From Pseudo-nitzschia pungens (lineage: Eukaryota; Bacillariophyta; Bacillariophyceae; Bacillariales; Bacillariaceae), in the NCBI GenBank assembly GCA_037355855.1, contig CM074759.1, forward strand, positions 8,494,001 to 8,558,000: 64,000 bases of DNA, in the 5' to 3' direction. The position numbers were made by a program, and so were the translations under genes. The notes under the pieces are model-generated. The model was not told where the DNA came from. It saw only the letters and a program-made list of their open reading frames with translations, and did no database searches. Shown one piece after another: positions 1 to 64,000 of this stretch (its first letter is position 1; each line of letters begins with the position of its first letter).

Positions 1-382
1 ATGGCAGGAACATTCACACCAAACGCCTCCTCCTCTAGTATCCAGGGTGGAGCTTTTGATCTAAACTTGCATGAAACGGAATTGGTTAGTCCGCTAACCG
101 TCGCTCCCAAATCAGCCCGGCTATCCAGACGACGGCGGTAGCAGCGAGCAAAACGACAACTGAATGGAGTTCGATATGGAATTCATGGGTCAACAAAGAA
201 ATTTGCAAAATCCGTGAAGAGGAGCACTTGCGACAAGCTCAACGCGCCATGTCTGAATCCAACGGTATCAATGCATAAGTGAGTTGAATGTTTATTCTCC
301 GCACTTGTGTATTCATTTTCTTCTTATTAATATATTATATAGAATTGCAACAGTAAATGCGAAGTAATTCAAAACTGCATCA
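1..382 (+). other. Spacer with a short open tail of unknown origin
   Basis: No complete gene is visible. An open frame without an obvious start runs from about 90 to a stop at 278 and reads like protein near its end (key stretch WNSWVNKEICKIREEEH). It could be the last exon of a gene entering from the left, or chance. A 46-codon ATG frame at 1-141 in another phase overlaps it. I do not recognise either. Confidence 0.2.
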
Positions 383-521
383 ATGATTCAACTACGTAGA
401 ATATGCAACCCAATCAAAAGCACTTGGTCGTTTAGACTCGGCATTCGGAATTACAAAACTGTTTCCACCTGTGATCCCTTTCAACTGTATCCGATACGTT
501 TGCGGCATGTTCAACCCATTA

Positions 522-1180
522 TCATTCCATGGCTCTCTGCAACTCCAGCAAGATTCTTCTCGTCCTCTTTCCTCCAATCATGTCTAGACCCGCCGCGGTC
601 ATGCAATACGCAAAGGAAACAACCTTGTCACGGTCCCACAAGCTCATGCTCCCGCCCAGGCCTCCCCAGCCCTCGAAATTTCCAAGGCAGGGGAGGGACC
701 GGTCCCGGGAGGCGGATACTTCTCGGCGGAACCGAGCAAGTCCTCCAGGACCTCCACGTCGGAAATGGTCTCCGGGCCAATGAAAACCGTGTCCCTCGGA
801 TAGTCCGTCGAGTTGGGATCCACGACAAAGGGGACCCCGCCCGAGTGGCGCATTACGTCCGCCACGGTGACGTTGTGCTTTCCGTTGGTTCCAAACTCCG
901 GCCAATGGTCGGCCACCCTATCGTCGTAGGAGACCAGGCCCCGGTCCACGAGCATGGCCATTGCAATGGCTTCCAGGTTCTTTCCGCTGGACCAGATGCA
1001 CTGCAATGTGTCCCCGTCGTAGCCGTCGCCCTCCGCTCCTGTTTCTGCTGCTATTTCGGGGGCATATCCGTAGAGGTCCACCACCTTTTCTCCCTTTTCG
1101 TAGACGACCAGCTGGGCTCCCAGCTCCAGCCTCTCGGCCAAATTCTCCTCAAAGGCATAGCGGACGTAAGTTTTTATCAT
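522..1180 (-). pseudogene. Internally deleted beta-lactamase-related serine hydrolase
   Basis: The first 155 or so codons from the ATG at 1180 match the N-terminal half of class-C beta-lactamase-related hydrolases (the LACTB / eukaryotic esterase type). Visible motifs are a hydrophobic strand with VVYEKGEKVVDL, the SxxK nucleophile motif in WSSGKNLEA, then LVDRGLVSYDDRVADHWPEF and the RHSGG turn. After PPPGTGPSP near 700 the frame changes and the text jumps directly to the family C-terminal end, GGSMSLWDRDKVVSFAY through ILLELQRAME, with a stop at 522. Family members are about 380-450 residues; here roughly 200 residues of the middle, including the Tyr motif region, are missing. An active enzyme is not expected. 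The plus-strand open frame over the same bases is its shadow. Confidence 0.75.
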
Positions 1181-1406
1181 GATGTAGTACTAGTACTCAA
1201 TAAGGGCCCACAATAAGGGCCCAGCATCCTGTCTAGCATCATACTCTTTAGTATAATTTTCAAAATTTCTACTCTCCTGTACCCATTTCTTTTGTCCTGA
1301 CACGACATGCATCTGTTATTGCTGCTACAACCCCTTTCAAGCCCCCGTCACCAGATACGTCAATTGTTTCAATGCAAATACCCTCCATATCTTTTGATCC
1401 AATCAA

Positions 1407-1802
1407 GCTCACCTGTCTCAAAAATCAACGGCATTTCAGAACACTGCTTTCCCGAATCGACGGCATTTTTGACCAACGCAGCCCCATACAACCTCCATCA
1501 CCTCCAGCATCTCCAATCCTGAATCTCCAAATACAGCTGTAATACCACCTGTATTTCCCAAGGCATATAAACCTCCTGTTCTTTTGCCTCTCAAGTTTTG
1601 TTGGATACTCCTTTTAACAACAAGCGTGTTTTTCGATTGACAACAGCGTTTCGCACAACAACGACGTTTTGGAACAATGATTTCCCAACTTTTATCAACC
1701 TGTCTCAAAAATCAACGGCATTTCAGAACATTGCTTTCCCGAATTGACGGCATTTTCGACCAACACAGCCCCATAAAACCTCCATCACCCCCAGCATCTG
1801 CA
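1407..1802. repeat. Two direct copies of a ~110-bp segment
   Basis: The segment starting CTGTCTCAAAAATCAACGGC occurs at about 1410-1516 and again at about 1696-1802, with a few substitutions. The right arm has only the outer copy (63780-63890), so the inner copy appears private to the left arm. Confidence 0.75.
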
Positions 1803-2254
1803 ATTTCCTGTCTTCCAGTGACGCTAAGTCTTTACATGCAACGATGCCAAACCCTACCACGACCAACAATGCTACCTACGGAATTATTACAAGCTGTCCC
1901 CTCCACGACTTCAATGTTGTTTACTCGGGAGTTTAGGACATTTTGACCAAGAGTTAAACCCATAGTATTGATAAAATTAGTACATCATTCAGATACAACG
2001 TGGTTTATTATTGATGCACGGCATAACATTATTGATTGATAAAATGAAAAGAGCTGATAATTAATAGATAAGATATAGTATGAACTCACAATCCAAGGCA
2101 TTCGGCCGCCAATGACCATAGTAATAGATGAGAATCGAAAATGGTTCTCACAAATGAAAGAACCAATGGATGAATTGCAAACAGAAACCACCACCACCAC
2201 CAGTGGGAAAAAGTAACTTCATCTCATCGCGAACGAGGGAATGAGACACATGCC

Positions 2255-4901
2255 TCACATGATTGCCACGACAATCAAAAGCAACAGGGCACCCACACAA
2301 CTGACCATGGATGCGCCTGCACTCAGGCTTGCAACATTTTTGGTGTCAAGAACAATGGTGGTGGAAAAGGGACTGCTGGTCTTGCTGTCCTCTTGGAGGA
2401 GACGCTGACGCGGTGGGTCTGTGCTTGCTTTGTCATTTTTGATCAGAGCCACCTTACCAGTGCACTCAAAGGAGGTTTTCGTCTTGTCTACAAAGAATCC
2501 TGCCGTGACAAGGCTCGTAAAGCCTTTAGCGTGGACTCCAGCAGGCTTTCCGTCCTTATCAAGGGCAGTTGACATATCACTCAACTCTTTGGTCAGACTG
2601 TCTTGAACGACCGAACCACTGATCACGGTTCGAGTAAAAGCAACACCATCGGTACAAACTACCGACTCAAAACTTGTGACAGAGTACCCATTGCTGATGG
2701 CATTTGGATCCGGACGAACACAGATACCAAATTCATCACCCATCTTAAACTGGGTATCGGCGTTTCTGGAAGGGGCACACAAGAAACTCTCAACATTCAC
2801 AGAGTTGGTGACGGTGCCAATCTGCTCTCCACCTTCACCGTCAAACGCAATGGTCACTGTCTGAACAAAATCAGAAGAGAGATTTCCTTCCATTTTTACA
2901 GTCAGCGTGAAGGACGTTTCAACAACAGAAACATACTTGGATTCCAAAGATCCATCATAGTCTGTCTTTTTTGCCACTGTGGTACCTGCAACAGAGATCA
3001 TGCAAATTCATGGGAAAACAAGAAAGTTAGGTGAGAAAGCCCTGTCCTGTCGAGGTTGACAAGGTTGCCTCAAACTCTTGTTGCAGATTCAGTTTGAACT
3101 CACAGATCTTAATTTGGCCGGCATCTGAGTTGTAGGCTGGGGTGTTCACAAGGTTTGTGACGTCAATAACATATTGAGCTTTGTCTGCAAATCCCAATAA
3201 AAGAAAAAATGGAATTCCTTCCAGTGAGAAACAATATTGTGACAACATGTCTCACGAAGCAGAGAACAAGAATAGCAAATTAACTTACATGTTGAAGTGC
3301 TGTCTTCAGCGTTGTCTTTGACTTTGGTGACAGTCGGAGTGGTCACAGAGTTCAGAGGAGTGCCTTGGGTGCAGGGAGCGCCATCTGCTACATTGTAGAA
3401 CAGTTCCAGAGCGATGTGATCTTCATTTTTTGCTCTGAAGAAGGTTTCGATAGTGACTGGACTATCATTGTTCACTTTGGCATATTGGCCTTCCTCATTT
3501 TTGGCACGTTCAACCTTGTATATGCTGAAGGGCTTTGGAAGTGTCGTGGAGCATTGATGAAAATCATACTGACACCAAGTTGTGTCATCTGAGGAAGGAT
3601 CAATTTTGGCAGGACATGCAGAGTTTTGAAACATGCTGGTAGTGTTTATCCCTGTAGGTACCTTTGCTGGCCATGTTCCCAAACATTGATTGAAAGCTTG
3701 TGCGTACTTAAACATGTTAAACATGCTTCCAACTTTCGATACATCCCATTCGTTGACAGTCTGGTTGAAGGCTTTTGCCATACAAAACATTCCCTCCATC
3801 ACTTCAACTTTCGAAACATCCCAACTGTTGATAGGCTGGTTGAAGGCTTTTGCATTGTAAAACATAGATGTCATATCTAAAACCTGAGACACATCCCATT
3901 CGTTGACAGGCTGGTTGAAGGCCTCTGTGCTATCAAACATTCCAATCATGTCTAAAACTTGAGACACATTCCATTCGTTGATAGGCTGGTTGAAGGCAGC
4001 TGCATAAAAAAACATGCCTGCCATATCTGAAACTTTAGAAACATCCCATTCGTTGACAGTCTGGTTGAAGGCTTTTGCTTCATAAAACATATACTCCATG
4101 TATTTAACTTCTGATACATTCCATTCGTTGACAGGCTGGTTGAAGAGATGTGCCTGGGAAAACATATACTCCATGTCTTCAACTTTAGACACATCCCAAC
4201 ACTTCAAAGGTTCATTGAAACTTTTTTGTTGGTAAAACATATTGGTCATATCCGTGACTTCACCAACCTTCCAGCAGTTGATTGGCTTCTGAGAATTGAA
4301 GCCACATGATTCACTGGTACAGTATTGTCGAATGGCAGTATACAGACTCTGTCGGTCTTTAAACACAGGCAGTTCAGTGAACCTTGTACAGTACGTTTCG
4401 CAGTCCTGGGTTTCTTCAAGATCACGTTCAGACATCAAAAACTCATCCTCCAACAAACTGTCTTCAATCGCCTTCACTTGTCTCATCTGGAAGAAGGTTC
4501 TTCTCCAAGATACCAAGGTCCGAGAAATGGGTCGGATCCATGTCTTGGTTCTTTGCATTGTCGTCGTCCGATGGTGTAGTCAATGGAACATTCTTCAACA
4601 TAGTTTCCGAGGGACTCAAAACAAACTCCGACCAGACACTTGGCGATTCCATAGATACCAGTTCAGACTCGCCGATCTCGGTGGGAATCAACAAAGTGCC
4701 GTCCTCTTGTTTCACCGCATCTGTCTTGGTAATCTTGGCCCAAGCTCTTGGAGATTCCGCAGGTGCCAATTCATGATTGCCATAGTTGCCAGGGTTGATA
4801 AAATCACTTGGACTGCCAATGCCATCATCGTGTTTGACGATGTTGGCATCCACCGAAGGAAGTGCTGCAATAGCTGCAAGGACAGAAGTTTCAAAGCGCA
4901 T
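2255..4901 (-). CDS. DUF285 (BspA-type repeat) surface protein with C-terminal ectodomain; frame break near 4483
   Basis: This is a predicted secreted or membrane-anchored cell-surface protein. The ATG at 4901 opens a signal peptide (MRFETSVLAAIAALPSVDA). A charged linker follows, then a Cys-rich lead-in (QDCETYC, SESCGF). Next come eight ~24-residue DUF285/BspA repeats of the type AFNQPVNEWDVSKVxDMxxMF, a cap FNQCLGTWPAKVPTG, then an ectodomain (VERAKNEEGQY to about CTGKVALIK) and a C-terminal hydrophobic segment ending LLLLIVVAIM at 2255. Two GT-AG introns fit: 3186-3288, and 2986-3103, which splits a Cys codon T|GT. One extra G near 4483, compared with the copy at 59319, shifts the frame after ILEKNLLPDE; all other parts are open. 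DUF285 repeats are leucine-rich-repeat-like and known from bacterial and protist surface proteins. Ligand and role are unknown. Confidence 0.75.
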
Positions 4902-5245
4902 GGTGAATGGATAGTTTCGGTGTGTTGACTGCAGTTTTGAAAATAAAATGGAATCATACAAAGCAAGGACAAGTGTTAGAAATAATGTTTGTCAATATGA
5001 ATGATGAAAAAAGTATGCCGTGTTGAGGTCTGGATGAGAAAATGGCATTGCATGGCATGGCATTCGTGGTTCTTAGGTCAGAGGGGTCAATTACACTCCA
5101 CTGGTAGTTCCGTACGAGAACATGATTTTATCGGTATGTATGGTAACAGGTACCACGGTACATTCTCATCAAACGACGATTGATTGATTCGCATGGAATC
5201 ACGGAACTTTCAAAACAAAGACGCCGTGACTGTCTTCGCATCGAA

Positions 5246-5420
5246 ATGACGACAACGAATCGTTAAAAAAAGAAGGCATCAGCAAAACAGGCATTTCAAA
5301 AACTTGGTGCGGACAAGTATATCAATGAACTGTTTGGAAAAGAGATCGAAGAAGGGATCGGCAATGACGTCGATGAAGGCCCGAGCAAAGACAGTCATCA
5401 CAATAAGCAACGAAACCACT
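5246..5420 (+). pseudogene. Remnant of a small charged ORF, cut by an LTR fragment
   Basis: From the ATG at 5246 the frame reads MTTTNR, then TAA, then continues without another stop as KKKASAKQAFQKLGADKYIN to EGIGNDVDEGPSKDS. An LTR fragment starting near 5423 breaks it. The mate at 58390-58680 has the same ATG, the same TAA at codon 7, and a longer uninterrupted remainder. I do not recognise the product. Confidence 0.4.
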
Positions 5421-5422
5421 TT

Positions 5423-5647
5423 TCAAATCAGAGTTAAACTAAAGATGTGAGGACAGCAAACTTGTCGAGGATTCGACGTTGCTGTCTTGTTCGTGCTACC
5501 AGGGGTTCTGCTTGCTGTTCGTGTACAAGCAGTACTGGAACCCAGTAGAAAACGTTATTCGTGCACGATACGTGCATGAAAATATTCAACGTGTGATTGG
5601 ATTGAATCCAGTCATGAATCGTGTTACGGTACGTTTACAATTTAACA
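5423..5647 (+). mobile_element. 5'-truncated LTR fragment
   Basis: It matches the 3' half of the LTR seen complete at 24841-25342 and 63090-63597, from CAAATCAGAGTTAAACTAAA to the terminal TTTAACA. It sits inside the small ORF remnant of the left arm and is absent at the corresponding site of the right arm (58440-58500), so the two arms have separate insertion histories here. Confidence 0.8.
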
Positions 5648-5989
5648 GCCGAGAGTGTGAAGGATGGTCGATGGGAGAAAGATGGAGCGTTGGCCATGGT
5701 ACAAAGCTCGTGCGCATTGTTTCATGTCGACTTACAACAAAGGTGAAAGGGTACGGTTGAGTTGAATCTATTTCGAAATGAAGAAAGTGAGGATTGTGAT
5801 ATCGTAAAATAATGAAAAAAATCTCGGCAACACTCATTCGGAATCGGGCACAGTGTACCGACGTTTGCAAGCAAACATAACGAAGAGAAGATAACGAAGA
5901 GAAGGTAAATTACTCTAGAAGTAAACCTTACAAATACGTAGTACCATTAAGTAAGTTATTCTAGTGTACCACGTGGGTGGAGCAAACTT

Positions 5990-6957
5990 GACAAAGGTGT
6001 ACAGTAAGTAAAAATTGAGAGAAGATCGATCGCACAACAAAGTTTTCATTGATTAAGTACAGGAAACAAAAAGGGGCGGGAAGCATAAGTAATGTCAGAA
6101 ACATGTACTTCGTAATCAGTATTTTCAAAAACAAAACGATTCCCCGACAGAAGCGCATAGCCCCCGATCGTTGTACGGGACCGTCCCTTTCGTATATCTG
6201 GAAACCAAAAGAACGACCATGAAAATCTTGGAAATAGTAATTATGGCGAGAAACTGTTTTTTGGATGAATATGGATGTTGGCTTACAACGTCGTGTAGTT
6301 GTGTTGATAAAAAATCAAAAGGACGTGGAGAAAAAACATAACAAAGAGAAGGTAACGAAGAGAAGGAAGCATAATTAGTATTTGAAACATTTACTTAGTA
6401 TCATCAACAAAATAGAAAAAGGTGTACAGTAAGTAAAAATTGAGAGAAGATTGATCGGACGAACAAAGTCTTGATCGATCGTCGACAGGAAACAAAAAGG
6501 CATGGGAAGCATAAGTAATTATTTAGTATCAGAAACATTATATTGGTATCATGAACAAAATGATTCCCCGACAGAAGCGCATAGCCTCCGATCGTTGTAC
6601 GGGACCGTCCCTTTCGTATATCTGGAAACCAAGAGAACGACCATGAAAATCTTGGAAATACTAATTATGGCGAGAAACTGTTTTTTTGATGAAGATGGAT
6701 GTTGGCTTACAACGTCGTGTAGTTGTGGTGATAAAAAATCAAAGCGACCCCTGGATCAAAGGACGTGGAGAAAAAACATGACAAAGAGAAGGTAACGAAG
6801 AGAAGGAAGCATAATTAGTATCAGAAACATTTTCTTAGTATCATAAACAAATAGAAAAAGGTGTACAATAAATAAAAATTGAGAGAAGATTGATCGGTCG
6901 AGCATAGTCCTGATTGATCGTGGACAGGAAACAAAAAGGCATGGGAAGCATAAGTAA
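5990..6957. repeat. ~430-bp tandem units, arm-internal
   Basis: A block containing GATTCCCCGACAGAAGCGC, the palindromic-looking GATCGTTGTACGGGACCGTC, and the string GGAAACAAAAAGG recurs at about 6040-6350, 6440-6790 and (partial) 6840-6957. The right arm holds the same family inverted at 57495-58130. Short frames inside it are not convincing genes. Confidence 0.75.
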
Positions 6958-7027
6958 TAGTAATCTTTAGTAAGGTTACGAGTACGTACCGTAACCTTAC
7001 CGGTAATTAGTTTACCCCGGTTCGAAA

Positions 7028-7816
7028 CAGGGGTCATAATATAAAGGGGTATGCCACGATGCGCGCTCCAGTACAAAAACTTCGTTCGAATCTGGAAAAA
7101 AAAATTACCTATGCGTGGCACAACTAACAAAACCTGTCCCCTCATTTTTTTCTTTCAATTTGTTTTTAACTAACAAACACTAGTTAAAATACCTTAACTT
7201 CAGATAGTAACAACTCAATCAAAAATCAATTCTAATCTCTATTTCAAATACCTTCATTATAGTTTAAAATGTTTTAAACAAGAATATCCAATAATAATGA
7301 GGTTTTGAATGAGTCTAAAGTCATCTATTACTGATACAAGGTTGTAGGCCTTTTTTTGGCTTTTTTCGCGGAAGATACCTGTCTTAGGTATGAAACATAT
7401 GATTACTTTATGGCCTTTTTGGGTGCATGACTGGCAAATTTTGGTGCATGACTGGCGAAGTTGGGTGCATGACTGGAGAAGTCGGATGCATGACTGACAA
7501 TTTGTAGCACGTCTGAAGTAAAAAATGGCCTTCAACTTTGTATCAGTAATAGATGACTTTAGGCTCATTCAAAACCTCATTATTATTGGATATTCTTGTT
7601 TAAAACAGTTTAAACTATAATGCAGGTATTTGAAATAGAGATTAGGATTGATTTTTGATAGAGTTATTACTATCTGAAGTTAAGGTATTTTAACTAGTGT
7701 TTGTTAGTTAAAAACAAATTGGAAAAAAAAATGAGGGGACAGGTTTTGCTATTTGTGCCAGCATGGGTAATTTTTTTTCTCGCGCAGTGGCATACCCCTT
7801 TATATTATGACCCCTG
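7028..7816. mobile_element. Foldback hAT-type MITE, copy 1 (789 bp)
   Basis: The ends are a perfect 30-bp terminal inverted repeat that starts CAGGGGTCATAATATAAAGG (7028-7057 with 7787-7816). The element is flanked by the exact 8-bp direct repeat GTTCGAAA (7020-7027 and 7817-7824). CAGGG-type ends with 8-bp target duplications are the hallmark of hAT transposons. Long inner arms (about 7130-7350 with 7500-7745) make most of it self-complementary. The loop has four GCATGACTGG repeats. There is no transposase, so it would need an autonomous hAT elsewhere. The ORFs predicted across it are a by-product of the arms. Confidence 0.9.
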
Positions 7817-7854
7817 GTTCGAAATACAAGTAATTACCGGTACGTACTCTTACC

Positions 7855-8586
7855 CAGGGGTCATAATAAGAAGGGGTGTGCCACGACGTCTGTCCGTCGT
7901 CCGTGTTCGACGTACAAATACTAGTAAAAAAAAATGGCACTCCATATTCCATGTGTGGTCCAATTTAGAAAAATTTCCCTCAACCTCAATTTTTTTTTTC
8001 CACTTTCACTGCATAATACTAACAAAAACTATTACACTTCAATCTATAACAACTCCATCAAAAATTGTAACAAAACAATATTTGAATATTGTATCTAGCC
8101 CAATTTTTTACAAGGATCATGAATATGTAACTGCTTTTCACTCTAGATGGATGGAAGATAAAGTAATTTATTTGGATGGATGGTCCAAATTTTGGTTCCA
8201 AGTGGAAGCTTTTAATTGAATAAAAATAAAACGGATGACGGACGGACGATCCGATTTTGTACTTTATATTCCAGGTGGAAGGCACAGATCACTGGTAGTT
8301 TGAATCAGCAATATCAGACAGCAGATGGATGTAAACTGAAAAAGGTACTTACTACTTGACTCTCAACTATATACGTGAACTGCATATCAAATTTAAAAGT
8401 TGGAGAGTGATTGGAAGTGTACTTGGTAAGTTGCTTTATCAGGTACACTTTTACTAGTGATATGCAGTAAATTATGAGAAAAAAAAAATTGACTGAGGGA
8501 AATTTTTCTATTTTGGACCACACATGGAATATGAATTGCCGATTTTTAGTGATCGTGGCGTACCCCTTCTTATATTATGACCCCTG
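7855..8586. mobile_element. hAT-type MITE, second family with the same ends (732 bp)
   Basis: The terminal inverted repeats start CAGGGGTCATAATAAGAAGG on the left and mirror it on the right, nearly identical to those of the neighbour at 7028-7816. The exact 8-bp duplication CTCTTACC flanks it (7847-7854 and 8587-8594). Inner arms share ATTCCATGTGTGGTCCAATT-type sequence (7945 with 8520) but the interior is unrelated to the first MITE. No coding capacity is seen. Confidence 0.88.
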
Positions 8587-8594
8587 CTCTTACC

Positions 8595-9888
8595 GTACTT
8601 CGTAATTTATCAAAAGAACATTCAAAATTTGCAGAATTCAATAGTAAGGTTACTGTAAGCTCACACTTTCCTGTTCCACGAGACACATAAGAAAAATACT
8701 GATCCGGGAGATCGCGATAACCTTAATTACTCGTAATTACTATCACACGAGAAAAGTCCTGTGCGATAGTGTTTTTGATGATCTTCTTGGAAACGAACCG
8801 GGCCGTTCAACGTTTATGTTGATGCTTTCTTTCGGTTGAGAGTCTCGAACCTTTTGCACAATTCTATGCAGTGTAGAGTAATTACGGGTATTAACCTTAC
8901 CTCCGGTCGATTCGAAATCCGAAACGATCCCTTGTGTTTCGGTCGATTCGAAAGGGATCGATGAGTAAGGTATGGAACGTGCTGTACGTAACTTACTTGT
9001 ACGGTACTCGTATTCTTTCCGTGCCGAGACATCAAACACGAACATTCGTCCGCTACACGCGATAAGCACAGTAGGTCGTGTCGAGAGGAGGCTTGCATTT
9101 TGTTCTCGTTGAAAACAAAGCAACGGCAGTTGGAGATTGCTGCTGCTTTCGTTTTTCGTGGATAGAAACTACGTGTACGTGTACGTGTACGTGTAGAGAT
9201 TTCGTATCCTTCCAATGCGAGTGAGTCCTGTCTGCGTATTACCTGTTTGCTTGCCTCCGGACGAATCGCATCGCATCGCATCGCATCGATTCCGTTTCCG
9301 ATTTCCGATTTCCATACGAGACACGGGACAAGCGACACGGAAAGTCATTTTTTGGGTTCGGTCGAATTTCGAGCGATTCGCTGATGCATTTTGATTGAAG
9401 TGTGGTTTCGGAGGCAAGGATTCGATTCGATTTGGTTCCGGAGGAGCAAATCCGGACTCTCGAAACCAACCGCATCGAATGAAGAATGAAATGAAATGAA
9501 ATGAAATGACTGAAAACTAGACACCGCAGCTGCTGTGGCAAACCAAACTGGTCGCATGCAACGAACAAAAAAAACTCCGGTCGAGTTCGTCCATTGTTCG
9601 CTAGGCGCGAAGCAGAGGGAGTGAGCAACGTCGCGTCCTATCCTGGGTAATCTTATCGTATTACAGTACTACCAGTGCTATTATAATATTATAATATTAT
9701 AGATTATTGTGAAAAGGGAAAAAAATAAATCTTGCTTTGTTCGGTGCTTGTTGCTGTTGCTGCCGCTGCCGCTGCTGATACAGCACCGTGTTTTCTTGCT
9801 CATCTCGTGAAACGGTTGGGTTGCAACCGTGAAACGGTTGGTTTGCAACGCGGTTGCTCTTTGCCGTTCTCGGTTGCGTTGCGTTGCG
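8595..9888. other. Spacer with microsatellites
   Basis: No supported gene. It contains runs of ACGTGT (9172-9195), GCATC (9265-9290) and GAAAT (9487-9508). Minus-strand frames at 8743-9628 overlap each other, have biased composition and no recognisable motif, so I leave them out. GTAAGGTTAC-like words are common at 8640-8990. Confidence 0.6.
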
Positions 9889-12053
9889 TTACGAAAACAG
9901 GTCGTAGGTGATCCCGAGCTGCCGGACGGTGCAGTAACACGACAGGAAAATCCCGATTCGCCGGTGCCCAGTACCCGACCCGGGCCTCCCACCCGATGAA
10001 AAAGGCCCCGGCACCCTCCTCCCGGTAGATCTTGCGCGCCATTTCCACCACTCCGAGCGCTCCCGGTTCGCCGTCTCGGCTTTCCTCCCCACCCGTCTCC
10101 TGCGTGATGATGCGGGTCGTCACCACGTCGGCGGGGGCCGTCACAAAGGCGCCGATGCCCCCGGCGAGGGCCCCGATGATGGCCTCCGACAGGAGCGTCG
10201 ACGAGTCGATCGTGATGGACGGCTCGTTGAGGATCGCCGCCTTGACCGTCTCGAAGACCGCCAGCTGGATGCCCCCGAAGGGAACGTCCCGGACGACGCT
10301 GGCGGACCAGGCCCGGACGACGTTGGCCCGTCCCTCTTTCGTGCCGAGAACGGCCTCCGCGGCCTCGAGGGCGTTGTCCTTTGCGCGGGACTGGACGAGA
10401 CTCTTGACGGCCTCGGCGGGGGCCCGGATGATGCTGCCGACGACCTCCCCGGCCGATCCGGCCACCAGATAGACCCAGAGCAGGCAGGACTGGGGGACCA
10501 TCGGAGACAGGGCGTACTTAATGGTTTCGTAGACGCCGAGGTAGACGGCCGAGGGGGGGACCTCCTTGAAGAGATTGCCGGTGAGTCCCTCGTAGAGATT
10601 ATCGAGGGTTCCGGGAGCCAGCCGGCGCGGGATTTGGGGTTGCAGCGGAGTGGGGGTTGCCACTAGACTCCCGGTGGTCGCTGCTGCCGCCGTTGCTCGC
10701 GCACTTGCAGTGGCGGTGGCGGTGGCGGCGACCGCGGCGGTGCTCGCAACCAGTGCCAGGGCTCCCGTCGCATTCCCGTATCCCGGTCCCCGAACCCAAC
10801 AGTGGAGCTCCTTGCGGTCCACCACCACCACCGATGCTGCTGCCGCCGCCGCTTCGCTCGTTGGTTTCTTCGTCTTCCTCCTCCTCCTCCTCGCCCGTCT
10901 CGATTCCCACCTGCAGCCTCGTCTTGATGGTATCGATCGGGTGCATGACCAGCGTGCTCACCGTCGATCCGCAAAAGGCTGCAAAGTAGTTGAACCAGTA
11001 GGGCTGATTCTCGAGCTTGGCGATCGTCTGTTCCTGCTTCTGGATCTGCTCCCGGAGCAGCCGGGCCTGCTCGAGCTCGGCCTCGCGGGCGGAGCGAGAA
11101 TTCGGCGGCGCTTGCGATGACGGCGATGATGATGACGACGATGGTGTCGTCGCCATTGCGGTCAATCGCGGGTCCGCGCCCTCGCCCTCGTCGTCCTGCC
11201 CGGTCGGAGCTCCCGACAGCGATTCCTGGATCGAGTCGATCAAGGCGTCGAGCTGTCCGGAAAACTCCTCCAGCTGGCGCGAGTTCAGGGCCGAATCGAT
11301 GAGGATCCGCAGCTTCTTTCCTCCCAAATCAATGCCAAAGGCGTCGGCATCGTAGTCGTCGTAGTCGTCCGGGGACGCATTCGCATTCGCATTCGAATTC
11401 GCATTCGCATTCGCATTCGCGCCCGCGTTGGCTTTCTGGTGCTCCGCACCCGTACCGGTGGCAGCAGCAGCAGCAGCAGCAGCAGACGTCGTGGTCTTGA
11501 TCCTGCGGGCGTTGGTGGTGATGCTGTTGAGATTGGGCGGGGAGGTGGTGGTCGCCCCGCTGGAGGGTCCAAACCCGGCGCTGGCGGGGAGCGGGACCGA
11601 GGCCGCGAGTGCCAGCGAGAGTCCCAGTGCCAGTCCCAGCGGCAGCGGCAGCGCGGAGGCGATCCGGGACCCTTTGGGCGCAGTGGGGACCGCTTTGCAA
11701 GCGCAGGTCGTTGGCGTTGGCGTTGGCGTTGTGCTTGTCGAATCCTCGTCGAAGCAATCCTCCGAGGCGGGTTCGCGGTTTGAGAACACCCGCCCCCGCC
11801 GCTGTCGTTCCCGCAAGCGCGAGTCCGCAACTGTTCGTGCCGTCGAGGCAAACGGCGTTTGGGAGGTAGTGGAGATACCGGTCCGTCTTTGGAATGTTCT
11901 TCCGTGGGAAGGCCCAAAGGCGGCAACCGAACCGGTGGAAAGTGCCAGCAACGCAGACGCAACAACGATGGCGATCCTCCTCGCCGCTATTCTGGCTGCG
12001 ATTCTTTCACTTCTCGATGAACGGATCGAAACGGAGCCCTCTTTCGAACCCAT
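9889..12053 (-). CDS. Mitochondrial-carrier-family transporter with plastid-type leader (SAM-carrier-like); two frame breaks
   Basis: This is a six-helix solute carrier. From the ATG at 12053 there is a hydrophobic signal-like segment ending VAAFGPS, the A-F cleavage motif of diatom plastid preproteins. A long low-complexity Asn/Ala/Ser region follows, then the first carrier repeat (HPIDTIKTRLQ). A different frame continues with YEGLTGNLFKEVPPSAVYLG, the second repeat (RAPAEAVKSLVQ, whose PxE in place of PxD recalls S-adenosylmethionine carriers) and the third repeat (TAPADVVTTRI). The end reads GWEARVGYWAPA, then after one more base shift near 9958 IGIFLSCYCTVRQLG to a stop at 9889. The first break lies in Gly/Thr-rich sequence at about 10620-10860. 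All three carrier signatures are intact, so the breaks may be assembly indels, an overlooked intron, or recent decay. Substrate is inferred, not shown. Confidence 0.75.
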
Positions 12054-12084
12054 CGTTGCGCTCCTCGGTGCTCTTTTGTTCCGC

Positions 12085-12185
12085 GTTGTGTTGTCTTGTG
12101 TTGTCTTGTGTTGTGTTGTCTTGTCTTGTCTTGTCTTGTCTTGTGTTGCGTTGTGTTGTGCTGCGTTGTGCTGCACGATTGTGGA
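12085..12185. repeat. TTGTG/TTGTC microsatellite upstream of the carrier gene
   Basis: Pentanucleotide units TTGTG and TTGTC alternate over about 100 bp just upstream of the carrier start codon, in its likely 5' leader or promoter. Confidence 0.8.
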
Positions 12186-12199
12186 GCAGATGGGTAGGC

Positions 12200-14480
12200 A
12201 GGCAGGAAGGTAATTTTGTCGCTTGGTTTTCAGCTCTCAGATGATGATGTCAATTTCGATCATAAAGATAAATATTGTTCCAATTCCAATTCCATGAAAG
12301 GCATTGCATCCCTTGCGTTCTGTTGCGTTGGGTTCCTTTGTCAATCACAATTCACCGGCAAGGTGTGTGTGTGTGTATCTCTTTCTCTTTCTCTCTCTCT
12401 CTCTCTCTCTCGGTTGGAATGCAGTGCAAGGAAATCACTCGTGATGAACAAATTCGGACTTGTTCTGTTCCGTAGATTCGGTTCGATAGACGAGAGGCAA
12501 ATCACGACAGAATTGGATGCTGGGGATGGCGGAATCTGTTATTCGTCTGTGTGGAGGACTCGTACGGTGAGTTAACTGTGCGTCCGGGTTCGATGTTGTG
12601 CCCAAATCCCAAATCGGGTGGTGTCCATCTCCGACTCGAACACGGAGTAAGATCTTAACATCATGTACCGTAAACCTTACGAGTTGCACGGGATGGCATC
12701 GCAAGGCACGCCCGTTGAGGTTCGGCAGTCCCTACCAAAACCCAAAACTTCCGAAGAAGAAGGAAGATATCGTTCAGCAATAATCTTACTGTATCTTGCA
12801 ACCCAAGCAAGTTCGTAAGGTTTAGTGCAAGGGCAACGAGCATGGCACCATATTACTAACTACGGTACGAAAACTGAAGTCTCACCGTACCGGTACCGTA
12901 TTACTTGTGTTGTTGGCTAGGGTGTCAGCGCAAACGTGTCGAGAACAAGTAGAACCGAATTTTGTTCTGTTGGAAAATGGAATTCTGCTCACTTTATTTC
13001 CTCGGAAGTAAACCTTACGGTACTACGGTACGATAACTTACTACTGGACACGTCGATCAGTCACAGATGATGAGGATGACGACGATTCGGAATCCGGAAT
13101 CATGGGGAGCAAGGAAGTAAGGCTTACTTAGTTTCGTATCAGAGACTCCGACAATCCTACGGGTCATACCGTAGAAGCATCTCAAGCATCGAATGAATGA
13201 ATGAATCGAATCAATCTTTTGATGACGATTTCGATTTTTAGAATGCCCCAACGGCTATCGATTGGGTTGGCGGGAAAGAAGGACAAGCTCAACGATAGGC
13301 GCGTCATCGAGTCGAATGAGTCAAGGGCACAGATCCTCCCCCGAGCGTCCCGGCTCGAAAACGAAGAAACAGGTCTCACATCCTGCTGCTGCTCCTGCTG
13401 CTGAACTGGGAGCAAGAAGAAGGGCTACTACTACGGTAATAATCTCTGATACTACGGTAAACCTGACTTCGTATTCATTTACGATAACAAGAACTACTAC
13501 TAGCACTACTACCGGTTCATGCACCGGCATTTCCGGAAACTCTTCTTTTTGAAGACCACCAGCAGTATTGTTACAGCAATCCATCCATTGTGATCCACTT
13601 CTCCGAGATTCCATCTTGGTGGTATCATCAAGGGTTACATAGCTATGAGTGCTACTACTAGTACTAGTACTACTAGTAGTAGTACTAGTACTACTACTAG
13701 TAGTGATGATTTCTAAGTTCACTTTTTGTTCTTCTTGTTGCAGTGGGAGCAGCCACCAGTTATCACCATACTATGAAAATCAAGAGGAGGAGGAGGAGGG
13801 TTTCTTGTCCTCTCACCATATGAATGACAGAATACAGAAAATTTAGAATATTTGGTTGGCTTCTTCTTGTTGTTCTAATATTTAGTTTCTTTGCTTGTTC
13901 TTAGAGGGGGGATGCTAATCATCTTGCTTTTCTATTGCTGAATATGATTATTTGTTGCTTGTGGGAAGCTAATCTACTGGCTGTCATGTTAATCAGATTG
14001 CTGCTAATCTGCTATTACTTCTTACAGAATACAGAATATTTGCTTGGTGGTGTGTGTGGTGTGTGTGCTATATAGATACTAGTCAGCTTGCTGATCTATT
14101 ATTTCTTACACCAGAATACAGAATGATATTTGCTTGGGGGGTTCTTGCTGTGAATCTGCTTGTTGTTGTATGAATGTGGCAGCTGATTACAGAGTATTTC
14201 CTTCTTGCTGCTGTGCTGTACTGCAGTTTGCAATGCTAATGTGCTTGCCATTCTATTACTAACAATTATCTGCTACTGTACATAGTATTTGCTTGGGTGG
14301 GGTGCTAATCTGTTTGCTGTTTAATCAGCTTCTTCTTGCTGTTTTATTTGTAACAAGTAATAGTGGTAGTAGTAGAATTAGTATCTGTTCCACCATGATA
14401 TTTGCTTGGGGGGTTGCTAATCTGCTTCTTGCTGCTGAGAATAAGAAGAAGGAGGTATGTTGATATTCACCTCCTTCCCC
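12200..14480. other. Spacer
   Basis: No supported gene. It holds a GT tract followed by a CT tract (12362-12412), a palindromic CTACTAGTAGT-type tract (13640-13705), and repeated short phrases such as TTTGCTTGG and CTAATCTGCT from 13850 to 14430. Short open frames here are low complexity. Confidence 0.6.
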
Positions 14481-14484
14481 CAAG

Positions 14485-15235
14485 ATGCTAAGGTCCCTGT
14501 GCTAAGGTCCCTCCTGTGCTAAGGTCCCTCCTGTGCTAAGATCCCTGCTGTGCTACTAAGGTCCCTCCTGTGCTAAGGTCCCTGTGCTAACAAGGTCCCT
14601 GTGTAGGGAACTGTACTACCAGAGCTACAGTGCTAAGGTCCCTGTGCTAAGGTCCCTGTGCTAAGGTCCCTGTGCTAGTAAGGTCCCTGTGCTAAGGTCC
14701 CTGCACTAACAAGGTCCCTGTGCTAAGGTCCCTGTGCTAGTAAGGTCCCTGTGCTAAGGTCCCTCCTGTACTAAGGTCCCTCCTGTGCTAAGGTCCCTGT
14801 GCTAGTAAGGTCCCTGTGCTAAGGTCCCTCCTGTACTAAGGTCCCTCCTGTACTAAGGTCCCTCCTGTGCTAAGGTCCCTCCTGTGCTAAGATCCCTGTG
14901 CTAAGGTCCCTGTGCTAGTAAGGTCCCTGTGTAGGGAACTGTACTACCAGAGCTACAGTACTAAGGTCCCTGTGCTAAGGTCCCTGCTGTGCTAACAAGG
15001 TCCCTGCTGTGCTAAGGTCCCTGCTGTGCTAACAAGGTCCCTGCTGTGCTAACAAGGTCCCTGCTGTGCTAACAAGGTCCCTGTTGTGCTAACAAGGTCC
15101 CTGTGCTAACAAGAAGGTCCCTCCTGTGCTAAGGTCCCTGTGCTAAGATCTCTGCTGTGCTAGTACTAGTACTAAGGTCCCTGTGCTAAGATCCCTGTGT
15201 AGGGAACTGTACTACTACCAGAGCTACAGGTCTAC
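14485..15235. repeat. Minisatellite based on GTGCTAAGGTCCCT
   Basis: Roughly forty units of 14-20 bp (GTGCTAAGGTCCCT with optional CCT, GCT, AACA or AGTA spacers). Three longer inserts, each TGTAGGGAACTGTACTAC followed by CAGAGCTACAG, punctuate the array at about 14603, 14930 and 15198. It is stop-rich and non-coding. Confidence 0.9.
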
Positions 15236-15978
15236 TAAGCCTACAGCAAGAACTGTCTACAAGATGCTACTAGGCTGTGTGCTAAGCAGCAGGATTAGCA
15301 ACAGGATTAGCAACAGGAGGGTTAGCAACAGGCTTGGCAACAAGTTTATTCCAAGGTAATATGGGCTGCTAACAGTCAAGTGACCTTTGCACCAGTTACA
15401 GAAACCCGGGTACAGCACTGCTACTAGCACCCTGTAGCATAGTGCTACAAGGTTAAGCTTGCTACTGTATGCAAGATACTGGGTATGCTACCATCCAGTA
15501 CCGTCGGGGTATGGTCATTGTGTACAATACATACTATAACTAGACACCCAACCCTTGCAGTTGACACGCAAGCAGCTTAGCGAGTCAGCAAGCAAGATGT
15601 AACTTTATGATACTCCATATGCTACTCTGTACGCTACGCCACTCCGTACAAGTCTACAGTGTTACAGTACTGCTTAGATATGAGACAGTGAGTTCCATTT
15701 AGATCTGATAGAGCTCAGGGCTTTCAGAACTCAGCTCACTCTTATTTCTTTTGTACTAATTAAACACACCATCATGCCCTTCAATCCGATCGATTCCTTT
15801 GTACCTCTAGGGGAGTATCCTGTAGTATCTGAGTGTATTTAATAGTATTTGAACAGTAGCCTCTGTAGTCTCACCACTATTTGCCAGCAACACTCAGTGC
15901 TGTACCGTATTGTTCTTGTTAGTAGTAGTATTACTATTTTTTGCTGTTTTATTACTACTACTAGTACTAGTAGTACTA
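15236..15978. other. Spacer
   Basis: No gene recognised. Short phrases built from GCTAC, AGTAC and CTGTAC dominate. It ends in the TAG/ACT-rich tract into which the following 7-kb element is inserted. Confidence 0.5.
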
Positions 15979-16369
15979 CGTCCGAAAACTGTTTCGCGAC
16001 CCATCGCGACCAATCGCGACCCGATCGCGACCGGATCGCGACTTGTCTAAAAAAAACACGACCCCAATTTTTTATTTCACAACCTTTTTTCCATTATTCT
16101 CAACCACATTTCTCCCTTTTCTCAACTCCCCCAACGTGTCGACGGAAATGTTCTGTTCTAGACCCTGACATTCAGTCCCTCTTCACACTTTCATTCCATT
16201 TTACACATTTGACACACTTGACTCAACACAACAAATAATTTTTAATCCAATTTACTTCAATCACACCAAAGGGTTACGTCGTGCACCTTTGTGAACTTTT
16301 TTTTTCAGTGGTGTCACATCACATACCGGTACCCCAGCTAAGAATCGCATCACAAAAACACACACCACC

Positions 16370-16680
16370 ATGCCGAAAGCTTCGTCGGACCCAAGGCACT
16401 TTGCCAATGAGCCCAGAATACCCAAGACATTCCATTGTCGCAACTGCATTGCCTCCGGAAGAAGTAGAAAATCAAAATCCTTCAAGGGATACAAACAAGA
16501 ATCGAGCCACTTTCACACCTACCGATATGTCTGTAGAGGACTTTCATTTCACTTGAAGTCCAACATTGATTGCCGAACTTATTATGTTAAGAACGATCTT
16601 ATGGATTTTATTTCTTCTGCGAAAGCAGAAGTCACCCTCCCTTTGGTCCGGCACACACCATCACAGCAAGCAGCAGCAAC
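16370..16680 (+). CDS. Zinc-finger-like N-terminal fragment, running into satellite DNA
   Basis: The ATG at 16370 opens a frame with Cys/His spacing suggestive of a DNA-binding finger: FHCRNC, then a basic stretch (GRSRKSKSFKGYKQ), HFHTYRYVC, and a final GLSFHLKSNIDC. From about 16680 the frame enters the ACGCGTCG satellite and reads only Gln/Ala/Arg repeats to 16882. I infer the N-terminus of a transposon protein whose body was lost and replaced by satellite. No family was identified with confidence. Confidence 0.4.
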
Positions 16681-18325
16681 GCGTCGGCAGCAACAACAAC
16701 ACATCGATGATACAGGGGGGGGCGGGACAGCAAGCAGCAACGCGTTGATAATACAGGGGGGGGGACAGCAAGCAGCAGCAAGCAGCAACGCGTCGATAAT
16801 ACAGGGGTACAGCAGGCAGCAACGCGTCGATAATACAGCGGGGACAGCAAGCAGCAAGCAGCAAGCAACAACGCGTCGATAATACATGTGGGGACAGCAA
16901 ACAGCAAACAGCAGCAACGCGTCGATAATACAGGGGGGGGACAGCAAGCAGCAGCAACAGGGGACAGCAAGCAGCAACGCGTCGATAATACAGGGGGGAC
17001 AGCAAGCAGCAAGCAGCAACGAACGCGTCGACAATACAGGGGGGACAGCAAGCAGCAAGCAGCAACGAACGCGTCGACAATACAGGGGGGACAGCAAGCA
17101 GCAACGCGTCGATAATACACCAGGGGGGACAGCAAGCAGCAACAAACGCGTCGAAAATACAGGGGGGACAGTTTTCGGACGAGCAATGTGTCGATAATAC
17201 AGGGGGGGGACAGCAAGCAGCAGCAACGCGTCAATAATACAGGGGGGGGACAGCAAGCAGCGGCTACGCGTCCATACTACAGGGGGGAACAGCAAGGAGC
17301 AGCAACGCGTCGATAATACAGGGGGCGACAGCAAGCAGGGGGAGCAACAGGGAGAGCAGGGGACAGCAAGCAGCAACCATGCGTCGATAATACAGGGGGG
17401 ACAGGAAGCAGCAAGCAGCAGGAACGCGTCGATAATACAGGGGGGGACAGCAAGCAGCAGCAACGCGTCGATAATACAGGGGGGGGCAGCAAGCAGCAGC
17501 AATGGGTCGATAATACAAACGCGTCGATAATACAGGGGGGGGGACAGCAAGCAGCAGCAACGCGTCGATAATACAAACGCGTCGATAATAAAGGAGAGGG
17601 GACAGCAAGCAGCAAGTAGCAACGCGTCGATAATACAGGGGGGACAGCAAACAGCAAACAGCAACGCGTCGATAATACAGGGGGGGACAGCAAGCAGCAG
17701 CAAGCAGCAACGCGTCGATAATACAGGGGGGGACAGCAATTAGCAAGCAGCAACGAATGCGTTGGTAATACGGGGGGGGACAGCAAGCAGCAACGCGTCG
17801 ACAATATAGGGGGGACAGCAAGCAGCAATTAGCAAGCAGCAACGAATGCGTTGATAATACGGGGGGGGACAGCAAGCAGCAACGCGTCGACAATATAGGG
17901 GGGACAGCAAGCAGCAAGCAGCAAGCAGCAAGCAGCAATGCGTCGATAATACAGGGGGGACAGCAAGCAGCAACGAACGCGTCGAAAATACAGGGGGGGG
18001 ACAGCAAGCAGCAAGCAGCAACCAACGCGTCGACAATACAGGGGGGACTGCAAGCAGCAACGAACGCGTCGAAAATACAGGGGGGGGGACAGCAAGCAGC
18101 AACGAACGCGTCGACAATACAGGGGGGACAGCAAGCAGCAACGAACGCGTCGAAAATACAGGGGGGGGGACAGCAAGCAGCAACGAACGCGTCGACAATA
18201 CAGGGGGGACAGCAAGCAGCAGCAACGCGTCGATAATACAGGGGAGACAGCAAGCAGCAGCAACGTGTCGATAATACAGGGGGGACAGCAAGCAGCAGCA
18301 ACGCGTCGATAATACAGGGGGGATA
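16660..18325. repeat. ~35-bp satellite array (ACGCGTCGATAATACAGGGG family)
   Basis: Around forty-five units of ACGCGTCGATAATACAGGGG followed by a variable G run and ACAGCAAGCAGCA. Units vary by G-run length and the number of AGC triplets. On the minus strand the unit lacks stop codons, which gives spurious frames of up to 385 codons rich in LSTRCCCLLAVPP. The same family occurs at 24695-26350 and 43750-44550. Confidence 0.95.
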
Positions 18326-18364
18326 ATACACGAGAATATTGTTAAAGAACTATCGCCGTCTTTC

Positions 18365-18575
18365 CTTGTCGTTCCCCTCTTCAGCAATCGTATCGGTCGT
18401 TCCCCTCTTCAGCAATCGTATCTTTCGTTCCCCTCTTCAGCAATCGTATCGGTCATTCATCGTTCCCCTCTTCAGCACTCGAATCGGTCGTTCGTCGTTC
18501 CCCTCTTCAGCAATCGTATCGGTCGTTCGTCGTTCCCCTCTTCAGCAATCGTATCGGTTGTTCCCCTCTTCAGCA
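18365..18575. repeat. 28-bp tandem repeat
   Basis: About eight units built on CGTTCCCCTCTTCAGCAATC followed by GTATCGGT, directly after the 35-bp satellite. Confidence 0.85.
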
Positions 18576-18739
18576 ATCGTATTGATTGGTTTTTCTCTGG
18601 AAAGGCAAAAAGACGAAACAACAAACGTTAGTTCTGGTTGTCATCGTCGTCCCGGTCGTCATCTTCGTCCTGGTCGTCATCGTCATACCTTTTAGTGTCG
18701 TCGTCCCTCTTTGTTCCGATTGGTTTTACAAAATAAACA

Positions 18740-18990
18740 ACGGGCGGTTAGTCGTCATCGTCGTCCCGGTCGTCGTCGTCGGCTCTTTCGTCGTCGTCGG
18801 CTCTTTCGTCGTCGTCGGCTCGCTCGTCGTCGTCGGCTCGCTCGTCGTCGTCGGCTCGCTTGTCGTCGTCGTCCCTCCCTGTCCCGATTGGTATTCAATT
18901 ACAGTACCTTCTAGTGTCGTCGATCCTCTTTGATCCGATCGTCTTCGTCGTCCTCCGCAGGTCCGATTGTCGTCGTTGTCCTCTGCAGGT
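18740..18990. repeat. GTCGTC-rich tandem repeat
   Basis: Units of GTCGTCGTCGGCTC followed by TTT, GCT or similar, about nine copies, with degenerate GTCGTC sequence on both sides (18640-19000). Confidence 0.8.
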
Positions 18991-19789
18991 TCGTTCGCGC
19001 GTCGTACTCGTAGATATCTGGGTAAGCCAGGTGATTCGAGGACTGCAGCCCACCCTACCTTGATAGCAAAAGAAAACGGTAACAAAGATTTCAAGAGTGG
19101 CCAGTTCTATACTTTCTTTGCCGTTTGTCTCTCCAAGATGGTACCAGGCGCCTCGTGGTTCACTTTCAACTGGACCGGCCAGAAAATTCCAACGCTGCAA
19201 CGAAAATGAAAATGAAAAATATGACACATCCTCCACGAGGGAGATGTGGGGCGGAAAATCGAACAACAAAATTCACCACGATGATGATGCACATGCACAT
19301 GATGATGCACGTAATGTACGTAGGTAACAGTACTGTTTGTACAGGCCTAGGAAAAAATGACAGCAATGTACGTAGATTACAGTACTAAGTCTACAGTCTT
19401 AGTAAAAGAAAAAATGACATGTCTGCATACATAGTACCTAGTAGTACGTATGTATGTATAGGCAGGGGATGTGTAGGTTTCCAGTACTGTGTATACTGTA
19501 CGTACGGTACTGGGACAAATCTTTTGGCGCCAAGTGGTGGAGGTACGGTACCTTACTGTTGGTACATATTATACAGGATGAGCCTTCCCCGAGATGGTAA
19601 TAGCGTTATAAGATAGGGAGAACGCCTTTCAGCAGTAGTAGACAGTAATAGTGGCACCACTGGTAGCAATCAATGTGGTGGTGTTGGTTCGAGTCCCATC
19701 ATGGGAATGTCTTTTGCTACATCACGATGCGATAGCAATATTTTTGCTGCGAAGCACATGTCACGATAAGTGAGCTATTCAGTTATTCA

Positions 19790-21370
19790 ATGGTGACACC
19801 GAAATTATTGGTGCTTTTGGAATACTTCTTTTTGAATAGTCTTGCCCATGCATAGGATCAGGAATATTCACACTGGAATCACACAAAAATTGGCCACATT
19901 CATTCAGATATTTGATTTTACAGTATTTTCTAGTAAATTTTCCAGTAGTGGACCAAATATTAATTATTCAGTGGTGACACCCAAATTATAGGTGATTTTT
20001 GAATACTTCTTTTTGCATACTCTTGCCCATGCACAGGATGAGAAATATTCACACTGGAATCACACAAATATTGGCCAGATTCATTCAGATATTTGATTTT
20101 AGAGTATTTTCTACTAAATGCTGCGGTACTGGGCCAAATATTGATTATTCAGTGGTGACATCCAAATTATTGGCGATTTTTGAATACTTCTTTTTGCATA
20201 ATCTTGCCCATGCATAGGATGAGGAATATTCACATTGGAATCATACAAATATTGGCCAGATTCATTCAGATATTTGATTTGGTAGTTTTTTCTAGTAAAT
20301 TCCGCAGTAGTTAACCAAATATTAATTATTCAGTGGCGACATTCAAAATATAGGTGATTTCTGAATAGTTCTTTTTGCATACTGTTGTCCATGCATAGGA
20401 TAAGAAATATTCACACTGGAATCACAAAAATATTGGCCAGATTCATTCAGATATGTGATTTTACAGTTTTTCTAGTAAATTCTGCAGTAGTGGACCAAAT
20501 ATTAATTATTCAGTGGTGACACCCAAATTATTGATGATTTTTGAATACTTCTTTTTGAATATTGTTGCCCATGCATAGGATGAGGAATATTCACATTGGA
20601 ATCATACAAATATTGGCCAGATTCATTCCGATATGTGATTTGGTAGTTTTTTCTAGTAAATTCCGCAGTAGTTAACCAAATATTAATTATTCAGTGGCGA
20701 CATTCAAAATATAGGTGATTTCTGAATAGTTCTTTTTGCATACTGTTGTCCATGCATAGGATAAGAAATATTCACACTGGAATCACAAAAATATTGGCCA
20801 GATTCATTCAGATATGTGATTTTACAGTTTTTCTAGTAAATTCTGCAGTAGTGGACCAAATATTAATTATTCAGTGGTGACACCCAAATTATTGATGATT
20901 TTTGAATACTTCTTTTTGAATATTGTTGCCCATGCATAGGATGAGGAATATTCACATTGGAATCACACAACTATTGGCCAGATTCATTCCGATATGTGAT
21001 TTGGTAGTTTTTTCTAGTAAATTCCGCAGTCGTTAACCAAATATTAATTATTCAATGGTGACACCCAAATTATTGGTGCTTTTGGAATACTTCTTTTTTA
21101 ATACTCTTGCCCATGCATAGGATGAGGAATATTCACACTGGAATCATACAAATATTGGCCAGATTCATTCAGATATTTGATTTGGTACTTTTTTCTAGTG
21201 AATTCCGCAGTAGTGGAACAAATATTATTTATTCAGTGGTCACACCCAAATTATTGGTGATTTTTGAATACTTCTTTTTGCATAGTCTTGCCCATGCATA
21301 GGATGAGAAATATTCACACTGGAATCACACAAAGATTGGCCAGATTCATTCAGATATTTGATTTGATGGT
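19790..21370. repeat. ~181-bp satellite, nine copies, with a 360-bp dimer
   Basis: The marker TTGCCCATGCATAGGAT recurs at about 19842, 20023, 20204, 20385, 20565, 20745, 20925, 21106 and 21287, giving a 180-182-bp period. The copies around 20385 and 20745 are almost identical, as are those around 20565 and 20925, so the middle of the array is organised as a ~360-bp dimer. An inverted four-copy array of the same family lies at 44560-45240. Confidence 0.93.
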
Positions 21371-22199
21371 ATATTCACTGAGGTAGTAGTACTATTCTTG
21401 CTGCTTGTAGTAGTAGTACAGTTATACACTGCTGCTACATACTACTGCAGTGCGTAGGTAGTAGTACATAAGAGGTAGTCCAAAATTATGGCGCAGCGGG
21501 GCTGGCTCTCTGTGGTTTAGGTGGCGCGCGATATCACCATCATCAGCTTTCTACTGGTTTCTACTATTACTTCAGTACGGTACATACTACTAGTAGTAAC
21601 TCTACTGCTATCATGTAGAAGAAATCAATTCTCAGCAAATAAATGCATGACAGAAAATGCATGTGTCGTAAATCTTACTTCACATAATTTTGGGTCGGAA
21701 CGGAACAAGAAAGACGGCAACTGGAAATGGTAAGTGAACCACATCAAGGTTGGAGGAGGTATTAATCATGGATTTTGATTCGTCTAACTGTGCATCATTG
21801 ACTTGCCTGCTTGCTCCTGATAGGGAGGCGACCGCAACTGCTGATGAAATAGGATGCAACAGCAAATGAAATATAATGCAACGGTGAGTGAAGCACATCA
21901 AGATCTGGGGTATTGATAATGGATTTCAATTGTTCTAATTCTGCATTGAGTTGCCTGCTTGCTACTGATAGGGAAGAATCAACTTTAATGCGACGGGGCA
22001 ACTGAAAAATGATGCGACGGGGCAACTGACACATATTGCGATCGCAAGACAAATATGATGTGATCGCAACTGACAAAATGATGCGATTGCAACTGATGAA
22101 ATATGATGCGATGTGAGGAGACCTTTACTGGCAGTACAGATACCGGTATGGATGAAATTATCACGATGACCATTATTTAAAAATCGTTTGAACCAAAAT

Positions 22200-22525
22200 T
22201 TGTGTGGTGTGCATGAGGACGAAGACGATCGGAGCAAAGAGCAACGACGATTTCAAGGACGACGAAGACGATCGAAGTGAAGAGCAACGACGATTTCAGA
22301 GAGGACGACGGAGCCAATCGAAGCAAAGAGCAACGACAATTTCAGAGAGGACGACGATTTCAGGGAGGACGACGAAGAGGAAGGCAATTTGGAGCGAAGA
22401 GCAACGACGACTTCAGGGAGGACGAAGACGATCGAAGCGAGAAGCAACGACGCCTTCAAGGACGACGCAGACAAGGACGATCGAAACGAAGAGCGACGAC
22501 GATTTCAAGGACGACGACTTCTTTT
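22200..22525. repeat. Degenerate ACGACGA/GATTTCA repeat
   Basis: Imperfect units of GAAGACGATCGAAGC followed by GAAGAGCAACGACGATTTCA run for about 300 bp. The plus strand is open but only encodes an Arg/Gln-rich repeat, so I treat it as a satellite and not a gene. Confidence 0.75.
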
Positions 22526-23036
22526 AACAAACCAAAATTTGTGTGTGCGTGTGTGAGAAAATTGAACAGAGAATAAACAATTATTAGAGTAATATCAATA
22601 TTTATCAAAAGAAAGACTTATATTTTGCATCATAGTGTTTCAAAATTTTTTTTCATGGGGGTCGCGATTCCTGGGCTTCGGGTAATAATTGTGATTTTTG
22701 TGATGAATTTCTTGAGGGGTGTGATGGGAAATACTTTGTGTCGGGATGAGAAATCAATTTTTGGGAGTGAATTTCTGCAACAGTCTCATAATATATAATG
22801 ATGGTAGGGTCGGTAATAATGAGTCAGATTGAAAAAAAAATTGGGTCGAGTTTGAATTTTATTTTTTTTTTTCGTAATTTTCGTAATTGAGGTAGTAACT
22901 GGGTCGCGATTGGGGTTGCGAATCGCGAGAGAGCTAGGAATCGAGCTACGTCAAAATGAGCCAGGAATAAATCGCGACCCCCCTAAATAAATTCTTGGGA
23001 GGGGTCGCGAAACAGTTTTCGGACGTAGTAGTACTA

Positions 23037-23603
23037 GTACTACCACAGGTCTTCTATATTGTCGACGGGCAGATATCAATGCAGAGGCACAGCAGAAGAA
23101 AGGATTAGTACTAGTACCAGCATGGTGGTGTTGAGCCTGCTGCTGCTGCTTCTCCTCGTCCTCTTCCAGCAACTTTAGAATACTAGAAGTAAATAAGAAC
23201 TATATCGCACTGTGCTCGTGGTCCTCCTCGGAAACACAGTTCGTCCGTAGTTTTTTTCTCGTCATTCTTTTTTGTTGAAAGAGGCCATGAAAAAGTGAAT
23301 GAATGAATCTTCTCGCATCTCTTAGGGGACATTATCTTCCTATTCGAGACGCGTGAGCCTGATTTGTGACGTCATCATGCAATTCGGCATTTTAAAATTG
23401 TTTCACCTTTTGACACCTCGGCATCCACAAAACCTTGAGAGACATCATGTGAACCGGTAAACCTTAATCACACCCGTTCTTACTTTTTACCGTTTTCTGG
23501 ATTCCGAACTGGGTAGTTACCTTACTCGTACTCGTACAGTAGTAACCTTACCCTTCTCGTACAGTAATTAGCTCCCCTGCCGACCGCCTCGAAACATACA
23601 AGC
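23037..23603. other. Spacer upstream of the rhodanese gene
   Basis: No gene seen. A short GCTGCTGCT tract lies at 23138-23152. GTAACCTTAC-type words cluster just before the start codon at 23514-23560. Confidence 0.5.
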
Positions 23604-24155
23604 ATGCCATTGCAACGAAAACCCACCCGATCGATGTACCGGTACAAGCACTGCTTGTTGATCCTCGCCGCAACAAGTCTCATCATGCTCGGCTCCAGAT
23701 TGGTCGGTGCATTCGTCAGCAAATCCTCTCCCATCGGCCGATCCTTCCGCAGCGGAACGATTCTGAGCATGGCGCCCAAACCGGGGGTCGCCTCCCTCGA
23801 GGAATTGAAGCGGCACGTCGAAGCCGCCGGCGACAAGCTCGTTGTGGTCGACGTCCGCAATCCGGACGCAGACAAAGAACCCGGCGACCAAAAGTCCCTG
23901 GCGGTCGCTCCGATTCCCGATCCCTCCGGCGGGATCCGGCCCAGCGGCCTGCACCTGGTGTGGGATCGCGAGACGGCCTCCATGCCGCTTCCCCCCGACT
24001 CGGTGCCGAAGGACGCGCCCCTCGTCACCCACTGCGGAGGGGGCGGCCGGGGACAAAAGGCCAAGGACTTTTTGGAATCCAAGGGATACACGAACGTCCT
24101 CAACGGGGCCGGTCCGAAAGAAACCGAGCTGTGGAGCCTGTACGGCGAGAAATAA
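23604..24155 (+). CDS. Plastid-type rhodanese-domain protein
   Basis: A single-domain rhodanese, a sulfur-transfer fold whose catalytic cysteine carries a persulfide. The ATG at 23604 gives 183 residues. Residues 10-36 form a signal-like hydrophobic stretch (LLILAATSLIMLG) ending LVGAFVSKSS, an A-F plastid-import motif. The domain runs from about residue 60 (LEELKRHVEAAGDKLVVVDVRNP) to the end. The active-site loop is VTHCGGGGRGQKAKDFLE, with the cysteine at about residue 142, followed by GYTNVLNGAGPKETELW. The frame is clean and intronless. Downstream bases to 24690 hold no further gene. The physiological sulfur acceptor cannot be told from sequence. Confidence 0.88.
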   Translation: MPLQRKPTRSMYRYKHCLLILAATSLIMLGSRLVGAFVSKSSPIGRSFRSGTILSMAPKPGVASLEELKRHVEAAGDKLVVVDVRNPDADKEPGDQKSLAVAPIPDPSGGIRPSGLHLVWDRETASMPLPPDSVPKDAPLVTHCGGGGRGQKAKDFLESKGYTNVLNGAGPKETELWSLYGEK

Positions 24156-24694
24156 ATGAGAAAGAAACAAAGAAACGGAATGCAACGGAATGCAGAAGGG
24201 AACGAAAGCAAGAGCGGGCTTTTGAAGTGCAATTTTTCGTTGTGTGGGATGGCGAAAGTTATAAATCGCGAGAAGTTTTGGCAGAGGGAGGACATGGTGC
24301 ACTTCTTTGTAGTGAAGGATAGTAATCAGAACATTAGCATTATTACTGTATCGAACTATTGCTCGTACGTACTCAATAGAACAAATCACGCGCAGCCATG
24401 TTTCTTGCGGGCAAAAGCAAACCGAACGCAAAGGATTCTTCCTGTTTCTCTGTAGACCAAATCAAGGGGTAGAACAAACAACAATCGCGAAGACTCATTC
24501 TTGTGGTAGAATCTACAGACTGCTTTGGCGAACGCTGTGAAGTGATTGACGAGAGAGACAGAGACAGAGAGAGATACATAACAGCGTTGGTGGCCGGTGA
24601 ACAACGTTGTTCCCACCAAAGTCACCAATTGGGTGGTTGGTTGGTCGGTGACTCGCTAAGAAGCGGTGGAATCAATGAAATGCAACGAAGGATG
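24156..24694. other. Spacer downstream of the rhodanese gene
   Basis: No supported gene; several short overlapping frames on both strands have no motif. A GAGACAGAGACAGAGAGAGA tract lies at 24552-24572. Confidence 0.5.
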
Positions 24695-24840
24695 GTGACG
24701 CGTCGATGCTATACAGGGGACAGCAACACGTCGATAATATGACAGGGTACAGCAGCAACGCGTCGATAATACGACAGGGGACAGCAGCAACGCGTCGATA
24801 TTACAGGGGACAGCAGCAACGCGTCGATAATACGACAGGG

Positions 24841-25342
24841 TGTTAAAATGCAGCTGAAACAGGGTTTAAGCTGATAGGTCCTAAGGCAAGCTTGGAGATA
24901 TACAGCAGGAGCAGAGGCGTGTAAACCGGTTGAGGTGCCGGTCTGTTCTATCGATAGTCTCGGATTCACCACTACGATCGAACGAATCGACCAGATCTAT
25001 TCTAACTACCTTTTGGGCTCAGTCAGTTAGATCTTAGGTTTGTAGTTCTACAAGAGGCTGCTGAAGGAGCAGGATGTAAGTATCAAGGTATTCAAATCAG
25101 AGTTAAACTAAAGATGTGAGGACAGCAAGCCTGTCGAGGATTCGATGTTGCTGTCTTGTTAATTCTACCGGGTGTTCTGCTTGCTGTTCGGGTACAAGTA
25201 GTACTGTATTTTGTTGTGTCTGTACAAGCAGTACTGGAGCCCAGTCGAAAACTATTTCTGTGCACGGTATGCGCATGGAAAATATGCAACGTGTGACTGG
25301 ATTGAATCCAGTCATGAACCGTGTTACGGTTACAATTTAACA
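24841..25342 (+). mobile_element. Solo LTR (502 bp)
   Basis: It starts TGTTAAAATG and ends TTACAATTTAACA, so the ends are TG and CA with a short inverted repeat (TGTTAAA with TTTAACA). It is flanked by the 5-bp duplication CAGGG (24836-24840 and 25343-25347). A near-identical LTR lies at 63090-63597. No internal coding region remains, consistent with LTR-LTR recombination. Orientation is inferred by similarity only. Confidence 0.88.
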
Positions 25343-25371
25343 CAGGGGACAGCAGCAACACGTCGTAATAC

Positions 25372-26181
25372 CAGGGGTGATAATAGAAAGGGGTGCGCCA
25401 CTGCGCGAAGGAAAAAATTACCTGTGCGTGGGACAAATAACAAAACCTGTACCTGAGAATTTTTTTCATTTTTGTTTTTAACTAACAAACACTAGTTAAA
25501 ATACCTTAACTTCAGATAGCAATAACTCAGTCAAAAATCAATTCTAATCTTTATTTCAAATACCTGCATTATAGTTTAAACTGTTTTAAACAAGAATATT
25601 CAATAAAAATGAGGTTTTGAACGAGTATAAGGTCATCTATTACTGATACAAGATTGTAGGCCATTTTTTTCTTCAGACGTGCTACAAATTGTCAGTCATG
25701 CACCCGACTTCTCCAGTCATGCACCGAAATTTGCCAGTCATGCACCGAAATTTGCCAGTCATGCACCGAAATTCGCCAGTCATGCACCCAAAAAGGCCGT
25801 AAATCAATCATATGTTTCATACCTAAGACAGGTATCTTTTGCGAAAAAAGCCAAAAAAAGGCCTACAACCTTGTATCACTAATAGATGACCTTATACTCA
25901 TTCAAAACCTCATTTTTATTGAATATTCTTGTTTAAAACAGTTTAAACTATAATGCAGGTATTTGAAATAAAGATTAGAATTGATTTTTGACTGAGTTAT
26001 TGCTATCTGAAGTCAAGGTATTTTAACTAGTGTTTGTTAGTTAAAAACAAAAATGAAAAAAATTCTCAGGTACAGGTTTTGTTATTTGTCCCACGCATAG
26101 GTAATTTTTTTTTTCAGATTTGAATGGAGTTTTTGTACGAGTGCGCGGATCGTGGCGCACCCCTCTCTATTATGACCCCTG
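25372..26181. mobile_element. Foldback hAT-type MITE, copy 2 (810 bp)
   Basis: Same family as 7028-7816, with CAGGGGTGATAATAGAAAGG at the left end and its mirror, with substitutions, at the right. GTAATAC is duplicated at both flanks (25365-25371 and 26182-26188), 7 of the expected 8 bp. The loop is in reverse orientation relative to copy 1 and has five CAGTCATGCACC repeats instead of four. Non-coding. Confidence 0.87.
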
Positions 26182-26350
26182 GTAATACAGGGGACAGCAG
26201 CAACGCGTCGATAATACGACAGGGGACAGCAGCAACGCGTCGATAATAGGACAGGGGACAGCAGCAACGCGTCGATAATACAGCAGGGGACAGCAGCAAG
26301 GACACGTCGATAATACAGGGGACAACAGCAGTACTATAGAGGGGACAGCT

Positions 26351-26649
26351 GAGCGTAATGCAATCCCCTTATTATTGCTGACGAGCAAATATCAACGCAC
26401 TAGAGTTCGCAAATGATTCCTTATCGGGATTTAACGTCACCTACGAATCTCTTTTTTTGATATGTACTTTCATCTCGACTTGATAAATGAAAAACAATAA
26501 ATATGATGCTTGCATGCTCGCCTTGACTTGTGAGAAAGGGATGCATGACTGTCGAGTGGGAGATAAATGTAATATGCAATCGCGTAGAAAAAGAATTGTC
26601 ACAGCGTCTGCTGTTGATGGCCAGACCAAACGTTTACATTGCAGCCAGG
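26351..26649. other. Spacer; contains the displaced 3' end of the interrupted surface-protein gene
   Basis: The last bases before the 13-kb element (TTACATTGCAGCCAGG, 26634-26649) are the minus-strand end of the gene now at 39904-41797: joined across the element they read FLAAM then stop. The rest is presumably that gene's original downstream region. Confidence 0.6.
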
Positions 26650-26939
26650 AACATGGTTGATTTTTAAAAAAATAGTTCAAATTAAATTTTTCCAACCCCC
26701 TGAATCGCGCGCGCTTTAGTTTTTGGTTGAGGCACAAGAGGTTTCGAAAAAGGGAAAAAAAAATTGTAAATTCTTAAATCCCCATGACCCTTTTTGTTTC
26801 AGTTGTCACAAGAGAATTTTTTTGAGAAGAAATTCCGATTGAACCCCCCCCCCCCTCGATAAACTATTTTTTCTTTTCGCGAACACGTAATCGCCAAAAT
26901 CGCTAAAACTTATCGCTAAACCTTGGTCGCCACTTTGCA

Positions 26940-27110
26940 GGTGGTGTCGTCTACTGGTGTCGACTGGTGTCGACTGGTGTCGACTGGTGTCGACTGGTGT
27001 CGTCTGGTGTCGACTGGTGTCGACTGGTGTCGACTGGTGTCAACTGGTGTCAACTGGTGTCGACTGGTGTCGACTGGTGTCGACTGGTGTCATGACGAAC
27101 GCTGGTGTCG
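26940..27110. repeat. Left subterminal array of ACTGGTGTCG
   Basis: About sixteen 10-bp units of ACTGGTGTCG starting about 290 bp inside the left end of the element. The same unit, on the same strand, lies about 280 bp inside the right end. Confidence 0.9.
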
Positions 27111-27329
27111 TCTGGTGTCATTACGAACAGGACGAACAGGACGACTAAGAGTAAGATCACTTGTTCGTCTGTCTATTGTCGTCTAGCTGGTTGTCTGTTT
27201 GCTTGTCTTGTCTGTTTTGTCTCTCTGATCGTCTTATCAGTCTGTTCCCGAACGAACGTCACAGACGAACATAAGAACAGACAGACAAACAGACACTACT
27301 GAGCGTACGCTAGTACCATACTACGTATT

Positions 27330-27430
27330 ATGTTCGTCAATCTGTCTGTTCGTCTGTTCGTCTGTCTATTTCGTCTGTCTGTTCGTCTATATTCTTGCTC
27401 GTCTGTCTGCCTATCTGTCTGTTCGTAAAC
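27330..27430. repeat. Left array of TCTGTCTGTTCG
   Basis: Units of GTCTGTCTGTTC and GTCTGTCTATTTC. A much longer array of the same units is at 38990-39430, on the same strand. Confidence 0.85.
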
Positions 27431-27549
27431 GTACAACGTACGTACGCGTTGTACTATTTCTACCTATTTTTCACTGGACCGATGCAAACGGCAGGCGTGT
27501 CTTGTACCGGTACAACAACCCCGTGCCCATCGCTAGTCCCTGTACACAC

Positions 27550-28665
27550 ATGGCGATATTGCGATCATCAAAAATGGTGATCCCTATTAAATGGAACAAT
27601 GATTGCGGAGAAGATATCGACGCGCAAGTTGCGGCAAGAACATGTCCGGAGGTAGCTACCACTTTAGCAGCAACTAATGAAACGAGACAGACAGAGGCAA
27701 GCGAGGTAGCCACGGATTTGGAACCGACAACTCCCGGAGCAAGCGAAACGAGGCAGACAGAGGCAAGATGCGCACGGCAGACACGGAGGACACGGGACGA
27801 ACATATTGAGTCAGATAAACGCAAACTTTGTCAGTGGATTTTGACAGCAAGCGCAGGAAATGAAAAGTACTTTTATGGCGGACAGGCCAGGCGTGATGCG
27901 CTTCATCAACTATGTGTCGATTTGATGGAAACGAATGTAGGCCTTGTCCTACTACACGAAGATTTGGTAGCTAAGAACGGAAAGCGCATTCACATTAAAA
28001 TAGAGTCAAAGCCGTCTTCGCCCCTTTCACTACCGATCAGTTTTCCAACGAGTCAAACTGTAGTTCCATGGGCGAAGAGTAAAGCAAAGGAAGCACTTTC
28101 TAGATTGTTGAGGGATGAGACTTCATGGGTCAACAAAATGATTGCTGACAATCCTACATTTGGTGTCAGGCGCAGCCGAACCACAGTTATTACAATTGAG
28201 AAGATTCACGCTTCTTCCGCTCTCTTCCAACCTTTCCCTTTCCAAAATTTCAAAACCAACTTCCTTAATTTGAAACAAACTATCGATACAGAAAAGACTA
28301 ATGTCGAATTCGATGAACAGGCATTTCAAACAGAAAGATTGAAGTATCCGCAGGAACGCATACTGAAAGTCGGATATGTTCGATGGAATCATCCAGATAA
28401 TCCCCACCGGAAGTTATTAGAAGAAGACACTAAGAAAGGTGGAATTTACGATGTTCAAGGCATGAAACCAATGGGTTTGAAGGCGTTGAGACCAGAATAC
28501 AGTGATCTACCCCCCGACGTTTTTCGGGACAGAGTTTACAGAACGATTCGAGCTCACAGAGAAGTTCCGTATTGGGTAGACAAAAGAAACAGAGCAATGC
28601 GAAAGGACAGGGTAACAGAGGAGGAATTATCCAAGCTTGACTTGAGTCAAATGAAGATCAGTTAG
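27550..28665 (+). CDS. Unrecognised transposon protein, 371 residues
   Basis: The ATG at 27550 is the first in the frame; open codons before it lack ATG. The N-terminal 100 residues are polar and repeat ETRQTEA. The body has a mixed helix-like composition with KAKEALSRLLRDETSWVNKM, a Phe-rich patch (ALFQPFPFQNFKTNFLNL) and a basic end (YWVDKRNRAMRKDR). No catalytic or zinc-binding motif and no membrane segment is visible. It is the first gene from the left end and is transcribed rightward, with the transposase facing it on the opposite strand 160 bp further on. Function unknown; a DNA-binding or accessory transposition protein is possible but only by position. Confidence 0.7.
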   Translation: MAILRSSKMVIPIKWNNDCGEDIDAQVAARTCPEVATTLAATNETRQTEASEVATDLEPTTPGASETRQTEARCARQTRRTRDEHIESDKRKLCQWILTASAGNEKYFYGGQARRDALHQLCVDLMETNVGLVLLHEDLVAKNGKRIHIKIESKPSSPLSLPISFPTSQTVVPWAKSKAKEALSRLLRDETSWVNKMIADNPTFGVRRSRTTVITIEKIHASSALFQPFPFQNFKTNFLNLKQTIDTEKTNVEFDEQAFQTERLKYPQERILKVGYVRWNHPDNPHRKLLEEDTKKGGIYDVQGMKPMGLKALRPEYSDLPPDVFRDRVYRTIRAHREVPYWVDKRNRAMRKDRVTEEELSKLDLSQMKIS

Positions 28666-28827
28666 TTGAACGTATCTATCTAATGTCACGAACAAGAACA
28701 GCAATCTAATGTCACGAACAATTGGTCTGTTCAATCAATAAACTATGTATTATTAGTTGAGACTTCTGTCACGAACAAGTCTATAAATTATTCTTTTCGT
28801 TGGTCCAAACGATGATCGCCATCATAT

Positions 28828-29855
28828 CTAGACTTCGAATAAAGGGTGGCCACTTTCGATTTCGTATTGTACCAAGATACAAACGGCTCTAAATGTAGCC
28901 GCATGGCGCTGGATGGAATGGCGAAACGTTGTGCCCATAGAAGTAAAAGACTTTATGCGAGCATTGAAAGTTTCTTGTCGAGATTTAGCTCTTGCTTTGA
29001 ACTCTTTCACTTCTCCCGAGTCCCCTTGACGTGTTATTGAGATGGATATTCCATCTTCGCCACAGTAAGCGCTGTCGGCAATAGCTCGCTTGCCCGCTGG
29101 AATCATACTTTTCAAACTTGGCTGTGGGTTAGACTCGTCACCATCGCCGAATCTGAAGATTGAAATATCATGTCGTGATGCAGGGTAAGGACCTCTGATC
29201 CACACAAGTCGATCGGACCTGACAGAAATTGCCAGTTCGTATGCAAGACCCGCCCCATGAAACTTATGTGAATACCACTTGCTGCTTGGATCTGTTCGAA
29301 CCTCCTGTATCGGGCAGTGGATACCGTCGACCGAGACAATGAAAGTGTCCATATCATTGATTTCTCCTTCTTCGAACCATCTGATTTTGAACTGTTGAAG
29401 CTGTTCAATCGCCTCTGTGTAGATTTTGGTTTTCGTGATAATAACATTCTTGCACATACCCCAGGGTCCTTCTATCTTTGCATAAGTAGGGTATGCTTTG
29501 AGCCAATGCAACGTTAAGAATAGATGTTTCAAACTGAACTTCTTGATGCGGTTCTCGTCGTCAATTAGAGTTTGCAAATCTCGGATCAAATGCATTACAG
29601 TCAGAGGAGTGACACCATAATTTGCTCTGAATCGCTCGATGTTCCGTTCTTTCCTGACACTGTTTTGACGAACACTGTTGAAATGGACATACTTTAATCC
29701 AAAAGTAAAACATCATCTTCACTGGGTGCAATGACCGGCTGGTTTTTTCTTCGATTTCTTGGAATTGCCCTGCCAGATGACTTTGAAGTTGCTTCATTGG
29801 TATTTTCGGGGCTTGCACTTGTAGCCTCTCCCGGTTGTTTACATAATATTACCAT
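28828..29855 (-). CDS. PIF/Harbinger-type DDE transposase (DDE_Tnp_4); frame break near 29696
   Basis: This is the likely transposase of the element. The acidic triad can be read as the first Asp in VSVDGIHCPIQEV, the second in GPYPASRHDISIF, and the final Glu in SRQETFNARIKSF; ADSAYCGE lies between the last two. The N-terminal part RKERNIERFRANYGVTPL, typical of this family, lies upstream of the ATG at 29595 in the same frame. Further upstream the sequence continues in another frame (APSEDDVLLLD) back to an ATG at 29855; one missing T in GGATTAAAG near 29696 explains the switch. A product of about 342 residues is usual for the family. If the break is real the copy may be inactive or may start internally. 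No helix-turn-helix is seen; the DNA-binding partner could be another protein of the element. Confidence 0.85.
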
Positions 29856-30446
29856 TGCTTCAATTTTTTTTATGACAAAATTACTTGTACGTACTGCTCT
29901 GCGTTCGCGAACGTTGGGGTGCTTGTACGTCTTGGTTCTGTACGATGTACGATACTCGTACCGTAAGGTTACTCTCCGCGTTCAAATAAAAATTTCGTGT
30001 TCATCGGGAGACTCCGTTCGGGATAGGGCTTTATTAAAAAAGGAAGAACCGCGTACGCTACCGGTACGTATGATGAACTTGCGCTTCGAAACTTCCTGGT
30101 AACCTTACCGGTACGTACGCTTAATACCGAATATCCCTTTCTGCTGTTAAAATCTAAATCTAAAAATTACTGTAACAAGTTACCGTTACCTTACCGTAAC
30201 TTACGGTACCGTACTCGTAAGGTTAATTCAAATTAATCCTCATTGTCATAATCTGTGTTCACATACTTTTTCGTGGGTCTGCAATGATAACGAACACTAT
30301 GGTTGCTGATTTTGAAGTCGTTTGAATTAAATTGGCGATGTAACAAAAAGTTGGAGTTCTGAACCAGTTATTGAAGGATGTGCACCTTTGCAAGTTCGAT
30401 CGCGATTTGATGGTTTGCACGAGCGTAGTGATCTCATAAAAAATTG
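29856..30446. other. Spacer inside the 13-kb element
   Basis: No gene. One GTTCGCGAAC palindrome at 29903-29912, and dense GTAAGGTTA/CGTACC words at 29930-30230. It lies between the divergently transcribed transposase and the gene at 30447, so it probably holds both promoters. Confidence 0.5.
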
Positions 30447-31550
30447 ATGAACAAGCCCGAAAGCACAGCTGCTACCATTGCTTTGTTCAGGCTGATCGCG
30501 AACGACAGAGTCGATCTTTGTAACTTGAGTCCACATTTAGATCTCAACACAGATCTGTTTGGAACCCGCGGCAGTAAGACTCGGGAGTACTGGCGTAACT
30601 CAATCAAGAATTGGAAGCGCAGGAAAAAATTACCACCATCCTATTTTGTTTCTGACATCGATAAAGAATTGGTCAACAAGGTTCAAGAAAGACTTTTAAG
30701 TTTTCAACCCTCTTCACGAACATCCTCACGAACATCCTCACGAACATCCTCACAAAAAGCTCCAAGCATTGTTCGCACGCCTATCAAGCCACCGAGAAAC
30801 GATTCAACCATGTTCCGAAAGCAGCTGCGCCTAACAAGACCAGACTGCGAAACCTTCCTGAACACCGAAAAGCCTATTGGAAATATTCAAGGATGTGTTG
30901 CGCTTGTGACGATGTTGGCTGAGGAAACTTTTCCTCATCGATCCTCCAAAGGGAATAACCCGAAGAGCAAGAAACTTACTCTGTACTTTCCGGTTTGGGA
31001 TCCCAATGACATTGTGGAAAAACTATACGCGGCGCAACTTACCGAAGATGGCGATGGTGTTGTCGTGAAGTTGCCTGCAACATCCACCTTCATGCATTCA
31101 AAGGAAGAAGCAATTCACAGGGATCCGTATGCATCCACCAGCACCACTGAGATGGACACCGCCACCACCGCCACCACCTCCACCGGAAAGGAGTTTGTGC
31201 CTCTTTGCGAAAACACTTTCATGTTCTACAAGAGCAAGGTTGTCACACCTATACAAAAGAAAGAGGTAAAGAATGAAATAATCGTTCTTTACAAATTCAA
31301 AGACATGGTGGGCTCGAACGACCTCTTCAACAAGGACGCCGATGGAAATCATCCTACTAATCCTTACGACCTCGAACTACGTCATTCCATTTGGGTTGAT
31401 CAAGTGGGGTCGTCAAAGCAAGCAAACGTGTGTGCTACTGTCTACTTTGAAATTGCCCTTGAATCCGAAAACAACATCCGAAACCTCAAATACGATAACG
31501 ACGCGATGTCGGTGGATGCCTTGTTTAAAAATTTGCATTTTGGCGAGTAG
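30447..31550 (+). CDS. Unrecognised transposon protein, 367 residues
   Basis: The ATG at 30447 follows a TTG codon in the same frame. Visible features are an N-terminal segment (TIALFRLIANDRVDLCNLSP), a basic helix-like stretch (YWRNSIKNWKRRKKLPPSYF), three RTSS repeats, and a longer C-terminal half with LTLYFPVWDPNDIVEKLYAA, KNEIIVLYKFKDMVG and CATVYFEIALE, which has a beta-rich look. No known catalytic motif. The frame is clean, which argues that it is maintained or recently active. Function unknown. Confidence 0.7.
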   Translation: MNKPESTAATIALFRLIANDRVDLCNLSPHLDLNTDLFGTRGSKTREYWRNSIKNWKRRKKLPPSYFVSDIDKELVNKVQERLLSFQPSSRTSSRTSSRTSSQKAPSIVRTPIKPPRNDSTMFRKQLRLTRPDCETFLNTEKPIGNIQGCVALVTMLAEETFPHRSSKGNNPKSKKLTLYFPVWDPNDIVEKLYAAQLTEDGDGVVVKLPATSTFMHSKEEAIHRDPYASTSTTEMDTATTATTSTGKEFVPLCENTFMFYKSKVVTPIQKKEVKNEIIVLYKFKDMVGSNDLFNKDADGNHPTNPYDLELRHSIWVDQVGSSKQANVCATVYFEIALESENNIRNLKYDNDAMSVDALFKNLHFGE

Positions 31551-31796
31551 AAACTGTTGTGTGTCGGTGTGTCGGTATGAACTAGAATAGTGTTAACGTA
31601 ACTCTAACTTCAAAATATTATTTTTCGTCGCCTTCGCATTCTTTTTTCAAAACCGGTAGAAGACCCGCCAGGATTCGGACCCTTCGACGATGGTGCAACT
31701 GAACTTGTCAGGAAGCCTGATGAACCCGTCGGGAACCTCGTTGACGAACAAGCCGGTCAGTCCCTCATCGACGAACAAGTCGCAAAAGCTCGTCGG

Positions 31797-32066
31797 ATGA
31801 AGAAAATATTCACTATTCTCGAAAATTCTGAGAACAGAGGAGAAGAAAATCCGAAGCGTAGAAGTAATGATAGAATTCACAGTGATGCTCAGGAAAAAGG
31901 TATGAAAGCAGCAGAATCATCCCGTCAGAAAAAGAAAGATGAAAAAATCAGACAATTACGAAAAAATGGAGACCAACTAAATTTTTATCAACGGCAACAG
32001 GAAGCTGCAACAAAGGGTCAGGAGTACTACATCGAATGGTTGGCCTCCAACCCTCCCCCCGAATGA
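31797..32066 (+). CDS. Small charged transposon ORF, possibly one exon
   Basis: The ATG at 31797 gives 89 residues with a basic coiled-coil-like segment (SSRQKKKDEKIRQLRKNGDQ). The same frame is open upstream to about 31650 and reads EDPPGFGPFDDGATELV and two VDEQ/IDEQ repeats, so this may be the second exon of a longer gene with a 3' splice site near 31658. No function recognised. Confidence 0.4.
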   Translation: MKKIFTILENSENRGEENPKRRSNDRIHSDAQEKGMKAAESSRQKKKDEKIRQLRKNGDQLNFYQRQQEAATKGQEYYIEWLASNPPPE

Positions 32067-32072
32067 CTACAT

Positions 32073-32294
32073 GTGGTCCCCGACTGTGATTCAGTCAATT
32101 CTTTCGATACATCTTTGAAATCATCCGATCTTGACCCCATTGGCACCTTTTACGAGGCCGGGGCAATACTTTTGGAGCTCCGCGACTACATGAGCACCAG
32201 GGCTAGCTCGACAGAAAAAGACGGCGATGGTTTTGAGATAGAATTAGATTTTGATCTTGACAACATGTCACTAGATCTTGACGACATGTCATGA
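32073..32294 (+). CDS. Acidic ORF without an ATG, possible last exon
   Basis: About 73 codons with no in-frame ATG near the beginning, ending in an acidic repeat (DFDLDNMSLDLDDMS). It follows the previous ORF by 6 bp in a different frame. A spliced or frame-broken continuation of 31797-32066 is the simplest explanation. Function unknown. Confidence 0.3.
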   Translation: MVPDCDSVNSFDTSLKSSDLDPIGTFYEAGAILLELRDYMSTRASSTEKDGDGFEIELDFDLDNMSLDLDDMS

Positions 32295-32319
32295 AGTGTA
32301 AACTTATTAGATAACTGTA

Positions 32320-32991
32320 TCAATTATTGCCAAAGAAATTACCGGAGACTTGAACTGGTTCGCGAACGCCTTCTTTGGGAGTCTGAACTGGTTCGCGAAC
32401 TTCTTTGGGAGTCTGAACTGGTTCGCGAACTTCTTTGGGAGTCTGAACTGGTTCGCGAACGACTTCTTTGGGAGTCTGAACTGGTTCGGGAACGCCATCA
32501 GAGTTTGTTGGGGAAGGCTTGACCCAAAAGTGGACTCGCCCTGCCTCATCGGCGTAGCGGGCTTCAAATTTATTATCGGTAGGTGCGTCGAAGCCGTCCT
32601 CGTCGAAGTCGTCTTCGTCGTAGTCGTCTTCAGGATAACGATATCGCTTAATTCCAGCTTTAATTTTCGCACATGAGAAAGCATCATCAGCAACAAACTT
32701 GTAGGCATCCTCAAGAGACAAGAACGACTCAATAACTGTTGCTGGAAACTTGTGGTGAAGTTCAATGTAAATATTGGAATCCAACAACTCGATTTCATGC
32801 ACCATGTTCCAGGGTGCCCTGAGAGTGATTTGACCTCTGTTTTCGTTCAAAGAGGTAATGGTGGCACCCTTGAGCAAAGTTGCATAGTCGCACTCTTCCG
32901 CGTTGCGAAGGACATTGACCATAGCAATAGTTGCAGGTCCTTTCATGCGGGTGATTACAATGTAACGGCGGATGAATGTTGAGGTAGGCAT
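32320..32991 (-). CDS. Unrecognised transposon protein with REPVQTPKEV repeats, 223 residues
   Basis: ATG at 32991. The first 115 residues look globular (FIRRYIVITRMKGPATIAMV, ITLRAPWNMVHEIELLDSNI). An acidic DDYDEDDFDEDGFD stretch follows, then five REPVQTPKEV repeats of 10-11 residues before the end (GNFFGNN). The repeats carry the four tightly spaced GTTCGCGAAC palindromes at 32358-32460, so the coding repeat may be a by-product of a DNA-level array. Function unknown; the acidic tail is compatible with a regulatory role. Confidence 0.65.
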   Translation of the reverse strand: MPTSTFIRRYIVITRMKGPATIAMVNVLRNAEECDYATLLKGATITSLNENRGQITLRAPWNMVHEIELLDSNIYIELHHKFPATVIESFLSLEDAYKFVADDAFSCAKIKAGIKRYRYPEDDYDEDDFDEDGFDAPTDNKFEARYADEAGRVHFWVKPSPTNSDGVPEPVQTPKEVVREPVQTPKEVREPVQTPKEVREPVQTPKEGVREPVQVSGNFFGNN

Positions 32992-33269
32992 TGTTATCGA
33001 TTCAACAGAAAATTATGGCATGATGTAACAACTAAGATCTAACATGACATCGCGTAAGTATCACGCTTGTCAATGTATTTTTGCCGGACCGAATTTTTTT
33101 GAATTTCAAATGTTTCATAGGACCGACTAATAAAAAAAGACGTTTCTTGTTAATGTGATTCGCCTAATAATTTTCTTTAATGGGTGGCATACTTCGTTAT
33201 GACTTCTTACCCCAAAGGGATCTCGTGGATGCTATACTTCGTTTCATTTTTTATACGAGTTATTTTTCG

Positions 33270-33545
33270 TACCCCCAGAGGGATTAGAGCTTTTGAGTCT
33301 CATGGATGTTCGCGAACGAAGGCTTCGTTCACGAACGCAGAAAGGCAATCGATTCTTATGAGACGTCTTGGATGTTCGCGAACGAGTTTCATAACGATAT
33401 TTTTCGTACCCCCAGAGGGATTAGAGCTTTGAGTCTCATGGATGTTCGCGAACGAAGGCTTCGTTCACGAACGCAGAAAGGCAATCGATTCTTTTGATGA
33501 GATGTCTTGGATGTTCGCGAACGAGTTTCACGTTCAGTCTTCTTC
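33270..33545. repeat. Two tandem ~136-bp units
   Basis: The block from TACCCCCAGAGGGATTAGAG to the next TTTTTCG occurs twice in tandem, each carrying two GTTCGCGAAC palindromes (33308, 33374, 33444, 33513). It lies just beyond the 3' end of the gene at 33534-34205. Confidence 0.85.
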
Positions 33546-34205
33546 CATTCGCAAACGATGGGGGTTGAGAAAGACATCGTTCAGGAACAGAAAGCTTGCA
33601 AGCTGTGCCATGGACTTTGCTTCAAGGGAGAACTCCTCAGGAGTCATATGTTTCGCAATGAGAGGGATTGACTCGTACTTTCCTTCCCCATGTTCCAATG
33701 GGTCCCAACCATTGCTACCAGAACCTTTGCCATTGTAGTATTTGTAAGACCAAAATTTGTAACAAATGATCATGGAGATACGGCCTAGCTTCGCAAATTG
33801 AAATAGGGACTCTGGTGCCGTAGCGAGGTCGGGTCTCATCGCACTGGGATTGCGGAGAGAGATCACTTCTACTCCGCGTTGACAACCCGCATGAAAGTCT
33901 GCATACACAGAGTTTGCATCATCGTCGTCATCATTCGAATGACGTTGTTTGCGCCACAGGGAATTGTCACTAATGAGGCAATAGGAAGTCTTGGGAAAAT
34001 GCATAGGCTGAGGCTTGGGAATAGTAGGCAGTTCAAGTTCATATCTGGCTTGTGTTGTGTGCTGTTCGTCTTCGAGAATGTGCTGTTCGTCTTCGAGTTC
34101 TCGAAAGCGTTGCAGTAGGTCTTCGAATTCGATGTCATCGTCTACAGGACGGTACGGAGCGTCGTAGAAAAGCGGCATGTTGACAAAAACCCAATCGAAC
34201 TCCAT
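33534..34205 (-). CDS. Unrecognised transposon protein, 223 residues
   Basis: I choose the ATG at 34205 (MEFDWVFVNM); the frame is also open upstream to an ATG at 34325, which would add a hydrophobic 40-residue leader (ALFVIVSIVKLL). Visible parts are an acidic heptad-like segment (LLQRFRELEDEQHILEDEQH), a HSNDDDDDANSVYADFHAGC stretch, and the end LASFLFLNDVFLNPHRLRME. If the upstream start is used the protein would be membrane-anchored. Function unknown. Confidence 0.6.
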   Translation of the reverse strand: MEFDWVFVNMPLFYDAPYRPVDDDIEFEDLLQRFRELEDEQHILEDEQHTTQARYELELPTIPKPQPMHFPKTSYCLISDNSLWRKQRHSNDDDDDANSVYADFHAGCQRGVEVISLRNPSAMRPDLATAPESLFQFAKLGRISMIICYKFWSYKYYNGKGSGSNGWDPLEHGEGKYESIPLIAKHMTPEEFSLEAKSMAQLASFLFLNDVFLNPHRLRMEED

Positions 34206-34325
34206 GTTGAAAATGTCTAACAATAAGTTGAGGGACAAAATGATTACGAACGTCTGAGAGATGTCTAACAACTTCACGATGGAGACAATCACAAACAATG
34301 CGAGGGTTTTCTCAGGCGAAAGCAT

Positions 34326-35069
34326 TTTGCATCAGACAGTCTTGGCGAATTATGTGATAAAAAGTATAGGGAGCAGAATCATTATCGATGATTCTTAGCG
34401 ATTTTCCCGGACGGCATCATCTTCGCGGTCTCTTTGACTGTTGCAGTAACGTGTAGTGTTTTGTTCAGTTTCCTCAGCTCTCGCCATCTTTGATCTTTGG
34501 CAATATGTTGGTAATACGCATGAATCATTGACGACGGAAGGTGAAGAGACACGAGTAGGAGTAAGGTTACACGGGTGCCCGGCTACGTTCTTAGTCACAT
34601 TAATCGCCAAAACCTGTTCGTAGAATGTTCGTTAACTATTACGAGGTAAGACCCATTTGGGGGAACATGCGAAGAATTTACAACCGGTACTAGACGACGA
34701 ACAGATCGCCAACACTTCGGTGAAACTTACACGACTTACCGTAAAAACCTTACGATATGGTAATGGTAACTTGCAAGCCTTACTTGTCCTCGTATTTGTG
34801 AAGTTACTGTACGGTACGTTCGCGAACAGCTCATAATAATCTCCCACAACCAGACTATTGCCAATGAAACCATGAAACAACGTGCCCGTTGTCAACGTGC
34901 CCGTTGTCCGTTTAGACCTGATATGTTGCGACGCAGATCACGGCGAGTGACGGAGATCACGTGTGGATGATGATGGTTCGCGAACAAGTGATGGTTCGCG
35001 AACAAGTGATGGAAATGATTTCACATTGCTTAGTCGAAGCATTTCTGTACCAAAAAAGGCTGATAATCC
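34326..35069. other. Spacer with three GTTCGCGAAC palindromes before the Ulp1 gene
   Basis: No gene. Palindromes at 34818-34827, 34976-34985 and 34994-35003, the last two within 100 bp of the Ulp1 start codon and embedded in a tandem ATGGTTCGCGAACAAGTG. They are candidates for operator-like sites of the element. Confidence 0.5.
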
Positions 35070-38000
35070 ATGACGATGCCCATCAATAACGTCGATGACG
35101 ACGAGCACTGCGAGGAGAGAATTGAGTTGGACACTCTTCGGGGCTGGTTCCGTCAAGCCGAACCAGAAGATGACTACAAACAGGAAGATCAGGAAGATCA
35201 AAGCTTCTTAGCCAACAAAGAGCGTGATGATGAAGTTTTGGTCAAATTTCCATTTGAAGCAACTGAGGCTGCATTAGAAGATGCATCAGTGAATTTAAGT
35301 GAACTTTCCTGGAGAGACCCTGAACCCACAAATGAACCAAACACACAAACGCCTATTGAAATTCTTGTGAGCGATTACCGGAGACTTAATGATGGAAATC
35401 ATCTAAATGATTCATTATTGAACCTGTGGATGCATTGGATTTCACGCTACAGCAGTGACGTTTATATCTTCCCGACATGGTTCTACACATATTTGAATAG
35501 TGAAGGGGTTGAGAAAGTCAAATCCTGGGTACACTTCAACATTTTCGACAAGAAGCTTCTTTTTTTCCCAACCAACGTTGACAACTTGCACTGGAATCTA
35601 TCTGTCGTTGTAAACCCCGGGGCGATAAACGACGATGCCAACAGCACCTATTTGTTGATTTTTGACTCATTGGGTTGCGAAGAGGATTACAAGAAAGGTG
35701 TTCGCAAAAATCTTGTTAATTGGCTAAACGATAGATGGAATGATGAGACTGGGCCATTCAGCGAAGTCAAAATCTACGAAGCAAAAGTTCATCGGCAGAC
35801 CAATTCCTTCGACTGCGGTGTCTGTGTCTGTCGCTATGCCCTCGGTATGCTTCAACTGAAGCACTCCACAGAACTTGAAGCGGTTCAGCTTTGCATCGCA
35901 AGCGAAGACATATTTGACTTTGATGTTGCCGAAATGAAACGGTTTCGCCGCGATTTGAAAACCTTTATTCGGAGGCTCAGTTCGCTTTACGAACAGACAG
36001 ACTGCGCTCTCAAACAGCACGTACAAAACGAGGCAGCAAAAAATGCGGAAAGTGACGAAACCAAGGAAGCTGCGGAAAGTGACGAAACCAAGGAAGCTGC
36101 GGAAAGTGACGAAACCAAGGAAGCTGCGGAAAGTGACGAAACCAAGGAAGCTGCGGAAAGTGAAGAAACCAAGGAAGCTGCGGAAAGTGAAGAAACCAAG
36201 GAAGCTGCGGAAAGTGAAGAAACCAAGGAAGCTGCGGAAAGTGAAGAAACCAAGGAAGCTGCGGAAAGTGAAGAAACCAAGGAAGCTGCTCAAATAGCGC
36301 AAAATAAAGAAACCAAGGAAGCGGCTGGAACAGCTCCCACCGACAACATGGAAAGTGAAGAGACGAACAAGGATATGAATGCAAAAATTGGAGGAATCAA
36401 GAAGGAGGAAGATGAAGAACCTTTCATCGGAAAGACTATCGAGGATTCACACGTCTCCAATCCATTCTTTAGCAAGCAGACGTACGCAACATCGGTCCAA
36501 GCAGATGAATTGTTTTCCTTTCATAAGTTAGATGAGGATGCTGTACTATTTCATGACGAACAGCCATTTTCGCCAATATTGAGTCGTTGGGATTGGACAC
36601 CAGTCGTTCATCCAACTATCAAGCACGTCAATGCAATGAGAGACGACCCCGAAGCTAAGTTTCGATTCTGCGAAGATCGGATGTTTCGGGAATACGAATA
36701 TGAACACATTGATAGATCGATTGAGATTCATGACGTGGATGAAAATATATCATTTCATCCACGTCTGACAGGGCCCTATCGACGATCAGTGTTTTTTGAC
36801 AATGAAGTTCAACTTGTTGAGAACGAAAAGGAAGGACGCCCAGATCCCCAAATTGAAGAAGAGGAAGAGGACGTGCGCCCAGATCCCCCCACATGGAATG
36901 ACTATAATGCCGAGCTTGAGGTTTTCACTAGGGATAGACCTCCTTATATCATACGGGCAGACGAACAGGTATGTAGGTCTCCTTATGTCGTACGAACACG
37001 ACGAACAGACGAACGGGAGTGGAGATCTCCCTGCAGAAGAACAGGACGAGCAGAAGAACAGGACGAACAGGACGAACAGGACGAACAGGAGAACTTGCCG
37101 TCACGATTGGCCCCACGAGATCTCCAGAAATCATTTTGCGATAGTTCAAAGGAACTGGTCCTGTATTATCAAAATCTTCTAGGGGTGGAGACGACAGAAA
37201 GAGAAGCAGATCATGGAAGCCATGAATCAGGCACAGCAATTGGAAGTCCATATCATGCTCTAATGTCAAAGACAAGAGGCAACAACAGGGTTTTTTCGCA
37301 CGCCTTGAATCAGAAATCCTGGCCATGGGAGAAGAAACAGTTAAGGGTAATGGCACAGTCGCCTGGAAAGCAATCAGCACGGCGGCCGCCGCCGCCGATA
37401 CTGAAAAGAACGAGACAAAAAATTCCCGTTGACGAAAAGGCTCTTGCGGATCTGGTCATCCACGACGAACGAAAGCCAAACTCTATCCAAGAAACGTCCG
37501 AAGCAAACTCGATTCAGGAAGCGTCCAAACCAAAATCTATTATGCTCAGTTCTCACAACTTTCATTCATTTGCCAGGACTTTACGGAAGTCTCGGGCAAA
37601 GAAGACAACGTTCCACAACCGCACAGTAATGTATTTGGTTGAAAACCTGACGAACAAGAGAGAAGCGAACACGGTTAATTTTTTACCTAGGAAAAGAGAA
37701 CTACACTGGAAATCCATAATAGGAAATACGAAAGAAGCCAGAGGTATCCTTGCAGAAATAGACGACGCCGTAGAACGAAATCACCACAAAATCATCAAAA
37801 GGATTAAGAAAGACACATGCAAAAACTGCGTTGTAAATCCGTCGTATTCGCAAATAGTACTCCAAGCATTTGCACCGGACACATCAGATGACGAAACTGA
37901 CATGGACGCATGTTCAAAAAAAGGCGGCAACTTGGTGGGATCTAAGAGAAAGCAACCATTAGCTGCTACGGCGTCATCGATGGTCAGTACTAAGAAAGCT

Positions 38001-38795
38001 CGAAATACAGCACCTGCCATGGCGTCAGCGCAAAAGAATGCGGAAACTGGACATTCAGCAACGAACATCACAGCTGCCGAGGCGTCATCGAAAAAGAGTA
38101 AAGAAACTCAACATGCAGCAACGAACACGACAGCTACCGAGGTGTCAAATGCAGCAACGAACACGACAGCTACCGAGGTGTCATTCAATAAAGAAACTCG
38201 ACACGCAGCAACGAACACGAAACCCCCTCCTACAGATGAATTCACAGAGGCAGCAGTCATATTGGTCTCGGTCAAAACCGAGCCAAATGACAAGAATAAT
38301 CCGAAGGAGGACATCCCGTTGGAAACTGAGGGTGAACTAAATCATGAACAAGCAAAGGAGCAGCCGGAAAATTTGCCAAAGGACGAAGCTGCCAAATCGA
38401 AGGCAGCGATTAAAAAAGGGAGGAAATCAACGACTGCAAACGAAGTGTCCGCGAACCCTAGAACTCGGGGTCACAGCAGACGAAAACTTCCCTTGAAGAA
38501 AGAATCAACATCGCAGGATATGCAATCAAGCAAGTCAAAATCGTCGATCTTTCCCAAAGAATATCGCGGAAAGGTATTGTGGAAGCCTCCTAAGGCGTAT
38601 CACGAACGTTGGGATTTCATGCGACTAATCGGAGAAAAGAAGAAAGCCACCCAATTTTATTGCATTGCTTGTGATTCTACAGGAGCGTACACTGCCCAGT
38701 CATCGTCACAAATGAAACGTCATTCAGACACTGCTGAGCACAAAAAAAAGGCTGCCGAATTCAAACGAAAACATCCCTCCCATTTCTCAAAATAA
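35070..38795 (+). CDS. Ulp1-type (C48) SUMO-protease domain fused to a C-terminal zinc finger, 1241 residues
   Basis: ATG at 35070, one intact frame. Residues ~90-310 form a Ulp1/SENP-like cysteine protease: LNDSLLNLWMHWI entry, FPTNVDNLHWNLSVV with the catalytic His, LLIFDSLG with the Asp, and RQTNSFDCGVCVCRYA with the oxyanion Gln and nucleophile Cys. All key residues are present. An array of nine AESD/EETKEA nonapeptides follows (36040-36290), then an acidic linker, Glu/Gln-Asp repeats (37040-37095) and a long basic, low-complexity region. The last 70 residues carry FYCIACDSTG and MKRHSDTAEHKKKAAEF, a CxxC...HxxxxH finger like those of transposon DNA-binding proteins. Ulp1 domains are known from several plant and fungal transposons. 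Here the fusion could target desumoylation to element ends; that is inference. Confidence 0.9.
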   Translation: MTMPINNVDDDEHCEERIELDTLRGWFRQAEPEDDYKQEDQEDQSFLANKERDDEVLVKFPFEATEAALEDASVNLSELSWRDPEPTNEPNTQTPIEILVSDYRRLNDGNHLNDSLLNLWMHWISRYSSDVYIFPTWFYTYLNSEGVEKVKSWVHFNIFDKKLLFFPTNVDNLHWNLSVVVNPGAINDDANSTYLLIFDSLGCEEDYKKGVRKNLVNWLNDRWNDETGPFSEVKIYEAKVHRQTNSFDCGVCVCRYALGMLQLKHSTELEAVQLCIASEDIFDFDVAEMKRFRRDLKTFIRRLSSLYEQTDCALKQHVQNEAAKNAESDETKEAAESDETKEAAESDETKEAAESDETKEAAESEETKEAAESEETKEAAESEETKEAAESEETKEAAESEETKEAAQIAQNKETKEAAGTAPTDNMESEETNKDMNAKIGGIKKEEDEEPFIGKTIEDSHVSNPFFSKQTYATSVQADELFSFHKLDEDAVLFHDEQPFSPILSRWDWTPVVHPTIKHVNAMRDDPEAKFRFCEDRMFREYEYEHIDRSIEIHDVDENISFHPRLTGPYRRSVFFDNEVQLVENEKEGRPDPQIEEEEEDVRPDPPTWNDYNAELEVFTRDRPPYIIRADEQVCRSPYVVRTRRTDEREWRSPCRRTGRAEEQDEQDEQDEQENLPSRLAPRDLQKSFCDSSKELVLYYQNLLGVETTEREADHGSHESGTAIGSPYHALMSKTRGNNRVFSHALNQKSWPWEKKQLRVMAQSPGKQSARRPPPPILKRTRQKIPVDEKALADLVIHDERKPNSIQETSEANSIQEASKPKSIMLSSHNFHSFARTLRKSRAKKTTFHNRTVMYLVENLTNKREANTVNFLPRKRELHWKSIIGNTKEARGILAEIDDAVERNHHKIIKRIKKDTCKNCVVNPSYSQIVLQAFAPDTSDDETDMDACSKKGGNLVGSKRKQPLAATASSMVSTKKARNTAPAMASAQKNAETGHSATNITAAEASSKKSKETQHAATNTTATEVSNAATNTTATEVSFNKETRHAATNTKPPPTDEFTEAAVILVSVKTEPNDKNNPKEDIPLETEGELNHEQAKEQPENLPKDEAAKSKAAIKKGRKSTTANEVSANPRTRGHSRRKLPLKKESTSQDMQSSKSKSSIFPKEYRGKVLWKPPKAYHERWDFMRLIGEKKKATQFYCIACDSTGAYTAQSSSQMKRHSDTAEHKKKAAEFKRKHPSHFSK
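36040..36290 (+). repeat. 27-bp coding repeat in the Ulp1 gene
   Basis: Nine in-frame 27-bp units. The first four encode AESDETKEA and the last five AESEETKEA, differing at a single codon position (GAC versus GAA). The block structure suggests recent expansion of two founder units. Confidence 0.92.
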
Positions 38796-38989
38796 TACAG
38801 CCGCACATAATTATGAAGTAAGGTAAGGTTACGAAAGGACGGTACGGTATTAGCTTGTACGAGTTAGTACGGTGCACGAACAGGCAGTCGAAACTGACAC
38901 GTTCGTCTGTTCTGGTTAGCAGACATTAGTCACACCACACCGACGAACACAAAGTAGACGAACAGTCAAGGAGTAAGGTTTAACCGTAT

Positions 38990-39430
38990 GAGTCTACTCG
39001 TCTGTTCGTCTGTCTATTTCGTCTGTCTGTTCGTCTGTCTATTTCGTCTGTCTATTGTCTGTTCGTCTGTCTGTTCGTCTGTCTATTTTGTCTGTCTATT
39101 TCGTCTGTCTGTTCGTCTGTCTATTTCGTCTGTCTGTTCGTCTTTCTATTTTTTCATCTGTCTATTTCGTCTGTCTATTGTCTGTTCGTCTGTCTGTTCG
39201 TCTGTCTATTTTGTCTGTCTATTTCGTCTGTCTGTTCGTCTGTCTATTTCGTCTGTCTGTTCGTCTTTCTATTTCATCTGTCTTTTCGTTGTCTATTTCG
39301 TCTGTCTATTGTCTGTTCGTCTGTCTGTTCGTCTGTCTATTTCGTCTGTCTATTTCGTCTGTCTGTTCGTCTTTCTATTTCATCTGTCTTTATTTCGTCT
39401 GTCTGCTCATCTGTCTACTGTCTGTTCGGT
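38990..39430. repeat. Right array of TCTGTCTGTTCG
   Basis: About 440 bp of GTCTGTCTGTTC and GTCTGTCTATTTC units with ~125-bp higher-order periodicity (TCATCTGTC markers). Same strand as the short left array at 27330. Confidence 0.9.
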
Positions 39431-39484
39431 AGCGACGTGTTCGTCTGTTCGTTCTGTTTTTCTAGTGTATCTGTTCGTTTGTTT

Positions 39485-39635
39485 GCTGGTGTCGGCTGGT
39501 GTCAGCTGGTGTCGGCTGGTGTCGACTGGTGTCGACTGGTGTCGACTGGTGTCGTCTGGTGTCGACTGGTGTCGACTGGTGTCGACTGGTGTCGCTGGTG
39601 TTGACTGGTGTCGCTGGTGTCGACTGGTGTCGGTC
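39485..39635. repeat. Right subterminal array of ACTGGTGTCG
   Basis: About fourteen 9-10-bp units of CTGGTGTCG(A), ending about 280 bp from the right end of the element. Confidence 0.9.
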
Positions 39636-39903
39636 ATGGGCTGGAAGTGAGTTGGTTGCTATCGCTGAAACTATCGCCAAAATCTGAGGGGTCATGGGAA
39701 TTTTGATAGTTCGATCAAATTCGGACTAATTTATTTTTGGGTGATCGGGAATTTGAAGGAAAAACATTTCACCTAAAATCGGAGGGCTAAGAGAATTTAA
39801 TTTTCTATATTTTCTATATTTTTTTAATATGCGCACCATTTTGTGCGTGTCGAGCGCGCATGGGGGCTTCCATAAATTGTTCCGGACTGCAATTTTTTAA
39901 AAA

Positions 39904-41797
39904 TCAACCATGTTCCAGGAACAAAGAAAGGAGTCCGGTTCCGAAAACGATGCTTGTGGCAACGCCACTGCAAAGGATCATGGCCGGAGCGGACAAACCG
40001 TCCAAACCATCGTCAGAAAGACCAACCGTTGCAGAAAACGTATCTTTTTCCAACTCCTGGAGGTTGCGGGGGTGATTCGACGCTCTGAACAGACCTGAAA
40101 AACCGACAGACTCAAGGAGACGACGTCCCAGACCGAGTTGCGAATCAAGGCAGTGCGTTTTCAATTCAGCCGCAACTTCAGTCGGCGTGGCCAATGAAGT
40201 ACAATGAAATTGATAAAGAGTAGCTCCGTGCGAAAACTTAGGGCCGGGAGCCGCTGTATAATTGAACCTATTAAGGAAGTCCTGCTGATGAAAAGTTAGG
40301 GTTTCGGGGGTGGCCCAACATACTTGAAATTGGGTACCTTCCGTAGGAAATAGTGCGTACAACTTCATCGGATCTTTCTTGTTCGCGTCGAAATCAGCAA
40401 GAACAGGCTACGAACAGCAAAAATGTGAGTCACTCGAATTCCACAAAGATCAGTTCTCGTCATTCTCTTGAATTACTCACCTTTCTGGAGGGTTGCAAAA
40501 AGACGGAATTTGCATCGCAAAATGGCGGGAACCCCTTCCCCCAAGCTACCCCAGTGTCACTTGTTCCAAACAGCTTTGTCGCAGAACTGAATCCATCGAT
40601 TCTTTTGTACGTGATACCATTGAAACCCGAGGTGATGATTTCAGTTATATCATGAGGCACTAAGGGTTGAATTGTTGATACAGATTGGAAGACCAATATA
40701 TCCATATTCATTGTCAGACCCCCCCAACATGGGGGTTTGGAGGAGAGGAATACCAAACTTTTGGCAAACCCCAACCCCAACGTAATCCAGAGCCACTTCA
40801 CCACTGCATGAAAAAGAAGTTTCACCAGCTCCAAAATACCCCGCAGTCACAACACTGCTGAAAACTCCTATACTTGTATTTCCGCCAAGAGCACCTCCAG
40901 AAGTATTTGTGTAACCAGTGGTAGTGAAATTCAATGTTGTGAGGGTGTCTGGTTTGGAATTCACAACCAACTGGCGCGACGATGCCGAGTTCTCACAGGT
41001 TACGTTCGTAAAATTCGCGATACTGTAATACTCAGCCGTCGGGCTCACGCAGATGGAAAAATCTTGACCGATTTTGTAGTTCGATGATGCACTGGCGCCT
41101 TTGGCACACAAAACAGCTTCCACCGCAACGGATTTGGTCACGTTCTCTGTAAGGTTCCCCATAGCTGTTGATGTGATGTTGACGGTTTGGGAGAAGTTGG
41201 AAAACTTGGCAACGAGGTCAACGTTGAGTTCCAATAGGGTATCGACATAGGACACATACTCATCCCCTTCCGAAGAAGAATCAATGTCTTTCTTAATGCC
41301 AGTACGGGCACCTGAAAAAACACAAAAGGATTGTTAGTACGGAAAGATCCTGAAAACAACAAATGCAAACCCATACAACAGTTTGTGCCTCACTTACAGA
41401 GATCCACCTTTCCATTGTAATATGCTGGAGTTGTCGTGACATCTGGAATGGAGTATTGAGCAGCAAAAATTTTACTATTTGAACCTGTCTTGGTGTATGT
41501 TGGTCCAATGCTTGTCGACACATTGAAAGTCGAATTTGAGATAGCCGTACCAGTGCTGCATGGCTTACCGTCAGAGGCATTTGCGAAAAGCTCAAACGTA
41601 GCAATACCTGGAACAGTAGACACCGACTCAAAATAAGTCTCGACGACGAATGGTTCAACAGTAAGAACTTTACCGAATGGACTAGACGAACCATCCCCTG
41701 CCGGACGGATTTCATAGTTGCCCATCACAGTAAGAGCACCATGGGCACACCATGTCCCAGAAAGGGCAACGGATGCAAGAGCGATCAGTCTCATCAT
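39904..41797 (-). CDS. Surface protein paralogue without DUF285 repeats, 3' end interrupted by the 13-kb element
   Basis: ATG at 41797 opens a signal peptide (MMRLIALASVALSGTWCAHG). The ectodomain parallels the DUF285 proteins: VVETYF...FELFANASDGKPCSTGT, KIFAAQY...TPAYYNGKVDLC, YVSYVDTLLELNVDLV, VEAVLCAKG, FSICVSP, TSFSCSGEVAL. Intron 41312-41397 splits a Cys codon T|GT exactly as in the DUF285 genes; a second intron fits at 40408-40480. Between them the frame changes at a run of seven C (40719-40725), a probable indel. A further domain (FGTSDTGVAWGKG to LATPTEVAAELKT) and a C-terminal hydrophobic segment (MILCSGVATSIVFGTGLLSL) follow. The final codons EHG and the stop come from the transposon end; the original end FLAAM lies at 26636-26649. 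Confidence 0.78.
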
Positions 41798-41819
41798 GTT
41801 TCGGTTCTTATTTTGTTTT

Positions 41820-42039
41820 CGGTTTTTGTTTTGATCGAATCCAAAATTGTGAGAACGCCGATGTTGTTTCAAACAAAGGGGAAAAAAAGTCGAAAGTTGA
41901 AAGTGATCGATCTCTGTCTGAATGTTGTGCACAATCAAACACCATCCGGAGACCCTAGAAGTACGCTACTATTGGGAGGGGACTGCAAGGTCCTCTTTTA
42001 TACCGAGACGTACAAAAAAATGATTACTTAAACAGTCGA
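41820..42039. other. Spacer upstream of the surface-protein gene
   Basis: Nothing recognised except short AT-rich runs; it probably holds the promoter of the minus-strand gene at 41797. Confidence 0.4.
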
Positions 42040-42770
42040 AAAAAAGGAGGAGGTCAGTTGGTATGATACATTACTTAGAAGAATCGACTTACGGAGGAGT
42101 CTATTAGAACATCGCGAAAAGAAGGCTGCATAAGTGATCTGGGACGAGATTAGTCGCTACGATTTAATACTCTATTACTACTACTACCGTACTATTATTT
42201 TTAAGAAGTGAAACAAAAATCCTGATTACCTTACTACTCATAAACAATCGAAAAAAAGGAGGACATCTATTCGTGGAACAGTTCTGGTGTACAATTACTT
42301 TAACAATGGAAGAAGGGAGGATTGTTGAGGTTGAAAAAATCAGTTGGTATGATACATTACTTAGAAGAATCAACTTACGGAGGAGTCTATTCAAGCACAA
42401 GTTCCGGTGTACTTTTTTGTCAGATAGAACATCGCGAAAAAGAAGGCTGCATAAGTGATCTGGGACGAGATTAGTCGCTATGATTTAATACTCTATTACT
42501 ACTACTACCGTACTATTATTTTTAAGAAGTGAAACAAAAATCCCGATTACCTTACTACTCATAAACAATCGAAAAAAAGGAGGACATCTATTCGTGGAAC
42601 AGTTCCGGTGTACAATTACTTTAACACTGGAAGAAGGAAGGATTGTTGGGGTTGAAAAAATCAGTTGGTATGATACATTACTTAGAAGAATCAACTTACG
42701 GAGGAGTCTATTCAAGCACAAGTTCCGGTGTACTTTTTTGTCAGATAGAACATCGCGAAAAAGAAGGCTG
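42040..42770. repeat. ~319-bp tandem repeat, two full and one partial unit
   Basis: The marker AGGAGGACATCTATTCGTGG occurs at about 42259 and 42578, and a partial unit with GTCAGTTGGTATGATACATT precedes them at 42050. Units differ by only a few bases. Confidence 0.88.
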
Positions 42771-43215
42771 CATCTGAGAGGGTTATGTAGGTAGGAGAGC
42801 CTTAAGCAAGCTGTACTTAGCGGCTTTGGGGCTTGGGTCAGGAAATAGTAGGACCTTAAGTGAGAACACTTATGGTCCAGCAGGGCAGTAGACTTGAAAA
42901 CAGATGACAGTTGAAGTGGGCATCTGAGAGGTATATGTAGGTAGGAGAGCCTTAAGCAAGCTGTACTTAGCGGCTTTGGGGCTTGGGTAAGGAAACAGTA
43001 GGACCATAAGCGAAAACACTTATGGTCCATCAGGGCAGTAGACTTGAAAACAGATGACAGTTGAAGAATGCATCTGAGAGGTATATGTAGGTAGGGGAGC
43101 CTTAAGCAAACTGTACTTAGTGGCTTTAGGGCTTGGGTCAAGAAACAGTAGGACCATAAGTGAAAACACTTAGGGTCCAGCAGGGCAATGGACTTGAAAA
43201 CAGATGACAGAATTT
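42771..43215. repeat. ~148-bp tandem repeat, three units
   Basis: Units start GCATCTGAGAGGTATATGTA-like at about 42770, 42921 and 43070 and include GAGCCTTAAGCAAGCTGTAC and GACTTGAAAACAGATGACAG. Confidence 0.9.
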
Positions 43216-43749
43216 CTTTTAAAAAAGATTCCTACAGTGGAAGGGGCTGTTCGTGAACTTCGACTTGAAAAGACTTAAGAGGACTCAGCAAGGAACTTCG
43301 AAGAATGTAGAACATTAAGTGAGAATCACTTAAGCAGCTTGGAAACAGTGTAGAACATTAAGTATAAGATATACTTAAGGGCCTTGGAATGGAGCTGGGA
43401 AACAGATCGAAGCAGAAATACAACGTTGTTGTCGGTTTTGCTGTACGGTAGAATCTGTACTGGAAGTGCTGTAGAAAATTATGTGTCGGTTTGCTGCTGC
43501 TGCTGCTGCTCGATCGGCCGCTGAGTGGTGAATTGGCAACCAAAGCAACCAAACGAAGCATCCAGCAACTGAACCGATAGCAGAAACGAAGAGCGCAGGT
43601 CTTGGTTAATACATGTAGGTCCTGGGGTTGTGATTGGGGGTGTATAAGGGAGCGAGATATCGCATGGTAAAGTTGTGTAGAAATCTACGTATTTTTAGTA
43701 CTGGAACATCGGAACGTCGGACAAAATGCGCTTCGCGCAAATTGTAGCG
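43216..43749. other. Spacer
   Basis: No gene recognised. ACTTAAG words continue from the preceding repeat to about 43385, and a GCTGCTGCTGCTGCT tract lies at 43493-43508. Confidence 0.4.
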
Positions 43750-44555
43750 CAGCCAAGATAAATCGATACAGCAGCAAGCAGCAATGCGCCGATAGTATAC
43801 AGGGGACGGCAAGCAGCGAATAACGTACAGGGGTTTTGCTAGGTTAGACGCGTGGATTATGTACTATAAAGGGATACCCCAGCACAGCCAAGACAAAATC
43901 GATATAGCAGGGGGGGGGCAGCAAGCAGCAGCAATGCGTCGATATATTACAGGGGACAGCAAGCAGCAACGTGTCGATAATACAAGGGTTTTGCTAGGTC
44001 CGACGGGTGGATTTTGTGCTGTAAAGAGATACCCTAGCACAGCCAAGACAAAAGCGATATAGCAACAAGCAGCATCAACACGTCGATAATACAGGGGGAC
44101 AGCAAGCAGCAGCAAGCAGCGCATCGATAATACAGGGGGGACAGCAAGCAGCAGCAACGCGTCGATAATACAGGGAGAGGGGACAACAAACAGCAGCAGC
44201 GAGCAGCGAATAACAACGTACAGGGGTTTTGCTAGGTCCGACGCGTCGCAAAGCGTCGATAATACAGGGAAACAGCAACGCGTCGATAATATAGGGGAAC
44301 AGCAACGCGTCGATAATACAGGGGGGGGACAGCAAGCAGCAGTAACGACAATGCGTAGATAATACAGGGGACAGCAAGCAGCAGCAACGCGTAGATAATA
44401 CAACGCGTAGATAATACAGGGGACAGCAACGCGTCGATAATACAGAGGGGGACAGCAAGCAGCAAGCAGCAACGCGTCGATGATACTATACAGGGGACAG
44501 CAGCAGCAATGCGTCGATAATACTATACAGGGGACAGCAGCAGCAACGCGTATTT
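43750..44555. repeat. ACGCGTCGATAATACAGGGG satellite with longer interspersed unit
   Basis: About twenty units of the same satellite as at 16660-18325, interspersed with three copies of a longer segment containing GGGTTTTGCTAGGT and CCCAGCACAGCCAAGACAAA (43830, 43985, 44220). Confidence 0.92.
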
Positions 44556-44559
44556 GTTG

Positions 44560-45240
44560 GTGCACTAGTACTACTGAGGAATTTACTATAAAAAAGTACC
44601 AAATCACATATCTGAATGAATCTGGTCAGTGTTTGTGTGTTTCCAGTGTGAATATTCCTCATCCTATGCATGAGCGAGACTATTCAAAAAGAAGTATTCA
44701 AAAATCACCAATAGTTTGGGTGGTGTTACCACTGAATAATTACTAGTATTTGGTTAACTACTGGAAAATTTACTAGAAAAAAGTACCAGATCACATATCT
44801 GAATGAATCTGGCCAATCTTTGTGTGATTCCAGTGTGAATATTCCTCATCCTATCCATGGGCAAGACTATTCAAAAAGAAGTATTCCATAATCATTGAAA
44901 GTTTGGATGTCACCACTGAATAATTAATATTTGGCCCAGTACCTCAGCATTTAGTAGAAACTGCTGTAAAATCAAATGTCTGAATGAATCTGGCCAATAT
45001 TTGTGTGATTCCAGTGTGAATATTGCTCATCCTATGCATGGGCAAGAGTATGCAAAAAAGAAGTATTCAAAAATCACCAATGGTATGGATGTCACCACTG
45101 AATAATTAATATTTGACCCAGTACCGGTACTGTGGAATGTACTAGAAAATACTGTAAAATCACATACCTGAACAAAACTGGCCAATATTTGTGTGATTCC
45201 AGTGTGAATATTCCTCATCCTATCCATGGGGAAGAGTATT
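44560..45240. repeat. ~183-bp satellite, four copies, inverted relative to 19790-21370
   Basis: CCTATGCATG or CCTATCCATG recurs at about 44662, 44851, 45031 and 45219. The sequence is the reverse complement of the 181-bp satellite inside the 7-kb element. At both loci it sits beside the ACGCGTCG satellite. Confidence 0.92.
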
Positions 45241-45965
45241 CCAACAGAAGTGTTCCTTGCTGTTACGAGCGGTGAATCCCTGTTCTTGCTGTTTGAATCC
45301 TTGTTGTTACAAGCGGCGAATCTCTGGATCCCTGTTTTGGGTGCTCTTTGGATCCCCAACAAAAGCAGCACCTTTATCCTTGGCAAACACTCTATCCACA
45401 AAGATCCCAAAAATATTTAGGAGCAATCCCACAAAACCTAGAGACAGCACCGGTGGAGGTGCTCTGGAGAACAAAAATTATTGGAAACTCGTGTAGACTG
45501 CTGGAAACAAAAAGATCCCAGAACAGACAGCAGTACTCTACTAGTGCTGTCGACTGTATTGTCTCCGACTGCGTCGACTGCGTCGTCTCCATCCATTAGT
45601 ACTCGCTCGCTGATCCCAAAGTTTCTCATCTTAGCCTTTTGGTACCGGTACGATATCGGCAATATGCAACCATTGTTGCACGCGCCCTGCGCTAGTACAA
45701 CCTTCTACGTGGAAGCTCCTACATTCTAAATACCTCATTCATACCCCATCAGAAGGAGAGGTACAGAATGATTTTCAACGGTTTTTAATAGCGTATCAGT
45801 TGCGTTTCAATACACTGTAAAATTGATCTTTAAGTAGATTTTTATTCCCGTATTTTAACACGAGGTGCGCAACTAAGGCAACAAACCGACTGACATGGGA
45901 GTTGAGAGTCGCGGAATCTTCCATCCCGGGACTGTTTTCCAAATTTTTTATTGTAAACTCAGCTC
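45241..45965. other. Spacer
   Basis: No gene recognised; short frames around 45250-45730 lack motifs. Confidence 0.4.
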
Positions 45966-46660
45966 ACAAATTTGAGTCCTGCTCCCCGCTGCTGCTGCTG
46001 CTGCTTCTCCCGCTGCTGCTGCTGCTGCTCCCGCTGCTGCTCCCGCTGCTGCTGCTGCTCCCGCTGCTGCCCCTGCTGCTGCTGCTCCCGCCGCTGCCCC
46101 TGCTGCTGCTGCTCCCGCCGCTGCCCCTGCTGCTGCTGCTACTCGTCGTCCTGCTGCTACTCGTCGTCCTGCTGCTACTCGTCGTCCTGCTGCTGCTCCC
46201 GCCGCTGCTGCTACTCGTCGTCCTGCTGCTACTCGTCGTCCTGCTGCTGCTCCCGCCGCTGCTGCTACTTGTCGTCCTGCTGCTGCTCCCGCCGCTGCTG
46301 CTACTCGTCGTCCTGCTGCTACTCGTCGTCCTGCTGCTGCTCCCGCCGCTGCTGCTACTCGTCGTCCTGCTGCTGCTCCCGCCGCTGCTGCTACTCGTCG
46401 TCCTGCTGCTGCTGATGCTCCTGCCGCCGCTGCTACTCATTGTCCTGCTGATGCTGATGCTGATGCTGCTCCCGTCGCTGTTGTTGTTGTTGCTGCTGCT
46501 GCTGCTGCTCCCACCACCGCTGCTGCTGCTCCTGCTGCTCCCGCCGCTGCTGCTACTCTCATCCTCCTGCTGCTGCTACTCGTCGTCCTGCTGCTGCTCC
46601 CGCCGCCGCCACTGCTGCTCCCGCCGCTTCTCCTGCTGCTGCTGCTCCTCCTCCTTATTC
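45966..46660. repeat. CTG/CCG/CGT triplet-based minisatellite
   Basis: About 690 bp of CTGCTGCT interleaved with CCCGCCG and ACTCGTCGTC. Larger units of about 60 bp are visible (CTGCTACTCGTCGTCCTG). It is open as poly-Leu on the plus strand and as Ser/Gly/Arg/Thr on the minus strand, as expected for a stop-free triplet array; I do not call a gene. Confidence 0.9.
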
Positions 46661-47377
46661 CTGTTGGATAGGGGAAGTACCCCTGTTGTTACTGCTAAGG
46701 CATGTTTCAAAGTTCAAGTTTATTGTTGTTACTCTTGTCGGTCGAGTGGAGTGTCAAGTAAAATCGGATAACATTTCAAAAGAAATTCGATGTCAAGTTT
46801 ATCACGTGATTTTATGCAGTGTTTTTCAGTGTTCTGACTTCGAAATAATTTTGTGATGCATTCCAATGGTCTTAGGCATACGACTCAAGACTCAACTGAT
46901 CTATATTTTGCCCGCGCCTTGTTACATGTACGTACAATTGCACGTGTTTATTGTACTGTGCATTTATTGTTGCAGATTGTTACGATACCATCACGGTAGT
47001 CGGTAACCTTAGTCGTAGCTCAAAATCCATTTTGTGAGCGACCGAATCTGTGTTTGGATTAGATTCTTACGATTACAATTGACTACTGTGATTACAAAAA
47101 GACCAGTAGTGGTGCACGAGTGAGCAATATTGGTACATATATGCCTAGTTGAAGTTTATCTGTTTCCAGAGGCATAAATAAAAAAATTAGATCATGTTCC
47201 AATCTGTTCCACTCGATGACGCACGAATCGACAAAGACTCCCAAAAAACAAAAGAAACTTTACATGTCATCCTATTTTTATCAGTAAGGTTACGAGTATG
47301 ACCATCCGAATCAACAAAAAAGGGTCAAAATTGGTCCAAATCGTCAATATTGTGAGGTTGAAAACGAGCCACCTAGG
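46661..47377. other. Spacer
   Basis: No gene recognised. Confidence 0.4.
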
Positions 47378-47692
47378 ATGAATATCAGAGAACGTCCTTC
47401 GACACCATGCTCTAGAAGACTACTCTCTAGACAGCTGAGCAGGTGGGGTGGTCTGGGAAGCCTTGGCAAGAATTTTGAAATTTCACCCACAGACGCTAAA
47501 ATGGTGCCTTTTTATCGTCCCGGGGTCTTAAGCGGTGATACGAACGGCACAGGCATCGAATTGGATGAATTTATGTTCCTGCAACTCGGCATCGCAGGAC
47601 CGACTTGGAAAGGTCAAGCACAGCACGTTGTCTTTGCACCAATGTGCATGTGCCGTATCGTTAAAATCTGCATTCGGGTGGCAATGGATTGA
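47378..47692 (+). CDS. Hypothetical ORF, 104 codons
   Basis: ATG at 47378. The middle reads plausibly as protein (PTDAKMVPFYRPGVLSGDTN, GIELDEFMFLQLGIAG) but has no known motif, and a minus-strand frame overlaps its 3' end. It could be a gene fragment or chance. Confidence 0.22.
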   Translation: MNIRERPSTPCSRRLLSRQLSRWGGLGSLGKNFEISPTDAKMVPFYRPGVLSGDTNGTGIELDEFMFLQLGIAGPTWKGQAQHVVFAPMCMCRIVKICIRVAMD

Positions 47693-48014
47693 TTGATTTG
47701 AGTGTATGCATCAGTGTAGAGTTCAAAAAGTTCTCGAATGTCGGCTCGTCTCGTGGCAACCTCGTGGTTGATAGCATCTTTGCGAAACGGTTCGCGTTTG
47801 CGTTGCCGTATTCGCCGTGGTCGACGGAATGGTGTTGCCGTACAAGTACCGTTGTTTCTATTGTTTGCACCGTGTTTCGCTGGTTGGCTTGTGTAGTGAG
47901 AATGGAACGAAGCGAAACGAAACGAAAACGAAACAAAATAAAGAAGAAAGAAAGACAGAAAGCATTCCGAAACAATACTATCCATCAGAGCAGTTGCAGC
48001 GAGGATTGATTGGT

Positions 48015-49045
48015 TCAGTAACCGCCTCCCATCGTGTACCGCGACGAAAAGACACGGCCATCGAGGTACAACACCCAAAAGTTGGGAACCTGTGACTGCG
48101 ACTGCGACTCCGATCGGAATCGAAAGCTGGGAGGGTCGGAATCCCAGGCTCCCGCGTGAATCGTCGAGGGCTTCGGCGCGTGCACCACCTTCCTGGTCCG
48201 GTGCGTGTTGGTTTCTCCGGAGGCGGCGCTGGCCTTATTGGTGGCCAAGCAGATCATTTCGAATTCGTTGTTCTCGTTCGGGTACGTCGTGATGACAAAT
48301 GCCGGTCCGACGCAATGCGGGTTGTCCCGGGCGTCGATCTGTATCGGCGGTCCGTCGCGGACATGGCTCAGCCAACGAATGGTGGAGACGGGCATGTTGG
48401 GAAAGATCCGATCCTGGCCCGTTTGCTGGTTCAGGTTCCGACAGAGGGCCATCATCCGCTTGAACCAGGGCTGTTTTCCGTACGCGTCCTGGATCGCCGC
48501 ACCGAGCGTCTCGATGAATTGTAGAGGTCGGGGTATCCCAGGCGGAGCGTGCTCTCGCGGAGGATGGTTCCGGAGGAGGAGATCGATGCAACGGACGAAG
48601 CGGTCGATGGCAATTGTCTCGGCGTCGAGGCCGAACCACACCTTCTCTTGGCGGGAACGATGCGCAGTCCCAGGTTGTATTGTTTCCGATCACTCAATTC
48701 GCGTTGCTTGGTTAGCACCTTGTCCATGTATTGCTCCAGCATGGCCAGTTCGTTGTGGATATGGGAAGGATAGGACCGCACGAAGTTGCGGCCGATCGAG
48801 TGGAAGAACGGGTGACAATGGTGCATGGGGATGTCAAAGACCACCGGTGTGTTCCGCAGGACGTAGCCGGACTTGGTCATGCCGTGGCGTGAGCGGTATT
48901 GCTGGACCTGCTGGGTTTTGGAAGCCTTGGCAGCGGTAGCCTTACGCTTGGCTTTGGTTAGTGGGAGCAACAGCATCACTTCCTCCGCATCCTCCCGCGT
49001 CATGATCTCGTGGTCGTCCAGTTTGTTGTAGGGGTTCTTGTTCAT
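48015..49045 (-). CDS. Unrecognised host protein, ~343 residues; one frame break near 48650
   Basis: ATG at 49045 (MNKNPYNKLDDHEIMTREDA). The N-terminal half includes LLLPLTKAKRKATAAKASKT, a His-rich MHHCHPFFHSIGRNFVRSYP and a helix-like NELAMLEQYMDKVLTKQREL. After LGLRIVPAKR the continuation KVWFGLDAETIAIDRFVRCI lies in another frame; one missing A in AAGAGAAGG near 48648 explains it. The second half includes YGKQPWFKRMMALCRNLNQQ, a basic Ser-rich tail and the end VLYLDGRVFSSRYTMGGGY at 48015. A nuclear or regulatory protein is possible from the basic N-terminus (inference). I do not recognise the family. Confidence 0.6.
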
Positions 49046-49129
49046 GGTTGGGTTATCTGTTACTGTATCTATCCGCAGCGAATCAATCGCACTGAGTAGA
49101 AGTATTTTTATTTTACACAATTGTGATTA

Positions 49130-50770
49130 CTAGTCCAATAGTTTTTGCGATGTAAGAGTACCGTAGAAAAAAAAAGAGAAGCAATAAATATTTCTAACGA
49201 TCATGTAAGGTTTAAAATACTAGTAGTACAATAGGACAAGTAATACGAAGTACAGTACAGTACAGTACAGGTAGGCCTTACTTCGTAATTTTAAAAGGTT
49301 TACTAAACAATTTTTTGATGGAACGCTTTTCGATCGCGCACACGTAGTTCCGAGTGAGATTTTCCTCCCATTTTTTTTTCTGCGAAGTCTTCCCATCGAT
49401 TTCGAATTTTACCGGTACGGTACAGTAAGATCTTACCGGTATTTATTTTTTAAGTTGAACAAAAAGTAAAGTTTCTAACTTACTTGTACTAGCAGACGTT
49501 CGACACATTCCGGTTTGGTTGCGACGGAATGAAAACATAAAACATGCATTATTGAGGTTCAACCGAGACTGCCGAATGAATGAATTTTAAAAAAATATAA
49601 TACTACGTACAACATACGTGTTACGGAAATATATTGTCAGAAACATAAAGTAGTGAGGCTTTTCTCTAGAGAGAGAGAAACAAGTGACAAATGTTGGAGA
49701 TAATATTATTTATAATCACTTGCAATACTAATTAGGGGAGATGCGTGTCTAATGCACTTTTCAATATACTACCATATACACTAAGCAGTAAGAAATACAC
49801 CTACCGGTACTGCATTCGAAGTGGGACAAAATCACTCTCTAAAAAGTCCCACATGGAAAAAAAAAACATACCTCTGTTATTACTTCGTCCTTCGTATCAT
49901 TTATTTGATTCGTGCGAGGCGAATGTAAGGATTTTTAATTCTTACCGGTATTCACGTTCACTAATAATATTGAGTGATTCCCGAAATACGTTGGGATTGG
50001 GGTTAATCCAAACATGTGTGCACATAAACTATGATTTCGGGAATCACTCATTCATCAACCATTAATATCGGTATTGAACAAAAGTTGAGTGATGACTTTC
50101 CTTCGAAGTTCAAGAAGGGCATGAGCCTGCCACTCGGTGTTTTCCATAAGTTGTCTCAGACGCAAAACACGTGCAACCTGCGGTATCTTTCATTCTACTT
50201 CTTTTTTAAAATTAACAAAACCATATTGCGGGGTGAAAAATTTTATCAATACTACTACAAAATTCCTATCAGCTGTCCCCCGGTTCTACATCCCCAACCA
50301 CTAATTTCTACGGAAACCTGGGGACAGCTGATAGGAATTCCATAGTAACAATTATTCCTACCGTAACTTATTGAATACCAAACAGGAATCATCATCCCCA
50401 AGAATTTCGCCATCAGATTTTGCAGGTTACTGCCTCGCTCAACGATTAGATGATAGTAGTATTATATTATTTAATTAATTAAAAAATACGGACTGGACCA
50501 ACAATAGTAATACGGTAATGATGTTCCATTGACTAACTTAGGAACTCGTACTACCAACAAGAACACAGCGAACCCGGGCACGCTCAACGTTGCTTGCTTG
50601 ACCACGGCGAGGTGCACGTTCCCGCAACCGCTGGCTCTCTTGACACTGCCCTTATGGTCAAAGGATTGCTTTTCCTACAACCGAAGGCATAATTCGTGGA
50701 GTTGGAAATATGAGGATGGAATCCCTACCTAGAATCAATAATAATATTAATAATATATCTTAGCATCCAA
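49130..50770. other. Spacer with two perfect hairpins
   Basis: No supported gene. A 17-bp inverted repeat TGAGTGATTCCCGAAAT (49971-49987) pairs with 50034-50050, and a 20-bp inverted repeat AATTCCTATCAGCTGTCCCC (50261-50280) pairs with 50320-50339. Both could be small MITE ends or RNA hairpins. Confidence 0.6.
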
Positions 50771-51600
50771 TATATCTTGTTATATTATAAGGCTGCTAAG
50801 AATTGGGGTATGTATATCTGGTACAAATCCTACTGGAAGGGCCTAGCATTCTGTCTAGCATCCTGTTTAGTATCGCCTTTTTGGTTCTACAGTTCTGTTC
50901 TTATCTTAGCACCCTGTATCTCTAATTATATAGGGGTGCTAAGAGTTGGGGTATGTAGATCTAGTACTAATCCTATTGGAAGGGCCTAGCATCCTGTCTA
51001 GCATCCTGTTTAGTATTGCCTTTTTGGTTCTACAGTTCCGTTCTTATCTTAGCATCCTGTATATCTTATAATATAGGGCTGCTAAGAAGTGGGGTATGTA
51101 GATCTAGTACAAATCCTACTGGAAGGGCCTAGCATCCTGTCTAGCATCCTGTTTAGGAGATCTACAGGATGCTAGTAACTGATCAACCAAAACGCACTGT
51201 GCTACAGGTGATAGTGAACAGGATGCTAAGCAGGATGCTGGGCTCTTCTAGTAGAACTTGTACCATAGTATCTACATACCCCAGTTCTCAGCAGATCAAT
51301 ATGCTGGGGAGATCTACAGGATGCTAACTGATGAACCAAACAGCACTGTGCTACAGATGATACTGAACATGATTTTAAGCAGGATGCTGGGCCCTTCTAG
51401 TAGAACTTGTACCACCATATCTACATGCCCCAGTTCTCAGCAGATCAATATGGGGAGATCTACAGGATGCTAACTGATGAACCAAACCGCACTGTGCTAC
51501 AGATGATACTGAACAGGATTCTACTAAGCAGGATGCCGGGCCCTTTCAGTAGGATTTGTACCAGATCTACATACCCTATCTCTTAGCAGCCCTATATTAT
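50771..51600. repeat. Palindromically arranged tandem repeat (AGCATCCTG family)
   Basis: Three ~145-bp units with GGGCCTAGCATCCTGTCTAG read forward (50780-51160), then three units read in the opposite sense with CAGGATGCTGGGCCC (51160-51600). A short related segment is at 1207-1245. Confidence 0.85.
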
Positions 51601-53544
51601 GAGATAGTCAGTGGTGTGCTAAGATATAGACGGAACTGTACAGAAATAGGCCCATATTTATTAGTAGTACTACCACATGATACTACAAGTAAACCTTAGT
51701 ACTACTAAGGTTACTGCTGGTGCTATCAGTCACACCCCAATACGGTACTTCTTGTCTTATCATATGGTAGTAAGGTACTTTTAAAATGTACTCGAATAGG
51801 AAGTCATTCAACAAAAAAATAGTAGTACTACATAATGGTAAGGTTAAGTTTACTGAAATAGAGGCCGTGATGGCGATACAACTCCACTACCCCCCCAGGT
51901 CCAATTAGACAGAATCCCCTTTCGAAAATAAATCTTACTGTAAGTTATTTCCACACCTTGTTTTGGTGCATTTTAGCCAAATTGAGAGAACGTTTAGTAA
52001 ACCTTACGAGTAATTACTAATTACTCGTACGAGTAAGGTACTCGTGCTCGTACTCATTTGTTCGGTACAAGAAGTTCCGGCACTTGGTGAGAACTGAGAA
52101 TGGTTTCGTGTCTGTTGTCTCGTCACTTATTTCTCTACGAGTACGAGTACAGTAATACGAAGCACCCCTGATACGAAGTAAGGTTACTCTACATAAGGTC
52201 TTACTCGTTTTAAGATTTACCGGTAAGATTTACTTTTTTAAAATACTAGTAATGGTTTACGGTAGCAAAAGATTGTGATGATGATGTGCTTCGTTTCTAT
52301 GGATGATTTTGATCTTTGTTCCGTAACCTTACGTCCATGACGTAATCTTACTACGGTAAAGGGTGTAGATAGCATTTACGGTCAGTTAACTGGTAAGATT
52401 ACCTACCGTACGGTAACCTTACTGTAACCTTACCGTATTGTGTGTCGGTGAGATGGATTGATTTTTTGACTGGATTGATGATTCATTCATTATTCATTCG
52501 TACATTCATTCATTCATTCGTTCTGCAACCGATTGGCATCTCCCAAAATTCTAGGACTACGTTTCTCCATGTAATGATACTGTAAGATTACCGTACGAGG
52601 TAAATTACGTCTACCGTAAGTTACAGGTACTTATGCGTTATTACTACGTATTTTTTTACAGAACTTTGTGATCAGCCAAACTACGAGAAAGACTGCTCTT
52701 ACTCCTAGCGGCAGTTCGCAGCGCACTCCCAACTCCCATCCCATCCCATCCCATCCCATCCCAACCCAAAAGCAACACAAAACCACATTCTACTCGTAAC
52801 AACTGCTGTACCGTAACCACCCTCCTTGGGCATTCTCTACAGCCCAATCTTTGTCGTGCGGTGCTAAAGACGTCGTTGACAGATAGAGAACAAGATTGCG
52901 ATCGAGTGTGGATTCATTGTTCTTTTGTTGATTGTTATTCGCTTTGTTTCGTACCCGAGCCATCGGCGGTAGAAGAAAAAACAGAGACGACTGCGTGCGT
53001 TGCGTTTGTTGTTGATGCTTTTACCCTCTGCCGCAAGGAAACCAACGACACGAAACAAACTTACGAAACTAAGCGAGAAAGCAATCGAGGAATCGAGGAA
53101 TCGAGCAAACAAACAAGCGAACAAGCGAACAAGCAAACAAACCCAAATTGCGGCCGGCTTCATCATGAGAAGAACAAGACAGCGGGTACTAGTAGAGCTA
53201 TCACTATCGACTCTTACATTCTGCTAGCTGTTGTCAACCAAAAACACAAGCAAGCGCGCCCGAACCATTGATCCGCTGTCGCCGAGCAAAAGTGGAGACG
53301 AAACGCCAGAATAATAATCTTGTTCCGTTCCGTTCCGTTCCGTTCTATTCTATTCTGCTCTTTGCTACATAAAATCGGCAGCCTTTGAAAGTCTGAAAAC
53401 AGAAACACAAACATCGCAACGCTGCATTATTCCAATACACTACACTGCACTACACTGCACTACACTACAATACGACACAATACAATACAATACAAAATCA
53501 CATACAAAAACGGAATCGCAAACACCAAAAACAATATTGCAAAC
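51601..53544. other. Spacer upstream of the channel gene
   Basis: No gene. Microsatellites: ATTC at 52482-52520, ATCCC at 52737-52763, TTCCG at 53322-53345, and an ACTAC/CACTG-type tract at 53436-53500. GTAAGGTTAC-type words are dense at 51980-52440. Confidence 0.6.
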
Positions 53545-55144
53545 ATGCGCAGCAGCCGATCCTTTGTCGACCGAATGTCGTGGCTCGGGGAACAGGCACA
53601 GACCCAGTTCCTCGACCTCAACCTGGACAGCCACGAGACCCGATCACCCATCGGATCCCCCTTTCCCTCCTTCCAGAGACTGAGCTCGTACAACAGTCTC
53701 GACTTTGACCAGAAACACACCATTCGTTTCCAGGTGATTGTCTGGAGCGTCGGCATTCCCGACGTCAAGTCCCACACCGTCACAATCATGTTTCGGGTGA
53801 CGCTCTTTTGGAACGATCCGCCCCCGCCGATCCTGGTGTACCCGCCGCTCAATCACCAGCTGGGCCAGCGGCAGCGGTCCAACTCGGTCCACTCGCTGCA
53901 TCACCTGGAGAGCCTCCACAATTCCCCCTATCGTGGCAGACAATGCTTCCGCCGCCTCGAACCATTCCGACAGCAAGATCTACAACCACAATGCGGGCAA
54001 CAGCAACAACCACAACCACAGCAACAGCAACAGCAACAGCAACAACAATAGCAGCAACAACACCAACACCAACACCAACGACAAGGACGAATCCTTCTGG
54101 GTCATGGACGGCCGGCGCAAGGCGGTCCGCAGAACCCGCAGCCGGAGCATTGGCGCCGCTGCCGCCGCCGGTGTCGCCGGTCCTCCAATGGCCGGTGTGC
54201 CCGGTGGCGCTTCGTCCGCCGCCAGCGTCGCCATGGAGGAGGAGGAAACCATCGACGTCCCGCCCCTGTCGATCATCAATGCCGAGACCTTTGAGACGGT
54301 CGGACAGCCGGACGTTGCCCGGCTCCGCGTCAAGTCCCGCCTCATGCGCTTTTCCTGCATGTACCGGGCCCGTTTGCTGCAGGAGAGCATGAACGTTGCC
54401 CAGTTCCCCCACGACTCTCACGACCTGGTTCTCAAGCTGGGCATCCTGTCGCAGCGCCAGCCGGGGGGCCGGTGGGACCGCCGCAAGTGGAAGCTCGGCC
54501 TGGCCAACGAGAGCGACACCCAGGGGACGGTCCGGGTCCCCTTTGGCGTCCTGGTGGACCACGTGGCGGTGCCGGGATTCCGCATCTCGGATCGGGGCCT
54601 CGAGTTCGAGCTCTCCCCCATCGAGCACGGCAACACGGCCGTGTCAACGCCCCGGGTGGGGGTTCCCGGATGGAACCCCAAGCAAGACCAGGAGTTTTGC
54701 GTCCGGACCAAGATCCGCGTCAAGCGAAACTCGTCGTACTACGACCGGAACATCATGCCGCTGCTGGATATTTTGAACCTGGTATCCATCTCGATTCTGG
54801 TCAGTCTGGACGCCAACAATTTCTTTCAGAGGGGCCTGTTGTGCCTGAACATTGCCTTTGTGGAGGTCGGCTTGCGGACCTCCCTCGACGCCCGGCTGCC
54901 GACGGTCGGGTACGAGATCAAGATGCAAAAGTTGCTGAATTCCTTCTTTTTTAGCATTCTGTACATTGTCCTGGAGAGCGCCGCAATGAAGGTCTTGATC
55001 GAGAACCACCACTGGCCGGTGGAGCGGACCCGGATCATCGATCGTGTCGTGGCCTTTTTGCTGCTGGTCAACCAGCTCTACCTCCGGGCCGTCATCTACA
55101 AGGATTTTTCGGCCGGCGAGGGAGAATTTGGCGACTGGAGGTGA
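53545..55144 (+). CDS. Pentameric ligand-gated ion-channel-like protein; frame break near 53926
   Basis: The fold is that of Cys-loop/pLGIC receptors. ATG at 53545. The first frame has the beta-sandwich start (HTIRFQVIVWSVGIPDVKSH, then LFWNDPPPP, the family WxDP). A low-complexity Gln/His/Asn insertion follows, during which the frame changes, probably at the C5 run 53924-53928. The second frame continues with VARLRVKSRLMRFSCMY and MNVAQFPHDSHDLVLKLGIL, the family FPxD loop, here without the Cys pair of animal receptors as in bacterial homologues. Four membrane segments follow: from YYDRNIMPLLDILNLVSISI, GLLCLNIAFVEVGL, KLLNSFFFSILYIVLESA and IDRVVAFLLLVNQLYLRAVI. Total about 530 residues. 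Ligand and ion selectivity are unknown. Confidence 0.75.
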
Positions 55145-56007
55145 TGTGATGTGGTTTGATGTGATGTGGTTTGATGTGATGTGGTTTGATGTGATGTGAT
55201 GTGATGTGGTCATTTTTCTGAGTGCCGTGCACTACTGTACTCTACCGTCCGATGCCCATGCTTCTGGCTGCCACTGCCACTGCCACTGCCACTGCCACTG
55301 CCCTTTGCTGTTCGGACTCTTTTCCACTTGAAACGTGACGCATTTGTGAAGTGCGTTCATTCTTGAAATACCCTACGAACAAGTAAATCTTACACGTATT
55401 AAAATTAAAATATTGTTTATTTTAAATATTGAATACGAGATAATGTATGATTATAATAATTAATAATGAAGTACTTATTGCTTCGTATATGATACCGGTA
55501 CGTCTTTAGTAATATTTTATTGTCGTAATAAAAAAATCATAATATATTAATAGCAAAAAATTAATGAGAGATTATTACAGTAAGGTTTGCGTGTAGTATA
55601 TTAGCAGTAAACCAAGAGGAAAAGCAATGTTCGTGGAACCAACTATTCAATACCGTATTACTCCGGTAATGCAAAGCAACCTTATTCAACAATCGGCAAT
55701 CATAGATCCATTCTTGCCGCATTCGATTTGTTGTCAACAACGACCGTCTTCCACTGCGGGGCATCGGGGGGTTTCGGGCAAACCACCGCTTCGGTATGCT
55801 GCGGTTCGGTCAAAGCATCGGTCGAACCAGCACTGCTTTCGGAAGGCACGCAGCGCAAGGCAAGGCAAGGCAAGGCAAGGCAAGGCAAGGCAAGGCAAGG
55901 CAACCCCTGAAACCATTCACCGGTCCGGTCCCGTCCCGTGCCTCTCCCATGTTGCTCGGGATTCGTTCCTTCGGTCCGTCTTGTTGTTGTTGTTGTTGTT
56001 GTTGTTA
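55145..56007. other. Spacer with two simple repeats
   Basis: GATGTGATGTGGTTT units run from the channel stop codon to about 55210, so they are probably transcribed in its 3' UTR. GCCACT units lie at 55270-55300. A GGCAA pentanucleotide tract (55856-55902) and a TTG tract (55980-56007) lie just beyond the stop of the L9 gene. No gene otherwise. Confidence 0.6.
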
Positions 56008-56904
56008 TTATTCGACGAGCACCATGACACGTGCAAACAAATCCTTGGTGAGTGACACCTTGATGCGGTACGCTCCGGTGTTCTTGATGGTCATTTTGTC
56101 GCTCTTGGGCAGGGAGGAGTACGAGACGGTCACCCGCTTCTCGCTCGTCTCTCCTCCTCCCGACGATGACGATGACGATGGATATGAATAGTCCTCGTAG
56201 GCGCTCTTCTCCGCATGGATTTCCGTTTCCACCCGCATTTGTTCCTCGACGTCCAGGATGGAAACCTGCTTGGTGTATGTCTTGGAATACGAATCGAATT
56301 CCTTGCAATTGGTTCGGAGGGCCTCCATGAGCTTCTTGGGACCGATGCCACCAAAGAGTTTCCTTCCGTCGGGTCCCGTCTGGTTGTCGAGGAATTTCAG
56401 GACGAACGGAGATGACGAATCGCTGTCGTCGTCGTTGCTGTCGTCGTTGCTGTCGCCGTCGAGCAATTCCCGGAGGGCCTTTGCCTCGGCCCGGAGGGCG
56501 TCGGATTTTTCCCGCTCGGCCTCCAGGTCCTTTTGGACCTCCTCGTCGGTGATGGCCCGCGCGAGTTTTTGGGGCCGGAGCTTGTTGGAAAAAAAGACGG
56601 GATTGACCATGACGACGTCCCCCGCCCGCCCCGTTCCGGGAATGTGCCGGAGCAGTTTGACCTGCATCTTGGCGGACGCCGTGGCGTTGCCACCGCCGCT
56701 CTTTTTCGTTTTCTTTTTTCCAAACAGGGCGGTCGTGGATGTTGCGGATGCGGTCGGAGATCGAGCGTGTTGGAGGCTTCTGGCGCTGGCGCTGCCTCTG
56801 GCGCTCGTGATCTTTGTCGATGTCGTCCAGGCGTGGGATGTCCCCGCGAGCATCACCGTTGAGGCCCACCAAGTGGTGAGGAAGATTGCTCTTGTCTTGG
56901 CCAT
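56008..56904 (-). CDS. Organellar ribosomal protein bL9, plastid-type leader
   Basis: Large-subunit ribosomal protein L9, which bridges the base of the L1 stalk. ATG at 56904, 298 residues. A signal-like segment (AIFLTTWWASTVMLAG) ends TSHAWTT, an A-W variant of the diatom plastid-import motif. The L9 N-domain starts at about residue 80: MQVKLLRHIPGTGRAGDVVM and NPVFFSNKLRPQKLARAIT. A long charged helix follows (EVQKDLEAEREKSDALRAEA), an Asp/Ser-rich insertion, and a C-domain with GRKLFGGIGPKKLMEAL. A C-terminal extension of about 90 residues with poly-Ser goes beyond bacterial L9 (about 150 residues). The frame is clean, no intron. Import into plastid instead of mitochondrion is inferred from the leader. 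Confidence 0.9.
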   Translation of the reverse strand: MAKTRAIFLTTWWASTVMLAGTSHAWTTSTKITSARGSASARSLQHARSPTASATSTTALFGKKKTKKSGGGNATASAKMQVKLLRHIPGTGRAGDVVMVNPVFFSNKLRPQKLARAITDEEVQKDLEAEREKSDALRAEAKALRELLDGDSNDDSNDDDSDSSSPFVLKFLDNQTGPDGRKLFGGIGPKKLMEALRTNCKEFDSYSKTYTKQVSILDVEEQMRVETEIHAEKSAYEDYSYPSSSSSSGGGETSEKRVTVSYSSLPKSDKMTIKNTGAYRIKVSLTKDLFARVMVLVE

Positions 56905-57494
56905 TCTTGTCGAGTACGTAGTAGCTGGGATGGGATTGGATTGGATAGCAAGGTTACTAGTAAGATTACCTTACTTGTATACCTGGTAAGAATACGGTAA
57001 GATTTTAAGGTTTACGGTAAGTTACAGTAAGATTTTAATTTAATTAGGATTGGAGGATTCAGGGTTGGGCGGTTGCTTTCGTCGCAATTTCTCTTGGAAG
57101 GAAGCAAGAAATTGTGTTGCGTAACTTACGGTAACTCACCGGTAAGGTAAGGTAAGGTAAGGTAAGGTAAGCCTTACCTGTAAGGCTTACCGTAAGATTG
57201 CCGGTAAGGTTAAGTTACTGTAAGCCTTACCTGTACCGTAAGGTTTACCTCCATGGTTTTGTACCGTGTTGGTAAGGTTACGAGTAATCTTACGGTAACC
57301 TTAACCTTTGAAATAATCTTCGTAGTTTTTGAGATGGAATACGAAGTGACCTAAGCAACCTTAAGGTTACTGTACTGGTTGGTGAACTGTAACCTTAGTT
57401 GTACCGTACTATTTTGTACCGGAATTTCGGAATAAGGTCTTAACTTACCGTAATTACCGTACAGTCGTAAGGTAAGTCTTGTACAAAGATCGGG
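56905..57494. other. Spacer saturated with GTAAGGTTAC-type words
   Basis: Nearly the whole stretch is built from GGTAAG, TTACGGTAA and CCTTACC words, with a pure GGTAA tract at 57143-57170. No gene. Confidence 0.6.
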
Positions 57495-58389
57495 AGCTAT
57501 GCGCTTCTGTCGTGGAATCATTTTGTTTCGGATATTGATAAAATGTTTCTGATACTAAGATTTACTATTACTTATGCTTCCCATGCCTTTTTGTTTCCTG
57601 TCCACGATCAATCAGGACTATGCTCGACCGATCAATCTTCTCTCAATTTTTACTTACTGTACACCTTTTTCTATTTTGTCGATGATACTAAGTAAATGTT
57701 TCTGATACTAGTTATGCTTCCTTCTCTTCGTTACCTACTCTTTGTTATGTTTTTTCTCCACGTCCTTTGATCCAGGGGTCGCTTTGATTTTTTATCACCA
57801 CAGCTACACGACGTTGTAAGCCAACATCCATCTTCATCCAAAAAACAGTTTCTCGCCATACAGTAAGTAGTATTTCCAAGATTTTCATGGTCGTTCTTTT
57901 GGTTTCCAGATATACGAAAGGGACGGTCCCGTACAAAGATCGGGGGCTATGCGCTTCTGTCGTGAAATCGTTTTGTTTTTGAAAATACTGATTACGAAGT
58001 ACATGTTTCTGACATTACTTATGCTTCCCGCCCCTTTTTGTTTCCTGTACTTAATCAATGAGGACTTTGTTCGTCCGATCAATCTTCTCTCAATTTTTAC
58101 TTACTGTACAACTTTGTCACGTTTGCTCCACCAACGTGGTACAATAGAATAACTTACTTAATGGTACTACGTATTTGTAAGGTTTACTTTTTTGTAATTG
58201 TACGGTACTACTTCTGAAGGTGATTTACCTTCTCTTCGTTATCTTCTCTTCGTTATGTTTGTTGAGAGAACGCTGGTTCACTGTGCCCGATTCCGAATGA
58301 GTGTTGCCGAGGTTCATTTCATTTCATTTTACGATGTCACAATCCTCACTTTTTCTATTTCGCAATAGATTCAACCCTACCGTACCATT

Positions 58390-58680
58390 TCACCTTTGTT
58401 GTAAGTCGACATGAAACAATGTGCACGAGCGTTGTACCATGGCCAACGCTCCATCTTTCTCCCATCGACCATTCTTCACCCTCTCGGCGATGTCATGGTG
58501 GTTTCGTTGCTTATTGTGAATACCTTCGTGACTGTCTTTGCTCGGGCCTTCATCGACGTCATTGCCGATCCCTTCTTCGATCTCTTTTCCAAACAGTTCA
58601 TTGATATACTTGTCCGCACCAAGTTTTTGAAATGCCTGTTTTGCTGATGCCTTCTTTTTTTAACGATTCGTCGTCGTCAT
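58390..58680 (-). pseudogene. Remnant of the small charged ORF, longer copy
   Basis: From the ATG at 58680 the frame is MTTTNR, TAA, then open for 89 further codons (KKKASAKQAFQKLGADKYIN, later HHDIAERVKNGRWEKDGALA and CTLFHVDLQQR) to a stop at 58390. The early TAA is shared with the left arm, so it predates the duplication. No downstream ATG exists before residue 80. Product unknown. Confidence 0.4.
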
Positions 58681-59318
58681 TTCGATGCGAAGACAGTCAC
58701 GGCGTTTTTGTTTTGAAAGTTGCGTGATTCCATGCGAATCAATCAATCGTCGTTTGATGAGAATGTAATGTACCGTGGTACCTGTTACCATACATACCGA
58801 GAGAATCATGTTCTCGTACGGAACTACCGGTGTGTATCGTACGTTACGATGCTACTGACTGCTTGTTGAGAGTAAGGTTACCTTACGGTAGGTAACCTTA
58901 TGACTTTCACCGGACTGAAAAATCAGTATCAGTCATGATTTCGATAGTCCTCGTGCGTTGTTCGCGGGCTTCCATCCAAATTGTCTTGGATTTACTGTAC
59001 GATACATACTGGTAGTAGCGTCATAACGTATGATACTACTGGTATGCACCGCACGGTATTATTGATTGATTGAGATTCACGCTCCCCTTTTTTCAGAGAC
59101 GAGCATTAAAATTATTTTTTGTTTTTTGGAGTGCAATTGACCCCTCTGACCTAAGAACCACGAATGCCATGCCATGCAATGCCTTTTCTCATCCAGACCT
59201 GATACATTTTTCGTCATTCAGATTGACAAACATTATTTCTCACACTTGTTCTTGCTTTGTATTATTCCATTTCATTTTTCCAAAACTGCAGTCAACACAC
59301 CGAAACTATCCATTCACA

Positions 59319-61798
59319 ATGCGCTTTGAGACTTCCTGTCATTGCAGCTATTGCAGCACTTCCTTCTGTGGATGCCAACATTGTCAAACATGATGATGGC
59401 ATTGGCAGTCCAAGTGATCTTATCAACCCTGGCAACCATGACAATCATGAATTGGCACCTGCGGAATCTCCAAGAGCTTGGGCCAAGATTACCAAGACAG
59501 ATGTGGTGAAACAAGACGACTGGCACTTTGTTGATTCCCACCGAGATTGGCGAGTTTGAACTGGTATCTATGGAATCGAGTCCCTCGGAAACTATGTTGA
59601 AGAATGTTACCATTGACTACACCATCGGACGACGACAATGCAAAGAACCAAGACATGGATCCGACCCATTTCTCGGACCTTGGTATCTTGGAGAAGAACC
59701 TTCTTCCAGATGAACAAGTGAAGGCGATCGAAGACAGTTTGTTGGAGGATGAGTTTTTGATGTCTGAACGTGATCTTGAAGAAACCCAGGACTGCGAAAC
59801 GTACTGTGCAAGGTTCACTGAACTGCCTGTGTTTAAAGACCGACAGAATTTGTATGATGCCATTCGACGATACTGTACCAGTGAATCATGTGACTTCAAT
59901 GCTCAGAAGCCCATCAACTGCTGGAAGGTTGGTGAAGTCACGGATATGTCCAATATGTTTAACAAACGAAGAAGTTTCAATGAACCTTTGAAGTGTTGGG
60001 ATGTGTCTAAAGTTGAAGACATGGAGTATATGTTTTACCAAGCAAAAGCCTTCAACCAGCCTGTCAACGAATGGAATGTATCAAAAGTTGAAGACATGAG
60101 CTATATGTTTTCCGAAGCAAAAGCCTTCAACCAGCCTGTCAACGAATGGGATGTTTCTAAAGTGATAAGCATGGGTTCAATGTTTTTTTATGCAGCTGCC
60201 TTCAACCAGACTGTCAACGACTGGGATGTGTCTCAAGTTTTAGACATGTATGGAATGTTTGGTATGGCAAAGGCCTTCAACCAGCCTGTCAACGAATGGG
60301 ATGTTTCGAAAGTTTTAAGCATGTATGAAATGTTTCTCAAGGCATCTGCCTTCAACCAATGTTTGGGAACATGGCCAGCAAAGGTACCTACAGGGATAGA
60401 CACTACCAGCATGTTTCAAAACTCTGCATGTCCTGCCAATATTGATCCTTCCTCAGATGACACAACTTGGTGTCAGAATTATTTTCATCAATGTTTCGCA
60501 CTCCACAACACTTCCAAAGCCCTTCAGCATATACAAGGTTGAACGTGCCAAAAATGAGGAAGGCCAATATGCCAAAGTGAACAATGATAGTCCAGTCACT
60601 ATCGAAACCTTCTTCAAAGCAAAAAATGAAGATCACATCGCTCTGGAACTGTTCCACAATGTGGCAGATGACGCTCCCTGCACCCAAGGCACTCTTCTGA
60701 ACTCTGTCACCGCTCCGACTGTCACCAAAATCAAAGACAACGCTGAAGACAGCACTTCAACGTGTAAGTTAATTTGCTATTCTTGTTCTCTGCTTCGTGA
60801 GACATGTTGTCACAATATTGTTTCTCACTGGAAGGAATTCCATTTTTTCTTTTATTGGGATTTGCAGACAAAGCTCAATATGTTATTGACGTCACAAACC
60901 TTGTTAACACCCCAGCCTACGACTCAGATGCCGGCCAAATTAAGATCTGTGAGTTCAAACTGAATCTGCAACAAGAGTTTGAGACAACCTTGTCAACCTC
61001 GACAGGACACGGCTTTCTCACCTAACTTTCTTGTTTTCCCATGAATTTGCATGATCCTCTCTTGCAGGTACCACAGTGGCAAAAAAGACAGACTATGATG
61101 GATCGCCGGATTCCAAGTATGTTTCTGTTGTTGAAACGTCCTTCACGCTGACTGTGAAAATGGAAGGAAATCTCTCTTCTGATTTTGTTCAGACAGTGAC
61201 CATTGCGTTTGACAGTGAAGGTGGAGAGCAGATTGGCACCGTCACCAACTCTGTGAATGTTGAGAGTTTCTTGTGTGCCCCTTCCAGAAACGCGGATACC
61301 CAGTTTAAGATGGGTGATCAATTTGGTGTCTGCGTTCGTCCGGGTGCAAATGCCATCAGCAATGGGTACTCTGTCGTAGGTTTTGAGTCGGTAGTTTGTA
61401 CCGATGGTGTTGCTTTTACTCGAACCCTGATCAGTGGTGCGGTCGTTCAAGACAGTCTGACCGAATTGTTGAGTGATATGTCAACTGCCCTTGATAAGGA
61501 CGGAAAGCCTGCTGGAGTCCACGCTAAAGGCTTTACGAGCCTTGTCACGGCAGGATTCTTTGTAGACAAGACGACAACCTCCTTTGAGTGCGCTGGTAAG
61601 GTGGCTCTGATCAAAAATGACAAAGCAAGCACAGACCCACCGCGTCAGCGTCTCCTCCAAGAGGACAGCAAGACCAGCAGTCCCTTTTCCACCACCATTG
61701 TTCTCGACACCAAAAATGTTGCAAGCCTGAGTGCAGGCGCATCCATGGTCAGTTGTGTGGGTGCCCTGTTGCTTTCGATTGTCGTGGCAATGATGTGA
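59319..61798 (+). pseudogene. Second DUF285 surface-protein copy, several frame breaks
   Basis: Same architecture and the same two introns (60764-60867 and 60949-61067) as the gene at 2255-4901. It has six repeats instead of eight. Compared with that copy it has an extra base after codon 6 that ruins the signal peptide (near 59336), further single-base insertions (near 59520 and 59608), a deletion of about 27 bp near 59580, and a 7-bp insertion near 60500. The repeat block (59604-60542) and the C-terminal ectodomain (61068-61798) remain open and well conserved. At the 59700 position where the left copy has its frame break this copy is intact (LPDEQVKAIEDSLL). Confidence 0.78.
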
Positions 61799-62555
61799 GG
61801 CATGTGTCTCATTCCCTCGTTCGCGATGAGATATGAAGTTACTTTTTCCCATTGGTGGTGGTGGTGGTGGTGGTGGTGGTGTTTTCTGTTTGCAATTCAT
61901 CCATTGGTTCTTTCATTTGTGAGAACCATTTTCGATTCTCATCTATTACTATGGTCATTGGCGGCCGAATGCCTTGGATTGTGAGCTCATACTATATCTC
62001 ATCTACTTCGTATTAATTATCAGCTCTTTTAATTTTATCAATCAATAATGTTATGCCGTGCATCAATAATAATCCACGTTGTATCTGAATGATGTAGGAA
62101 ATAATATCAATACTATGGGTTTGCCGCTGGATCAAAATGCCCTAAACTCCCGAGTAAACAACATTAAAGTCGTGGAGGGGACAGCTTGTAATAATTCCGT
62201 AGGTAGCATCGTTGGTCGTGGTAGGGTTTGGCATCGTTGCATGTGAAGACTGAGCGTCACTGGAAGACAGGATTATTCAGGAGAACTGTAGAGGCAGAAA
62301 ACTGGAAGTGTATAGGCTTTGTTGAGATACAGGTGAGGTGGCTTCTGTATGACAGGTGTATCCGGTGGAAGACCTGGAGGTTATAATTTCTGTAATGGAA
62401 ACGCCAATGTTTTGGGAAAAATGCTGTCGTCGAGCGAAAAACGCCGTTCGGTGTGTATGGTGCAGTAAACAGGGAGAGAATACAGATGCGCTTGCAGCTG
62501 AATTACAGGGGACAGGTGGAGGAGTATCAGGTGGAATCGTCAAAGGGTATATTTT
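61799..62555. other. Arm-internal spacer
   Basis: Matches 1800-2250 inverted up to about 62275. A TGG tract (61853-61881) is longer here than the mate tract at 2188. The part at 62280-62555 has no mate in the left arm and no recognised gene. Confidence 0.5.
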
Positions 62556-63597
62556 TGTTAAAATGTAGCTGAAACTGGTTTAAGCTGATAGATCCCAGGG
62601 CAAGCTTGGAGATATACAGCAAGAGCAAAGGCGTTCAAACCGGTTGAGGTGCCGGTCTGTTCTATCGATAGTCTCGGATTCACCACTACGGCCGATCGAG
62701 CAAGATCAACCTGTTTCACAGCGTTGTGTGTAGTACAGCGTTGTGTTTAGGGCAGCACGGTGGCTGTGGTGTTTGTTGTAGCAGCAATAAAAGGGACACG
62801 TTGTGTCGTAACGGAAGAATGGGTGCAACAGCAGTAGAATTTTGAAAAAATTCTTTCTCTGTCAATTTTTGGAGTTTGGAGACGCCGTTTGTACCATGTT
62901 ATCCGCAATAACAAGAAGGACAATAATACCTGGAACGGCCTGCCAACATAGAGCTTGGGGTTCCAGTATAAAATTATAACTGTCACAGCGTCGATTCGGT
63001 CTTCTCGTCGTCGTCGTTATTTCTTGTTATCTTCGTTGCTTGTAGATCTCCAGCTTTGCAAGCTTACAACAAGCTTGCGACTGTTAATCTGTTAAAATGT
63101 AGCTGAAACTGGTTTAAGCTGATAGATCCCAGGGCAAGCTTGGAGATATACAGCAAGAGCAAAGGCGTGCAAACCGGTTGAGGTGCCGGTCTGTTCTATC
63201 GATAGTCTCGGATTCACCACTACGGCCGATCGAGCAAGATCAACCAGATCTATTCTAACTACCTCTTATGGGCCCAGTCAGTTAGATCTTAGGCTTGTAG
63301 TTCTACAGGAAGCTGCTGAAGGAGCAGGATGTAAGTATCAAGGTATTCAAATCAGAGTTAAACTAAAGATGTGAGGACAGATAGCTTGTCGAGGATTCGA
63401 CGTTGCTGTCTTGTTAGTGCTACCGGGTGTTCTGCTTGCTGTTCGTGTACAAATAGTACTGTATTTTGTTGTGTCTGTACAAGCAGTACTGGAACCCAGT
63501 AGAAAACTATTTCCGTGCACAATATGCGCATGGAAAATATGCAACGTGTGACTGGATTGAATCCAGTCATGAACTGTGTTACGGTTACAATTTAACA
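62556..63597 (+). mobile_element. LTR element with truncated first LTR
   Basis: The first 156 bp of an LTR (62556-62711, starting TGTTAAAATGTAGCTG) are followed by a 378-bp unrelated segment (62712-63089) and a complete 508-bp LTR (63090-63597, ending TTTAACA). The 5-bp duplication ATTTT flanks the whole unit (62551-62555 and 63598-63602), so it is one insertion with later or pre-existing deletion. No gag or pol sequence and no polypurine tract before the second LTR are seen. Confidence 0.85.
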
Positions 63598-64000
63598 ATT
63601 TTGCTGAAAGTTGGGAAATCATTGTTCCAAAAACGTCGTTGTTGTGCGAAACGCTGTTGTCAATCGAAAAACATGCTTGTTGTTAAAAGGAGTATCCAGC
63701 AAAACTTGAGAGGCAAAATAACAGGAGGTTTATATGCCTTGGGAAATACAGGTGATATTACAGCTGTATTTGGAGATTCAGGATTGGAGATGCTGGAGGT
63801 GATGGAGGTTGTATGGGGCTGCGTTGGTCAAAAATGCCGTCGATTCGGGAAAGCAGTGTTCTGAAATGCCGTTGATTTTTGAGACAGGTGAGCTTGATTG
63901 GATCAAAAGATATGGAGGGTATTTGCATTGAAACAATTGACGTATCTGGTGACGGGGGCTTGAATGGGGTTGTAGCAGCAATAACAAATGCATGTCGTGT

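Follow-up and report, generated by a model that had tools for sequence, protein, structure and literature searches.

A recently mobile, multi-gene Harbinger element encoding a predicted Ulp1 protease in Pseudo-nitzschia pungens

The 64,000-nucleotide stretch of the Pseudo-nitzschia pungens genome analyzed here (the window) contains a 13-kb unit that is real, recently mobile jumping DNA of the Harbinger group (Table 1). Harbingers are model two-protein transposons; the present element has about seven predicted genes versus the usual two and is assigned to the Harbinger (PHIS) superfamily, its target sites being of the CWG type published for NuwaI. The observations as a whole are very probably best explained by a recently mobile cut-and-paste Harbinger that targets CWG and belongs to a multi-gene lineage, with the mechanism proposed below.

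Table 1. Features of the element in the window copy (positions within the window)
Feature	Position	Strand	Remarks
Left 3-bp target-site duplication, CAG	26646..26648	.	Exact in 18/18 paired elements
Left terminal inverted repeat, 23 bp	26649..26671	+	GAACATGGTTGATTTTTAAAAAA
Left subterminal array, 10-bp units	26940..27120	+	GGTGTCGACT type, direct orientation; limits by eye
Left repeats	27164..27425	+	TTCGTCTGTCTA type
ORF1, conserved partner gene	27550..28665	+	R3H-like domain at about residues 75-163 (weak evidence); two W..S.AK.LL modules by eye
DDE_Tnp_4 transposase	28828..29712	-	Pfam; interrupted near 29702
Upstream piece of transposase frame	29694..29981	-	Out of frame in window copy
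P2	30447..31550	+	N-terminal part, relative in family D; C-terminal part, relative in family C
P3 up to UGA stop (GAA UGA CUA)	31608..32066	+	Start unsettled
P3 in-frame extension past stop	32067..32294	+	Conserved as protein with family B
ORF 32320	32320..33012	-	No relative found in genome outside the five copies
ORF 33534	33534..34331	-	Three relatives (48-49%); weak transposase match 535 bp from each
Ulp1/C48 protein	35067..38795	+	1242 codons; Pfam E = 4.3e-14
Ulp1 active-site residues	His 35589-35591, Asp 35664-35666, Gln 35796-35798, Cys 35814-35816	+	
C2H2-type finger pattern near Ulp1 C terminus	~38655-38750	+	By eye
Right repeats	38992..39430	+	TTCGTCTGTCTA type
Right subterminal array, 10-bp units	39487..39634	+	Orientation as left array; limits by eye
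Right terminal inverted repeat, 23 bp	39893..39915	-	
Right 3-bp target-site duplication, CAG	39916..39918	.	Exact in 18/18 paired elements

Searching the 66.9-Mb genome with the element ends and proteins, the check suggested in the original prediction, yielded five dispersed copies with identical ends as well as gene relatives in other families. The long copies measure 13.26 to 16.28 kb and are 99.76 to 99.92% identical, and five copies sharing exact ends are more than chance. On C1, an older copy (91.6% identity across 2.1 kb) has kept ORF1, the transposase, and the C terminus of the Ulp1 protein; the stretch between them is missing. The ends lie where they had been predicted, with the 22-bp perfect inverted repeat growing to 23 bp and starting with G. 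The proposed 5-bp duplication CCAGG was rejected because the flanks repeat exactly 3 bp at all 18 paired elements (5 long and 13 short); in the window copy, the C preceding CAG belongs to the flank, and the element begins with the G that follows. The triplet was CAG in nine cases, CTG in six, and CCG, CGG, and CAT in one each, i.e., CWG in 15 of 18, and the TWA duplication of PIF/Harbinger in the narrow sense was seen at none of the 18. L028 and the first left arm of L020, which form no clean pair, were left out of this count. The five long copies are flanked by CAG, CCG, CGG, CTG, and CAG; the copy on C2 lies on the minus strand, and its CTG in genome orientation reads CAG in element orientation. 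An unusual duplication length had been taken as an argument for a separate lineage, which falls because 3 bp is the Harbinger length and CWG matches the published NuwaI type (PMC4482050).

The assignment of the transposase to DDE_Tnp_4 was borne out by Pfam (E = 1.9e-10; positions 1 to 157 of the 158-position profile), and inspection by eye places the D, D, and E of the triad within VDG, SRHD, and RQETFN. Together with the 3-bp duplication and the short terminal inverted repeats, these are features of the PIF/Harbinger (PHIS) superfamily. The protein has counterparts at 60% in family B and at 33% in family C, and had no significant match among PDB sequences (best E = 0.48). A DDE_Tnp_4 profile search of the genome gave 65 places, among which family A, that of the window copy, was itself absent, and such lists are therefore lower bounds. 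The window copy is one base short near position 29702 compared with the other four, a defect missed in the original prediction, and its frame is thus limited to 294 codons. This break would suit a nonautonomous hitchhiker that is moved by the transposase of another family and for which its own transposase is dispensable, as would short elements of 0.85 to 1.2 kb, which have ends nearly those of the long element and no room for genes and were also inserted, so that movement in trans occurs. Nevertheless, such hitchhiking appears quite improbable, since an open frame of 384 to 418 codons is kept in the other four long copies and a single substitution column falls within positions 28828 to 29712 among all five. 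According to the preferred reading of a cut-and-paste Harbinger, the transposase would cut at the 23-bp ends with a 3-bp target stagger at CWG.

Both ends of the element contain arrays of 10-bp direct repeats that had likewise escaped notice. Allowing one mismatch at most, the window copy has 15 units on the left, none in the middle, and 11 on the right, and arrays were present at both ends of all six short elements examined (of 13). With units of roughly one helical turn and conservation at both ends of these six, the arrays are a likely binding platform.

Families B, C, and D of the same genome are 7.6 to 9.45 kb long and have G-starting ends and CWG duplications (CAG, CTG, and CAG, respectively). 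Relatives of ORF1 occur in all three, of P2 in C and D, of P3 in B, and of ORF 33534 at three other places, within or beside other transposase-bearing elements of the genome. The shared duplications, ends, and several genes indicate a multi-gene lineage; a chance collection of genes was rejected on account of the five same-ended copies and the gene relatives beside other transposases. The distinct giant lineage originally proposed is partly supported, as a large, gene-rich Harbinger with a nonaccidental gene set, apart from the argument of duplication length. Within 20 kb of a transposase match lay 15 of the 18 ORF1 matches and 15 of the 19 matches of a further protein, P4. In an apparent element of their own, ORF1 and P4 each accompanied 15 of 26 transposase matches, and not 16, because one match per gene joins a family A copy to a neighboring family F element on C2. 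For these counts, whose positions were copied by hand, the 28 transposase rows were reduced by C7:3002122, C2:8231376, and the second piece at C2:3887869 and supplemented by C7:2500530, the only one taken in from the weak transposase rows near 33534 relatives that were not already listed. The 19 ORF1 rows were reduced by the second piece at C1:3598394, the 13 Ulp1 rows by second pieces at C6:2854857 and C1:691070, and the 28 P4 rows by nine with E values of >1e-6. The comparison of families A and B gave no dN/dS value, as dS was saturated.

The ORFs at 27550, 30447, 32320, and 33534 had been described as devoid of recognizable domains, in agreement with the lack of any Pfam match at E values up to 1. 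The reported absence of a Myb-like protein holds at the Pfam level, where ORF1, P2, and the relatives scanned had no Myb match, and does not extend beyond it: ORF1 may stand in for the Myb-like partner, and the N terminus of P2 may contain a diverged trihelix, its structural model (pLDDT 50) being uninformative. An R3H-like fold in ORF1 is weakly indicated. Among PDB sequences, the ORF1 profile found nothing significant (best E = 1.1) and a piece of ORF1 had no match, the profile of that piece giving SF3A2 only (E = 0.39); no Myb chain occurred among the matches listed in a second look, a list that excludes nothing. In the protein database, the ORF1 profile had two matches among the 7994 candidates scored (those sharing most words), and in viral_contigs, none of 129 pattern matches was confirmed. 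ORF1 and P2 would replace the usual Myb-like partner: they would bind nucleic acid and recruit the transposase to the element ends. The P3 gene (31608 to 32294) had been overlooked so far. Rfam gave two weak matches below the gathering score and no SECIS.

With respect to the Ulp1/C48 protease, which had been predicted with all catalytic residues and a C-terminal finger, the Pfam match and His, Asp, Gln, and Cys were confirmed, and the finger was recognized as a pattern by eye, without a Pfam match. The four residues line up with yeast Ulp1 (alignment to 1euv, read by eye), and the best match of the ORF to solved SUMO proteases had an E value of 1e-8. Judging from its sequence, the protein is likely a SUMO-removing enzyme. 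No match at E = 0.001 was obtained in the protein database for the whole protein (7993 candidates scored), where the words of the search were probably spent on repeats, or for residues 41 to 345 (2064 candidates).

Ulp1 and ORFs 32320 and 33534 could be host passengers captured by a classical Harbinger (transduplication), without a role in transposition, an unlikely explanation in our opinion. For ORF 32320, indeed, no relative was found in the genome outside the five copies, but the relatives of ORF 33534, at three places, all lie the same distance from a weak transposase match. As far as read, families B, C, and D show no Ulp1, though several other genes were kept, and some Ulp1 matches have no link to an element of this type; however, Ulp1 recurs in a second repeat, family G, whose three copies encode it 2 to 3 kb from the P4 protein, which elsewhere adjoins Harbinger transposases. 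Moreover, the Ulp1 frame is open in four of the five long copies, the fifth being broken by an insert, and its C terminus persists in the C1 copy at 8 to 9% divergence, there with one TGA. The P4 profile matched none of Ulp1, 33534, and 32320 (hhalign E = 0.55, 0.35, and 0.33, respectively). The idea that a Ulp1 gene at C2:5166685 belongs to an element was rejected, as the gene merely neighbors a short element of 1.0 kb.

KDZ elements also carry Ulp1. The accessible portions of the literature report Ulp1 proteases in Ginger1 and Mutator (PMC2836005), Crypton (PMC3212892), and CACTA (PMC2528002); a pairing with a Harbinger transposase was not found in the published literature searched. That the present element belongs to another Ulp1-bearing superfamily of this kind is scarcely conceivable, given its DDE_Tnp_4 transposase, the 3-bp CNG duplication, and a Pfam scan of eight ORFs in which no transposase or recombinase domain of another kind was found.

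For the Harbinger reading, a more detailed scenario is possible and is proposed tentatively: an undescribed multi-gene CWG lineage in which ORF1 (R3H-like) and P2 replace the Myb-like partner, accessory modules (P3, P4, the 33534 protein, and a DNA-tethered deSUMOylase) are exchanged between families, programmed readthrough of the UGA yields P3 in two forms, and the Ulp1 branch deSUMOylates against silencing or for repair. In the preferred reading, the finger would anchor the Ulp1 protein on DNA, where SUMO would be removed from proteins at the element or the break; silencing might thereby be undone or repair eased, and transposition may be subject to the SUMO-linked control originally suggested. 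A lineage of about seven genes, with genes common to families, would show that the Harbinger superfamily can build larger machines, and the near-identical copies make it testable. With the present element, a Harbinger joins the DNA transposons that have repeatedly been associated with deSUMOylating proteases, and the Ulp1-bearing and Ulp1-free families of this one genome offer a natural comparison.

Judging from the abbreviations, the hosts of Harbinger4_TP and PIF_Harbinger-1_PI are presumably a diatom and an oomycete. The accessible text on these Nuwa-sister Harbinger families of stramenopiles (PMC12730594) describes 3-bp duplications, as found in our element. For NuwaI, the available part of the original account (Han et al. 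2015, PMC4482050) describes CWG duplications, terminal inverted repeats of 12 to 61 bp starting with G, usually GGG, an average length of about 4.46 kb, and two ORFs, the second being Myb/SANT, reported only from animals. The present element shares with NuwaI, as described there, the 3-bp CWG duplication, a DDE transposase of the same superfamily, and a G-starting repeat within this length range, and differs in its 13 to 16 kb, about seven genes, and lack of a recognizable Myb/SANT; the usual, not strict, GGG start is replaced by GAA in families A and B, GAC in C, and GGC in D. HarbingerS and PHISTA are SET- or TET-bearing Harbingers, the TET-bearing families having a third protein without Myb, according to the same portion of PMC12730594. 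Like these, our element combines a Harbinger with an added chromatin-related enzyme, here Ulp1 instead of SET or TET, whereas the PHISTA duplication is TA. With Ginger1, Mutator, CACTA, and Crypton, as far as the accessible descriptions go, it has in common a Ulp1/C48 protease on a DNA transposon, but those elements use other transposases or a tyrosine recombinase.

Searches of the 66.88-Mb genome (28 contigs) placed the 13-kb Harbinger element of the window (C2:8494001-8558000) in a group of five near-identical copies, here designated family A. The left 1 kb retrieved four further full-length places, and the 22-bp end recovered both ends of all five copies (one left end with 1 mismatch), which share the same terminal base. 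The copies are 13,267, 13,282, 16,276, 13,262, and 13,258 bp long, with pairwise identities of 99.76 to 99.92% over aligned columns and 45 variable ungapped columns across the five. The original prediction of an unusually large, gene-rich element was confirmed; the element holds seven open frames. The Ulp1 gene of the 16.3-kb copy holds a 3,062-bp insert, probably a retroelement, with a 912-codon ORF whose matches to RNase_H (E 0.0087) and zf-RVT (E 0.01) are weak and below the Pfam cut-off.

The proposed 5-bp CCAGG duplication could not be upheld, since an exact 3-bp repeat flanks 18/18 paired elements (5 long, 13 short), i.e., 9 CAG, 6 CTG, and one each of CCG, CGG, and CAT. The related transposase-bearing families B, C, and D are flanked by CAG, CTG, and CAG, respectively. 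In the window, CCAGG parses as C-CAG-G, in which the first C belongs to the flank, CAG is the duplication, and the final G opens the element; C precedes the left triplet and G follows the right triplet in 9/18 elements each, which is why 5 bp can seem duplicated. CWG duplications have been published for the NuwaI group (PMC4482050), so the target site speaks for a Harbinger, not against it. Family A is a real, young, large CWG-type Harbinger and belongs to a lineage whose members have several additional genes in common.

The family A genes are predicted from open reading frames, and there are copies in which all of the listed frames are open. Among eight ORFs scanned, only DDE_Tnp_4 (E 1.9e-10) and Peptidase_C48 (E 4.3e-14) exceeded the Pfam cut-off. 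The window copy lacks one base near 29702 that the other four copies have, so its transposase frame is split; in those four the frame is open over 384 or 418 codons. One other copy has a single-base difference in ORF 32320, and the insert interrupts Ulp1 in one copy. An ORF1 profile retrieved the relative P0003 from the protein database, with the source label Psemu1, which we take to be Pseudo-nitzschia multiseries; this is the one observation made here in favour of the original assignment to a diatom.

Features of family A and related elements (plain positions, window; C, contigs; L, genome stretches holding copies or related elements)
Feature	Location	Strand	Remarks
ORF1	27550	+	open frame
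Transposase		-	open frame; DDE_Tnp_4
P2	30447	+	open frame
P3, family A	31608-32294	+	open frame; in-frame UGA
P3, family B	L062 3561-4254	-	in-frame UGA
ORF 32320	32320	-	open frame
ORF 33534	33534	-	open frame
Ulp1	35067	+	open frame; Peptidase_C48
ORF in 3,062-bp insert	L012 3634-6369	-	912 codons
GTTCGCGAAC palindromes	33292-33525, 32351-32493, 34976-35007		repeated
ACAGGGGACAGCAGCAACGCGTCGATAAT-type repeats	26176-26330		32-bp tandem
Repeat G	C8:2938494, C5:5027084, C6:3322869 (L067)		1078-codon Ulp1 ORF
2770-2806-codon ORFs	C3:1853751, C11:1192902, C2:5058244, C3:5533643, C6:3231038, C10:830058, C12:569073		modest Ulp1 match, 31-32 bits
Short elements	L017-L027, L066, and listed ends		0.85-1.2 kb; GAACATGGTTGATTTTT ends; CNG duplications

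A search of the genome listed 28 transposase matches, mostly in families A to F, the few remaining ones being fragments or weak: family A (five copies plus an older one on C1 at 90%), B (61%, three places), C (36%), D (33%, five places), E (34%, two places), and F (35 to 36%, six places). Elements of families B, C, and D measure 7.64, 9.45, and 8.29 kb (single copy each). All-against-all BLASTP of the ORFs of A, B, C, and D, with one copy each of the latter three, revealed that all four share the transposase and ORF1 (for ORF1, A-B 8.8e-53, A-D 1.6e-12, A-C 1.5e-9). P2 matched in its C-terminal part between A and C (1.8e-4) and in its N-terminal part between A and D (6.4e-4), and P3 between A and B (1.7e-17). 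A further protein, P4, is common to B, C, and D and adjoins the transposase at all six family F places; a P4 profile found no counterpart in the Ulp1, 33534, and 32320 proteins of family A. A transposase match lies within 20 kb of 15/18 ORF1 and 15/19 P4 matches, compared with a chance expectation of about 0.3 such pairs per gene, given 26 transposase matches. ORF 33534 has three relatives (48 to 49%), and in each case a weak match to the transposase (E 4.6e-4 to 2.6e-3) lies at a distance of 535 bp. Single-sequence genome searches with P2 and ORF 32320 gave no match beyond the five copies, and the P2 relatives emerged from direct comparison despite this empty result. Because relatives of ORF1, P2, P3, and 33534 occur in or near other transposase-bearing elements, most of the cargo is lineage-linked rather than accidental; ORF 32320 lies outside this conclusion.

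Yeast Ulp1 (1euv, E 1e-8) and SENP1, SENP2, and SENP5 align with the Ulp1 ORF, which keeps the active-site His, Asp, Gln, and Cys. The originally proposed SUMO-linked control of transposition is a plausible hypothesis. Protein database queries with the whole protein and with residues 41 to 345 returned no relatives at E 0.001 among the 7993 and 2064 candidates scored. Of 21 PF02902 matches listed in the genome, five belong to family A, three to repeat G, eight score 31 to 32 bits, and five lie in other places. Seven of those eight sit in ORFs of 2770 to 2806 codons, probably another Ulp1-bearing repeat family. A Harbinger-linked P4 protein is encoded 2 to 3 kb from the Ulp1 ORF of the three-copy repeat G, and the genome transposase searches detected no transposase nearby. 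Families B, C, and D lack Ulp1 in the one copy read of each.

The transposon gene P3 is a candidate for programmed stop-codon readthrough. In both A and B it reaches NPPPE-UGA, after which the same frame continues for 75 (A) and 42 (B) open codons with similar products (SSDLDPI...EAGA.L.ELRD). Between A and B, the 25 codons past the UGA comprise 7 identical, 9 synonymous, and 9 non-synonymous ones, the 20 codons ahead of it 6, 7, and 7, and the other two downstream frames (24 codons each) contain 1 and 2 synonymous ones. The stop context is UGA CUA in all five A copies and UGA CUC in B; in human cells, UGA CUA is the high-readthrough consensus (PMC4359377). Rfam gave no SECIS match, and inspection by eye found no shared intron keeping the frame in both families.

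The window copy has 15 left, 0 middle, and 11 right 10-bp units of the type GGTGTCGACT (up to 1 mismatch), and the rest of the window has 1 per strand. Across the five copies there are 13 to 18 units left and 9 to 13 right, all in one direction, whereas the TGTCCTCAAC arrays of family B (10 and 9 units) are inverted; array orientation therefore varies between families. The arrays are kept at both ends in 6/6 short elements examined, and 35 ends of the short-element type, counted by eye, are listed in the genome. Since each unit spans about one helical turn and the arrays persist in elements with no room for the genes, they are the strongest candidate for a platform on which proteins act in cis. 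The two ends of the short elements are alike over their first 17 bp only and also differ from the long element, so these elements may derive from a sister family. Among the palindromes inside the element, a 70-bp stretch recurs at 136-bp spacing. Some 320 bp separate the 32-bp tandem repeats from the element, and a similar CAG-rich repeat harbours the family D insertion on C1.

No Harbinger carrying Ulp1 was found in print in searches of an open-access library. Ulp1 has been reported in Ginger1 and Mutator (PMC2836005), in Crypton (PMC3212892), and in CACTA and MULE elements (PMC2528002). PHIS groups (PMC4482050) and teleost Harbingers (PMC9179366) have been described, as have Harbingers with accessory SET and TET genes and Nuwa-sister families (PMC12730594). 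In Ectocarpus, Harbingers are two-gene elements, and the giant transposons are KDZ, EnSpm, and Sola-1 (PMC12477816).
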